The notes below the pieces were generated by a model that saw only the letters and a program-made list of their open reading frames with translations, was not told the DNA's origin and ran no database searches. Source: Gulosibacter hominis (GTDB lineage Bacteria; Actinomycetota; Actinomycetes; Actinomycetales; Microbacteriaceae). From it: a DNA stretch of 52,457 bases. Each line of letters begins with the position of its first letter. The first letter of the stretch is position 1. A program made the translations under genes and the position numbers. Below, one piece after another: positions 1-52,457 of this stretch. The DNA lies in contig NZ_CAJGWQ010000014.1 in NCBI RefSeq assembly GCF_904842695.1, positions 1-52,457 of the forward strand, read 5' to 3'.

Positions 1-149
1 CAGCACTGCTTGACCAAGCGACCCCCTTCACCAAATGACCCTGTTATCGGCAAATGACCCTGTTGTTGCGAAGTGACCCTGTTGTAGCAGGGTCATTTGC
101 CGATAACAGGGTCATTTGGTGAAGGGGGTCGCTTGGTCAAGCAGTGCTG
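1..149. repeat. Perfect 62-bp inverted repeat with 25-bp spacer
   Basis: Bases 1-62 are the exact reverse complement of 88-149, separated by 63-87. The left arm begins at the window edge, so the repeat may extend further left. The arms are much longer than those of an ordinary intrinsic terminator, and no T-run follows. The arms themselves contain shorter repeats of the 9-mer AAATGACCC/GGGTCATTT. In related genomes the gene before truA is usually rplQ, so this is probably the rplQ-truA gap. I see no convincing gene in 1-360; the short reading frames across it are made of the repeats. Confidence 0.95.
33..117. repeat. Array A of 19-bp-phased GGGTCATTT motifs
   Basis: The motif AAATGACCC (or AAGTGACCC) starts at 33, 52 and 71. 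Its reverse complement GGGTCATTT starts at 90 and 109. All five are exactly 19 bp apart, giving a three-plus-two array that changes orientation at its centre. A lone copy sits at 163-171. The regular phasing suggests iteron-like protein binding or the multiple end repeats of an insertion sequence; neither is proven. Confidence 0.85.
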
Positions 150-234
150 TATGTCATTAGGAGGGTCATTTGCCGGAGGAGGGGCGGGTGGCAAGTGGCC
201 TGCCCCGTGGTCCGAAGTTCACGGCCGCGCCAGC

Positions 235-300
235 AAGTGACCCTGTTGTTGCGAAATGACCCTGTTGTAGGAGGGTCATTTGCCGATAACAGGGTCATTT
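235..300. repeat. Array B of 19-bp-phased GGGTCATTT motifs
   Basis: A second array has AAGTGACCC at 235, AAATGACCC at 254, and GGGTCATTT at 273 and 292, again at exact 19-bp steps and with two copies in each orientation. Bases 259-303 are nearly a direct copy of 71-121. The array ends about 60 bp before the truA start codon, so any bound protein or RNA hairpin would lie in the truA leader. Confidence 0.85.
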
Positions 301-360
301 GGTGAGAAGAGACGGGTGGCGCGCCCACACACCATCGAGCGGGTGCGGCAAGATGGAGAT

Positions 361-1236
361 ATGCAGGACAACACCGTGCGCATCCGGCTCGACATCGCGT
401 ATGACGGCACCGCCTTCAGCGGTTGGGCGACGCAACCGGGGCTACGCACGGTGCAGGGGACGCTCGAGGATGCAATCCGCATCCTGTACCGTGATCTCCC
501 CGACACTGGCCCGTTGCTCACAGTGGCGGGGCGCACCGATGCCGGGGTGCATGCCTTGGGGCAGGTGGCGCATCTTGACCTTCCCGAGTCAATCTGGGCC
601 ACCACTGCGCGTCGCCTCGGCCGAGAGCATGGCGAGTCCGCTTTCGTGCGGCGAATCACCGGGATCCTCGGCAACGATGCCGATGTGGCGGTAACCGGAT
701 GCGCGCTCGCACCCGAGGGGTTCGACGCTCGCTTCTCAGCGCTCCGCCGCAGCTATGAATATCGCCTCGCTGACCCCACGTCTCCGGCAAATCCGCTCGA
801 ACGTCACCGCACGGCGCAGGTGCGCCGCCCCCTCGACCTCGACCTGATGAATGCGGCCGCGCACGAACTCATCGGGCTACACGACTTCGCAGGGTTCTGC
901 CGGCCGCGGGCCGGCGCCACCACGGTGCGCACGCTCGAAGAGTTCGCATGGCATCGGGATGAACGGGGCGTGTTCGTGGCCCACGTGCAGGCGGATGCAT
1001 TCTGTCATTCGATGGTTCGCTCGCTGGTCGGTATGTGTGCGGCCGTGGGGATGGGGCGATTGCCGCTGACAAATGTTCCCGAGCTATTGCAACTGACCGG
1101 CCGATCGAATGACTTCACGGTGCTCCCAGCGAAGGGATTGACGCTGGTGAGCGTTGAGTATCCGGGGCAAGATGAGCTCGCATCCCGCCAAGAACAAACG
1201 CGCGCGAAGCGTCCCGCGCTGCGGCTAGTGGAATAG
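361..1236 (+). CDS. truA: tRNA pseudouridine(38-40) synthase TruA
   Basis: TruA converts uridines 38-40 of the tRNA anticodon arm to pseudouridine. The 291-residue protein opens with the family's RLDIAYDGTAFSGW block and has the catalytic aspartate D60 in GRTDAGVHALG. The frame stays open upstream to an ATG at 280. I chose 361 because the upstream codons lie in repeat sequence, homologues start at this block, and a GGAG Shine-Dalgarno site sits just before it. The gene is followed by rplM and rpsI, a common actinobacterial order, but a separate promoter before rplM suggests an independent unit. Length and motifs are normal. Confidence 0.95.
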   Translation: MQDNTVRIRLDIAYDGTAFSGWATQPGLRTVQGTLEDAIRILYRDLPDTGPLLTVAGRTDAGVHALGQVAHLDLPESIWATTARRLGREHGESAFVRRITGILGNDADVAVTGCALAPEGFDARFSALRRSYEYRLADPTSPANPLERHRTAQVRRPLDLDLMNAAAHELIGLHDFAGFCRPRAGATTVRTLEEFAWHRDERGVFVAHVQADAFCHSMVRSLVGMCAAVGMGRLPLTNVPELLQLTGRSNDFTVLPAKGLTLVSVEYPGQDELASRQEQTRAKRPALRLVE

Positions 1237-1267
1237 GCAACCCAACACCAGCCGCCAAAACTCACCA

Positions 1268-1297
1268 TTGCAGTGCATCCCAAATCTGTCGTACAAT
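1268..1297 (+). promoter_or_regulatory. Probable promoter of rplM-rpsI
   Basis: A sigma70-like pair, TTGCAG at 1268-1273 and TACAAT at 1292-1297, is spaced by 18 bp. It implies a leader of about 125 nt before rplM. Ribosomal protein leaders are often autoregulatory, but I recognise no known structure here. Confidence 0.6.
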
Positions 1298-1431
1298 AAG
1301 CAGGTTGCCCGCCACCGGCAGGCATCGAAGTGAGCCCTCAACTGCGACGTTACCCCACGCATCCCGTGGTGAAACTATCGCGACCGAGTGGGATTCACGG
1401 ACCTCTCACTCCGAACGAAAGTTGCATATTC

Positions 1432-1875
1432 ATGCGTACTTACACCCCCAAGGCTGGTGAAGTCACCCGCGAGTGGTTCGTCATTGACGCAACCGATATC
1501 GTGCTTGGCCGCCTCGCTTCGCACGCAGCTCAGCTGCTGCGCGGTAAGCACAAGCCGACCTTCGCGCCGCACGTTGACACCGGTGACTTTGTCATCATCA
1601 TCAACGCCGACAAGGTGGCCCTCACCGGTCAGAAACTCGAACAGAAGCGCGCCTACCGTCACTCGGGTTACCCGGGTGGTCTGCGCTCGCAGAACTACGC
1701 CGAGTTCCTCGAAAAGCGTCCCGACCGCGTCATCGAAAAAGCGGTTCGCGGCATGCTCCCGAAGAACTCGCTGGGCCGCGAGCAGCTCAAGAAGCTCAAG
1801 GTGTACGCGGGTGCAGAGCACCCGCACCAGGCTCAGCAGCCCAAGCCGTACACTCTCGACCAGGTTGCCCAGTAG
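1432..1875 (+). CDS. rplM: 50S ribosomal protein L13
   Basis: L13 is an early-assembly protein of the large ribosomal subunit that binds 23S rRNA. The 147-residue product begins [11 protein letters not shown], as actinobacterial L13 proteins do. It contains [14 protein letters not shown], the HSGYPGG segment and the [12 protein letters not shown] segment. The frame is open back to 1330, but the conserved N-terminus fixes the start at the ATG at 1432. rpsI follows after 26 bp with its own ribosome binding site, and the two genes are the usual L13-S9 operon. Nothing unusual is seen. Confidence 0.97.
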
Positions 1876-1901
1876 CGGCAGCGATAACGAAGGACGAATA
1901 A

Positions 1902-2390
1902 GTGGCGACCATCGCAGACTCCATCGAAGAGCAGCCCACCAACTACAGCACCGAGACCCCTGCCGCGGCAGGCGTCGAGGTCACCGAGCGTGCACCCCTC
2001 ACCGTTTCGGGTGCCGCTGTCGGGCGCCGCAAGCAGGCCATCGCCCGCGTGCGCGTGATCCCCGGCACCGGTGTTATCACCGTTAACGGTCGTGAGTTCG
2101 CGGAGTACTTCCCGAACAAGCTGCACCAGCAGCTCATCACCGACCCGTTCACCCTCCTCGACCTCACCGACCGCTACGACGTGATCGCGACCATCACCGG
2201 TGGTGGCCCCTCGGGCCAGGCCGGCGCGCTGCGTCTGGGCATCGCCCGTGCGCTCAACGAGATCGACCGTGAAAACAACCGTCCCGACCTGAAGAAGGCT
2301 GGCTTCCTCACTCGTGACGCACGTGCGAAGGAACGTAAGAAGGCCGGTCTCAAGAAGGCTCGCAAGGCACCGCAGTACTCGAAGCGCTAA
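1902..2390 (+). CDS. rpsI: 30S ribosomal protein S9
   Basis: S9 is a small-subunit protein whose C-terminal tail reaches the P-site tRNA. The 162-residue protein starts at GTG 1902 after an AAGGA site. The first 40 or so residues are the acidic, variable extension common in actinobacterial S9. The conserved part runs from [11 protein letters not shown] to the C-terminal Lys/Arg-rich stretch ending QYSKR, the tail that contacts tRNA. It forms an operon with rplM. glmM starts only 16 bp downstream, so read-through into cell-wall synthesis is likely. Confidence 0.97.
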
Positions 2391-2405
2391 GCGTCAACCA
2401 GTACG

Positions 2406-3776
2406 GTGTCACGTCTTTTTGGAACTGACGGAGTTCGGGGCCTGGCGAATGACCACCTCACGGTGGAACTCGCCATGGCCCTGGCTCAGGCGGCGGCGGT
2501 CGTCCTCGCTCGCGATACCCGCGAGCAGGGCGGCCGCCCCGTCGCCGTACTCGCTCGAGACCCGCGTGTTTCGGGCGAGTTTTTGAGCGCAGCGGTTGCC
2601 GCTGGGCTCGCATCCTCGGGTGTGCATGTGCTCGATGCCGGTGTTATCCCCACCCCGGCCGCAGCCTTCCTCACCGCCGATGTCAACGCCGACTTCGGGG
2701 TGATGATTTCTGCCTCGCACAACCCGGCTCCCGATAACGGGATTAAGTTTTTTGCTCGCGGCGGCCGCAAACTGCCTGACGAGATCGAAAATGAAATTGA
2801 GCGGCAGCTCGAAGCCGAAATGCTGCGCCCGATCGGCGACGGTGTGGGTCGCATCGAACGCTTCGCCGACGCTGAAGACCGCTACGCGCTGCACCTGCTG
2901 AGCGCTGTGCCAAGCCAGCGTCCCGATGGAAAACACGCACTGGCCGGCTTGCACATTGTGATCGACGCCGCCAACGGCGCCGCATCGGGCGTATCACCAC
3001 AGGTGTTCACTGACGCTGGGGCGAAGGTGTCGGTAATCGGCAACGAACCTGATGGTCTCAACATCAATGATGGGGTCGGTTCTACGCACCTTGCCGGCCT
3101 GCAAGAAGCCGTCACTCGGCTTGGCGCCGACCTCGGAATCGCCCACGACGGTGACGCCGATCGCTGTCTGGCAGTCGACGAAACCGGCGCCGTCGTCGAT
3201 GGTGATCAGATCATGGCGATCCTCGCCACTGCGATGCACGAGCACGGCCAGCTCACTGACGACACCCTGGTCGTTACCGTGATGTCGAACCTGGGCCTCA
3301 AACTCGCGATGCGTGAGCGCGGCATCAAACTCATCGAAACGAAGGTGGGCGACCGCTACGTGCTTGCCGAGCTGAATCAGCGCGGACTGGCACTCGGCGG
3401 CGAGCAGTCGGGACATGTGATCATTGCTGAACACGCCACCACGGGTGATGGCCTCCTCACGGGGCTGTGCCTGGCGAGCATCATGGCGAGCACCGGCAAG
3501 CGGCTGTCTGAACTGAAGCAGGTCATGCGCGTCTACCCGCAGGTGCTCCTCAATGTGAGCGGCGTGCATCGAGAGCTTTGCGAATCGAATCAGGTCGTAC
3601 AAGACGAGGTCACCAAGGTCAGCGATGAACTCGGTGACACCGGTCGCGTGTTGTTGCGGCCATCCGGCACTGAGCCGGTGGTGCGCGTAATGGTTGAGGC
3701 TGAAACTTCCGAGTTGGCGCAGCAATATGCGCAGCGACTCGCCGATGTCGTGAGCGCCGAACTCGCAATTTCCTAG
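2406..3776 (+). CDS. glmM: Phosphoglucosamine mutase GlmM
   Basis: GlmM interconverts glucosamine-6-phosphate and glucosamine-1-phosphate on the way to UDP-GlcNAc and peptidoglycan. The 456-residue protein starts at GTG 2406 with [11 protein letters not shown], the classic GlmM N-terminus. The phosphorylated serine is S104 in ISASHNP. The Mg-binding loop is DGDADR (D248, D250, D252). The C-terminal phosphate-binding loop is RPSGTEP. It lies just behind rpsI with only 15 bp between, and glmS, the preceding pathway step, is 4.4 kb downstream. Length and motifs match the family. Confidence 0.96.
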
Positions 3777-3854
3777 GCTCGTCAACCGTAGGCTGAGCAC
3801 CCATTTGCCGCGGGCACATCGCGCGCATCCCGCGGGCGAATCATGCCGTAAACG

Positions 3855-3872
3855 CACCTGAATTCACAGGTG
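3855..3872. promoter_or_regulatory. Palindrome in the glmM-cstA gap
   Basis: The 257-bp gap 3777-4033 holds no gene. CACCTG-N6-CAGGTG at 3855-3872 is a perfect 6-bp inverted repeat about 160 bp before cstA and could be an operator. A weaker GC hairpin (CCGCGGG 3808-3814 with CCCGCGG 3829-3835) without a T-run may end glmM transcription. Neither can be assigned to a regulator. Confidence 0.3.
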
Positions 3873-4033
3873 TTTTGCATGTTCGGGTAGGGTATACGGG
3901 TCGCATCCATTCACGACGGCTCAAAAGGCCGGTCATTGGATTCCCTCGCCACCGCGAAGATCGCTGTGCTCTGGCGAAGGTGTTGCGCTCGTAATTTCAT
4001 CCTGGTCATTGCTGACTTCAAGGACAATTCGTT

Positions 4034-5758
4034 ATGAATTCACTCATCATCATGTTCATCGGCCTCGCCTTCATTGCGGCGGGCTATTTTCTCTACTCGA
4101 AATACCTCTCCGAAAAGGTTTACAAGCTCAACCCCCGGGCAATCACACCCGCACACGCGCAAAAAGACGGTGTCGACTTCGTCCCCACCAACAAGTGGGT
4201 GCTGTGGGGCCACCACTTCACCTCGGTCGCCGGTGCCGCGCCCATCACTGGCCCGGCTATCGCCATGATCTGGGGCTGGCTTCCCGCATTCCTCTGGGTA
4301 ACGATCGGCACCGTATTTTTTGCCGGGATGCACGACTTCGGTGCCCTGTGGGCGGCCACCCGCAACAAGGGACACACCATTGGTGATCTCGCCAAGCGCT
4401 ATATCGGGTCGCGCGGTTCACTGCTGTTCACCATCGTGATCTTTTTGCTGATCGTGATCGTCAACGCCGTGTTCGCTTCGATCATCGCCGGCCTGCTGGT
4501 GTCGACGCCGACCTCGGTGATCCCCACCTGGGGTGCGATTGTGGTGGCGCTGCTGATCGGTCAGGCAATCTACCGGCTCAAGTGGAACCTGCCGCTCGTG
4601 TCGATCGTGGGCGTCATCGTCCTCTACGGCCTGATGATCCTCGGCGACATGTATCCGATCGTGCTGCCCGAAACTATCCTGGGCATGTCAGCGCAGTCGT
4701 TCTGGATTGTGGTGCTGTTCATCTATGCGGGCATCGCATCGCTGATGCCGGTGTGGATGCTGCTGCAGCCGCGCGACTACATCAACGGTCTGCAGCTGTT
4801 CGTTGGCCTCGGCATCCTGTACCTCGCCATCATCATTTCGGCACCCACCGTGCTGCTCGATCCGATCGCAACCGAGGTGCCCGCAGGCACGCCGCCGATC
4901 TGGCCGCTGCTCTTTGTGACCGTCGCCTGTGGCGCGATCTCGGGTTTCCACGGCGTGGTGGCCTCGGGTACCTCATCGAAACAGCTCAATAAAGAAACGG
5001 ATGCGCGCCTGGTCGGTTATTTCGGTGCAGTGGGTGAGGGCCTGCTGGCGCTCGGCACTATCGTGGCCGTGTCGGCTGGCTTCAACACCGTTACCGAATT
5101 CCAGGATGCATACGCTAAGGGCGGTATCGGTGCCTTCGTTGCCGGTGGTGGCAATATCCTCAATGCCGGGCTCGGTATTCCGTTCAGCTTGAGCGCCACT
5201 ATTCTCGCCACTATGGCGGTGCTGTTTGCGGCCACCACGATGGACACCGCGGTGCGACTGCATCGCCTGGTGATTGTGGAGCTCGGGGCCCGGATGGGCG
5301 TCAAAATTTCGCCGCTGGTCGGCACCGTCATTGCCGTTGGCCTTGGTCTGGGGCTCGCCTTCGGTGCTGGCGAAAACGGTTCGGGCGGTATGGTGCTGTG
5401 GCCGCTATTCGGCACCACCAACCAGATTCTCGCGGTGCTCACGCTCGCGGTGCTCGCGGTCATCCTGATGCGCAAGCGCCGACCCGTGTTGCCCATTTTG
5501 ATCCCGTTGCTGTTCGTGTTCGCGATGACGTTCTGGGCGCTGGTGCTGCAGCTGATCACGTTCGTCAAGGATGGTGACTGGCTGTTGCTCGTGCTCGGCG
5601 GAGCGGTCTTTGTGGCAGCGCTGTGGACGGTTATCGAGTCGGTCACTTCGATGCGTCGAGCGATTACCGAAGCCCCCGAGCCAGCAGACGCTGACGGTGT
5701 TGAAGAATGGCCCGAGCAGGTCGAAGTGGGCTCGAGCCAGTCGGGCGCGGCGAACTAA
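4034..5758 (+). CDS. cstA: CstA-family carbon starvation / pyruvate or peptide transporter
   Basis: This is a polytopic inner-membrane transporter of the CstA family. Members such as E. coli CstA and BtsT import pyruvate and, by some reports, peptides during starvation. The 574-residue protein has the family N-terminus, with a first membrane helix followed by VPTNKWVLWGHHFTSVAGAAPI. It continues with many hydrophobic helices to about residue 540 and ends in an acidic cytoplasmic tail. This is the shorter form of the family. Its stop codon overlaps the start of the next gene, which encodes a small protein ending in Cys-Cys. E. coli cstA is likewise followed by ybdD, which also ends in Cys-Cys. 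The substrate here is inferred only from the family. Confidence 0.9.
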   Translation: MNSLIIMFIGLAFIAAGYFLYSKYLSEKVYKLNPRAITPAHAQKDGVDFVPTNKWVLWGHHFTSVAGAAPITGPAIAMIWGWLPAFLWVTIGTVFFAGMHDFGALWAATRNKGHTIGDLAKRYIGSRGSLLFTIVIFLLIVIVNAVFASIIAGLLVSTPTSVIPTWGAIVVALLIGQAIYRLKWNLPLVSIVGVIVLYGLMILGDMYPIVLPETILGMSAQSFWIVVLFIYAGIASLMPVWMLLQPRDYINGLQLFVGLGILYLAIIISAPTVLLDPIATEVPAGTPPIWPLLFVTVACGAISGFHGVVASGTSSKQLNKETDARLVGYFGAVGEGLLALGTIVAVSAGFNTVTEFQDAYAKGGIGAFVAGGGNILNAGLGIPFSLSATILATMAVLFAATTMDTAVRLHRLVIVELGARMGVKISPLVGTVIAVGLGLGLAFGAGENGSGGMVLWPLFGTTNQILAVLTLAVLAVILMRKRRPVLPILIPLLFVFAMTFWALVLQLITFVKDGDWLLLVLGGAVFVAALWTVIESVTSMRRAITEAPEPADADGVEEWPEQVEVGSSQSGAAN

Positions 5759-6093
5759 TGTCACCGCAGCCGCACTCGGGTGGCGGAGAGCAACCAGACT
5801 CTCCGTCACCCGGCTGGCCGCAATTTGTGGCGTGGCTGCGCGAAAAGTTTGGTGCCTTTAGCGCGGGGCTGAACGAGTACTATGTGGGGCCGTATCGGCA
5901 GACCATGAAACGCGCCGAGCGCGATGAAGACGATCTGTTGATGCTCTACATCTACGGTGAAGCGCTCGGCATTCCTGGGCCGGCAAACTACTACCTGATG
6001 GAGCTCTATCCGGTGCTGCTTGATGAGCTGCACGAGTGGCACACCCGGGTGGGGCTTGAGCGTTCACCAATCGCAGGAGCCCACTGCTGCTGA
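5758..6093 (+). CDS. cory-CC-star family small protein
   Basis: A 111-residue soluble protein whose last two residues are Cys-Cys, the hallmark of the family I know as 'cory-CC-star'. The start overlaps the cstA stop (TAATG), so the two are translationally coupled. Residues 1-22 are Pro/Ser/Gly-rich. The conserved part contains LMLYIYGEALGIPGPANYY and ends ERSPIAGAHCC. E. coli YbdD and YjiX, partners of CstA and BtsT, also end in Cys-Cys although the rest looks unrelated. I infer a shared role as a transporter accessory, perhaps through a C-terminal thiol or metal site. The molecular function is not established. Confidence 0.75.
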   Translation: MSPQPHSGGGEQPDSPSPGWPQFVAWLREKFGAFSAGLNEYYVGPYRQTMKRAERDEDDLLMLYIYGEALGIPGPANYYLMELYPVLLDELHEWHTRVGLERSPIAGAHCC

Positions 6094-6144
6094 GTCGAAT
6101 ATCTATCGGATGCAGCAACGACGGCACTGAACGGGGGTACGGAT

Positions 6145-7125
6145 ATGTTCCGTGACGAAATCGCGCGGCGGCGCGTACTGTTTTTGGGCGGTAAGGGCGG
6201 TGTTGGGAAAACCACCAGCGCTGCCGCGGTAGCCCTCGACCAGGCTCGGACTGGCCGTCGCGTGCTGCTGGTTTCAACCGACCCGGCGCACAATCTGGGC
6301 CACCTTTGGGGCCGAAAGATTGGCGAGAAGCCGGTGGCACTGCATCCCGGTTTGGATGCGGTGGAAATTGATCCCGACCGTGCGGCCGACCGTCATTTCA
6401 AAACGGTTGGACAGCATCTTTACGGCATGATGCCCGAACATTTGCACGGCGAGGTGCGGCGTTATTTGCAGGTGTCGGCGCAGGCTCCGGGCGCCCATGA
6501 GGCGGCGATGCTTGAGCGCACCGCGCAGCTCACAGTTGATGGGCTGCGTGACTACGACCTGGTGGTGTTCGACACCGCCCCGAGCGGGCACACCGCGCGG
6601 CTGCTGGCACTACCCGAAATGATGGCGCAGTGGACGCGGGCGCTGCTCGACAACCGCACTCGTGCCGACCGTTTCGGTGCGGCGGCCCGCTCACTCGACG
6701 GTGGTAACGAAGAATCAGGTATTGGCGCCCGCCGCAGTCGAGATCAGCGCATCCGAGAGCTGCTCGAACGGCGACAAACACTACTGGCTGAGTTTCGCGC
6801 CGCCATCACCGATCCCAAACTCAGCGGGTTCATTATCGTTTTGGCAGCAGAACGGATGCCGGTGCTCGAAACGCTCGAGTTGCGCAAGCAGCTTGCCGAG
6901 TCGAATATCGCGGTTATCGGCTATCTCATTAATAAGCGCACACCGGATGCGGTTGATAGTGAGCTGCTTGCCACCCGTCACGCGGCCGAAGAACATTGGG
7001 TGGCGGAGCTTCGGAAAGGGATCGGCCGCGCCGCGCTCATCGTGCAAACGCCGCTGCTCGCGCACGAGCCGATCGGCGAGGCCGCGCTCGCGGAGTTTGG
7101 CGGGATGCTGTTCGGGGCACAGTAG
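6145..7125 (+). CDS. ArsA/Get3-family ATPase
   Basis: A 326-residue P-loop ATPase of the ArsA/Get3 family. The deviant Walker A is GGKGGVGKTT near residues 15-24. VSTDPAHNLG follows, and the family signature FDTAPSGHTARLL is near residues 146-158. The protein contains no cysteine at all, so it lacks the thiols that sense arsenite in ArsA and the Cys pair that binds zinc in Get3. A role in arsenite efflux is therefore unlikely. No arsB, arsR or arsC is nearby. It is 51 bp behind the Cys-Cys-tail protein and probably in the same operon as cstA. A chaperone or insertion role for that transporter pair is inference. Confidence 0.85.
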   Translation: MFRDEIARRRVLFLGGKGGVGKTTSAAAVALDQARTGRRVLLVSTDPAHNLGHLWGRKIGEKPVALHPGLDAVEIDPDRAADRHFKTVGQHLYGMMPEHLHGEVRRYLQVSAQAPGAHEAAMLERTAQLTVDGLRDYDLVVFDTAPSGHTARLLALPEMMAQWTRALLDNRTRADRFGAAARSLDGGNEESGIGARRSRDQRIRELLERRQTLLAEFRAAITDPKLSGFIIVLAAERMPVLETLELRKQLAESNIAVIGYLINKRTPDAVDSELLATRHAAEEHWVAELRKGIGRAALIVQTPLLAHEPIGEAALAEFGGMLFGAQ

Positions 7126-7151
7126 CAGCCACATCGGTGCCGTGCGCGCGC

Positions 7152-8108
7152 CTACACCTTCCGCAACAGCACCCGCTCAACCGTGTGATCGGCAGATTTG
7201 CGCAGAATCAGCCGCGCGCGTGAGCGAGTCGCGAGCACGTTTTTTTCGAGGTTCGGCAGATTGATCGTCGACCAAATCTCGTGAGCCGTTGCGCGTGCAT
7301 CCGCCTCGCTGAGGTCGGCATAGCGGCGAAAGTATGAGGATGGATTGGCGAACGCGCCCTTTTGCAGCTTCAAAAAGCGTTCGATGTACCAGCGCTCAAT
7401 ATCGGCGGTGCGCGCATCCACGTACACTGAAAAATCGAACATATCGCTCACCGAAAGCGCGCGGCCCGGCTGCGGTGGCTGCAATACATTGAGCCCCTCA
7501 ACGATGAGCACATCCGGCGCGTGCACCACGATTTCGGCGTCGGGAACGATGTCGTACACCATGTGCGAGTAAAACGGCGCCCGCACCTCTGGCATACCCG
7601 ATTTCACCTGAGTCACAAAGCGCAGCAGCGCCCGCTGGTCATATGACTCGGGAAAGCCCTTGCGATGCATAATGCCGCGGCGCTTGAGTTCGGCGTTGGG
7701 GTAGAGGAAACCGTCGGTGGTGACGAGCTCAACCCGCGGGGTGTCATCCCAGCGCCGCAGTAGTTCGCGCAGCAGTCGTGCCACGGTCGACTTGCCCACA
7801 GCGACCGAACCGGCCACCCCGATTACGAAGGGTGTGCGAGCCGACCGCTCGCCAACAAACGAAGAGGTGGCGCGATGCAGTTCGCGGGCGTTCATGATGT
7901 GCAGGTTCAGCAGCCGCGACAACGGCACATACACCTCACGCACCTCGGCAATATCCACCGGGTCGCCGAGCGAGCGCAGCCGCAACACATCGGCCTCGTT
8001 GATTGTGAGTGGGGTGGTGGGTGCGAGGGCCGCCCACTCGTCACGTGCCACCTCGAGAAACGGGGTCGATGAGTGCGCGCTGGTATCACGACGGTGGCCT
8101 GCCTGCAT
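7152..8108 (-). CDS. coaA: Type I pantothenate kinase
   Basis: CoaA phosphorylates pantothenate in the first step of coenzyme A synthesis. The 318-residue protein has the P-loop GVAGSVAVGKST (about 97-108), the TTDGFLYPN segment, and the EGLNVLQ and PSSYFRRYADL blocks of the bacterial CoaA family. The frame is open far upstream. I chose the ATG at 8106-8108 because it gives the normal length and homologues begin nearby; an upstream TAAGCT suggests a short or absent leader. It converges on the ArsA-type ATPase gene with a 26-bp gap and diverges from glmS. Confidence 0.95.
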   Translation of the reverse strand: MQAGHRRDTSAHSSTPFLEVARDEWAALAPTTPLTINEADVLRLRSLGDPVDIAEVREVYVPLSRLLNLHIMNARELHRATSSFVGERSARTPFVIGVAGSVAVGKSTVARLLRELLRRWDDTPRVELVTTDGFLYPNAELKRRGIMHRKGFPESYDQRALLRFVTQVKSGMPEVRAPFYSHMVYDIVPDAEIVVHAPDVLIVEGLNVLQPPQPGRALSVSDMFDFSVYVDARTADIERWYIERFLKLQKGAFANPSSYFRRYADLSEADARATAHEIWSTINLPNLEKNVLATRSRARLILRKSADHTVERVLLRKV

Positions 8109-8161
8109 GGGGTTCAAGCTTAGCGAGCATCTCACTGGTTTTATGCGCGAGAATGGTGAGC
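8109..8161. promoter_or_regulatory. Divergent coaA/glmS promoter region
   Basis: Only 53 bp separate the divergent starts. A minus-strand TAAGCT (8117-8122) lies 8 bp from the coaA start. A plus-strand GAGAAT (8149-8154) lies 7 bp from the glmS start. Neither gene has a clear Shine-Dalgarno site here, so both could be leaderless. There is no room for a glmS ribozyme. Confidence 0.4.
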
Positions 8162-10012
8162 ATGTGTGGAATTGTTGGATACATCGGACCTCGTGCCTGC
8201 CAGGAGATTCTGCTGAGCGGATTGGGACGACTGGAGTACCGCGGTTACGACTCATCCGGCATTGCGCTGGTTGACGATGCGGGTGAACTGCAGATGCGTA
8301 AACGCGCCGGCAAGCTTTCGGTGCTGCGTGATGATCTTGCTGCTCACCCGATGCCTGACGGGAAGGTTGGTATCGGACACACCCGCTGGGCCACGCACGG
8401 CGCAGCAAACGACCTCAACGCCCACCCGCATCTGAGCGATGGTGGCAAGCTCGCCGTGATCCACAACGGCATCATCGAGAATTTTGTGGCGCTGCGTGAC
8501 GAACTGCTCGCCGAGGGCGTTGAGTTTATTTCTGAAACCGACACTGAGGTGGCGGCGCATCTGCTCGGCCGCGAATATCGCCGCACCGGCGATCTGGTCG
8601 AGGCCTTCCGCGCCGTTGTCGGCCGGCTCGAGGGCGCATTCACGCTGCTGGCGGTGCATGCCGATCAGCCCGATGTGATCGTGAGCGCGCGGCTCAACTC
8701 ACCACTGGTGGTTGGGCTCGGCGACGGCGAAAACTTCCTCGGTTCGGATGTGGCGGCGTTCGTGGCTCACACCCAGACGGCGATCGCGGTGGGGCAGGCG
8801 CAGATGGCGATTGTGCGTGCCGATTCGGTTGAGCTGACCGATTTTGACGGTAACCCGGTGGCCGGCGAACAGTTCCACATCGACTGGGATGCATCGGCTG
8901 CTGAAAAGGGCGGCTGGTCGTCATTTATGGCCAAAGAAATTTCGGAGCAGCCCGAAACCGTTGAAAACACGCTGCGCGGCCGCATCAAAGACGGCCGAGT
9001 CGTGCTCGGCTCGCTGGCCGACCTCGACGACGACTTTTTCCGCGAAATTAATCGCATCATCGTGGTGGCCTGTGGCACGGCCTCGTACGCCGGGATGACC
9101 GCCGCCTACGCCGTCGAAAAGTGGACCGGCGTGCCGGTGACCGTGGAACTCGCGCACGAGTTCCGTTATCGCCAGCCGGTGCTCACCCCGCAGACGCTGG
9201 TGCTCTCGGTGTCGCAGTCGGGTGAAACGATGGACACGCTGATGGCGGTGCGCTACGCCCGTGAGCGCGGTGCCAAAACGCTCTCGATCTGCAACACCCA
9301 GGGTGCAACCATTCCGCGCGAATCTGATGCCGTGGTGTACACGCACGCCGGGCCCGAGGTGGCGGTGGCCTCGACCAAGGCATTCGTCGGGCAGGTGTCG
9401 GCGCTGTACCTCGTGGGGCTCTATATTGCGCAGCTGCGGCAGGCGCTGCCGGCGGCAGAAATCGAGGAGATTACCGCCGAGTTCGAAACCCTGCCGGGCA
9501 AAATCGCCGAGGTGCTCAACCACCACGAGCGCATCTCCCAGCTGGCCAACTGGATGGCCGATACCCGCTCGGTGCTCTACCTGGGCCGCAATATGCTTTA
9601 CCCGATCGCACTCGAGGGCGCGCTCAAGCTCAAAGAAGTGGCATATATCCACGCTGAGGGCTTCGCTGCGGGTGAGCTCAAGCACGGCCCTATCGCGCTG
9701 ATCGATCACGGCCAACCGGTGTGGGTGCTGGTGCCGAGCCCGCGCCACGATGACACCCTGCATCCGAAACTGATTTCAAACATCCAAGAGATCCGCGCTC
9801 GAGGTGCCCGTGTGCTGGCGGTTGCCGAACGCGGAGACGCTGCGGTGCTGCCGTTTGTTGACGAGGTGTTTGATGTGCCCATGACCAAGCCCGAGTTTGA
9901 GCCGCTGCTGCAGGTAATTCCGTTGCAGTTCTTCGCACTCGAGCTGTCGACCGCGAAGGGTCTGGATGTTGACCAGCCACGAAACCTCGCGAAGTCGGTC
10001 ACGGTCGAATAG
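8162..10012 (+). CDS. glmS: Glucosamine-6-phosphate synthase (glutamine-hydrolysing)
   Basis: GlmS makes glucosamine-6-phosphate from fructose-6-phosphate and glutamine, feeding GlmM and cell-wall synthesis. The 616-residue protein starts MCGIVGYIG, so processing would expose the catalytic Cys2. Residues 2 to about 225 form the N-terminal glutamine amidotransferase domain (GHTRWATHG, HNGIIEN). Two SIS sugar-isomerase domains follow, with SQSGETMDT, and the protein ends NLAKSVTVE. The upstream open frame is rejected because catalysis needs Cys at position 2. acpS starts 4 bp after the stop, so the two are co-transcribed. Confidence 0.97.
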   Translation: MCGIVGYIGPRACQEILLSGLGRLEYRGYDSSGIALVDDAGELQMRKRAGKLSVLRDDLAAHPMPDGKVGIGHTRWATHGAANDLNAHPHLSDGGKLAVIHNGIIENFVALRDELLAEGVEFISETDTEVAAHLLGREYRRTGDLVEAFRAVVGRLEGAFTLLAVHADQPDVIVSARLNSPLVVGLGDGENFLGSDVAAFVAHTQTAIAVGQAQMAIVRADSVELTDFDGNPVAGEQFHIDWDASAAEKGGWSSFMAKEISEQPETVENTLRGRIKDGRVVLGSLADLDDDFFREINRIIVVACGTASYAGMTAAYAVEKWTGVPVTVELAHEFRYRQPVLTPQTLVLSVSQSGETMDTLMAVRYARERGAKTLSICNTQGATIPRESDAVVYTHAGPEVAVASTKAFVGQVSALYLVGLYIAQLRQALPAAEIEEITAEFETLPGKIAEVLNHHERISQLANWMADTRSVLYLGRNMLYPIALEGALKLKEVAYIHAEGFAAGELKHGPIALIDHGQPVWVLVPSPRHDDTLHPKLISNIQEIRARGARVLAVAERGDAAVLPFVDEVFDVPMTKPEFEPLLQVIPLQFFALELSTAKGLDVDQPRNLAKSVTVE

Positions 10013-10015
10013 TCG

Positions 10016-10411
10016 ATGATTGTCGGAATCGGCACCGACTCGGTTGAGATCGACCGAGTTGAACGCGCGCTGCGAAATCCAGGGTTTGCGCGGCGCGTGT
10101 TCATGCCGGCCGAACTCGAACTGCCGCTGCCCTCGATCGCAGCCCGGTTCGCTGCGCGCGAGGCGGTGGTGAAAGCGCTCGGCGGGCTGGGGCGGTTTGG
10201 TGCGGATGCGCCGCCGCTGCACGAATTTGAGGTGGTGCGCACACCGCTGGGGCCGCCAGCGTTCAAACTCGGTTTAGCTGCTGCAGCTGCGGTGAGTAGC
10301 ATCGGAATAACCGCTTTGCACGTGTCGTTGAGTCATGACCGCACCTATGCATCCGCGTTTGTGGTGGCGGAACGACTCGAAACCGGCTCGCAAGCGGAGA
10401 CAACATGCTGA
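10016..10411 (+). CDS. acpS: Holo-[acyl-carrier-protein] synthase
   Basis: AcpS transfers 4'-phosphopantetheine from CoA to acyl carrier protein. The 131-residue protein has the metal-binding IGTDSVEIDRV at residues 4-14 and the second acidic motif ARFAAREAVVKALG. A C-terminal VSLSHDRTYASAFV strand completes the core. The central part is a little shorter than in many homologues, with RVFMPAE in place of the usual RxFTxxE. It is 4 bp behind glmS and 22 bp before alr, so it lies in the cell-wall precursor operon. CoaA upstream provides the pathway to its CoA substrate. Confidence 0.92.
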   Translation: MIVGIGTDSVEIDRVERALRNPGFARRVFMPAELELPLPSIAARFAAREAVVKALGGLGRFGADAPPLHEFEVVRTPLGPPAFKLGLAAAAAVSSIGITALHVSLSHDRTYASAFVVAERLETGSQAETTC

Positions 10412-10433
10412 ATTCAGCGGTAGAGGAGTGACC

Positions 10434-12332
10434 GTGGGTCCGATCATTGACGTCGACCTCGACGCCATCGTTCACAACTACCTCGCATTAGCCGATGCGG
10501 TGCAGGTGCCGGTGCTATCGGTGGTGAAAGCGGATGCTTATGGGCACGGAGCGCTGCCGGTGGCGCGTGCTGTGACTCAAGCCGGATGCGGCTGGCTCGG
10601 TGTCGTTGATATTAGCGAGGCACTGGCGCTGCGCGCCGGAGGGGTGACGGATGCGCGCATCCTCACCTGGATGCATTCGCCGGCTACCGACTGGGCGATG
10701 GCATTCGACGCCGATATCGATATCGCGGTGTCGACCATTGAACAGCTTTCGCTTGTGGAGCGGGCCGCCACGAAGTTTTGCGGTAAAGGCACCAGAGTTC
10801 CGCGGGTGCACCTCAAACTCGATACTGGCCTGGGGCGTAATGGCGCCACCGCCAAGACCTGGCGGGCATTGATTGCGCAGGCGGCCGAGGCTGATCGTGC
10901 CGGAGTGTTGCGTGTGTGCGGCCTGATGAGCCACCTTTCGGGCACCGGTGCCGCTGAAGATGTGCAGCAGGGCAAGCAGTTTGCTGCTGCCCGCGAGCTG
11001 GCGCAGGAAGCTGGTCTGCACATCGAACACGCTCACATCGCCGCTACCGCCGGCGCCATGAAATATCCGCAAATGCGACACGACCTGGTGCGGTTGGGTA
11101 TTTCGCTGTACGGCCTCGCCCCTGAAGAATCGGGTGCGGCGGATGCGCTCAAGCTGCGTCCGGCGCTGCGGCTGCGGGCACCCATTCGTCGTTTTGATAA
11201 TCGCTGGGCTGTGGCAGTCGGTGAGGGCGACGGACTACCACCGCTCGTATCGGCACTGCCTCCGCTTGTCGACTCGCAGGGCACTTACTGGAAAATTGAC
11301 CGGATGGGGCCGCTGCACCTGTATTTGTCACCCATGGGGGATGTGCCGGTCGACGAGAGCGCGGCGACAGCAGCGCCCGCGCGCGAGCTCGTTGTTATCG
11401 GCCACGACCGAAATCAGGACGGTGAACTCGTCGGCGCCGACGCGGACGACTGGGCGCGGGCTGGCGGCACGATCAACTATGAAATCACCACGCGACTCAC
11501 CCGCCGCATCCTGCGTGACTACGGTGGGCATGCGGCAGCCGAGGGCACCAATATTGCCTGGCCGCCGATGGAAGAGTCGGAGCAGCGCAGCAAGCGTTCG
11601 ATCACCGCGCCGCTGCGCGAGGCGGTTATCGATCTCGAACTTTTGCAGCGCCGGCTCACGCGCCTAACGCAGCGGTCGCTCGCGGTGGGGGCGCAGCGCC
11701 GCAGCGCCGAGTTTGGTGTGGACGTGTCATCGGATGCGTACGGTCACGGTCTCGACCAGATTTTGCCGTATGTGCGCAGCTCGGGGCTGCCGATTGTGGC
11801 GCGCACCCGCACCGATATGGACGCGCTCGAACGTCGCGGCGTGACAGGGCACTATTTCCCCGACGCGCCCTCGGCCACCAGGGGAGTGTACGGTCTTGAC
11901 CCGCGCGAACCGCTGCCGCCGACGCTGTCGCTGGTGAGCGAATTGGTGAGCGTGAAGCGGGTTTCTGCCGGGCAGCGGGTGAGCTACGGCTACGAGTGGA
12001 CCGCGTCGAAGTCGACGACGCTCGGGCTTGTGCCACTCGGCTATGCGGATGCGCTGCCGCGCAGCGCTTTCGGTAAAGCTCAGGTGATGGTTGCCGGCTG
12101 GCCGGCACCGATCGTTGGCCGAATTGCGATGGACCAGGTGGTGGTCGATCTCGGCGATCGTGAATGCTGGCCGGGGATGCGCGTGCAGGTGTGGGGTAGT
12201 GCCGGGAATGATCTCAGCCTCAGCCAGTGGGCTACCTGGACGGGTTGGTCGCCCGAGGCGCTGTGCGCGAATCTCGGTAGCCGGGTGGAGCGCCGCTACC
12301 GTGGCCGGCAGGTCATGGTGGAGGTGAAATGA
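10434..12332 (+). CDS. alr: Double-length alanine racemase with complementary half-sites
   Basis: Alanine racemase makes D-alanine for peptidoglycan. It is normally about 370 residues and works as a dimer whose active site takes residues from both chains. This protein is 632 residues from GTG 10434, after an AGAGGAG site. Half 1 (1 to about 365) has a full PLP barrel with K32 in VVKADAYGHG, and the C-terminal GTINYE with Y349 (Tyr354 equivalent). Its VSYG loop is missing and GYADG is changed to GEGDG. Half 2 (about 400-632) has a much shortened barrel where the lysine is replaced (DVSSDAYGHG, S432). It keeps VSYG (Y518), GYAD (Y537) and AMDQ (M566, D567), but lacks the Tyr354 equivalent. I infer a fused pseudo-heterodimer with one complete site. 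No frameshift is visible. The stop overlaps tsaE. Confidence 0.88.
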   Translation: MGPIIDVDLDAIVHNYLALADAVQVPVLSVVKADAYGHGALPVARAVTQAGCGWLGVVDISEALALRAGGVTDARILTWMHSPATDWAMAFDADIDIAVSTIEQLSLVERAATKFCGKGTRVPRVHLKLDTGLGRNGATAKTWRALIAQAAEADRAGVLRVCGLMSHLSGTGAAEDVQQGKQFAAARELAQEAGLHIEHAHIAATAGAMKYPQMRHDLVRLGISLYGLAPEESGAADALKLRPALRLRAPIRRFDNRWAVAVGEGDGLPPLVSALPPLVDSQGTYWKIDRMGPLHLYLSPMGDVPVDESAATAAPARELVVIGHDRNQDGELVGADADDWARAGGTINYEITTRLTRRILRDYGGHAAAEGTNIAWPPMEESEQRSKRSITAPLREAVIDLELLQRRLTRLTQRSLAVGAQRRSAEFGVDVSSDAYGHGLDQILPYVRSSGLPIVARTRTDMDALERRGVTGHYFPDAPSATRGVYGLDPREPLPPTLSLVSELVSVKRVSAGQRVSYGYEWTASKSTTLGLVPLGYADALPRSAFGKAQVMVAGWPAPIVGRIAMDQVVVDLGDRECWPGMRVQVWGSAGNDLSLSQWATWTGWSPEALCANLGSRVERRYRGRQVMVEVK

Positions 12333-12826
12333 GCGAGGTGCAGCTGACCGTTGCCGATTCGGCCGCGATGCATCGACTCGGTGCCGCTCTCGCGCAGCTG
12401 TGCGAGGCTGGCGACGTGGTGGTGCTCACGGGGGAGCTCGGGGCGGGAAAGACCACGCTAACGCGCGGTTTTGGTGAGGCACTGGATGTGCGCGGCACGG
12501 TTGCCAGCCCCACCTTCGTGATTGCCCGCACCCATCCCGCGCTCGGAGACGGCCCGGCGCTCATCCACGTGGATGCTTACCGGCTGAGCTCGGCACTCGA
12601 GCTTGATGATCTCGATCTCGACCTGGATGCATCCATCACCGTGATCGAGTGGGGTGCCGAGATGGTTTCGGCCCTTACCGACAGCTGGCTCGAGGTGTTG
12701 ATCGAGCGGCCCACGGGCACACCGGCCGCCGCTGACGAGCTCGAACAGCCGCGTCTGGTGACGGTTCGTGCCGTGGGTGGGCGATGGCAGCCCTCGCAGC
12801 TTGCGGGGCTATCGGCTGCGCTTTGA
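12329..12826 (+). CDS. tsaE: tRNA t6A biosynthesis ATPase TsaE
   Basis: TsaE is the small ATPase of the TsaB-TsaD-TsaE complex, which installs threonylcarbamoyl on A37 of ANN-decoding tRNAs. The 165-residue protein has the P-loop GELGAGKTT at 35-43, then VASPTFVI and HVDAYRL, and VIEWGAEM near the C-terminal core; all are family landmarks. Its ATG overlaps the alr stop codon (ATGA), showing coupling to the racemase gene. tsaB follows after 51 bp and probably has its own start site. It is slightly longer than E. coli TsaE, with a variable C-terminus. Confidence 0.94.
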   Translation: MSEVQLTVADSAAMHRLGAALAQLCEAGDVVVLTGELGAGKTTLTRGFGEALDVRGTVASPTFVIARTHPALGDGPALIHVDAYRLSSALELDDLDLDLDASITVIEWGAEMVSALTDSWLEVLIERPTGTPAAADELEQPRLVTVRAVGGRWQPSQLAGLSAAL

Positions 12827-12864
12827 ACGCGAGCGGCCGCTCCGGGGGGTGAGGGCGGCAGCAG

Positions 12865-12870
12865 TAGACT
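12865..12870 (+). promoter_or_regulatory. -10 box of a likely leaderless tsaB promoter
   Basis: TAGACT ends 7 bp before the tsaB ATG, so transcription would start at the start codon. No Shine-Dalgarno site is visible and the -35 region is not recognisable. Confidence 0.45.
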
Positions 12871-12877
12871 CGAGACT

Positions 12878-13504
12878 ATGTTTCTTGCAATCGATACCTC
12901 GGCCGGCACCGATGTTGCGGTGGTGACCGACGCCGGGCGGTTGCTCGCCGAATATCGCCTGCCGGATGCGCGGCGGCACGCTGAAGCAGTGGGTGTTGCG
13001 ATCGAACTGGTGCTGCGGGATGCGGGGCTGCGTCCGCGACACCTCGACGGCATTGTTTGTGGCATGGGACCGGGGCCGTTTACCGGTTTGCGGGTGGGTG
13101 TGGCCGCGGCCCGCACCTTTGCGTTCGCTGCCGGTATTCCGCTGCGTCCGGTTGCCAGTCACGATGCAATCGCGCACGAATGGCGACATGGTCACGATCA
13201 TGCCGGCCCGGTTTTGGTGACCACGGATGCGCGCCGGCGCGAGCTGGCCGCATCCCGATACGAACACGGTGAGCTGCACTCGCGCGCGGGATTCACGCTG
13301 ATTGCACCGGACGAAGTGGCCGGTATTCTCGCCGCCGATCCCGAGCTCGCCCGGGCGGATGCGCGCCAGGTTTCGGCGCACCATCTCACGCTCGCCTGGC
13401 TCGAGGCGCAGCAGGCGCAGCTGCCCGAAATTTCCGATGACATCCTCTATTTGCGTGCGCCCGATGCGAAACCCGGGGCGCAGCCGAAGCGAGTGACCGC
13501 ATGA
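12878..13504 (+). CDS. tsaB: tRNA t6A complex dimerisation subunit TsaB
   Basis: TsaB is the inactive ASKHA-fold partner that dimerises with TsaD in t6A synthesis. The 208-residue protein starts [15 protein letters not shown] and has the [21 protein letters not shown] segment typical of TsaB. It is too short for, and lacks, the HxxxH metal site of TsaD, as expected. Its stop overlaps the start of the rimI-tsaD gene (GCATGA), so all subunits of the complex are made from adjacent coupled genes. Confidence 0.93.
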
Positions 13505-15132
13505 CTCAGCAGCCAACAACCCAGCAAATGTCAACGCAGCCTGCCATTCGCCCCGCCACCGCGGCAGACCTGCCGCAGCTGGTTGCACTCGACGAGCAGT
13601 CATTTCCACAAGCGTCGTGGAGCGAGGCCGCATTTGCCAGCGAACTTGCCAGCGAACACACCGGGTATTGGGTGGCCGAACTGGCCGGAACCATCGTTGG
13701 TGCAGTGGGGATGCTCGCGGCGGCCGGCGCAGGAGAGGGTGATGTGCAGACCATCGCCGTTGCGCCCGAGTATCGCCGGCGCGGGCTCGCCACCCGGCTG
13801 CTGCGCGAGGCGACCGCCTGGGCGGAGAGCCGCGGCACGAAGCAGGTGTTCCTCGAAGTGCGTGAAACCGGCACCCCGGCGCGCACACTCTACGAATCGC
13901 TCGGGTTCACCGAGATTGGGCGCCGCGAAAATTATTATCCGGCCGAGCAATGTGCGGCGATCGTGATGCGCGCCGATGCGCACCAGCTGCTGACCGCGAT
14001 CGAAGCGAGGCTGCGCGCGGGCGCTGCCGAACAGCCACTTGTGCTCGGTATCGAAACGAGCTGTGATGAGACCGGCGTCGGGATTGTGCGCGGCCGCCAG
14101 CTGCTCGCAAACGCCGTGGCCTCATCAATGGATGAGCACGCCAAATACGGGGGTGTGGTGCCAGAAGTTGCAGCCCGGGCACATGCCGATTCGATGGTGC
14201 CGGTGCTGCGACAGGCGCTCGATGAGGCCGGTGTCGAGCTACACGATATTGACGCGGTTGCCGTCACTGCTGGCCCCGGGCTCGCCGGCGCTCTCATGGT
14301 GGGAGTGGGGGCCGCGAAAGCGCTCGCGGCCGCCACTGGCAAACCCCTCTACGGCGTTAATCACCTGGTTGGACATGTTGCTGCCGATCTTTTGCGTGAT
14401 GAGGGTGCCGCCATCGAATTCCCGGCGATCGCGCTGCTGGTTTCGGGCGGGCACACCTCGCTGATCCGAGTCGATTCGCTCACCGGCGACTCACGAATGC
14501 TCGGCGAAACCATTGACGATGCGGCCGGTGAAGCCTTCGACAAGGTGGCGCGAGTGCTCGGGCTGCCGTACCCCGGCGGCCCGCATATCGACCGCGTTGC
14601 TGCTGAGGGAGATCCCGGGGCCTTCACATTCCCGCGCGGGCTGACGCATCCCAAAGACCGTGACCGGCACCGGTTCGATTTTTCGTTTTCGGGGCTCAAA
14701 ACCTCGGTGGCGCGCACGGTCGAAGGCTACGCCGATCGCGACGAAGCCGTTCCGGTGGCGGATATTGCCGCAAGCTTCCGCGAGGCCGTAGCCGATGTGC
14801 TGCTCACCAAAGCAATCGACGCCTGCCAGCATGAGGGTATTCCACGGCTGCTGCTCGGTGGCGGCGTGGTGGCCAATGCGCGGGTGCGTGAACTTGCCGA
14901 ACAGCGTTGCGCGGCAGCCGGCGTATCGCTGCACGTGCCGCCACTGTCACTGTGCACCGATAACGGCGCCATGATTGCCGCATTCGGTGCCGAACTGGTT
15001 GCTGCTGGTCGCGCGCCCTCGCCGGTGAGTTTTGCTGCCGACTCCACCCTGCCGATGACGTGTGCCCAGGTGGTTACAGGCGCATCCGAACTGGCACCGG
15101 TAACCGGCACCGATACGGAAACGACCCGTTAA
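13501..15132 (+). CDS. tsaD: RimI-TsaD fusion: N-acetyltransferase plus t6A transferase
   Basis: This 543-residue protein joins two enzymes that are usually separate neighbours. Residues about 15-160 are a GNAT domain of the RimI type ([17 protein letters not shown] acetyl-CoA loop, TLYESLGF near its end). RimI acetylates the N-terminus of ribosomal protein S18 in E. coli. Residues about 178-530 are TsaD, the threonylcarbamoyl transferase, starting [15 protein letters not shown], with metal ligands H288 and H292 in NHLVGH. There is no stop or frameshift between them. The linker is about 15 residues. Translation is coupled to tsaB. The domain assignments are firm; the substrate of the GNAT half is inferred from its position. 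Confidence 0.93.
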
Positions 15133-15240
15133 TTTCGTCAAAGTTTTGGGGGATCCCAGCATCTGCACCCCGATTACCGGCAAGTTGCAAACTTTTACCT
15201 CATAAGATGACGACGACAATTAGCGTTACCTGGAGGCGTG

Positions 15241-15972
15241 ATGACGGCATCGAACGACCGATCGCAGAACCCCATGCCGGCAAATGAGCCCGATGAAAGC
15301 ATCCACCTTGACGAGGGGGATGCGGGCGAAACGGCAGTTCCCGCTGCCGGCGGCACATTTGGGGTTACTGACGAAAATTCGGCTTATGGTGCCACCGGCG
15401 ATGCGCATCCCGACCAGCAGCTAGACGATTCGGCTGTCGCGGCCGACGAGCGCATCCAGCGAGCCCGACCTGTGCTGCCCGAAACCGATGCTGAACCCGC
15501 AACGGTCGAAGCTGTGGTGCGTGACGGTAACCGCGAGGTGCCCGCTGCCGGCGGCACCTTCGGTGTCACCGAAGACAACTCGGGCTATCAGGCGCCCGGG
15601 CAGCGGCCGTTCGTCCCCGGCCGGGCACGCGAAGAAGAAACACCGGGGATGCCCGCCAACGCGGGATACGCGCCCGCCATTGAGGGACAGTTCGCGCCAA
15701 CCCAGTACGGGCACGAGCCCGAGCCTGAGCAGACCACCGCGCCGCAGACCCTCGCCTATGTCGCGCTGGGACTCGCGCTTTTTGCGCTGATCGCGCTCAT
15801 GATTCCCGGCTGGGCCTGGATCGTTGGGGGAGTGCTCGGTGTCGGCGCGGTCATTGCCGGTGTGATCGGGATGCGCCGGTCAAACCGCTCGCTGTCGATG
15901 ATCGCCACCGCCGGTGGTGTCGTGGCGGTTGCGCTCGCGGTCGCCACACTGGTGGTGCTGCTGATCGTTTAG
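15241..15972 (+). CDS. Membrane protein with duplicated AAGGTFGVT motif
   Basis: A 243-residue protein I cannot name. Residues 1-168 are hydrophilic, acidic and probably disordered. They contain two near-identical 17-residue blocks at about 33-49 and 100-116, VPAAGGTFGVT followed by an acidic pair, NS and Tyr. Residues 171-243 are two hydrophobic regions separated by a basic turn (MRRSNRSLS). This resembles the small DUF4190-like membrane domain of actinobacteria. The start is ATG 15241 rather than GTG 15238 because GGAGG at 15232-15236 is better spaced for it. It lies 108 bp after tsaD and converges on the methyltransferase gene. The repeated block looks like a linear binding motif. Confidence 0.7.
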   Translation: MTASNDRSQNPMPANEPDESIHLDEGDAGETAVPAAGGTFGVTDENSAYGATGDAHPDQQLDDSAVAADERIQRARPVLPETDAEPATVEAVVRDGNREVPAAGGTFGVTEDNSGYQAPGQRPFVPGRAREEETPGMPANAGYAPAIEGQFAPTQYGHEPEPEQTTAPQTLAYVALGLALFALIALMIPGWAWIVGGVLGVGAVIAGVIGMRRSNRSLSMIATAGGVVAVALAVATLVVLLIV

Positions 15973-16016
15973 CCCCTGCAGGGCGCTGCCCTTGATGGTT
16001 TGTGCGCGGCCGGGCG

Positions 16017-17234
16017 CTAGCTGCGTTCCGCGAGGATGGCCACGCGCCGCTCACCGAGCCGCGTGCAGATGAGCGTGGCCGACTGCCGGCCCTTCAACTG
16101 CAGTTTTCGGCGGAAATCCTGCGGATCGATATCCACTCCGCGCACTTTGATTTCGAGCGTGCCGATCTCGCGCGCCTGCAGCTCGCGCTTGAGTGTGGCG
16201 ATATCGAGCTTGAACTGCTCCAACACCCGGAACGACTTCGCAAACGGAGTCTCGACCGGTACATCCGTGGTGATCCAGGCAATCTGTGGCGCAATCATCC
16301 GGCCACCGAGCTGTCCGGCTAGCTGGCCAATGAAGCGGCCCCGGATGATGGCCGCATCCGGTTCGTGTAGCCAGGCACCCAGCTCACCGACCGCGGTGTC
16401 GGGCACCGCATCCACAACCGATGTTGCAGCGGTCATTTCGGCGGTGCCGGTCGCCGAAATCAGCAGCGCACTGCGACGCACTCCGTCACGGGCAGCCGGC
16501 CCAAACCACAGCGCACACTCGACGAGATCGCCACCGACTGAGACCCACTGTGCCTCGGCGGTGTCGGGGATGAGGTCGTGATCGAGTGCCGGGCCGAGCT
16601 TGACTCCCACCGCGCGTCTGCCGTCGGCCAGCCCGAAGGCAAACGCGAGCGAGGGCTGCCACTGGGCCGGATCATTGAGGCGGATGCTGTCGCCGTGTTC
16701 GGTGGCACCCTCACGCTGGGCGCGGCGTGCCGGGTCGAGAAACACCCCGTCAAAGTCGGTGAGGTCGACCGTTTCAGCCTGTGCCTGGTCAACGGTGGCG
16801 TTTGGGAACGGTGCCAGGTTGTGGGTGGCGATCGCCGCGGTGAGTTCATCTGCATCCACCGCGAGCAATTCAATGCCGAGACTGGCGATGGCCATTGAAT
16901 CGGCGCCGATTCCGCATCCGAGATCGGCTACCCGCTCACACCCGGCACTGCGAAATCGATTCGCGTGATGGGCCGCAACCTCGAGGCGCGTGGCCTGCGC
17001 GAGACCGTCGGGAGTGAACAGCATCCGCTGAGCAAATTCACCAAACTTTGGGTGCGCTTGGCGGCGCAATTTCAGCTGCGACATCACCACCGCCGACTGT
17101 CGCGGTGTGGCCCCGGCGCGGCGCAGCGCGCTCACCGCCGCCAGCGCATCACGCCCGGATCCGAGCTCGGCAAACTGGTTTAACATCGCCAGGGTTTCGG
17201 GAGTGAGCAGGGTGCGGGCGTCGTCAAGGTTCAT
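16017..17234 (-). CDS. Class I SAM methyltransferase with THUMP-like domain
   Basis: A 405-residue protein of the actinobacterial THUMP-like methyltransferase family. An N-terminal helical region (1-90) precedes the SAM-binding motif VADLGCGIGADS (102-113) and VDADE. The FLDPARR motif occupies the place of the catalytic loop, and the C-terminal third has the THUMP-like region with a short conserved VRGVDIDP segment. THUMP domains bind RNA, so an RNA substrate is likely, but the target is unknown. The ATG at 17232-17234 lies 6 bp from a TAGCGT -10 box, suggesting a leaderless message. It is divergent from groES. Confidence 0.78.
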   Translation of the reverse strand: MNLDDARTLLTPETLAMLNQFAELGSGRDALAAVSALRRAGATPRQSAVVMSQLKLRRQAHPKFGEFAQRMLFTPDGLAQATRLEVAAHHANRFRSAGCERVADLGCGIGADSMAIASLGIELLAVDADELTAAIATHNLAPFPNATVDQAQAETVDLTDFDGVFLDPARRAQREGATEHGDSIRLNDPAQWQPSLAFAFGLADGRRAVGVKLGPALDHDLIPDTAEAQWVSVGGDLVECALWFGPAARDGVRRSALLISATGTAEMTAATSVVDAVPDTAVGELGAWLHEPDAAIIRGRFIGQLAGQLGGRMIAPQIAWITTDVPVETPFAKSFRVLEQFKLDIATLKRELQAREIGTLEIKVRGVDIDPQDFRRKLQLKGRQSATLICTRLGERRVAILAERS

Positions 17235-17240
17235 GCTTCT

Positions 17241-17246
17241 ACGCTA
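17241..17246 (-). promoter_or_regulatory. -10 box of a likely leaderless methyltransferase promoter
   Basis: On the minus strand TAGCGT ends 6 bp before the ATG, with no Shine-Dalgarno site between, placing the transcript start at or next to the start codon. Confidence 0.45.
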
Positions 17247-17308
17247 ATGGCGTACAGCCGGGAGCGCGCTCAGTTGGAACCTCCAGGAAACCGGCCGTAG
17301 AGTAATCG

Positions 17309-17335
17309 TTAGCACCCTCAGGGTGAGAGTGCTAA
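17309..17335. promoter_or_regulatory. CIRCE operator (HrcA binding site)
   Basis: TTAGCACCC-N9-GAGTGCTAA matches the CIRCE consensus TTAGCACTC-N9-GAGTGCTAA with a single mismatch in the left arm. It lies about 40 bp before groES and predicts heat-shock control by the HrcA repressor. Confidence 0.95.
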
Positions 17336-17376
17336 GACTTAGCCAGTAAGCATTTGTGCAACGAAAGAGGTCAACT

Positions 17377-17673
17377 GTGTCGGTGAACATCCAGCCGCTC
17401 GAAGATCGCATCCTCATCAAGCAGCTCGAGGCCGAGCAGACCACGGCCTCGGGTCTGGTCATCCCCGACACCGCGAAAGAGAAGCCCCAGGAGGGCGAAG
17501 TTGTCGCGGTGGGCCCGGGCCGTTTCGATGACGAGGGCGAAAACCGTATTCCGCTCGACGTCGCGGTCGGTGACAAAGTCATCTACTCGAAGTACGGCGG
17601 CACCGAGGTGAAGTACGCGGGTGAGACCTACCTGCTGCTGTCGGCACGTGACGTGCTGGCAAAGGTGCTCTAA
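17377..17673 (+). CDS. groES: Co-chaperonin GroES
   Basis: GroES caps the GroEL chaperonin during protein folding. The 98-residue protein starts at GTG 17377 ([13 protein letters not shown]) behind an AAAGAGG site. It contains the mobile loop ([14 protein letters not shown]) and the GEVVAVGPG roof strand, and ends [18 protein letters not shown] operator lies upstream and an intrinsic terminator downstream. It is a single-gene unit: groEL is not adjacent, and the next gene is the rarD transporter. Confidence 0.97.
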
Positions 17674-17718
17674 GCACAGCCAACTTGCCGATGCGTTGAC
17701 ATCGGCGCCCAGACGCGC

Positions 17719-17755
17719 GGGGCGTCACCGAGTACGGTGGCGCCCCGTTGCCTTT
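17719..17755 (+). terminator. Intrinsic terminator after groES
   Basis: An 11-bp stem (17719-17729 with 17736-17746, one G-U pair), a 6-base loop and a T-rich tail. Confidence 0.8.
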
Positions 17756-17843
17756 GTTTGATCGATTGCTGACGGTTGTTTCGAGGCGGATGCGTTCTAT
17801 TACGCTCGGCTTCGGTGGGCGGCCGGTGATCCTCGAAAACCAT

Positions 17844-17849
17844 TAACAT
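17844..17849 (+). promoter_or_regulatory. -10 box of a likely leaderless rarD promoter
   Basis: TAACAT ends 6 bp before the rarD ATG. No ribosome binding site is visible. Confidence 0.45.
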
Positions 17850-17855
17850 GCAGCC

Positions 17856-18779
17856 ATGACGCAACGCAGTGACCGGGCTGTCGGTATCACCCACGCACTA
17901 TTTGCGTATGGCATCTGGGGCATCCTGCCCATCTATTTGTGGTTCACCCGGCCAACCGGCACCGTCGAGCTCATTGCCTGGCGGGTGCTGCTCTCGGTGG
18001 TGTTTTGCGCGGCGGTGCTGCTGATCACGCGGCGGTGGGCACGGTTCACTGCTCTGCTGCGTGACCGACGCACGGTGCTGCTGCTGGCGCTGGCGGGGGT
18101 GCTGGTGCTTGGCAACTGGCTGCTCTATGTGTGGTCGGTTGAGCTAAATAAACCCCTTGAGGGTGCGCTCGGCTACTATCTCAACCCGCTCATGTCGATG
18201 CTGTTTGGGATGCTCGTCTTCGGCGAGCGGTTGCGGCCGCTGCAGGTGCTGGCGCTCGGGCTCGCAGTGGCAGCCGTGGTGGTGCTGATTGTTGGATATG
18301 GATCGCCGCCGTGGTTGTCACTTTCGATTTCGATCACCTTCGCGCTGTACGGCGTGGTCAAGAAAGCAATTAGTGGTCGCGTGGATCCGGTTGCGGGATT
18401 CATGGTTGAGACCGTCATGGTGACACCGGTGGCGGTGGTGTTGCTGGCGCTGGTGATCGCCCAGGGGAGCCTCACATTCGGTACGATCTCGCCCGGCCAC
18501 ACGGTGGTGCTGCTATTCGCTGGCGTGATTACGAGTCTGCCACTGGTGCTGTTTGCCTCAGCCTCGGCAAAACTGCCACTGATTGAAATCGGGTTCTTTC
18601 AATTTTTGGCACCCACGCTGCAGTTCATCGCCGGGCTCGTGTTGTTTCGCGAACACATGCCGGTCGAACGCTGGATCGCGTTTGGGATTGTCTGGGTGGC
18701 ACTGACGGTGTTCGTGACCGATATGGTGCGCAACCTGCGCGCGAGCCGGAACCTGGTGGTGCCCACTCCCGGTGCGTAG
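17856..18779 (+). CDS. rarD: RarD-type EamA-family transporter
   Basis: A 307-residue membrane protein of the drug/metabolite transporter superfamily, RarD subgroup. It has about ten hydrophobic helices arranged as two EamA repeats. The N-terminus AYGIWGILPIYLWF and the first-repeat segment ELNKPLEGALGYYLNPL are characteristic of RarD. It acts in the cytoplasmic membrane; the name comes from the chloramphenicol-sensitive phenotype first associated with the family, and the natural substrate is unknown. It lies between groES and guaB with separate promoters on each side, so it is probably monocistronic. Confidence 0.9.
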   Translation: MTQRSDRAVGITHALFAYGIWGILPIYLWFTRPTGTVELIAWRVLLSVVFCAAVLLITRRWARFTALLRDRRTVLLLALAGVLVLGNWLLYVWSVELNKPLEGALGYYLNPLMSMLFGMLVFGERLRPLQVLALGLAVAAVVVLIVGYGSPPWLSLSISITFALYGVVKKAISGRVDPVAGFMVETVMVTPVAVVLLALVIAQGSLTFGTISPGHTVVLLFAGVITSLPLVLFASASAKLPLIEIGFFQFLAPTLQFIAGLVLFREHMPVERWIAFGIVWVALTVFVTDMVRNLRASRNLVVPTPGA

Positions 18780-18802
18780 CTGCTGGTGTTATCGCGCTCA
18801 CC

Positions 18803-18830
18803 GTGACACTCGGGCATCGGGGCGTAGGAT
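18803..18830 (+). promoter_or_regulatory. Probable guaB promoter
   Basis: GTGACA (18803-18808) and TAGGAT (18825-18830) are spaced by 16 bp. The implied leader of about 40 nt contains a TGGAG ribosome binding site before guaB. Confidence 0.5.
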
Positions 18831-18858
18831 GAGAGTCTCACTGTGTACCAACCCGTAG

Positions 18859-20382
<1,524 letters not shown>

Positions 20383-20392
20383 GCACAAAAGT

Positions 20393-20429
20393 GGGGGCGG
20401 GCATCCTGACTTGGATGCCCGCCCCCCTT
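20393..20429 (+). terminator. Strong intrinsic terminator after guaB
   Basis: A perfect 14-bp stem (20393-20406 with 20413-20426), a 6-base loop, then CTTGCTTT. Confidence 0.9.
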
Positions 20430-20470
20430 GCTTTGCACTCTCGACGCCCCTCGCTCGGCGCCCCGCCCGA

Positions 20471-20540
20471 CCGCGCGACCGCGCGGCCCCGCTCCCACCG
20501 CGCGACCGAGCGGCCCCGCTCCCACCGCGCGACCTCGCCC
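20471..20540. repeat. 27-bp tandem repeat
   Basis: The 10-mer CCGCGCGACC starts at 20471, 20498 and 20525, exactly 27 bp apart. The first two units agree at nearly every base; the third is partial. This is within the 394-bp guaB-icd gap (20383-20776), where I find no convincing gene. Confidence 0.85.
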
Positions 20541-20554
20541 CCCCACGGGATTTG

Positions 20555-20612
20555 TGTGTGTCCGCGTCATTTGTATGTGGCAGAACACACACAAATGACG
20601 CGGAGACACACA
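20555..20612. repeat. Long hairpin with GTCATTTG core
   Basis: An inverted repeat of about 25 bp per arm (20555-20579 with 20586-20612) carries GCGTCATTTGT in one arm and ACAAATGACGC in the other, around a 6-base loop. One arm has two extra bases. It lies between the convergent guaB and icd and may be a bidirectional terminator or a dispersed palindromic element. It shares the GTCATTTG core with the repeats before truA. Confidence 0.85.
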
Positions 20613-20634
20613 TTTGGCGAAGTTAGCGCGCTCG

Positions 20635-20750
20635 GCGAGGCGTATGCGCCGTTGTGGGAGGTGTGCGTGCGGTGCGAGGCGGATGCGTCGTTGTGGGCGG
20701 TGTGCGTGTGCGCGCGGGTGTGCGCGCCCGGCGAGGCGGATGCGTCGTCG
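20635..20750. repeat. Degenerate GCGAGGCGKATGCG repeats
   Basis: Copies of GCGAGGCG(T/G)ATGCG start at 20635, 20674 and 20731, with TTGTGGG(A/C)GGTGTGCGTG after the first two. Spacings are 39 and 57 bp. No coding signal is seen. Confidence 0.6.
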
Positions 20751-20776
20751 AGGGGCTCGCGACCGTGCCGGCGGTA

Positions 20777-22990
<2,214 letters not shown>

Positions 22991-23102
22991 TCACGGAAAG
23001 CGGCGGGTCGGGATGCGGTTGTCACCGCGGCCGGTTACGTCCATCGAACCAGATTCGGTTCGGTGCCAGCTGGCGATTTGCGGCACCCGACCTCACAAAC
23101 TC

Positions 23103-23116
23103 TCTTGACGTCGAGA
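23103..23116. promoter_or_regulatory. TCTTGACGTCGAGA palindrome upstream of icd
   Basis: A 14-bp near-palindrome centred on GACGTC with one asymmetric position per arm, about 135 bp before the icd start in the glpK-icd gap (22970-23197, no gene). I believe similar motifs occur before actinobacterial central-metabolism genes. The regulator is not identifiable here. Confidence 0.45.
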
Positions 23117-23197
23117 TTTCTCTTTGAGTTTAGCGATCTCGTCGCCGACGCCGGTGAACGCGTCGTGAGTAAACACCCGCAGCAACAGCGCCGCGGG

Positions 23198-24694
23198 CTA
23201 ATTTGCCAGCCCGAACGAGTGCTCAACCGCGCGCCGCCAACCCGCCACCAACTTTTCGCGTTCGGCGGCAGACATTTGCGGGATGAAGCGGCGGTCTTCC
23301 CGCCAGAGCCCGCGCAATTCATCAAGCGACTGCCAAAATCCCGTAGCGAGCCCGGCCGCAAAAGCAGCGCCGAGCGCCGTGGTTTCGACCACCTCGGGTC
23401 GCACCACCGCTACATCCAGCACATCCGCCTGAAATTGCATGAGCATATTGTTCACGGTCATACCGCCATCAACGCGTAGCTCTGTCAGCGGCACCCCGGC
23501 GTCAGCATCACAGGCGCGCAACACATCCAGCACCTGGTAGGCGGTCGATTCGAGCGCCGCGCGAGCAATATGGCCGCGGTGCACGTAGCCGGTGAGTCCC
23601 GTAATCACGCCGCGCGCATCCGGACGCCACCAGGGCGCGAAAAGCCCCGAAAAGGCGGGCACGATATAGCAGCCGCCGTTGTCGGCAACCGAGGCGGCCA
23701 GCGGCTCAATTGCCGCCGATGAATCAATGATGCCGAGATTGTCGCGCAACCACTGCACCAGGGTGCCGGTTACCGCCACCGATCCCTCGAGTGCATAAAC
23801 GGGCGCGGCGTCGCCGAGTCGATAGGCCACGGTGGTGAGCAGCCCGTGCTTGGAGCGCACCGGCGTTTCACCGGTGTTGTAGAGCAAAAACGACCCGGTG
23901 CCGTAGGTGTTTTTTGCCGCCCCGGCGGTAAACGCCGCCTGCCCAAAGGTTGCGGCCTGCTGGTCGCCCAAAATGCCGGCGATGGGGGTGCCGTGCAGCA
24001 GCGACTGCGTGGCGGCAGTGCCGTACACCTCGCTCGATGAGCGAATCTCGGGCAAAATCGCGGCCGGAATATCGAAAATCTCAAGCAGCTGCGCATCCCA
24101 CTGGCAGGTGTCGATGTTCATCAGCAGTGTGCGCGAGGCGTTGGTGACGTCGGTGGCGTGCACCCCGCCGTTGACGCCGCCGGTGAGGTTCCACAGCAGC
24201 CACGAGTCGATGGTGCCGAACATGAGCTCACCCGCTTCTGCCTGCTCGCGCAGTTGCGGGTTGTTTTCAAATAGCCACACGAGTTTGGTGGCCGAAAAAT
24301 AGGTGCTGGGGAACAGGCCGCTGCGCTCGCGGATGCGGTCGGCCTGCGGTGCGAAACGTTGCACGATCGCTTCGGTGCGGGTGTCTTGCCAGACAATTGC
24401 GGGATGCACCGGCAGTCCGGTTTGGCGGCTCCAAAGCACGGTGGTTTCGCGCTGGTTGGTGATGCCGACGGCGGTGAGGTTGGCGGCGGTGATTTCTGCG
24501 GCGCCGAGCGCGAGCCCGATCACTTCGCGCACATTGCGCCAGATTTCGAGCGGGTCGTGTTCCACCCATCCCGGGCTGGGGAAGTGCTGGGTGTGTTCGC
24601 GCTGACCGGTGCCGCGGATGTGTCCGGCGCGGTCAAAAATGATGGCGCGCGAAGATGTTGTTCCCTGGTCGATGGCGCAGATGAACTCGCTCAT
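23198..24694 (-). CDS. glpK: Glycerol kinase
   Basis: GlpK phosphorylates glycerol to glycerol-3-phosphate with ATP. The 498-residue protein is a FGGY-family kinase with [13 protein letters not shown] at 9-21, [22 protein letters not shown] and the C-terminal nucleotide-site block [10 protein letters not shown]. No glpF or glpD is adjacent. Upstream on the same strand is the large phosphoesterase gene, ended by a hairpin, so glpK probably has its own start. The glycerophosphodiesterase at 35.9 kb could supply glycerol-3-phosphate by another route. Confidence 0.96.
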
Positions 24695-24731
24695 TGGTCC
24701 AGTCTGACAGGTTTGGTGCCGTGGAAAGGCG

Positions 24732-24766
24732 TGGTGGGCTCGGTCATAAGTTGACCGAGCCCACCA
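24732..24766 (-). terminator. Terminator hairpin after the phosphoesterase gene
   Basis: A perfect 15-bp stem (24732-24746 with 24752-24766) with a 5-base loop, just past the stop of the minus-strand gene. The downstream tail is only mildly T-rich. Confidence 0.7.
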
Positions 24767-24784
24767 TCGTGGGTGCGGAGCGGG

Positions 24785-27700
24785 TTAGCGTTCCGCGTGG
24801 CGGCGCCGCAGTGCCAGGGCGGTGCCGAGGGCAAGCAGTATCAGCGTGGCTGCCGTCAGCGGCGCCAGATTGGCTGCGCCGGTTTCCGAGAGCGTGCCGG
24901 TTCCGGATGCTTCAGCGTCGGTTTCGGCGGTTGTCGGCAGCGGTGTCGCTGGCGAGCTGCCGATCGGCGCTTCGGTCTGTTCCGCTTCGGTCTGTTCCGG
25001 TGCGGTTTCTTCCGGCTGGGTAGTCTCCGGTTCGGTTGTTTCCGGTTCGGTTGTTTCCGGCTCGGTAGTCTCCGGCTCGGTAGTCTCCGGTTCGGTTGCT
25101 CCCGGGTCGGTGGGGACAGGAGTTTCCGTCGGCTTCGTGACCAGCGACTGCGGTAGCGAACGCACCACATTGCCGTCGTCATCGGTCACGGTGACGAACC
25201 AGAGACGCTCAGTTTCGGTAGCCGACAGCTCGAAGGTGTGTTCTGCACCCTGAGCAATCCCGTCTGCCTTCGTGAACTCGCTAGCCGGGCCGGTCACCGC
25301 CCAGGTGGTGCTTTCGAGCGCCAGATCACGCTTGATTGACACGTGTGCAACGAACTCATCATCGGCAGCGGTGTAGCGTGCAGCGTCACCTCGGAAGCTC
25401 GGCTCGTCATACTTCCACGCCTCGAACGAGTCGAGGTGCGGCGAGTAGGCATTGACCGCCATCAGGCTGGCATCCAGATCGAATTGCAGCAGTCGCTGGA
25501 ATCCGGTGTCGCGGTCGAGCAGGTCGGCGCGGGTGGCCTTCGGGTCACCGTCAACCTGCGTTGAGCGGTATCCCTGGTAGTCGGCGAGCATCTCGACCAC
25601 AGTTCGCCCATTCGCGCCAACATTGGTGACCGCAACCGTGTCGCGACCAATTTCAACCGCATTTGTCTGCTCGCCGGTCTTTGGATCGGCGTACTGAGTT
25701 GACACCCCGTGGTAGTGACCACCGAAGACAAGGAACACATTGTCATTCGGCGCGACAACCACATCCCACATATCGGTGGCGTTGCCGGTGTAGCGAAGAC
25801 TGGTGCTGTCACGCTCACCGGAGGTGTACAGATAGGAGTGCGTTGCGAGGATCACATTGTGGTTCGGGTGATCCTTCGCCTGCTGTGAAGCCCACTCCAT
25901 CTGTTCCATCGAGGGGCGGTAGGGGAGATTGATCACGAGGAACTCGACACCCTCGTGGCTAAAGAAGTCGGTGTGGGCTGAGTTGTCGCCATCACGCCAT
26001 GCTTCGCCATACCAGGGCTTGTTCGAGTACATCTCGGTTGGGAAATACTCGTTGTATTTGTCGTTATTGTGGCCCCACATGTTGTCGTGGTTTCCGGGCA
26101 GCACACCGTTGGGGATATCGGCATCATTGATGTAGCTCATGATGTCTTTGGCCGCCTGGAACTCGCGGTTAGCGCGCTCGTGCTGGTGGTTGCCGTTCAT
26201 CCAGTTTTCGATGATGTCGCCGGTGAGCGAGTTGTATGCAATCTTGCGACCGTCAGCATTTGCCACAACCCAGGTTGCCATCTTGCGGAAGACATCACGG
26301 AAGCCTTCCGAATAGAACTGGGTGTCGGTCATGTGGTTGATTGCGAAATCGTAGTCACCGGGGTTGGCGAAGGCCTGGTCGATGACATTCACCTCGTCGA
26401 GCAGTCCACCGTTGGTGCGCGGCCCATCAATCACCATGATGTGCGCGGTGCCATCAACGATTGCGTCTGCCGGAATCGGTGCGGTGAGCACGATGTCGCC
26501 GTCAGCTGAGGGGACTGCCCAGCTCAAGTGAGCCCAGGCTGCCTTTTCTGCATCCCAGCCAAGCAGCTGGATCTCATTACGTGACGATGTTTTGCCGGCC
26601 CACACAAACTCCCCGGCGTCGGCCGGGTCAGTGACCGGAATCTCGAAACGCTGATAGGGGAATGCGCCGGTTGAACCCTTGGCGGTCAGTGTCTGTGCGG
26701 TTTCGAGCGGCTGTTCATCCGCTGCCGGCTGCAATGACGCGGGCACAGCGTCGGAAGTGGTGCCAGCAAAAACCTTCACTGGGCTGCTGTCGCGCACATC
26801 GGCGACGGTGCCGGTAATTGCCACGGTGTTGCCGTCCTGGTCGGCGGCCACCACTGAACCGTTGCCGTCGGTGAGGTCTGTAGCCGGGGTGTTGGGGACG
26901 CGGTTGGTGTCAACCGCAACCGGGTCGAGTTCACCAGGCAGTGGCTTGGTGGGGTCGACATTCGGGGCATCGCTGAGTTCACCGGGGGTGCGGGGCGCGG
27001 CCACAAAATCGAGCTCATTGTCGCGCTCGTTCTTGCCCTCGACGCGGGTGGCGCTTTCGGCCTCGTCATACTTCAGGTAGTGACGCATCTCTTCACCCTG
27101 CACGCAGGGGGTGTAGTTGTTCATCGCCGAATCGTAGACGGCCACGGCATCAACCATTGCACCGGTGTTGTCCATGATGTACATGCCGAACCCGTCCTTC
27201 TGGTTGAGTCCGACGGGGTAGGTGGAGTGAGCGCGGTCGCGCAGCTCGGCCGGTGCCCCGGTGGCGGCCATCAGGTAGGTTTCACCCGGGTTCAGCGTGA
27301 CATCGCCGAGGTCGGCGACCTGTACGTCGCTACCCACGCCGGGCTGTCCGGTGCCGTAGCAGCGACGGGCGCTCCATCCCGAAAGGTTGACCGGTTCGGT
27401 GCCATAGTTGGCGAGCTCGACAAACTCGTCCTCGGTGCCGGCGGGGCCGGCCGCGGTGAGCTCGCTGATGCGGATGCTGTCGATAGCCGAGCGTTCGGCG
27501 CGGCCGGTCTTGGGAGCGTCTTCGTACACACCGGGGGTGCGCACGCTTGAGATGGTGAAGTCGTCGAGGTTGTTGCCGGTGTCGGCAACGCGCACCAGCA
27601 CCTCATTGGCGAAGTGGTTTGGCTTTTCGTGCACCGGCGCGCCCTTGCTGCAGGGGCTGTTCCGGTTGTCGTAAACGCCCATCCGGTCGACGATCTGTTC

Positions 27701-28705
27701 GTCCTCGGTGAGCAGCATCACGCCAAAATCACGCCAGTGCATCGAGGTGCCCCAGGTGGCTTTCGCGTCGAGGCTTTCGGTCGACTGTTTGCCGGTGAGT
27801 AGATAGGTTTCGCCCGGCGCGATGTCGTCTGCCGGCAGACTGCCAATCTGCAGGTACTGCGAGCCATTTTCACCGCATCGGAACAGCTGGTAGCCGCCGA
27901 CATTCACCGTCTTGTCGCCGAGGTTGGTGAGTTCAACATACTGATCGTGGGGCGAACCCAAACCACCATTGGCAACTTCGGTGATGCGCAGGCCGTTGTC
28001 AATTTCGGTGCGGGTGGTCTCGGTGCGGTTAGGGGCGCCAACGGTTCGTTCGGCGATAATCCAGTCGGCCTCGAGGTTGCCGGTGTTGCCGACGCGCTGG
28101 TGCGACTCATCGAGCCGGTGCTGGAGACCGCCCTGCAGCCACTGGCCGTTGTTGGCGCAGTCGGTCGCCACATCCGGGTGGTAGAAGCCAATCGCATCCT
28201 GACGCTGGCCCTCGGCGTTCTCGATGAAGGCGCCGAAACCAAATACGTGCAGGTTGGTGGAGTAGTGGCTGTCGGCGTCGTAGCCCGAGCGCTCGGCGGC
28301 GGTGGTGTACTGGGCGCCGGGTTGGAGCACAGTGCCGTCGGCGACCACGGCCTGCGGGCCATAGCCACCACCGGTTTGACCGCAGCGGTAGATGCGCCAG
28401 CCCGAAATATCAACGGGCTCGGTGCCATAGTTGGTGAGCTCAATGAAGTTTTTGTCGGCGTTGCGGTTTGCCTGGCTGGAGGCGCCGGCGCCACCAGCGG
28501 CAACTTCGCTGATCAGTACATCGCTATTTGGTTCGATGTCGTACTTGTTCGGGGCGATCGGCATCGGTGCTGCCGGAGCGGCCGCCGCGCTTAGAGGTGC
28601 GAAGGGCGCGATGAGCGCCGTGACTATGGTTGCGAGCGTCGTCATCTTGACGAGACGGCGAGGCGGCGCCGTCGCGCTGGATGCGGTGGTTCGGAACCGA
28701 GACAT
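24785..28705 (-). CDS. Secreted, wall-anchored lamin-tail / calcineurin-like phosphoesterase
   Basis: A 1,306-residue exported protein. Residues 1 to about 43 are a signal peptide with a twin-Arg-like PPRR and a hydrophobic core. Three lamin-tail domains follow, at about 62-215, 243-395 and 410-575, each starting (I/V)(L/R)I(S/T)E and containing ELTN or ELANYGTEPV-type strands. A metallophosphoesterase domain at about 785-1040 has MTDTQF, GDIIEN, GNHDN and GHYHG metal motifs. An Ig-like region precedes a Thr/Glu/Pro spacer made of six TTEPE-type units. The C-terminus is a cell-wall sorting signal: LSETG (1272-1276), a hydrophobic helix and RRRHAER. It is probably displayed by a sortase. Substrate unknown; a nucleotide or phosphodiester is a reasonable guess. 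Confidence 0.88.
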   Translation of the reverse strand: MSRFRTTASSATAPPRRLVKMTTLATIVTALIAPFAPLSAAAAPAAPMPIAPNKYDIEPNSDVLISEVAAGGAGASSQANRNADKNFIELTNYGTEPVDISGWRIYRCGQTGGGYGPQAVVADGTVLQPGAQYTTAAERSGYDADSHYSTNLHVFGFGAFIENAEGQRQDAIGFYHPDVATDCANNGQWLQGGLQHRLDESHQRVGNTGNLEADWIIAERTVGAPNRTETTRTEIDNGLRITEVANGGLGSPHDQYVELTNLGDKTVNVGGYQLFRCGENGSQYLQIGSLPADDIAPGETYLLTGKQSTESLDAKATWGTSMHWRDFGVMLLTEDEQIVDRMGVYDNRNSPCSKGAPVHEKPNHFANEVLVRVADTGNNLDDFTISSVRTPGVYEDAPKTGRAERSAIDSIRISELTAAGPAGTEDEFVELANYGTEPVNLSGWSARRCYGTGQPGVGSDVQVADLGDVTLNPGETYLMAATGAPAELRDRAHSTYPVGLNQKDGFGMYIMDNTGAMVDAVAVYDSAMNNYTPCVQGEEMRHYLKYDEAESATRVEGKNERDNELDFVAAPRTPGELSDAPNVDPTKPLPGELDPVAVDTNRVPNTPATDLTDGNGSVVAADQDGNTVAITGTVADVRDSSPVKVFAGTTSDAVPASLQPAADEQPLETAQTLTAKGSTGAFPYQRFEIPVTDPADAGEFVWAGKTSSRNEIQLLGWDAEKAAWAHLSWAVPSADGDIVLTAPIPADAIVDGTAHIMVIDGPRTNGGLLDEVNVIDQAFANPGDYDFAINHMTDTQFYSEGFRDVFRKMATWVVANADGRKIAYNSLTGDIIENWMNGNHQHERANREFQAAKDIMSYINDADIPNGVLPGNHDNMWGHNNDKYNEYFPTEMYSNKPWYGEAWRDGDNSAHTDFFSHEGVEFLVINLPYRPSMEQMEWASQQAKDHPNHNVILATHSYLYTSGERDSTSLRYTGNATDMWDVVVAPNDNVFLVFGGHYHGVSTQYADPKTGEQTNAVEIGRDTVAVTNVGANGRTVVEMLADYQGYRSTQVDGDPKATRADLLDRDTGFQRLLQFDLDASLMAVNAYSPHLDSFEAWKYDEPSFRGDAARYTAADDEFVAHVSIKRDLALESTTWAVTGPASEFTKADGIAQGAEHTFELSATETERLWFVTVTDDDGNVVRSLPQSLVTKPTETPVPTDPGATEPETTEPETTEPETTEPETTEPETTQPEETAPEQTEAEQTEAPIGSSPATPLPTTAETDAEASGTGTLSETGAANLAPLTAATLILLALGTALALRRRHAER
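25011..25100. repeat. Six 15-bp repeats encoding a Thr-Glu-Pro wall spacer
   Basis: Six in-frame 15-bp units, each TCCGG(C/T)(T/C)... on the plus strand, encode repeated TEPET-type pentapeptides before the sorting signal. Units at 25026/25041 and 25056/25071 are identical pairs, so copy number may vary between strains. Confidence 0.9.
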
Positions 28706-28900
28706 ATTTATCTACCACTTTCGAGGGCTCGGAGCCCGGTTGAAGGCTTATGCGGCTACCGGTCATGGGTAAGCGCGCCTGCAAGGTAGTGGTGCTGTAT
28801 GACCGCCCATCAAATTTCGATTGACGTGAGAGTTACGTGATGGCGTGCATATGCGTGTAAGTTTCGCTGGCGGCTTGGGCGAGTACGCAGCGCAACCGGA

Positions 28901-28906
28901 TACCCT
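28901..28906 (+). promoter_or_regulatory. -10 box of a likely leaderless guaB3 promoter
   Basis: TACCCT ends 6 bp before the GTG start of guaB3, in the 207-bp divergent gap 28706-28912 shared with the phosphoesterase gene. No gene is seen in that gap. Confidence 0.45.
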
Positions 28907-28912
28907 AGAGGG

Positions 28913-30025
28913 GTGACTGAAATTGAGATCGGCCGCGCCAAGCGTGCCCGCCGCGTGTATTCGTTCGACGATGTAGCGATTGTGCCTTCGCGCCGCACAC
29001 GTGATCCAGAAGACGTGAGCACGGCGTGGAAGATCGACGCCTTTAATTTTGAGGTGCCGTTCATGGCCGCGCCGATGGACTCGGTGATGAGCCCCGCAAC
29101 CGCCATCGAATTTGGCAACCTGGGGGGTCTCGGTGTGCTCGATCTCGAGGGTCTGTGGACCCGCTATGACGACCCCGAGCCGCTGCTGGCCGAGATCGCC
29201 GACCTGCCCGCAAAACAGGCGACGGCGCGCATCCAGCAAATTTATGCCGAACCGATCAAGGGTGAACTCATCAAAGCCCGCCTGCAGCAGCTGCGCGATG
29301 CCGGCGTGGTGGTGGCTGGTGCACTGTCACCGCAGCGCACCCAGGAGCACTATGAAGATGTGCTCGCGGCCGGTGCCGATGTGTTCGTGATTCGCGGCAC
29401 CACCGTTTCGGCCGAGCACGTCAGCGAAACCAAAGAGCCGCTCAACCTCAAGAAGTTCATCTACGAACTCGACACCCCGGTCATCGTGGGTGGTGCCGCT
29501 AGCTACACCTCGGCACTGCACCTGATGCGCACCGGTGCCGCCGGCGTGCTTGTGGGCTTTGGCGGCGGTGCCGCCTCGACCACGCGCCGCGTGCTCGGCA
29601 TCCAGTCGGCGATGGCTACTGCCGTTGCCGATGTGGCCGGCGCCCGCCGTGACTATATGGATGAATCGGGCGGCCGTTACGTGCACGTCATCGCCGACGG
29701 CGGTGTGGGCAGCTCGGGCGACATCGTGAAGGCAATCGCCTGCGGCGCGGATGCGGTCATGCTCGGCACCGCGCTGGCGCGCGCGAACGAGGCACCGGGG
29801 CGCGGCTGGCACTGGGGCGCTGAAGCGCGCCACGAGCGCTTGCCGCGCGGCCACCGGGTGGAGGTTGGTGCCGCGGGTTCGCTCGAGCAGATCGTGAAGG
29901 GCCCTGCCACGCAGGCACTCGGCGAATCGAACCTCGTTGGCGCCCTGCGCAGCGCGATGGCGAACTGCGGTTACACCGACGTGAAGTCGTTCCAGCGCGC
30001 AGATATCGCCATCGTCGGCAACTAG
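28913..30025 (+). CDS. guaB3: GuaB3 family IMP dehydrogenase-related protein
   Basis: A 370-residue IMPDH paralogue of the GuaB3 type found in actinobacteria. It begins EIEIGRAKRARRVYSFDDV, has the barrel strands APMDSVMSP and ADGGVGSSGDIVKAIACGADAVMLG, and lacks CBS domains. The loop that holds the catalytic Cys in GuaB (GPGSICTTR) reads GFGGGAASTTR here, with no Cys. As I recall, mycobacterial GuaB3 also lacks it, so this is a family trait. It may be a regulator or a divergent enzyme of guanine metabolism. GTG 28913 is preceded by a -10 box with no ribosome binding site. The SURF1-like gene follows directly. Confidence 0.92.
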   Translation: MTEIEIGRAKRARRVYSFDDVAIVPSRRTRDPEDVSTAWKIDAFNFEVPFMAAPMDSVMSPATAIEFGNLGGLGVLDLEGLWTRYDDPEPLLAEIADLPAKQATARIQQIYAEPIKGELIKARLQQLRDAGVVVAGALSPQRTQEHYEDVLAAGADVFVIRGTTVSAEHVSETKEPLNLKKFIYELDTPVIVGGAASYTSALHLMRTGAAGVLVGFGGGAASTTRRVLGIQSAMATAVADVAGARRDYMDESGGRYVHVIADGGVGSSGDIVKAIACGADAVMLGTALARANEAPGRGWHWGAEARHERLPRGHRVEVGAAGSLEQIVKGPATQALGESNLVGALRSAMANCGYTDVKSFQRADIAIVGN

Positions 30026-30034
30026 GTGGGCGGT

Positions 30035-30970
30035 ATGCTGCGTACCGCGCTGCGGCCCAAGTGGCTGGCGCTGCTGGTGGTTGCGCTGGTGACATGCGGG
30101 CTGTTTGCTGCGCTGAGCTGGTGGCAGCTGAACTCGGCGTTTAGCAGCGCGCGGGCACCGGTTGACGCCGATGAGTATCAGCGCGAAGTCCCGCTGGGTC
30201 AGCTGCTCGAGCCCGGTGTGGGAGTAACCGAAGAAGCCGCCGGGCGCATGATCGTGGCCGAGGGCTGGCTGGATGGCCGAGATACGGTCGTGGTTGAGGG
30301 CCGGCTGCAGGATGGTGCCGAAGGCTATTGGCTGATGGCGCGGCTCATCGTCGCCGATGCCGCACCGGTGGCCGATGTTGCAATTGACGCGCCCGAAACT
30401 GTCGCAGGTATGCATCCGAGCATCCCCGTGGCACTCGGTTGGGTCGCTGACCGCGGCCGGGCTCACGAAATCGCTAACAGCCTCCACAATGTTGTGCCGC
30501 CATCAGCTGACGATTCCGAAACAGTCAGCGTGGTGGCGCAGCTGCAGCCACCCTCCGAGCCTCGGCCCGCGCGTAAGGCTGCCGATCCGCAAACCGTGCT
30601 GACGCTCGCCCCGGGGCAGCTGATCAATCTCTGGTCAGAGTCTTCGCCGGGCTACTACTCGGCCACGCTGGTGAGCGCAAGTATCATCCCTGAGCTTTCG
30701 CTGCCGAATGATGTCGAGGCGATCGCACTGGTTGGTGTCGACCAGAGCCTGCAGCTCAACCTGCTCAATATTTTTTATGCCATTGAATGGGTCATCTTCA
30801 TTGGTATGGCGCTGTATATCTGGTGGCGGCTGGTGCGTGACGAATACCTGGCCGAACGCGCCGCGGCAGCCGAAGCACCTGACCGGTTGGCAGCTGAGAT
30901 TCGGCGCGAAAAGCTATTGAAAATTGCGGCGCAGCGCGCCGAGGCGACTGATCGAAAGGACGAATCATGA
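30035..30970 (+). CDS. SURF1-like membrane protein
   Basis: A 311-residue protein resembling the SURF1 family, cytochrome c oxidase assembly factors. It has a helix at about 10-32 ending FAALSWWQLNSA, a large extracytoplasmic domain (about 33-245), and a second helix near 248-270 (FYAIEWVIFIGMALYIWW) followed by a charged cytoplasmic tail. Two-helix topology with a domain between is the SURF1 layout, and the FYAIEWVIF segment near the end fits. A GTG at 30026 abuts the guaB3 stop; I prefer ATG 30035 because AGGTGGG is placed to serve it. Its stop overlaps the start of the DUF3817 gene. No oxidase subunit gene is nearby. Confidence 0.78.
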   Translation: MLRTALRPKWLALLVVALVTCGLFAALSWWQLNSAFSSARAPVDADEYQREVPLGQLLEPGVGVTEEAAGRMIVAEGWLDGRDTVVVEGRLQDGAEGYWLMARLIVADAAPVADVAIDAPETVAGMHPSIPVALGWVADRGRAHEIANSLHNVVPPSADDSETVSVVAQLQPPSEPRPARKAADPQTVLTLAPGQLINLWSESSPGYYSATLVSASIIPELSLPNDVEAIALVGVDQSLQLNLLNIFYAIEWVIFIGMALYIWWRLVRDEYLAERAAAAEAPDRLAAEIRREKLLKIAAQRAEATDRKDES

Positions 30971-31530
30971 GCGACCAGATAGACCCGCGCACCATTCCGC
31001 ATCCGCGCGAGTTTCCCACTATCCGGCGCTTTTTGGGTTTTTATAAAATCACCGCCTGGATCACCGGTATTTTGCTGTTGCTGCTGGTGGTCGAGATGGT
31101 GCTGAAATACGCCTTCCACCTCGAAATCGAGCTCCTCGGGCCGTTCGGGTTCATCACCACGGTGCCTGAAAACACCGTGGTGGCGGTGAACCTTTCGCGA
31201 TGGATCCTCATCATTCATGGCTGGTTCTACGTCGTGTATTTGATCGCCAGCTACCTGGTGTGGCAGCGCATGAAATGGGAGCTCGGCTGGTTGCTGGCGA
31301 TGGCCGGCGGTGGTGTGGTGCCGTTCCTTTCATTCATCACCGAGGCGCTGATGGCCCGCCGTGCAAAGCGGCAATTGGCCGAATACGGCGAATTTTGGGC
31401 GGCACACGATGATGAGCAGGCCGAGCTCGACCGCATCGAAGCGTCGCTGAGCGACGCCGAGCGCGCGGCGCTTGACGCCGAGGTCGCCGACGAGGTCAAG
31501 CGTCGCGGTGGGGAAGCGGCTGACGTGTAG
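30967..31530 (+). CDS. DUF3817 membrane protein
   Basis: A 187-residue membrane protein of the DUF3817 family. Its core is [18 protein letters not shown] (helix 1), a loop, [19 protein letters not shown] (helix 2) and a third helix ending [13 protein letters not shown]. The last 55 residues are a charged, Ala/Glu-rich coiled tail. The start overlaps the SURF1-like stop (ATGA), so the two are translationally coupled. In actinobacteria this family often sits next to guaA and SURF1-like genes, as here. Function unknown; co-location suggests a link with respiratory-complex assembly. Confidence 0.82.
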
Positions 31531-31697
31531 CGAACGGTGGTGAGTTTTTCTCCAGATTTCGGGGCCAGGATGCTGTGGGGCGCATCCTGGCCCGAAATTT
31601 TTCCGCTGAGCTCACTCCGGGGCCACCGGCCCCACCGCGCACGCACGCTCGCGATGCCGGTCAGCGCGGCACCGTGCGGGCAGCTCGCCATTCGGAA

Positions 31698-31703
31698 TAC
31701 AAT
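31698..31703 (+). promoter_or_regulatory. -10 box of a likely leaderless guaA promoter
   Basis: TACAAT, the best -10 match in this part of the window, ends 6 bp before the GTG start of guaA. No Shine-Dalgarno site lies between. The gap 31531-31709 holds no other gene. Confidence 0.6.
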
Positions 31704-31709
31704 GACCGG

Positions 31710-33299
31710 GTGACTGCCCCAATTGTTACCGAAGCCCGTCCGGTACTCGTCGTCGATTTTGGCGCGCAGTATGCCCAGCTGATCGCGCGCCGCGTGCGCG
31801 AAGCCGGTGTGTACAGCGAGCTCGTGCCGAGCACCATCTCTGCCGCGCAGGTGCGCGAAAAAAACCCGGTGGCGATGGTGCTCTCGGGTGGGCCCTCGAG
31901 TGTTTATGCCGAAGATGCCCCCGGTTTTGACGCCGAGATTTTTGCGCTGGGTGTTCCGATGCTTGGGATTTGCTACGGCTTCCAGACCATGGCCACTGCC
32001 CTCGGCGGCGAGGTCGCCCGCACCGGCAAGCGTGAATATGGCTCGACCGCCGTTCGTCTCGAACCGGTGGAATCGACCCTGTTTGCCGAGCAGCCGCACG
32101 ACCAGATCGTGTGGATGTCGCACGGTGACTCGGTGGTGCGTGCCCCCGAAGGCTTTACGGTGCTGGCTGCCACCGACGCGACGCCGGTGGCGGCATTCGC
32201 CGACGAGCAGCGCAAACTCTATGGCGTGCAGTGGCACCCCGAGGTGCTGCACTCGCAGCACGGCCAGGAGCTCATCGAGTCGTTTTTGCACCGCTCGGCG
32301 GGGCTGCCGGCCGACTGGAGCGCGGCCTCGATCATCGATGAGCAGGTTGCCCGCATCCGCGAACAGATCGGTAACGATGAGGTGATCTGCGCACTTTCGG
32401 GTGGTGTCGACTCGGCGGTGGCGGCAGCGCTCGTGCAGCGCGCCGTGGGCGAGCAGCTCACCTGCGTGTTCGTCGACCACGGCCTGCTGCGTTCCGGCGA
32501 ACGCGAACAGGTCGAAAACGACTTTGTGGCAGCAACCGGCGTGCGCCTGGTGGTGGTGGATGCAGTCGACCAGTTCTTGGGTGAACTCGCCGGTGTTACC
32601 GACCCCGAAACCAAACGCAAGATCATCGGTCGCGAGTTCATTCGTGTGTTCGAAAAAACAGCTGCCGAACTCGTTGCCGCCTCGCGCACCGATGACATTC
32701 CCGGCGAAATCAAATTCCTCGTCCAGGGCACCCTCTACCCGGATGTTGTTGAGTCGGGTGGCGGCACCGGCACCGCGAACATCAAATCGCACCACAATGT
32801 TGGCGGGCTTCCCGAAGACATGAAATTTGAGCTCGTTGAGCCGCTGCGCGCGCTGTTTAAGGATGAGGTGCGCGCGATTGGCCGCGAACTCGGTGTTCCC
32901 GAGGTGATCGTCGCCCGGCAGCCTTTCCCGGGACCGGGTCTGGGCATCCGCATCATCGGCGAGGTGACTCGTGAGCGGCTCGACCTGCTGCGCGAGGCCG
33001 ACGCCATTGTGCGCGAAGAGCTCACCGCTGCCGACCTCGACAGCCAGATCTGGCAGTGCCCGGTGGTGCTGCTCGCGGATGTGCGCTCGGTGGGCGTGCA
33101 GGGTGACGGTCGCACCTACGGGCACCCGATCGTGCTGCGTCCGGTTTCGAGCGAGGATGCGATGACTGCCGACTGGTCGCGGCTGCCCTACGAGGTGCTC
33201 GCACGCATTTCAAACCGCATCACCAACGAGGTGGATGGCATTAACCGAGTGGTGCTCGACGTCACCTCGAAGCCTCCGGGGACTATCGAGTGGGAATAA
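31710..33299 (+). CDS. guaA: GMP synthase (glutamine-hydrolysing)
   Basis: GuaA aminates XMP to GMP with glutamine and ATP. The 529-residue protein has an N-terminal class I amidotransferase domain ([17 protein letters not shown], nucleophile C88 in GICYGFQ, and HPEV). The ATP pyrophosphatase domain has the P-loop [10 protein letters not shown]. The C-terminal dimerisation domain ends KPPGTIEWE, the usual GuaA terminus. An open frame extends upstream to 31575, but the conserved N-terminus and the -10 box fix the start at GTG 31710. A UUCG-loop terminator follows at once. Confidence 0.97.
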
Positions 33300-33333
33300 A
33301 CAAGCGGGCGGCCTTCGGGCCGCTTTCTTGTTT
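33298..33333 (+). terminator. Intrinsic terminator after guaA (UUCG loop)
   Basis: AAACAAG pairs with CTTGTTT, and inside it GCGGCC pairs with GGCCGC around a TTCG loop. It begins inside the guaA stop codon. The T-rich ends make it a plausible terminator. Confidence 0.85.
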
Positions 33334-33387
33334 GCACCGGGCCGTTGGCTTTTAGAGGTTGCGCTGAGCGACGTCGCCGCGCACGGC

Positions 33388-34116
33388 TCATTCGGCAAAT
33401 AGCCGCGGCAGCGTTTCGCCGATGCTCGAATGCAGTTCGACCACACCCTCGGCATGCTCGTAGCCGGTAGCATCGCGGTTGATGATCACCACGGGTTTGC
33501 CGAGTGAAAGGCATCGCTGGGGGATCGCCGCGATCGGATACACGACCAGCGAGGTGCCGAGCACGAGCAGTGCATCCGATCGGTCAGCCAGCTCAAACGC
33601 CGCATCAATATTTGGTAGCGCTTCGCCATACAGCACCACATCCGGGCGCAGTAGCCCGCCGCACTCGCAACGGCACGGGGCCGTCGGTTGCATCTGCTCG
33701 CTGGCATCGGCCTGACGCCCGCATCCGGTGCAGTAAAACCGCGTGAGCGAGCCGTGCGCTTCCACCACCCGCTGCGAACCAGCGGCGGCGTGAAGGCCGT
33801 CGATGTTTTGCGTGATGATTCCGCCCACCCGCTCTTGCTGCTCGAGCGCGGCCAAGAGTCGATAGGCGGCGTCCGGTTGCACTCCTTGAAAATTGAGATT
33901 GGTGCGCAGGTAGTCAAAAAATAGTTCGGGATGCGTTTCAAGGCAGTCGATTGAGAGTAAATACTCGGGCGGGTAGTCGTGTTTGCGGCTATAGAGGCCG
34001 GTTGCCGAACGAAAATCAGGGATGCCCGCCTCGGTCGACATGCCCGCGCCGGTCAGCACCGCTATTTGCCGTGCTCCCGAGAGCGCTTGCCGCGCCCGAG
34101 TGAGTTTGTCGTTCAT
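33388..34116 (-). CDS. Sir2-family NAD-dependent protein deacylase
   Basis: Sirtuins remove acyl groups from lysine with NAD. The 242-residue protein has GAGMSTEAGIPDFRS (about 23-37) for NAD binding, TQNIDGLHAAAG, the catalytic histidine in VEAHGSL, and a zinc site (CTGC...CECG). GTSLVVYPIA and INRD complete the Rossmann fold. The open frame extends upstream, but ATG 34114-34116 has a GGAG site and gives the normal length. It is divergent from the DUF3054 gene and converges on guaA. It is a complete, probably cytoplasmic, deacylase; which acyl group it prefers cannot be told. Confidence 0.94.
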   Translation of the reverse strand: MNDKLTRARQALSGARQIAVLTGAGMSTEAGIPDFRSATGLYSRKHDYPPEYLLSIDCLETHPELFFDYLRTNLNFQGVQPDAAYRLLAALEQQERVGGIITQNIDGLHAAAGSQRVVEAHGSLTRFYCTGCGRQADASEQMQPTAPCRCECGGLLRPDVVLYGEALPNIDAAFELADRSDALLVLGTSLVVYPIAAIPQRCLSLGKPVVIINRDATGYEHAEGVVELHSSIGETLPRLFAE

Positions 34117-34166
34117 CCGATCTCCGCTCCCAGTGCGAAAGCTGTCGTGGTTCCGTTCTAGTTTCG

Positions 34167-34195
34167 TTGGCCGGCCAATACCGCCGGTGTAGGCT
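34167..34195 (+). promoter_or_regulatory. Promoter of a likely leaderless DUF3054 message
   Basis: TTGGCC (34167-34172) and TAGGCT (34190-34195) are spaced by 17 bp. The -10 box ends 7 bp before GTG 34203, with no ribosome binding site. Confidence 0.5.
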
Positions 34196-34202
34196 TGGCC
34201 GG

Positions 34203-34637
34203 GTGAAAGCAATTCGTGCTGGTTATACCCGTCATCCCTGGATTGCGCTTTTGCTTGATGCCGCAGTCATCATCATCTTTACCGCAACTGGCCGCGCGAG
34301 CCACCATCTTGTATTTGATGTGCTCGAGATTTTGATCACCGCGATGCCGTTTTTGCTCGCGCTGGTAGCGGCATGGATTTTTGTTTGCGCAGCGGGGCAG
34401 CTTCGAATCGTGTTGCTCGCGCCCACTCGGCTGTGGGCAGCTGGCGTGATCATCTGGGTGATGACCGTGTTCGGTGGCGTTGGTATTCGCTTGATGACCG
34501 GCGACACTGCTGCCTTGCCGTTCGTATTGGTAACCGCTGGCGTGCTGGGCGCATTCTTGCTGTTGCCGAGGCTTTTGTTGCATAGCGACCGGGCGTTTGC
34601 TGAGCGGCTGGAGGAGCGCAGCGCGAGCACAGCCTGA
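34203..34637 (+). CDS. DUF3054 membrane protein
   Basis: A 144-residue protein with four predicted membrane helices, of the DUF3054 family. Landmarks are LLLDAAVIIIFTATGRASHH near the N-terminus, LWAAGVIIWVMTVFGGVGIR in the middle, and a closing TAGVLGAFLLLPRLLL helix. The start is taken at GTG 34203, 7 bp after a -10 box, rather than the open ATG at 34167, which would fall on the -35 element. Function unknown. Confidence 0.78.
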   Translation: MKAIRAGYTRHPWIALLLDAAVIIIFTATGRASHHLVFDVLEILITAMPFLLALVAAWIFVCAAGQLRIVLLAPTRLWAAGVIIWVMTVFGGVGIRLMTGDTAALPFVLVTAGVLGAFLLLPRLLLHSDRAFAERLEERSASTA

Positions 34638-34657
34638 GTCGTAACCCCGGCCAGCGT

Positions 34658-34692
34658 GGCGTAAAGCTGTGGGTGAACATGGCATAAAGCTG
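34658..34692. repeat. Direct repeat GGC(G/A)TAAAGCTG before the Bax-inhibitor-like gene
   Basis: Two 12-bp copies start at 34658 and 34681, 23 bp apart (about two helical turns), in the 136-bp gap before the next gene. This is consistent with paired regulator sites. Confidence 0.5.
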
Positions 34693-34773
34693 GACGGTTT
34701 AAGCAGATTTTTTGGGGAACGGTCCGTAAACTGGGCGGAAGTTCTGCCATGACTACGCTTGGAGGCCCTTTCA

Positions 34774-35733
34774 ATGGCTAACGCAGCGCTCGAGCGCAAC
34801 CCCTATTTCAACGGCACTGCATCACAGCAGCCCGCTTATGCTCAGCAGGGCGGTGCGGCTCAGTTTGGAGCGCAACAGCAGGCGGCTCCCGGCTGGCAGC
34901 AGCCCGGCGCTCCGCAGTACGGTGCCCCGCAGTATGGCACCCAAACCGGCTGGCAGCAGCCCGGCCCGCAGCAGCAATATGCCCCTTCGGCGGATGCGCT
35001 GAACCACCAGTACGGTATGCCGGCAGCTTCGGCCGACCAGATGGACCGGATGAGCGTTGAAGACACGCTCGCCAAGTCGGCGATGCTCTTCGGCATCGTG
35101 TTGGTCACGGCCGTTGTTAACTGGTTCATCACCGTCGCTCAGCCGGCACTCGGCCTGGGTCTTGCGATCGCCGGTTCATTCGCGGCGCTCATCATCGGCC
35201 TGGTGCTCGCCTTTGGTAAGCAGGTGCGGGTGCCGCTGATCATGGTCTTCGCGGTCGCTGAGGGGTTGCTCGTCGGCGGCTACTCGGCCTATCTCGAGGC
35301 ATTTTTCCCCGGCGTTGTGATCCAGGCGGTACTGGCAACCTTCGTGGTGGTCGGCGTCACGCTGGCGCTGTTCACCTCGGGTAAGGTGCGTACCTCGCCG
35401 AAGGTGACCAAGTTTTTCCTGATTGCCGGCCTCAGCTACCTGGTGTTCTCGCTCATCAACTTCGGGCTAATGGCGTTCAACGTGATGGACAACCCGTGGG
35501 GTATGCGCGGCGTTGAGATCTTCGGTATTCCGCTGGGTGTGTTCCTCGGTATTTTTGCGGTGGTGATGGGCGCCTACATGCTCATCGCCGACTTCGAGTT
35601 CATCCAGCAGGGTTCGCGTAACGGTGCGCCGCGCGTGTACGGCTGGTTGGGTGCCTACGCACTGGTGTCGAGTGTGGTGTACATCTACCTCGAACTGCTG
35701 CGTCTGATTGCGATTATGCGGTCGAACGACTAG
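34774..35733 (+). CDS. Bax inhibitor-1/YccA family membrane protein
   Basis: A 319-residue protein of the Bax inhibitor-1 superfamily. The first 90 or so residues are a Gln/Pro/Tyr/Gly-rich, probably disordered cytoplasmic segment with repeated WQQPG and QYGAPQYG units. Seven hydrophobic helices follow, with the family segments AEGLLVGGYSAYLEAFFPG and ADFEFIQQG near the end. Members are proposed pH-sensitive calcium channels or protease-associated factors; the role here is unknown. ATG 34774 is chosen over an upstream TTG because GGAGG lies 8 bp before it. A strong terminator follows. Confidence 0.9.
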   Translation: MANAALERNPYFNGTASQQPAYAQQGGAAQFGAQQQAAPGWQQPGAPQYGAPQYGTQTGWQQPGPQQQYAPSADALNHQYGMPAASADQMDRMSVEDTLAKSAMLFGIVLVTAVVNWFITVAQPALGLGLAIAGSFAALIIGLVLAFGKQVRVPLIMVFAVAEGLLVGGYSAYLEAFFPGVVIQAVLATFVVVGVTLALFTSGKVRTSPKVTKFFLIAGLSYLVFSLINFGLMAFNVMDNPWGMRGVEIFGIPLGVFLGIFAVVMGAYMLIADFEFIQQGSRNGAPRVYGWLGAYALVSSVVYIYLELLRLIAIMRSND

Positions 35734-35771
35734 CGTCTGGGCACATCCCAATTTGGGCGCATCCGAACTGT

Positions 35772-35808
35772 CGCGAGCGGCTACCCGGACGGGTGGCCGC
35801 TCGCGCGT
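35772..35808 (+). terminator. Intrinsic terminator after the Bax-inhibitor-like gene
   Basis: A 15-bp stem (35772-35786 with 35791-35805, one G-U pair), a GGAC loop and a short T-run. Confidence 0.85.
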
Positions 35809-35905
35809 TTCTGCCGCTGAACCGGCGCATCCGAGATGGTGAAGATTCGGATGCAATTCGGCGCCGGGTAACCAAATCGTCACCCGCCGTCGAAACACTG
35901 TTGGC

Positions 35906-36832
35906 GTGTCAAGACCGCTCATTATTGGCCATCGCGGGGCGCCCTGTGTGGCGCCCGAACACACTGAGGCAAGCTACCGCGCCGCGTTTGCCGCGGGGGT
36001 TGATTTGGTCGAACCCGATGTTGTGGTCAGCAAAGACGGCATCCTGGTGGTGCGGCACGAGCCCGAATTGGGGTCGACCACCGATGTCGCCGAACGGTTC
36101 GAGTACGGCGGCAGGCACACGTGCAAACGCGCGGGCCGCATCGCCGAAACGGGTTGGTTTGCTGAGGATTTCACGCTGGCTGAGCTGCGCACCCTGAGCG
36201 CCCGTGAGCGTCTGCCGCAGCTGCGTCGTGACAGTGCGGTGGTTGGCGAGCACGCTCGCGGCACCCGGCTCACACAGATTCTTTCGCTGACCGATCTTGT
36301 GACGCTCACCCGGCAGACGGCACCGCGGGTGGGGCTCGTGATCGAACTCAAACACGATGGCCGCACGCGGCGGCTGGGATACGACTTTGCCGAATTGCTC
36401 GCTGAACAACTTGACGGACTTTGGGATGCGTCACCGCTTCGGGATGTGCGCTGGGAGTGCTTTGAATACGGGTTGCTTGAGCGGATGCGTGAAAAAAATC
36501 TGCCGGGCAAACGCATCCTGTTGATTGCGCCGGCGGTGGCTGAACATGATGAGGCCGGGCCGGGATGGTTGTCGGATGCGGCACTCGATCGGGTGGCCGC
36601 GCATCACCACGGCATTTCGGTGCATGTTTCGCAGCTCAGCCGCGGCCTGGTGCAGCGCGCCCATCAGCGCGGACTAGAGATTTTTAGTTACACGGTGCGA
36701 CCCGAACCGCAGTTTTTGCCGCCGGCGTTTGGCGGTAATGCCGCCGACTATCTGCACTATCTCGCCGAAACCGGCGTGGATGCGCTGTTCTGTGATGATC
36801 CGGCCGGCGCGATTACCGCGCTCGGCGCCTAG
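35906..36832 (+). CDS. Glycerophosphodiester phosphodiesterase
   Basis: A 308-residue GDPD-family enzyme that would hydrolyse glycerophosphodiesters to glycerol-3-phosphate and an alcohol. It begins PLIIGHRGAPCVAPEHT, with the catalytic His-Arg near residues 9-10. It continues with VEPDVVVSKDGILVVRHEPEL, which carries the acidic metal ligands and the second histidine, and VGLVIELKHD. No signal peptide is present, so it appears cytoplasmic. GTG 35906 is 6 bp after AACACT, so it may be leaderless. pcrA follows after 37 bp. Confidence 0.92.
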   Translation: MSRPLIIGHRGAPCVAPEHTEASYRAAFAAGVDLVEPDVVVSKDGILVVRHEPELGSTTDVAERFEYGGRHTCKRAGRIAETGWFAEDFTLAELRTLSARERLPQLRRDSAVVGEHARGTRLTQILSLTDLVTLTRQTAPRVGLVIELKHDGRTRRLGYDFAELLAEQLDGLWDASPLRDVRWECFEYGLLERMREKNLPGKRILLIAPAVAEHDEAGPGWLSDAALDRVAAHHHGISVHVSQLSRGLVQRAHQRGLEIFSYTVRPEPQFLPPAFGGNAADYLHYLAETGVDALFCDDPAGAITALGA

Positions 36833-36869
36833 GGATTGTGTCGGAGGTTGCGGATAGGGTTTACGAGAC

Positions 36870-39242
36870 ATGTTCAACCTGTTTGCTCCCCAAGTTCCCT
36901 CGCATCTAGTCGACGGCCTCAACCCACCTCAGCGTGAGGCGGTGGAGTACCGCGGCGATGCGATGCTCATCATTGCCGGGGCCGGTTCTGGTAAGACCCG
37001 TGTGCTGACCCACCGCATCGCCGGCTTGATTGCCACCCGTGAGGCCTGGCCGAGCCAGATTTTGGCGATCACCTTCACGAACAAGGCCGCTGCCGAGATG
37101 CGTGAGCGTATCGGTCAGTTGCTCGGTGAAGCCGTTGAGGGGATGTGGGTATCGACCTTCCACTCGGCCTGCGTGCGCATCCTGCGCCGCGAGGCGCCGC
37201 GGTTTGGGTATCCGCAGGGCTTCACGATTTACGATGCCGCCGATTCGAAGGCGCTCATGAAACAGATCGTGAAAGCGCTCGAGGCCAAGTCGCTGGGCGT
37301 CACCCCGGCGGCCGCGCTGAACCGAATTTCAGGGCTTAAGAATGAGCTGATTGACCCGGACAGTTTTGCGCGCAGCATCGACGGCAGCAATCCGCGCGAT
37401 ACGCTCATTCTCGAAATTTATCGCCGCTATCAGCGGGAATTACAGCGCAATAAGGCATTCGATTTTGATGACCTGATTAGCGAGACAGTGTGGATGTTCC
37501 GCAGCTTTCCTGAGGTTGCGGCCCTGTACCGGCGCCGTTTCCGGCACGTGCTGGTGGATGAGTATCAAGACACGAACCACGCCCAATATGCCCTCATTCG
37601 TGAGCTCACGCGCCGTACCGAAGCCGAGCACGTTCCGGCCGATACCCGCATCGAACTCGACCCCGACGGTTCGCTACCACCGGCATCTCTCACCGTTGTG
37701 GGCGACTCCGACCAGTCGATTTACGCATTCCGTGGCGCGGATATTCGCAACATCACCGAGTTCGAACAAGACTTCCCCGGCGCCAGGGTGGTGTTGCTCG
37801 AGCAGAACTACCGTTCAACGCAAAACATTCTCGATGCGGCGAATGCGGTGATCGGCAACAATTTTGACCGGCGCGAAAAAAACCTGTTCACCACGGCCGG
37901 TGCTGGCGCAAAAATTGTCGGCTACACCGGTTTTTCGGCGCACGATGAGGCACAGTTCATTGCCGACCAGGTTCACAAGCTGCGTGATGAGGGGTATCGC
38001 TACGGCGATATGGCGGTGTTCTACCGCACAAACGCGCAGACCCGTGCGCTCGAAGAAATTTTGATCCGCTCGGCGGTGCCGTACAAACTCATTGGCGGCA
38101 CGAAGTTCTACGAGCGCGCCGAGGTGAAAGACATCGTGGCCTACCTGCTCACGATCGCCAACCCCGCCGATGAACTTTCGGTGCGGCGCATTATTAATTC
38201 CCCAAAGCGCTCGATCGGCCCCGCAACCGAGACCGCGATCTCAAATTTCGCGCGCGAAAACGACATCACCTTCCGCGAGGCGATGGGGCGTGCGGGAGAG
38301 CTGGGGCTCGGCCCGAAGGTGACGCGAGCAATTGCCGAGCTCGCCGAAATCCTTGATCGCGCTGAATCCAGTATCGACCCCGACCGCCCGCAGGGGCCGG
38401 TTGCGGTTTCGCAGGTACTGATAAACCTGCTGCAAGACATTGGCTATGTCGACAAATTGCGTGCCACGGGCAACCCGCAGGATGAAGCGCGTGCCGAAAA
38501 CGTAGAAGAACTCGTCAGCGTCGCAAAAGAGTTCGACAAACAGCATCCCGATGGCACCCTTGTCGATTTTCTCACCGAGGTGGCGCTGGTTGCCGCCGCC
38601 GATGAAATCGACGACGAATCGGGTGTGGTGTCGCTCATGACGCTGCACACCGCGAAGGGGCTCGAATTTGACGTGGTGTTCATCACCGGAGTTGAAGAGC
38701 AGCTGCTGCCGCACCGCATGAGCGCCGACGAACCCGGTGGACTCGCTGAAGAACGGCGCCTGTTCTATGTGGGCATCACTCGCGCGCGGAAGCTGCTGCA
38801 CCTGACGTTGGCGATGCAGCGCACCACTTTCGGTGAGTCGGCGCCTTCGCTTCCCAGTCGCTTTTTGCAGGAGGTTCCGGATGCGCTGATCGATTGGCGG
38901 CAGCCCCCGGGCATGCCGCAAACCCGGCAGCTCGGCAGCAGCGGATTCGGCGGCTCAGCGCGGACGCGGGAATCAGCACAGATGCCTGCCGGCCGGGGGC
39001 TCAAAGGCACATTTAAACCGACGCGTGAAAATCAGCGCTTCGCAAACCGGGTCACCGGAGCGGTGCGCGATAATTCGGCGCTTGAACTCGCGACGGGCGA
39101 TCGTGTAAAACACACCGATTTTGGCGAGGGCACGGTTCGTGCCGTTCTCGGGGCGGGCGCCAAACGCATCGCTGAAATCGACTTTGATGAGGTCGGCCGC
39201 AAAAAACTGCTCATCAAGATCGCACCGATCGAAAAGCTCTAA
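36870..39242 (+). CDS. pcrA: UvrD/PcrA-type ATP-dependent DNA helicase
   Basis: A 790-residue superfamily 1A 3'-5' helicase, acting in nucleotide excision repair and removal of stalled transcription complexes. Helicase motifs appear in order: Q-motif region GLNPPQREAVEY, Walker A IAGAGSGKTR (about 32-41), VDEYQDTNHAQY, GDSDQSIYAFRGAD, LEQNYRSTQNIL, TLHTAKGLEFDVVF and RLFYVGITRARK. The C-terminal region DFGEGTVRAVLGAGAKRI...IDFDEVGRKKL is the Tudor-like domain by which PcrA/UvrD binds RNA polymerase. Length and motifs are normal. Confidence 0.96.
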   Translation: MFNLFAPQVPSHLVDGLNPPQREAVEYRGDAMLIIAGAGSGKTRVLTHRIAGLIATREAWPSQILAITFTNKAAAEMRERIGQLLGEAVEGMWVSTFHSACVRILRREAPRFGYPQGFTIYDAADSKALMKQIVKALEAKSLGVTPAAALNRISGLKNELIDPDSFARSIDGSNPRDTLILEIYRRYQRELQRNKAFDFDDLISETVWMFRSFPEVAALYRRRFRHVLVDEYQDTNHAQYALIRELTRRTEAEHVPADTRIELDPDGSLPPASLTVVGDSDQSIYAFRGADIRNITEFEQDFPGARVVLLEQNYRSTQNILDAANAVIGNNFDRREKNLFTTAGAGAKIVGYTGFSAHDEAQFIADQVHKLRDEGYRYGDMAVFYRTNAQTRALEEILIRSAVPYKLIGGTKFYERAEVKDIVAYLLTIANPADELSVRRIINSPKRSIGPATETAISNFARENDITFREAMGRAGELGLGPKVTRAIAELAEILDRAESSIDPDRPQGPVAVSQVLINLLQDIGYVDKLRATGNPQDEARAENVEELVSVAKEFDKQHPDGTLVDFLTEVALVAAADEIDDESGVVSLMTLHTAKGLEFDVVFITGVEEQLLPHRMSADEPGGLAEERRLFYVGITRARKLLHLTLAMQRTTFGESAPSLPSRFLQEVPDALIDWRQPPGMPQTRQLGSSGFGGSARTRESAQMPAGRGLKGTFKPTRENQRFANRVTGAVRDNSALELATGDRVKHTDFGEGTVRAVLGAGAKRIAEIDFDEVGRKKLLIKIAPIEKL

Positions 39243-39339
39243 GCATCCACGCTGCTGATCGGAGCCCACCGGCTGCTATCGATCGGCACCCGTAGCTCGC
39301 TCGCGCTGCATCCAATCTCCTTCGCCACACCCACAGCGG

Positions 39340-39366
39340 CCACCAATCGGCACACTTGGTGGTTTG
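39340..39366 (+). terminator. Possible terminator after pcrA
   Basis: CCACCAA (39340-39346) pairs with TTGGTGG (39356-39362), followed by TTTG. The stem is short (7 bp), so this is tentative. Confidence 0.45.
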
Positions 39367-39382
39367 ATTGACGTATCACGCA

Positions 39383-39405
39383 AATATGCAGATCGAGCGC
39401 ATATT
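39383..39405. promoter_or_regulatory. AATATGC-N9-GCATATT operator candidate
   Basis: A perfect 7-9-7 inverted repeat, 28 bp before the flavoprotein start and near a TTGATT/TATGCA promoter-like pair. The geometry suits a dimeric repressor, perhaps one that senses the flavoenzyme's substrate. Confidence 0.45.
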
Positions 39406-39433
39406 CGCACCAAAAGCAGGGGAGTGGGGCAGC

Positions 39434-40555
39434 ATGCGGTCGGCGCGTGTGGGAGTAATCGGGCTCGGGTCAATCGGCGCGTTCGCGCTCTATGAGCTGG
39501 TGAAGCGCGGAGCCGATGTTGTTGGGTTTGAAGCGTTCGGTATCGGCAACGACCTTTCGGCGGTGGGTGGCGAAACCCGCCTTTTTCGACGCCTGTACCG
39601 AGAGGGTGCGGCCTATCGCAAGCTGATCGAGCGCTCACTCGAGCTGTGGCGAGAATCGGCCCAGCGGCTGCCCGGCTCGTTTGTGCAGTGCGGCGCGCTT
39701 TCGATCGTGCCGCGGGGCTCGATGTACGCCTACGATCTCGAGGCCTATGCCGAAGAGTTTGGCGTGGCCTATGAGGCGCTGGATCCGGACGAAATTGCGA
39801 CACGATTCCCGCAGTTCGCGCAGGCGCACGGCGATATCGGCTATTTCGACCCCGACGGCGGGTTTGTGCGCACCGACCTGGTGGTACGGGATGCGGCCGA
39901 CCGGGCGCTCGATCTTGGCGCGACGGTGATCGAAAACCCGGTACGACTCATTGAGCGGCACGGTGACGGGGTGGTGGTGCACACCGAATCGGGTGCGTGG
40001 CTATTTAACCGAGTCATTGTTGCCGCCGGTGCCCGCACGGTGCAGATCCTGCCGCAGCTGGCGGCGGTTGCCAGCCCCGAGCTGCAAATCATGACCTGGT
40101 TCCAGGCTGATGATCCTGAACTTTTCCGTGCCGGCAGGATGCCCGTGTTCATTCGTGAGGGCGCCGGTTTTCACGCCTATGGCGCACCCTCGCTCGATGG
40201 TTTGCACGTGAAGGTTTCGGGCCTGACCGAGCGCCGTCGTGCCGAGTTTACGGGGCTCACTTACGACCAGTTTGTAACGCGCGAAGACCTACTCGCCTGC
40301 GAGGCCGGCATTCCTCGGGTGCTGAATGGGATGCATCCGCTGCCGGTGCGCACCGCAATCTATCCCGAGCTGTACGCGCACGACAATCGTTTTATTCTCG
40401 ATTACGTTGATGACGATCAGCGCATCTTTGCGGCCACCGCGTTCTCGGGCAAGGGCTTCAAAATGGCGAATGCAATCGGTGAGTATATTGCTCGGGTGTT
40501 TTTTGACGAGACGCCGATTGACCCTGATTTTCAATTGGCTCGGTTCGGGAACTAA
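39434..40555 (+). CDS. FAD-dependent amine oxidase, sarcosine-oxidase-like
   Basis: A 373-residue FAD oxidoreductase of the DAO/monomeric sarcosine oxidase type. It starts with the dinucleotide-binding fold VGVIGLGSIGAFALYELVKRGADVVGFEA. It has GETRLFRRLYREG, as in sarcosine and N-methyltryptophan oxidases, and ends with AFSGKGFKMANAIGEY. The Cys that covalently holds FAD in monomeric sarcosine oxidase (CxYT) aligns with TAIYPE here, so the Cys is replaced by Ala and FAD is probably non-covalent. Substrate is unknown. ATG 39434 is chosen for its GGGGAG site and the usual distance to the Rossmann motif. The EamA transporter follows after 46 bp, likely in the same unit. Confidence 0.85.
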   Translation: MRSARVGVIGLGSIGAFALYELVKRGADVVGFEAFGIGNDLSAVGGETRLFRRLYREGAAYRKLIERSLELWRESAQRLPGSFVQCGALSIVPRGSMYAYDLEAYAEEFGVAYEALDPDEIATRFPQFAQAHGDIGYFDPDGGFVRTDLVVRDAADRALDLGATVIENPVRLIERHGDGVVVHTESGAWLFNRVIVAAGARTVQILPQLAAVASPELQIMTWFQADDPELFRAGRMPVFIREGAGFHAYGAPSLDGLHVKVSGLTERRRAEFTGLTYDQFVTREDLLACEAGIPRVLNGMHPLPVRTAIYPELYAHDNRFILDYVDDDQRIFAATAFSGKGFKMANAIGEYIARVFFDETPIDPDFQLARFGN

Positions 40556-40601
40556 CCGCATTCAGAGCGCTCGTAGCTGCGAATAGTTTGGGAGGGGTGC
40601 C

Positions 40602-41744
40602 GTGTCGCGCAGCCGGAACACGGGGATGGTTATTGCGGTGTTAACCGCGATTGCGTTTTCAGGGTCGGGCCCCTTCGCAAAACCGCTGATGCTTGCCGGC
40701 TGGTCACCCAACGCGGTGGTTGTGATGCGGTTGGCTGCGGCCGCGCTGGTGGTGATGCCGGTTGCACTGTGGCAGACGCGCGCCGATTTGAGCGTGTGGT
40801 GGCGGCGCTGGCGCTGGATTATTGGCTACGGTGCGATCGCGCTGGCGGCGGCGCAGCTGTTTTATTATTCGGCGGTGGCGAGGATGCCGGTGAGTATGGC
40901 GCTGCTCATCCAGTACTTGTCGCCGGTTTTGATGCTGATGGCAGCGTGGGGATACACGAAATATCGCCCGGCCGCGCTTTCGCTAGTCGGTTCGGCACTG
41001 TCGGTGATCGGGCTCGTGTTTGCCCTGGATGTGTTCGGTTCGGGGGAGGGACTCGACCCGATCGGTATTTTGCTTGCCACCCTGTCGATGCTCGCGGTGT
41101 GCGGCTACTACCTGATTGCCGCGGCTATTCCGGATGATTTGCCACCCACCGCGCTCATTGGCGGCGGTTTGGTGGTGGCAGCTTTGGCAACCGGACTCGT
41201 CGGTGTTAGTGGTTTGGCGCCGCTGGAATTCCATTTCGGCACGGTCGAGCTGTTGAATCAGCAGGCCCCGTGGTGGGTGTCGATGGCGGTTGTGGTGCTT
41301 GTTGGCACCGTCGGCGGCTACCTCGGTGGGGTGGCTGCGGCAAAAATTCTTGGCTCGCGGCTGGCCTCGTTTTTCGGAATTTTGGAGGTGCTCGCGGCGA
41401 TCGGTGTTTCGGCGATTTTGCTTGCCGAACTGCCTACTTCTAGCCAGCTGATTGGCGCGGCGCTGGTGATTGGCGGTGTGGTGTGCGTGCGACTCGCGCC
41501 CGATACGGTCACCGTCGAAGCACCGCTTGGTCCGGTTACCGCACCGATTACGCTGCCGCTCAATGAAGAAGAGTTCGAGGTGTTGCGCGAGCTGGAAGAG
41601 GCGGAGCCAATTACCGCCAGCATCCCGGTTATTCGCGACGACTCGACACTCGCCGGGGGAGTCGATCAGTCGGTTGGGCCGACGCTGCCGCAACCCACCG
41701 TTGCAGACGAGCCGGGCGCTGAAGACGGGGATGCGCGGCGGTAG
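40602..41744 (+). CDS. EamA/DMT-family transporter with C-terminal extension
   Basis: A 380-residue drug/metabolite transporter with about ten helices in two EamA repeats over residues 5-300. Landmarks are FSGSGPFAKPLM, VSMALLIQYLSPVLMLM and the second-repeat ALVIGGVVCVRLA. Residues about 305-380 are a hydrophilic Pro/Glu/Thr-rich cytoplasmic tail not usual for the family. GTG 40602 follows GGAGG at 40591-40595. Its position behind the flavoprotein gene suggests it could import or export that enzyme's substrate or product; this is inference. Confidence 0.87.
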   Translation: MSRSRNTGMVIAVLTAIAFSGSGPFAKPLMLAGWSPNAVVVMRLAAAALVVMPVALWQTRADLSVWWRRWRWIIGYGAIALAAAQLFYYSAVARMPVSMALLIQYLSPVLMLMAAWGYTKYRPAALSLVGSALSVIGLVFALDVFGSGEGLDPIGILLATLSMLAVCGYYLIAAAIPDDLPPTALIGGGLVVAALATGLVGVSGLAPLEFHFGTVELLNQQAPWWVSMAVVVLVGTVGGYLGGVAAAKILGSRLASFFGILEVLAAIGVSAILLAELPTSSQLIGAALVIGGVVCVRLAPDTVTVEAPLGPVTAPITLPLNEEEFEVLRELEEAEPITASIPVIRDDSTLAGGVDQSVGPTLPQPTVADEPGAEDGDARR

Positions 41745-41802
41745 CGCTCGCGGCCCAACGAGGGCATTACCGGGCAGCTGTGAAATGCATCCGAATGAAA
41801 AA

Positions 41803-41830
41803 CTGACCGTAAGGTTGGGGGCGTTAGACT
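41803..41830 (+). promoter_or_regulatory. Probable sucC promoter
   Basis: CTGACC (41803-41808) and TAGACT (41825-41830) are spaced by 16 bp, giving a leader of about 130 nt. The gap 41745-41968 holds no gene. Confidence 0.45.
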
Positions 41831-41939
41831 TCGGGACTGGATGCGTGCCGGCTCACCAGGGTGCGAAGCTGTGGTGCGGTGCCGCGCCTCTAGTTTTTAG
41901 TTAGGGCTCGGGTGGATAACCAGCCGAGGAGTCGATCGA

Positions 41940-41954
41940 CGCGGCTCAGCCGCG
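41940..41954 (+). promoter_or_regulatory. Hairpin just before the sucC ribosome binding site
   Basis: CGCGGCT-C-AGCCGCG is a perfect palindrome ending a few bases before GGGAAG and the GTG start. It could limit translation or bind a dimeric regulator. Confidence 0.4.
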
Positions 41955-41968
41955 GATGGGAAGTCAAC

Positions 41969-43141
41969 GTGGATCTTTTCGAGTACCAGGCGCGCGACCT
42001 GTTTGAAGCGCACGGCGTTCCGGTGCTGGCCGGTATTGTCGCAGACACCCCCGAAGCAGCGCGCGCTGCCGCTGAGCAGCTGGGCGGCGTGACCGTCGTC
42101 AAAGCACAGGTGAAAATCGGTGGTCGCGGTAAGGCCGGTGGCGTCAAGGTGGCAAAGAACCCCGACGAGGCGTTCGCTGCCGCGCAGCAGATACTCGGCC
42201 TCGACATCAAGGGGCACATTGTTGAGCGCGTGATGGTTGCAGCCGGTGCCAATATCGCCGAAGAGTACTACTTCTCGGTGCTGCTCGACCGCGCCAACCG
42301 CAACTACCTCGCCATGTGCTCGGTCGAGGGCGGTATGGAAATCGAGCAGCTCGCTGCCGAGCGCCCCGAGGCGCTGGCTCGCGTCGCCGTTGACCCGATC
42401 GTGGGGATCGATGAGGCGAAGGCCCGCGAAATTGTGGCGCAGGCCGGTTTTGAGGCCGAGACGGCCGAAAAGGTTGTGCCCGTGCTGCAGAAGCTCTACG
42501 AGGTGTACCGCGACGAGGATGCAACCCTCGTTGAGGTGAACCCGCTCGTGCTCACCGCCGAGGGCGATGTGATTGCGCTCGACGGTAAGGTCACGCTTGA
42601 CGACAATGCCGAGTTCCGTCACCCCGACCACGAGTCGCTGCGCGTCGCCGCCGGCGGTCTCGACCCGCTCGAAGAAAAGGCGAAAGCGCACGACCTCAAC
42701 TACGTCAAACTCGACGGTCAGGTTGGTGTTATCGGTAACGGCGCCGGGCTTGTCATGTCGACGCTCGACGTTGTGGCTGGCGCTGGCGAAAAGCACGGCG
42801 GGATGAAGCCCGCGAACTTCCTTGACATCGGTGGCGGCGCGTCGGCCGAGGTGATGGCTGCCGGTCTCGACGTCATTCTCGGCGACGAGCAGGTCAAGAG
42901 CGTGTTCGTGAACGTTTTCGGTGGTATCACCGCCTGTGACGCCGTCGCCAACGGTATTGTCGGCGCGCTCAAGACGCTCGGTGACACTGCATCGAAGCCG
43001 CTCGTGGTGCGTCTTGACGGCAACAACGTTGAGGCCGGCCGCGCCATCCTCGACGAATTCAACCACCCGCTGGTCACCGTGGTCGCCACCATGGATGAGG
43101 CCGCCGACAAGGCCGCTGAGCTCGCAGCAGCTGCCGCCTAG
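41969..43141 (+). CDS. sucC: Succinate-CoA ligase (ADP-forming) beta subunit
   Basis: SucC binds the nucleotide in the enzyme that interconverts succinyl-CoA and succinate in the TCA cycle. The 390-residue protein starts [19 protein letters not shown], continues with [18 protein letters not shown] of the ATP-grasp domain, and has the later NIFGGI-type [14 protein letters not shown] of the C-terminal domain. The frame is open to 41912. GTG 41969 is chosen because homologues begin VDLFEYQA and a GGGAAG site precedes it. sucD follows after 30 bp. Confidence 0.96.
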
Positions 43142-43171
43142 CCCGAAGCTACCGATTAAGGATTTAACAAC

Positions 43172-44056
43172 ATGGCAATTTTTCTTGACGAAAACTCAGT
43201 CATCATCGTCCAGGGCATCACGGGCTCGGAGGGTTCGAAGCACGCAACCCGCATGCTCGAGGCCGGTGCCAATGTCGTGGGCGGCACGAACCCCCGCAAG
43301 GCTGGCCAGACCATCGAGCTCGCCGGTAAAGAACTGCCGATTTTTGGCACCGTAAAAGAAGCGATGGACGCCACCGGCGCCAATGTGTCGGTCATTTTTG
43401 TGCCGCCGGCATTCGCCAAGGATGCGATCATCGAGGCCGCCGAGGCTGAGATTGGTCTGGCTGTTGCGATCACCGAGGGTATTCCGGTGCGCGACGCCGC
43501 CGAAGCGTTCACTCGCGTGCAGGAAATCGGTAAGACCCGTCTGATCGGCCCCAACTGCCCGGGCATCATCACCCCCGAGGTTTCGCTGGCCGGTATCACT
43601 CCCGCCAACATCACCGGCTCGGGCCCGATCGGTCTCGTGTCGAAGTCGGGCACGCTGACCTATCAGATGATGTACGAGCTGCGCGAGATCGGTATTTCGA
43701 CCGCAATCGGTATTGGTGGCGACCCGGTGATCGGCACCACGCACATTGATGCGCTTGCTGCTTTCGAGGCCGACCCCAACACCAAGGCCATCGTGATGAT
43801 TGGTGAAATCGGTGGTGACGCTGAGGAACGTGCCGCCGAATACATCAAGGCGAACGTCACCAAGCCCGTTGTTGGCTATGTTGCTGGTTTCACGGCGCCG
43901 GAGGGCAAGACCATGGGGCACGCCGGTGCAATTGTTACCGGGTCGGCCGGTACCGCGCAGGCCAAAAAAGAAGCCCTCGAGGCTGCTGGCGTGCGCGTGG
44001 GTACCACTCCCACCGAAACTGCCAACATCATGAAGGAGATCTTCGCCGGGCTCTAA
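43172..44056 (+). CDS. sucD: Succinate-CoA ligase (ADP-forming) alpha subunit
   Basis: SucD carries the CoA site and the phosphorylated histidine of succinyl-CoA synthetase. The 294-residue protein has [18 protein letters not shown] for CoA binding, [10 protein letters not shown], and H250 in GHAGAIVTG, the phosphohistidine. It is normal in length. It forms an operon with sucC and is followed at once by a strong terminator, so expression is separate from the DUF6350-purN-purH cluster downstream. Confidence 0.97.
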
Positions 44057-44080
44057 TCCCAGCGCCTGTTTTAGGTCTTG

Positions 44081-44124
44081 CACCTCGGGGTCGGCAGCGG
44101 CAGCTTCCGACCCCGAGGTGTTTT
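44081..44124 (+). terminator. Strong intrinsic terminator after sucD
   Basis: A perfect 14-bp stem (44081-44094 with 44107-44120), a 12-base loop and TTTT. Confidence 0.92.
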
Positions 44125-44207
44125 GTGTGTCGAACGGTCGAGCGTTCAGCGGCGCTCCGGTTCGATGCGGCGTTTGCTGCGCCCGAGTCGACTACTCTCA
44201 GAACGCA

Positions 44208-45878
44208 ATGTTTCGGCCACTGACTCTCATCTCACTCATCGCCGACGCTCTGCTCTGCGTCGCGGTGGGACTTGGCGTACCGGCGCTTGTGGGTGCGATC
44301 AATTGGCTTGCCACGCAGGGATGGGTTGACACTCCGTTTAGCGCGATCATTACGGCTGCAACCGCGGTTTGGGGGCTCGGGCTGGGCGGTGAGGTGACGT
44401 TCACGATTGATCCGGCCACCTACCCGCAGCTCGGGCTTGCCGAGCCGTTCAGCTTCATGGTTTCGGTAGCCCCGCTGCTATTTACGGTGCTTATCGCCGT
44501 GTTCGGCTGGCGTGCCGGTGCACGAATGACGATTGATGAAAACGAACTGCCCTGGTTTGAATTTGTGATCGGCGTTGCGGCATTTGTTGGGGCCGCTGTG
44601 GTTTCGCTACAGCTCACCACCCCCGATGTGGTGGCCGTCAATGTTACGAGCGCGGTCGTGCCGGGCGCCCTGGCCTGGCTGCTGGCGATGCTTGCCGGGA
44701 TGCGAGTATGGGAATTCATCCCCTGGGAGCGCTGGCTTGGCGAGAAGACCGATCTTGTGTTCGAACTTGCCGGGCGTGCGGCTCGCGTTGCCGCGGGGCT
44801 GGTTGTTGGGGTTTTTGGGTTGGCGTCGCTGGCGCTTTTGGTGGCGTTTTTTATCGGCACCGGACGTGTTATCGCGCTGCAGCAGGCGCTGCAATTGGAT
44901 ATTTCGGGTGTGGTCACCGTGGGGCTTGCGCACCTGGCGTATTTGCCCACCGCTGTGGTGTGGGCAGCGTCGTGGCTGCTCGGCTCGGGTTTCGCGCTCG
45001 GTGAGGGAGCGTATTCGCAGCTCGGTGGTACCCACGCCGGTCCGCTGCCGGCGATTCCGCTGCTCGGGCTGGTTCCCGAGGGTGAGCTGCCGGCACTGTG
45101 GGCGCTTGTGGCGCTACCGCTGGCGCTGGCAATTGCACTGTGCCTGATCGACCGGATGCTGTCGCCGAATGACGCTGACCGGCCCTGGTATTTGCGGCTG
45201 CTGCCCGGTGCTGTTGGCGGACTGCTGGCTGCGGTGGCGCTATCGCTGTGTGGGGTATTGGCGCGTGGTTCGCTTGGCCCCGGTCGGCTGAGTGATTTTG
45301 GCCCGCATCCGGGGTGGATGCTCTTGGCTGCGGTTTTGATTTTTATGGTGGCTGCGTGCGTGGGCACTTTCGTGCCGCTTGAGATGATCGGGATGGATGC
45401 TGCCGCTAAGGTGCTGCGGCCGGCCCCGGTAGCCTCGACCGCAACCCAACAGGGCGAGACTGTGACTTCGCCCGCGGCCCGCGAACCGGCCGAAGCGAAG
45501 CCGCCAGTGTCGCCAGTTTGGCCGGGGTCGCCGGGGGAGACAGTGTTACCGGTGTCGTCTCGGGAACCGGGGCTGTCGTGGTTTACCGATGACCCGTTCG
45601 AGGCTGAGCCGTACGCGGCCGAGATTGATGAGCACTACCCGGTCGCACAACCAGAGGTCAGTCAGCCAGAGGGGAGCGGCGATAGGGCGAAACGGCCGGA
45701 TGCGCACTGGTCGCGAGCGGACGGCTCTGCTGCCGTGGATGCGAGCGAAGGCGCGGCCGGTGACGGCCGAAAGGCCCAGCGCCGCGACCCGAAAGAGGTG
45801 TCTCGCCGCGATCTGTCTGAAGTGCTGCGGCGCCCCGATGAGCCCGATATTTACGCCGATCTCGATGAGGATCTCTAA
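44208..45878 (+). CDS. DUF6350 polytopic membrane protein
   Basis: A 556-residue membrane protein of the DUF6350 family, usually found between sucD and purN/purH in actinobacteria, as here. About ten hydrophobic segments span residues 10-415, with no catalytic motif that I recognise. Residues about 420-556 are a hydrophilic, acidic, Pro/Ser-rich cytoplasmic tail ending DIYADLDEDL. ATG 44208 lies 9 bp after TACTCT, so the message may be nearly leaderless; an upstream open frame from 44118 overlaps the terminator region and is rejected. Function unknown. It precedes purN by 55 bp. Confidence 0.78.
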   Translation: MFRPLTLISLIADALLCVAVGLGVPALVGAINWLATQGWVDTPFSAIITAATAVWGLGLGGEVTFTIDPATYPQLGLAEPFSFMVSVAPLLFTVLIAVFGWRAGARMTIDENELPWFEFVIGVAAFVGAAVVSLQLTTPDVVAVNVTSAVVPGALAWLLAMLAGMRVWEFIPWERWLGEKTDLVFELAGRAARVAAGLVVGVFGLASLALLVAFFIGTGRVIALQQALQLDISGVVTVGLAHLAYLPTAVVWAASWLLGSGFALGEGAYSQLGGTHAGPLPAIPLLGLVPEGELPALWALVALPLALAIALCLIDRMLSPNDADRPWYLRLLPGAVGGLLAAVALSLCGVLARGSLGPGRLSDFGPHPGWMLLAAVLIFMVAACVGTFVPLEMIGMDAAAKVLRPAPVASTATQQGETVTSPAAREPAEAKPPVSPVWPGSPGETVLPVSSREPGLSWFTDDPFEAEPYAAEIDEHYPVAQPEVSQPEGSGDRAKRPDAHWSRADGSAAVDASEGAAGDGRKAQRRDPKEVSRRDLSEVLRRPDEPDIYADLDEDL

Positions 45879-45921
45879 TCGGGGGCGGTTGTCTCGCCGC
45901 CGCCCATCGGCGCCGGCGCGA

Positions 45922-45927
45922 TAAGCT
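45922..45927 (+). promoter_or_regulatory. -10 box of a likely leaderless purN promoter
   Basis: TAAGCT ends 6 bp before the purN GTG. GGAG lies only 2 bp from the start, too close to be a normal Shine-Dalgarno site. Confidence 0.45.
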
Positions 45928-45933
45928 GGAGCG

Positions 45934-46539
45934 GTGCTGAAGCTCGTAGTTCTTATCTCTGGGTCGGGAACGAACCTGCAGGCGCTACTCGAAGCGCTCG
46001 AGGCATCGCAGGCCACACCAAACCCGATCGCCGCTCGCGTGGTCGCAATCGGTGCCGACTCACCGCGAGCTAACTTGGCCTTCGCAGACGAACTTGGCAT
46101 TCCAGCTTTTATCGTCAACCCGGCCGACTACGACAGTCGCGCCAGCTGGGGCGACGCGCTACTCGAAGCAGTGCAGCAGCACCAGCCCGACCTCACCGTG
46201 CTCAGTGGCTTTATGCGCCTGGTGCCGCCGCGGTTTGTGGCGGCCCTGGCACCGGCACTGCTCAACACGCATCCGGCCTACCTACCTGAATTTCCCGGCG
46301 CACACGCGGTGCGCGACGCCCTCGCAGCCGGCGCCACCCAGACCGGGGCCACCATCATGATCGTCGACAACGGTGTCGACACCGGCCCAATCATTGATCA
46401 GGTTCGCATCCTCATCGAACCCGACGATCACGAAACTACACTTCACAACCGCATCAAAGTAGCCGAACGAAAGCTACTCATCGACACGGTGCGCGGCATC
46501 GCCGACGGCACCATCAACCTGGAGGAAATCACGGCATGA
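45934..46539 (+). CDS. purN: Phosphoribosylglycinamide formyltransferase
   Basis: PurN transfers a formyl group from 10-formyl-THF to GAR in purine synthesis. The 201-residue protein has [17 protein letters not shown] at the N-terminus, [10 protein letters not shown], and [22 protein letters not shown], which includes the catalytic Asn and His. Then comes [13 protein letters not shown] with the catalytic Asp. Its stop overlaps the purH start (GCATGA), so the two purine enzymes are coupled. Length and motifs are normal. Confidence 0.96.
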
Positions 46540-48152
46540 GCGCCCCTAAAATCACCGAACCACGTCGGGAACGCGACCGAATCACCGTTCGCCGCGCGCT
46601 CATTAGCGTGAGCGACAAAACCCGTGTCGAAGAACTCGCCGCCGCAATCCACGCCGCCGGCGCCGAAATTGTTTCGACCGGCTCCACCGCATCCCGCATC
46701 CGTGAGGCCGGCATCCCCGTAACCGATGCCGCCGAGGTAACCGGATTCCCTGAAATTCTTGACGGCCGCGTAAAAACCCTGCACCCGCACGTTCACGGCG
46801 GGCTGCTCGCCGACCTGCGTCTCGCCTCGCACGAACAGCAGCTCGACGAACTTGGCATCGCGCCGTTCGAACTCGTCGTCGTCAACCTGTACCCCTTCGC
46901 CCAAACCATCGCCGCCGGCGCCGAATACGACGACGCGGTTGAACAGATCGACATCGGCGGCCCGGCCATGGTGCGCGCCGCAGCGAAAAACCACGCCAAT
47001 GTGGCGATCGTCGTCAACCCCGACCGCTACGACGACATCATCGCCGCGCTCGCGGCTGGCGGCACCACCTACCAGCAGCGCCGCGAACTCGCATCCGCAG
47101 CATTCGCGCACACCGCCGAATACGACACCACCGTCGCCAACTGGTTTGCTGAACAACTCGCCACCGACGAGCCCGAAACCGGCGGCACTCTCCCCGCCCG
47201 GCTCGAAGTGGCGGCCACCCGCGCCGCCGAGCTGCGCTACGGCGAAAACTCGCACCAGCAGGCCGCCCTCTACACCTTCGACGGCGGTGCCGGCATCGCC
47301 CAGGCAACACAGCTGCACGGTAAAGAAATGTCGTACAACAACTACGTTGACGCCGACGCAGCCCTGCGCGCAGCCTACGACTTCACGGTGCCAGCAGTGG
47401 CCATCATCAAACACGCCAACCCCTGCGGTATTGCCATCGCTCCCGCCGGGCTCGATGACGCCGCCGCCATCGCCGAAGCACACCGCCGGGCCCACGCCTG
47501 CGACCCGCTCTCGGCATTCGGCGGGGTAGTGGCAGCCAACCGCGAAGTGTCACTCGAAATGGCTCAGACCCTCAGCGAAATTTTTACCGAAGTGGTTGTA
47601 GCCCCGAGCTTTGCCGCCGAAGCGGTCGAAGTGCTCGCCAAGAAGAAAAATATCCGCCTGCTGCAGCTGCCCGCCGGCTACCGCCGCGAAGACACCGAGC
47701 TGCGGCAGATCTCCGGCGGCCTGCTCGCACAAACCCCCGACCGTTTCCCGGCAGCGGGGTTCTCGGCTAACTGGGAACTCGTCACCGGCCCCGCCGCTGA
47801 CGTCGAAACCCTGCGCGATCTCGAATTTGCGTGGATCGCCTCGCGCGCCGTGAAATCGAATGCGATTTTGCTCGCCAACCAGGGCGCCTCGGTGGGCGTC
47901 GGCATGGGGCAGGTGAACCGGGTCGACTCGTGTCACCTCGCGGTGAGTCGCGCTGGCGACCGCGCACAGGGTGCCGTGGCCGCATCCGACGCGTTTTTCC
48001 CGTTCGCAGACGGCCTGCAGGTACTCATTGACGGTGGCGTGCGCGCCGTCGTGCAGCCGGGCGGTTCGATCCGCGACGATGAAGTGAAAGCCGCCGCCGA
48101 AGCGGCCGGGCTCACCATGTACTTCACCGGTGAGCGCCACTTCTTCCACTAG
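46536..48152 (+). CDS. purH: Bifunctional AICAR transformylase / IMP cyclohydrolase
   Basis: PurH catalyses the last two steps to IMP. The 538-residue protein has an MGS-like IMP cyclohydrolase domain at about 18-165 ([41 protein letters not shown]). The transformylase domain follows ([44 protein letters not shown]). The protein ends [16 protein letters not shown]-like, as usual for PurH. The IMP it makes is the substrate of GuaB in the same window. It is coupled to purN by overlap. Confidence 0.97.
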
Positions 48153-48257
48153 GAAAGCGCCGCTCGCAAAAACCCGCACCTCGGCTGTCGCACGGTCTGC
48201 AACAACCGCCGTGCGGCAGCATCCCGCCAGACTGACAACCAGACTGAAAGAAGCTCC

Positions 48258-49499
48258 GTGGCCCGTATCGCTCAACCCACCCACGCCGCACTGGGAGCCG
48301 CACTCGCGGCCGCGGCCGTAACCCTCGCCGGCACCCTGCTCATCACGAACCAGCGTGACCTCACCTTCGTGCTCTCACCCTTCGAGACGTTCGGTCGGGC
48401 ACTCGGGGTGGCCGCAATGCCGGTGCTGTTCTACCTGGTGCTGATGTTTGTAGCGGGCGCGCTCGGCTGGCTGCGCAGCTGGTGGCAGGGCGCATTGGCG
48501 GGACTCGTATCGGTGGTTGTCGGCGGCGCGCTCGGGCACGTCATCCTCATCATCACCAATGGTGCGCAGCTTGATGGCGCAGCCTGGGGCGCCGTGTTCG
48601 CCGAGTTTTTTGGACTGAGCTTCCCCTACGCCATGACCGGTATTTTGACCGCGGCACTGCTGGCACCGCCGGTGTACCGCTCGCTCGCGTGGCTGCAACC
48701 AGGCACGCAGCGCCTGGTCGGCAATGTTGCAGCCCCGGTTTCAACGAGCGCCGCAGGTTCGGCATTCGTGCGCATCCCGTCGCAGGCGATGCTCGACGCC
48801 GCCGCCAACGATGACGCCCGCGAAGCACTCAACGCCCAGTGGGAAGCGATGGTCGCAGCGTTTGAATCACACGGCTGGGGCACCGAGGCAATTGCCGAGG
48901 CTGCGCACGAACAGCAGTCGGTTTTCGTTGGGGATGCGGCACTCGTCATCGGTGAACAGGTTGTGCTCGCACGGCCCAAACAGGATGCTCGCCGTGCCGA
49001 ACTCGCCGATGTGCGCGAGGTGCTCGTGGGCGCCGGCGCGGTGCTGGAAGAGCTCGAGGCGCCGGCGTTTTTTGACCCGGCCGATGTGTTGGTGAGTGAC
49101 ACTACCGTCTATGTGGGTGTGGGCGGGGCAACCAACGCGAGCGCGGTGCGGCAGCTGCGTCGCCTGGTCACGCCCCGCGGTTACCGAGTGGTATCGGTGC
49201 CGGTGGTTTCGGGGATGCATCTGAGCGAGGTGGCCTCGGTGCTACCAGACGGTGCCGTGCTGGTGTGGCCGGCCGCGATTGCGCTGCCGGAGACGCTTGG
49301 CGGGTTCATCCCGGTGCCCGAAGCTCGCGGCGCGGCGACGGTTGCGTTCGATGAGTACACCATCGGGGTGTCGGCCGCCGCTCCCGAAACCGCCGAGCTG
49401 ATTCGCGGTCTGGGATACGACGTGGTCGAGCTGGAAATCAGTGAGTTTGAGGCGGCTGGTGGCTCGTTGCCGCGGCTCTCGCTTCGCTCTCGCGACTAG
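48258..49499 (+). CDS. Membrane-anchored DDAH-like protein without catalytic Cys
   Basis: A 413-residue fusion. Residues about 5-145 have four membrane helices. Residues about 175-413 resemble dimethylarginine dimethylaminohydrolase (DDAH): QQSVFVGDAALVIGE, ARPKQDARRAEL, YVGVGGATNASAVRQLRRL, then H321 in GMHLSEV at the place of the catalytic His. The C-terminal ISEFE...LSLR matches the DDAH end, but the catalytic Cys of the usual TCLS motif is R406 here (PRLSLR). The FVED motif is FVGDA. Dimethylargininase activity is therefore unlikely; a sensor or structural role is possible. I recall a membrane-plus-DDAH architecture with the Cys intact in related bacteria. GTG 48258 follows GAAAGAAG. It is 105 bp after purH. 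Confidence 0.8.
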   Translation: MARIAQPTHAALGAALAAAAVTLAGTLLITNQRDLTFVLSPFETFGRALGVAAMPVLFYLVLMFVAGALGWLRSWWQGALAGLVSVVVGGALGHVILIITNGAQLDGAAWGAVFAEFFGLSFPYAMTGILTAALLAPPVYRSLAWLQPGTQRLVGNVAAPVSTSAAGSAFVRIPSQAMLDAAANDDAREALNAQWEAMVAAFESHGWGTEAIAEAAHEQQSVFVGDAALVIGEQVVLARPKQDARRAELADVREVLVGAGAVLEELEAPAFFDPADVLVSDTTVYVGVGGATNASAVRQLRRLVTPRGYRVVSVPVVSGMHLSEVASVLPDGAVLVWPAAIALPETLGGFIPVPEARGAATVAFDEYTIGVSAAAPETAELIRGLGYDVVELEISEFEAAGGSLPRLSLRSRD

Positions 49500-49509
49500 T
49501 GTTCGTGAG

Positions 49510-49535
49510 GCCCGTTGCTTATTTAAGTAACGGGC
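49510..49535 (+). terminator. Hairpin after the DDAH-like gene
   Basis: An 11-bp stem (49510-49520 with 49525-49535, one G-U pair) with an ATTT loop between convergent genes. No T-run follows. Confidence 0.6.
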
Positions 49536-49619
49536 TGTTCGGGCGACCGGCCGCTTAGGCGACCGGTTGCTCGCGCGGCGCAAGCTACTTATAGGGGCAG
49601 AGCGGACGGCGCGCCGCTG

Positions 49620-50078
49620 CTACTGCATGATGCGACGCTCGCCGATGACCTCACCGTAGGGGGTCTCGCCGACGACCTTGAAACCCATCGCTTCAAAGAA
49701 CCGGCCGGGACCGAGGTCACCGTCTTCCCACACCGCGATCACGCGGTCAAAGCCGCGGTTGAGCGCCTCGGTGAGCACCGCATTAACTGCGAACGCTCCC
49801 ACACCCTGGCGCTGGTGGCCGGCATCAACGTTCATGCGCAGGATCGTTGAGCGAAAAAGCTCGTCTTCTGCATCCGGGTCGAAAGTGGCCATGATGAAGC
49901 CCACGACTTCACCATCGGCCTCGACAACGCGCGGCCACATGGTGTCTTGATTGACGTACGCCTCTGAGATTGAGTGCGAGACCGGAGCGACGAATGCTTC
50001 CTGCCCGGGCTTCAGCGTCAAGGTATTGGCTGCCACAACATTGTCAGCGGTAAGTGGAGTAATTCGCAGCTCAGTCAT
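49620..50078 (-). CDS. GNAT family N-acetyltransferase
   Basis: A 152-residue acetyltransferase of the GNAT superfamily. The fold is complete: LRITPLTADN at the start, the DGEVVGFIMATFD central strand, the acetyl-CoA loop VDAGHQRQGVGAFAVNAVL (about 85-103), and GRFFEAMGFKVVGETPYGEV near the end. It most resembles spermidine/aminoglycoside-type acetyltransferases, but the substrate cannot be told. ATG 50076-50078 is the conserved-looking start. It converges on the DDAH-like gene and diverges from the ParA-like gene across a 222-bp gap in which I see nothing clear. Confidence 0.9.
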   Translation of the reverse strand: MTELRITPLTADNVVAANTLTLKPGQEAFVAPVSHSISEAYVNQDTMWPRVVEADGEVVGFIMATFDPDAEDELFRSTILRMNVDAGHQRQGVGAFAVNAVLTEALNRGFDRVIAVWEDGDLGPGRFFEAMGFKVVGETPYGEVIGERRIMQ

Positions 50079-50300
50079 AGCTCGAGCCTACCCGCTGTAG
50101 GTAACGCTTCACAGAAACCTCACTGTGCACCGGCTGGGGTTGTGCTTGCTGACCACACGGCCAGTAACAGGTGTTCTCGAGCCGTACGGCACTAGCATGG
50201 CCAGGTAATGGCGCACATCCCAATCGGGTTGCGCTCGCGGCTTTCGATACTCACCGGTATTGATGTTCGATTCGGCTCATGCACTCGCTGGAGGTTGTTC

Positions 50301-52214
50301 GTGACACGTGATTCAAGTGACGCACTGCACGGTTTGATCGCGCTGGTTCGCCTTGACGGTAAGGGTGAATTGCGTGAGGGGATGCACGTTGAGCGTTTCG
50401 AAGCCGCCGACGCCGACTCGGTGCGTGAACTGGTGCTCACCAGGGCGATGGAGCGTGCCGCTGAGCTCGGTGAAGACCTCGATGTGCGCACGATTGATGT
50501 TGATGCGGTTTACCCGCTGCGAGTGAGCGCGAGCGGTGGGCTCGACCAGGTGGGCGATCCCGAGCCACTGCAGCCGGGCGACACCGACCTCGCGCCAGAT
50601 ACCGAGTCGCTGCACGAGACAGTCTCGCTGCCACGAACCTCGATGATGGCGGCCCTGCAGGCTGAACCAGAATCGGCGCCCCAACCGGCGGAATCAAAGC
50701 CTGCTGTGCACAGCGACACCGATCTCGATGATGAGCCGCTGTTGTTGCAAGAGCCCGAGACCGTCGACGAGCCTGACGACAGCGCGAGCACGGCCACGGC
50801 CGGTGCGCATCCGAAAGATGACGACAGCGCCGCTCCGGAAACTGACGAGGTGCCGATCGTCGCCAATATGTTTGCTGAGGATGACGAAGACAGCGGCGCC
50901 ACCGTCGACGAGTACCACGATGAGGGGCTCGACCACGACTTCGACGACCTTGATGAGGATGAGTTGGAAGCCGAGACCGCAGACGCTACGGCTGACGACG
51001 AGTGGTCACCCGTGTTCGCGCGGGATGCGCGTGCCGCCGCGGCGGCCGCCGCGCAGCGCGATCAGACGGATGCAAATCTGACTGCCGAGTCTGCACAGAG
51101 CGAGTCTGCACAGAGCGAGTTTGCACCGAGCGATTCTGAGACAGGAGAACACGGGACGGCTGAATCAGCGCCGGCCGAATCAGAAGCGTCTGCACCGGCG
51201 AAAGCGCAGCCAGCGCCAACCGCTCAGTCAGGCGCATCCCGGCCGACCGCAACCGCTGGCAGAGCCGGTGGCCCGGCCGGCGCACCGACGCTTGACGACT
51301 TTTTTGCCGACGCGCAGCGACCCCGCAAACGGGTTGCTGAAACCGGCTGGCGGGCAGGCCTGCGCAAACTTACCGGCGGCCTCATCACCCTGCCTCCAGG
51401 GCGTGCCGAGCGCACCGAAAACGACGATATCGAGGCCATCCAGCGCAGCTTCGATGGGCCGCGCACCATCGTGGTGGTCAATCCCAAGGGTGGCGCCCAC
51501 AAAACCACCACAACGCTCATGATCGCCGCAATGTTCGGTATCTACCGTGGCGGCTCCACCCTGGCCTGGGACAACAACGAAACCCGCGGTACCCTCGGCT
51601 GGCGGTCACGCCCCGCCAATCACTCGAACACCGCTGTTGATCTGCTGCGCGAACTGCCGAAATTCGAAATTTCCGGCGGTGCCTCGATCAACGAGCTCGA
51701 CCAGTACGTGCGCAACCAGGGCCACGCCCGGTTCGACGTGCTCGCCAGCGACGACGATGCCGCCAGCGCGGCCATCATTGACGACGATGCGTTTAGCCGC
51801 CTGCACCGGGCACTGAGCCGCTTCTACCGCATCATGGTCATCGACACCGGCAACAATATGCGGGCATCGAACTGGGAAGCCGCGGTCGACGCAGCCGACC
51901 AGCTCGTGATCGTTTCGACCTCGCGTGAAGACACCGCCGCATCGGCCGCGTGGCTGGCCGACGGGCTGCGCGAGCGCGGCCTCGGCGACAAACTCGCCAA
52001 CGCCGTCACAATCATTTCGGCCCCCTCGGCAAAAGAAGACTCCGAGCGCACGAGCCGACTCGCGACCCACTTCTCGCAGCTGACCCGCGTGGTGCTTTCG
52101 GTGCCGTATGACGAAGAATTTGTTGGTGGCGGCGAGCTTGATGTGCGCTCACTCAAGCCCACAACCCGGGATGCCTGGCGGCGCGTAACCGCCGAAATCG
52201 CGCGTGGGCTCTAG
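50301..52214 (+). CDS. MinD/ParA-type ATPase with long acidic N-terminal region
   Basis: A 637-residue protein. Residues 1-95 form a small domain I do not recognise. Residues about 100-340 are rich in Asp, Glu and Ala and probably disordered, with a repeated AQSES unit. Residues about 385-637 are a MinD/ParA ATPase with deviant Walker A KGGAHKTT (396-403), LAWDNNETRGTLGW and the Walker B-like VIDTGNNMR. Actinobacteria have related solitary ParA-like proteins with the same WDNNE motif; type VII secretion EspI is another candidate relative. No parB or parS is nearby. GTG 50301 is chosen because GGAGG sits 6 bp before it. The stop shares bases with an opposing transposase stop. Confidence 0.82.
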   Translation: MTRDSSDALHGLIALVRLDGKGELREGMHVERFEAADADSVRELVLTRAMERAAELGEDLDVRTIDVDAVYPLRVSASGGLDQVGDPEPLQPGDTDLAPDTESLHETVSLPRTSMMAALQAEPESAPQPAESKPAVHSDTDLDDEPLLLQEPETVDEPDDSASTATAGAHPKDDDSAAPETDEVPIVANMFAEDDEDSGATVDEYHDEGLDHDFDDLDEDELEAETADATADDEWSPVFARDARAAAAAAAQRDQTDANLTAESAQSESAQSEFAPSDSETGEHGTAESAPAESEASAPAKAQPAPTAQSGASRPTATAGRAGGPAGAPTLDDFFADAQRPRKRVAETGWRAGLRKLTGGLITLPPGRAERTENDDIEAIQRSFDGPRTIVVVNPKGGAHKTTTTLMIAAMFGIYRGGSTLAWDNNETRGTLGWRSRPANHSNTAVDLLRELPKFEISGGASINELDQYVRNQGHARFDVLASDDDAASAAIIDDDAFSRLHRALSRFYRIMVIDTGNNMRASNWEAAVDAADQLVIVSTSREDTAASAAWLADGLRERGLGDKLANAVTIISAPSAKEDSERTSRLATHFSQLTRVVLSVPYDEEFVGGGELDVRSLKPTTRDAWRRVTAEIARGL

Positions 52215-52456
52215 CTGTAGTTGGTCATGACGTTGTCGACACGGGTGTGGAGGCGTGAGGCCGGTGGCTGGTCACTGCAGGCGGTGTGGGGTCGATGATA
52301 GTTGTAGTGATGGTTCCAGGCTTTAAGAGTTTCTCGTCGCTGTTGTTCTGACGTGTAGGGCCGGGCATAGAGGCACTCGTCAGCCAACAGCCGGTTGTAG
52401 CGTTCAACTTTGCCGTTGTGTCGTGGCGTGTACGGGCGGGTGTGTTGATGCCGGCC
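52211..52456 (-). CDS. IS481-type transposase, C-terminal part (cut by window end)
   Basis: The last 81 residues of an integrase-core transposase; the rest lies beyond the window. The frame reads TRPYTPRHNGKVERYNRLL, the typical IS481-family segment around the third catalytic residue (the Glu of KVER). It continues through HYNYHRPHTA and PPASRL and ends NVMTNYS. The stop codon (complement of 52211-52213) overlaps the ParA-like stop (52212-52214). No terminal inverted repeat is visible between the two genes, so the element may be a remnant missing its end. Whether the rest is intact is unknown. Confidence 0.85.
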   Translation of the reverse strand, partial: GRHQHTRPYTPRHNGKVERYNRLLADECLYARPYTSEQQRRETLKAWNHHYNYHRPHTACSDQPPASRLHTRVDNVMTNYS

Positions 52457-52457
52457 G
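52211..52457 (-). mobile_element. IS481-family element, right-hand fragment
   Basis: Assigned from the transposase C-terminus alone. The left boundary coincides with the end of the ParA-like gene, and the other boundary is outside the window. No target duplication can be assessed. Confidence 0.7.

Follow-up and report, generated by a model that had tools for sequence, protein, structure and literature searches.

The fused alanine racemase locus

The window, a stretch of 52,457 nucleotides from Gulosibacter hominis, carries at 10434–12332 of its forward strand a gene for a fused alanine racemase (Alr), the translation of which gives 632 residues followed by a stop codon. A putative ribosome-binding site, AGGAG, is located at 10424–10428 (+), 5 bases 5′ of the GTG start at 10434; the start codons of orthologues lie at or near the matching place and support this start weakly, as the script picked them for that position. 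The upstream neighbours are an ACPS gene and a glmS-like gene that encodes SIS and glutamine amidotransferase domains. Downstream are found tsaE (12329–12826, +; Pfam TsaE), whose ATG start makes a 4-base overlap with the end of alr, then a TsaD-family gene (tsaB by its place) and a GNAT–TsaD fusion. The latter, at 13501–15132 (+), joins a RimI-like GNAT acetyltransferase to TsaD in a single ORF of 543 residues.

The fused protein consists of two unequal halves, H1 and H2. H1 begins with a complete Alr barrel, residues 1–245 (10434–11168, +), approximately delimited by the PF01168 match at residues 7–230 and by the table of active-site residues. This barrel contains K32, Y36, K128, R135, H167, T205, R220 and G222, of which K32, encoded at 10527–10529 (+), corresponds to the PLP lysine Lys39 (Geobacillus numbering). 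The C-terminal domain of H1 (11169–11543, +) is degenerate, as seen in the residue table and in a weak PF00842 match at 11367–11522. It is devoid of the VSYG loop, the GYADG tyrosine, R290, R309 and the MDQ motif, and retains I347 and Y349, the latter (Tyr354) being encoded at 11478–11480 (+). A variable linker follows, residues 371–392 (11544–11609, +), with a mean pairwise identity of 0.220 among 15 fused proteins. H2 starts with a shortened barrel, residues 393–490 (11610–11903, +), that keeps AYGHG and displays S432 (codon 11727–11729, +) at the position of the PLP lysine; it comprises about 98 residues versus about 245 in H1. The C-terminal domain of H2, residues 491–625 (11904–12308, +), is intact according to the PF00842 match at 11925–12299 and the residue table, and carries Y518, Y537, R543, R563, M566 and D567.

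An earlier note on this DNA had placed K32, Y349, GEGDG instead of GYADG, S432, Y518, Y537, M566 and D567 at these positions, which translation and alignment bear out. Its further claims, that H1 has lost the VSYG loop, the GYADG tyrosine and MDQ, and H2 most of its barrel, agree with the residue table and the domain lengths.

Assignment to the alanine racemase family

Alanine racemase is a cell-wall enzyme, normally built of two identical chains with two shared active sites, and a much-studied antibacterial target. By family score and residues, the ORF of the window is an alanine racemase. It scores 265.6 bits with the NCBIfam model TIGR00492 (alanine racemase, alr), above the cut-off of 168. 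Both Alr domains are present in Pfam searches of the protein, with one Ala_racemase_N match (PF01168, 183.8 bits, residues 7–230) and two Ala_racemase_C stretches (PF00842, 132.1 bits), the stronger at residues 498–622; on DNA, PF00842 matches 11367–11522 at 22 bits (below cut-off) and 11925–12299 at 115.9 bits. In the PDB, the protein matches alanine racemases best. In the alignment with 1vfh, residues 6–251, 504–590 and 330–365 of the query, in that order, span one Alr subunit, so that a composite subunit is directly visible. Both catalytic bases occur in each of the 15 fused chains, K32 (Lys39) in H1 and Y518 (Tyr265′) in H2. The rule that every Alr copy contains both bases is therefore broken, with one base per half, which makes the fused protein a variant of homodimeric Alr. 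The alanine gate Tyr354 is conserved as Y349 in all 15.

Two other kinds of racemase were considered and rejected. For the VanT serine racemase, the NCBIfam scores are all below cut-off (201.7 versus 460, 109.2 versus 900 and 86.8 versus 750). The lysine and broad-specificity racemases (Lyr/Bar) share the fold and the catalytic pair with the fused Alr; they have Thr or Ala at Tyr354 in the available text of PMC3485190, whereas the tyrosine is retained in the window protein and throughout the 15 fused sequences.

Division of active-site residues between the halves

In the ordinary Alr dimer, as described in the accessible parts of three crystal-structure papers (PMC3245724, PMC3485190, PMC4517790), Lys39 and Tyr265′ belong to different subunits. 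Further PLP contacts are made by Tyr43, Arg136, Ser204, Arg219, Gly221 and Tyr354 of the chain that carries Lys39, and the partner gives Tyr284′, Arg290′, Met312′ and Asp313′, in agreement with the subunit origins given in the earlier note. Arg309 is primed in PMC3485190 and unprimed in PMC3245724, Ile352 is unprimed in PMC3245724 and its counterpart primed in PMC4517790, and PMC4517790 also primes His166 of one enzyme, its counterparts elsewhere being unprimed. For scoring, Arg309 was counted with the partner residues, and Ile352 and His166 were assigned to the own site. This gives ten own-site positions (Lys39, Tyr43, Lys129, Arg136, His166, Ser204, Arg219, Gly221, Ile352 and Tyr354) and six partner-site positions (Tyr265, Tyr284, Arg290, Arg309, Met312 and Asp313). 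Sixteen fused proteins were collected and 15 aligned, that of the window included; the copy of genome G006, broken by unread bases, was omitted.

H1 has all ten own-site residues and none of the six partner-site residues in 15/15 fused proteins. Conversely, H2 has the six partner-site residues in 15/15, together with a single own-site residue, Tyr43, in 14 of them; it scores 2/10 in the remaining one (L013), the extra letter being a fit made by the alignment. The position of the lysine in H2 is occupied by Ser (12 proteins), Thr (2) or Gly (1). Losses that had been called exactly complementary are so at 15 of the 16 scored positions across the 15 proteins, the exception being Tyr43. In the window, this tyrosine is Y436 within the AYGHG of H2. 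It is invariant in the fused proteins (15/15) and occurs also in the H2 of 5/5 split pairs of genus g77 and of 20 of the 21 readable class-two pairs (both described below), so that the loss of own-site residues by H2 is not total.

Mean pairwise identity over the 15 fused proteins amounts to 0.517 for the H1 barrel, 0.425 for the H1 C-terminal domain, 0.399 for the H2 barrel and 0.576 for the H2 C-terminal domain, the best-conserved domain of the protein. The domains needed for one site are thus the conserved ones. As a control, 78/78 ordinary Alrs of named loci retain Lys39, Tyr43, Arg136, His166, Arg219, Tyr265, Tyr284, Met312 and Asp313, and 74/78 retain Tyr354 (His in two, Trp in one, one gap), a control that is not fully independent since these loci were picked by patterns around AMDQV or KA.YGHG. 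Of nine Alrs of the family that were not picked by motif, eight retain the 16 positions in full and one lacks only Arg309. A motif did guide the choice of the 16 reference sequences in the alignment, which do not serve as a control.

Distribution and gene content

Double-length Alr homologues were sought and found in two genera. In genus g1, to which the window belongs, the fusion is present in 11/11 genomes, as one open frame in ten, that of G006 being the broken copy. In genus g73 it occupies one open frame in 9/10 genomes and is spread over two contigs in the tenth (G942). Among the matches listed for a sample of 299 genomes of the family Microbacteriaceae, the full-length fused form appears in at least 12, all from g1 (7) or g73 (5). 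In a sample of 394 genomes of the class, with up to three candidates scored per listed genome, only the window's own genome passes E 1e-60. A search of genome contigs with the single window protein found no relative, and the 80 loci listed for a contig search with the alignment comprise 78 single ordinary Alrs, two Curtobacterium tandem pairs and no fused form. A DNA pattern for a lysine-less ADAYGHG matches in 2/297 genomes of the order, a weak negative given that it misses the SDAYGHG of the window. With tblastn against plasmids, 413 records matched, none spanning 80% of the query.

In the genome of the window, PF00842 matches fall within the 10434–12332 ORF only. A second alr was looked for and rejected: there is no other Ala_racemase_C gene, and PF01168 otherwise matches two lysA genes and a YggS protein. 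Among the 11 g1 genomes, 8 have the fused gene as their sole Ala_racemase_C locus; G002 and G009 have an additional class-two pair, and G005 has an additional ordinary alr and an H2–H1 fusion. Two D-Ala–D-Ala ligase homologues above cut-off in the window genome point to a requirement for D-Ala, and no match there exceeds the cut-off for a D-amino acid transaminase. An aminodeoxychorismate lyase homologue (L168; 230.5 bits, below the cut-off of 278) may supply D-Ala, so that the argument for essentiality of the fused alr is not closed. The ligase homologues and the two lysA genes, all above cut-off, lie at L170, L171, L003 and L004 of this 2.34 Mb genome.

Tandem and split pairs at the same locus

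A TsaE match directly downstream is common to the fused genes (15/15), the split pairs of genus g77 (5/5), tandem pairs (20/20) and single-copy loci (8/9), and is found at none of 23 class-two loci. The tandem set comprises 18 of 20 fetched places, chosen from top matches, and two Curtobacterium loci. Its copies were labelled by residue 354 and ordered by their coordinates. The downstream copy is always devoid of Tyr354 (Asp in 16 pairs, Glu in 4); upstream, residue 354 is Tyr in 19 pairs and Trp in one. These tandem full-length alr genes, with Asp or Glu for Tyr354 downstream in 20/20, lie at L128–L147 (except L136 and L144), L052 and L074. In 4/20 pairs, two of them from Curtobacterium, Asp313 is replaced by Asn in the upstream copy, and both copies are there also without Lys129; on sequence, the Asn for Asp313 is the beginning of a complementary loss. 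At L140–L143 and L146, the frame of the downstream tandem alr overlaps the TsaE match by about 450–545 bases, which suggests an Alr–TsaE fusion in these genomes.

In genus g77, 5/5 sampled genomes have a two-gene split pair with largely the division of the fused protein. The H1 of these pairs has 10/10 own-site residues and still 3/6 partner-site residues (the letters of Tyr284, Arg309 and Asp313 remain), and H2 has 2/10 and 5–6/6, respectively; the division is therefore less complete than in the fused proteins. Of the 47 pairs, namely 5 from g77, 22 of class two and 20 in tandem, 43 have a start codon for the second gene that gives an overlap of exactly four bases with the first, the exceptions being L033 (−10), L036 (−1), L152 (−8) and L159 (+10). 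Since the script took the start closest to the stop, small values are favoured, though no single exact value is. These overlaps suggest translational coupling, and a single minor change of frame would presumably be enough to fuse the genes. The history of the locus would then run from duplication to a translationally coupled gene pair and to fusion. Such a passage from heterodimer to fusion predicts separate-gene pairs divided in much the same way, and these are indeed found.

Origin of the second half

In the FastTree barrel analysis, the H1 of g77 falls among upstream tandem copies (0.877), and 14 of 22 class-two H1 join the downstream tandem copies (0.925), the other eight being separate. 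FastTree places the fused H2 and the H2 of the G005 H2–H1 fusion on one long branch. In the FastTree of C-terminal domains, the H2 of g77 is joined to downstream tandem copies (0.84), contrary to a careful tree in which it stands apart from them. In this careful tree, made with 10 of the 15 fused H2, the latter form one group (100/100), joined to six upstream tandem copies (97/99) by a very long branch of 1.72. None of five groupings is rejected by AU tests (p 0.276–0.331). On these trees, H2 may descend either from a duplicate in its own lineage or from another Alr paralogue. A repeated origin of the two-part racemase state is plausible from these sequences. FastTree also groups the tandem pairs of two genomes of the family with the Curtobacterium tandem pairs, which points to Microbacteriaceae as the family.

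A predicted composite site in each chain

Comparison of these sequences supports the interpretation of the earlier note, a pseudo-dimer of complementary halves. The fused alr very probably encodes the alanine racemase of the cell as a covalent pseudo-dimer with one composite site per chain. H1 would fold as a normal Alr barrel and provide the PLP lysine K32, the PLP-binding residues and the Tyr354 gate. H2 would be a cut-down Alr whose barrel acts mainly as a scaffold, and its C-terminal domain would give the opposite base Tyr265′ (Y518), Tyr284′ and Met312′ for binding of the substrate, Asp313′ and two entry arginines. H1 and H2 of the same chain are expected to pair like the two chains of the ordinary dimer, with one working site per chain, one PLP on K32 and a second site dead on both sides. 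As Tyr354 is kept, the enzyme would be active on alanine. The tyrosine of AYG.G, which contacts the PLP phosphate, counts against the pseudo-dimer model, since its conservation in H2 (15/15) is not obviously needed by a pure scaffold. The less complete division of the g77 split pairs counts against it as well.

The main rival is a domain swap, in which H1 of one chain would pair in trans with H2 of another to form an obligate dimer with two sites, so that the chain would not be a self-contained enzyme. Pairing in cis or in trans implies the same division of residues and the sequence, variable linker included, fits both. Fusions in both orders (H1–H2 here, H2–H1 in G005) are easiest to reconcile with pairing within the chain; this is not decisive, and the swap keeps a small but appreciable probability. 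The complete barrel of H1, with its ten own-site residues, might also evoke an enzyme made of H1 alone, as a homodimer or a monomer, with H2 as a decayed or regulatory appendix. Such an enzyme is very improbable, because H1 is deprived of the second base Tyr265 and of Tyr284, Arg290, Arg309, Met312 and Asp313 in 15/15 proteins, and these six residues are invariant in H2, whose C-terminal domain is the most conserved.

Were the protein a different PLP enzyme, or a racemase acting on amino acids other than alanine, it would recall other Alr-like pairs of the family that have Asp or Glu at Tyr354 and may use other substrates. However, Tyr354 and Ile352, which belong to the entryway and the gate for alanine specificity, are conserved in 15/15 fused proteins, the gene occupies the place of alr in its relatives, directly before tsaE, and the window genome has no further Alr-type gene; this alternative appears improbable. 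As for an assembly error or a frameshift joining two genes, its likelihood is practically nil. The same open frame recurs in 10/11 genomes of g1, the other being broken by unread bases, and in 9/10 of g73, and the frame and the losses are shared by 14 aligned orthologues that are 43–61% identical to the window protein. A sequencing error, raised in the earlier note, is refuted by this recurrence across both genera.

Relation to known enzymes

With the homodimeric Alrs of Geobacillus (1SFT, 1L6G) and Streptomyces lavendulae (1VFH), the fused protein shares the barrel, the C-terminal domain and the Tyr354 gate, and its ten own-site and six partner-site positions occur once per predicted working site. 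It differs in being composed of two unequal, complementarily damaged copies, with one predicted site per chain versus two per homodimer.

Serine palmitoyltransferase is a PLP enzyme of fold type I. Its SPT1/SPT2 heterodimer has one partner without the PLP lysine and a single site presumed at the interface, the other members of this family being homodimers, according to the available part of PMC6148460. This heterodimer is the nearest system in its working, by analogy: its lysine-less partner resembles H2, which is without the lysine in 15/15, and an interface site is predicted here. It differs by its fold and reaction, by its separate, unfused genes and by losses on one partner only, as far as they are described in that source. 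In trypanosomatid prozymes and in the antizyme inhibitor of ornithine decarboxylase, a dead paralogue pairs with a live one, in a regulatory role and from separate genes. The window protein would resemble them in this dead–live pairing; unlike it, these systems are not obligate fused enzymes.

The crystal-structure papers cited above present the Alr active site as the product of a homodimer, though one Alr is a monomer in solution (PMC4517790). Among the matches listed in the open-access literature, most subscription journals being outside this scope, no earlier description of a heterodimeric or fused alanine racemase was found. A modelling study of 2024, in its available part, considers the passage from homodimer to heterodimer after duplication as likely even under neutral evolution (PMC11066126). 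The single, tandem, split-pair and fused states at one locus make it testable how and why homodimers become heterodimers. In an Alr with one site, the halves can moreover be mutated separately, which is impossible in a homodimer.

Class-two racemases

The class-two racemases have the order H2–H1 and are represented by 22 split pairs in the selected loci, with a division similar to that of the fused proteins; residues were counted from at most the five commonest letters per position. Class-two H1 keeps Lys39 in 22/22 and has Asp (14) or Glu (8) at residue 354. Tyr265, Arg290, Arg309 and Met312 are lost in the readable cases, but residue 284 is Tyr in 9 of these H1 and residue 313 is Asp in 21. 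None of the 21 readable class-two H2 has the lysine (Arg in 19, Ala in 2); out of 22, 21 retain Tyr265, all 22 Met312 and 20 Asp313. The H2–H1 pair of G005 is one ORF, a frame of 595 residues at L041 2679–4466 (−), and that of G240 is apparently one ORF as well, a frame of 832 residues at G240:C1 1642657–1644576 (−).

The acidic residue at Tyr354 hints at a substrate different from alanine, possibly a diamino acid, and paired racemases of this type are leads to unassigned D-amino acid enzymes. More broadly, it is conceivable, if somewhat doubtful, that Microbacteriaceae have more than once turned the homodimeric Alr fold into an obligate two-part, one-site enzyme (coupled pairs, H1–H2 fusions and H2–H1 fusions), and that class two, with its Asp or Glu at Tyr354 and its location away from tsaE and, in at least one genome, beside gatD–murT-like genes, supplies the cell wall with another D-amino acid, perhaps of the diamino type.

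Class-two loci, including L035, L037, L038, L152, L155, L160 and L161, adjoin a gyrase B-type gene. On the opposite side of L155 lie GATase_3 (GatD-like) and MurT genes, as identified by Pfam, and a similar-looking arrangement is seen by eye in L038, L152 and L160. In two g1 genomes, class two adjoins a gene for a sugar-transfer associated ATP-grasp protein (PF14397; L040 4547–5557 and L041 4476–5522).
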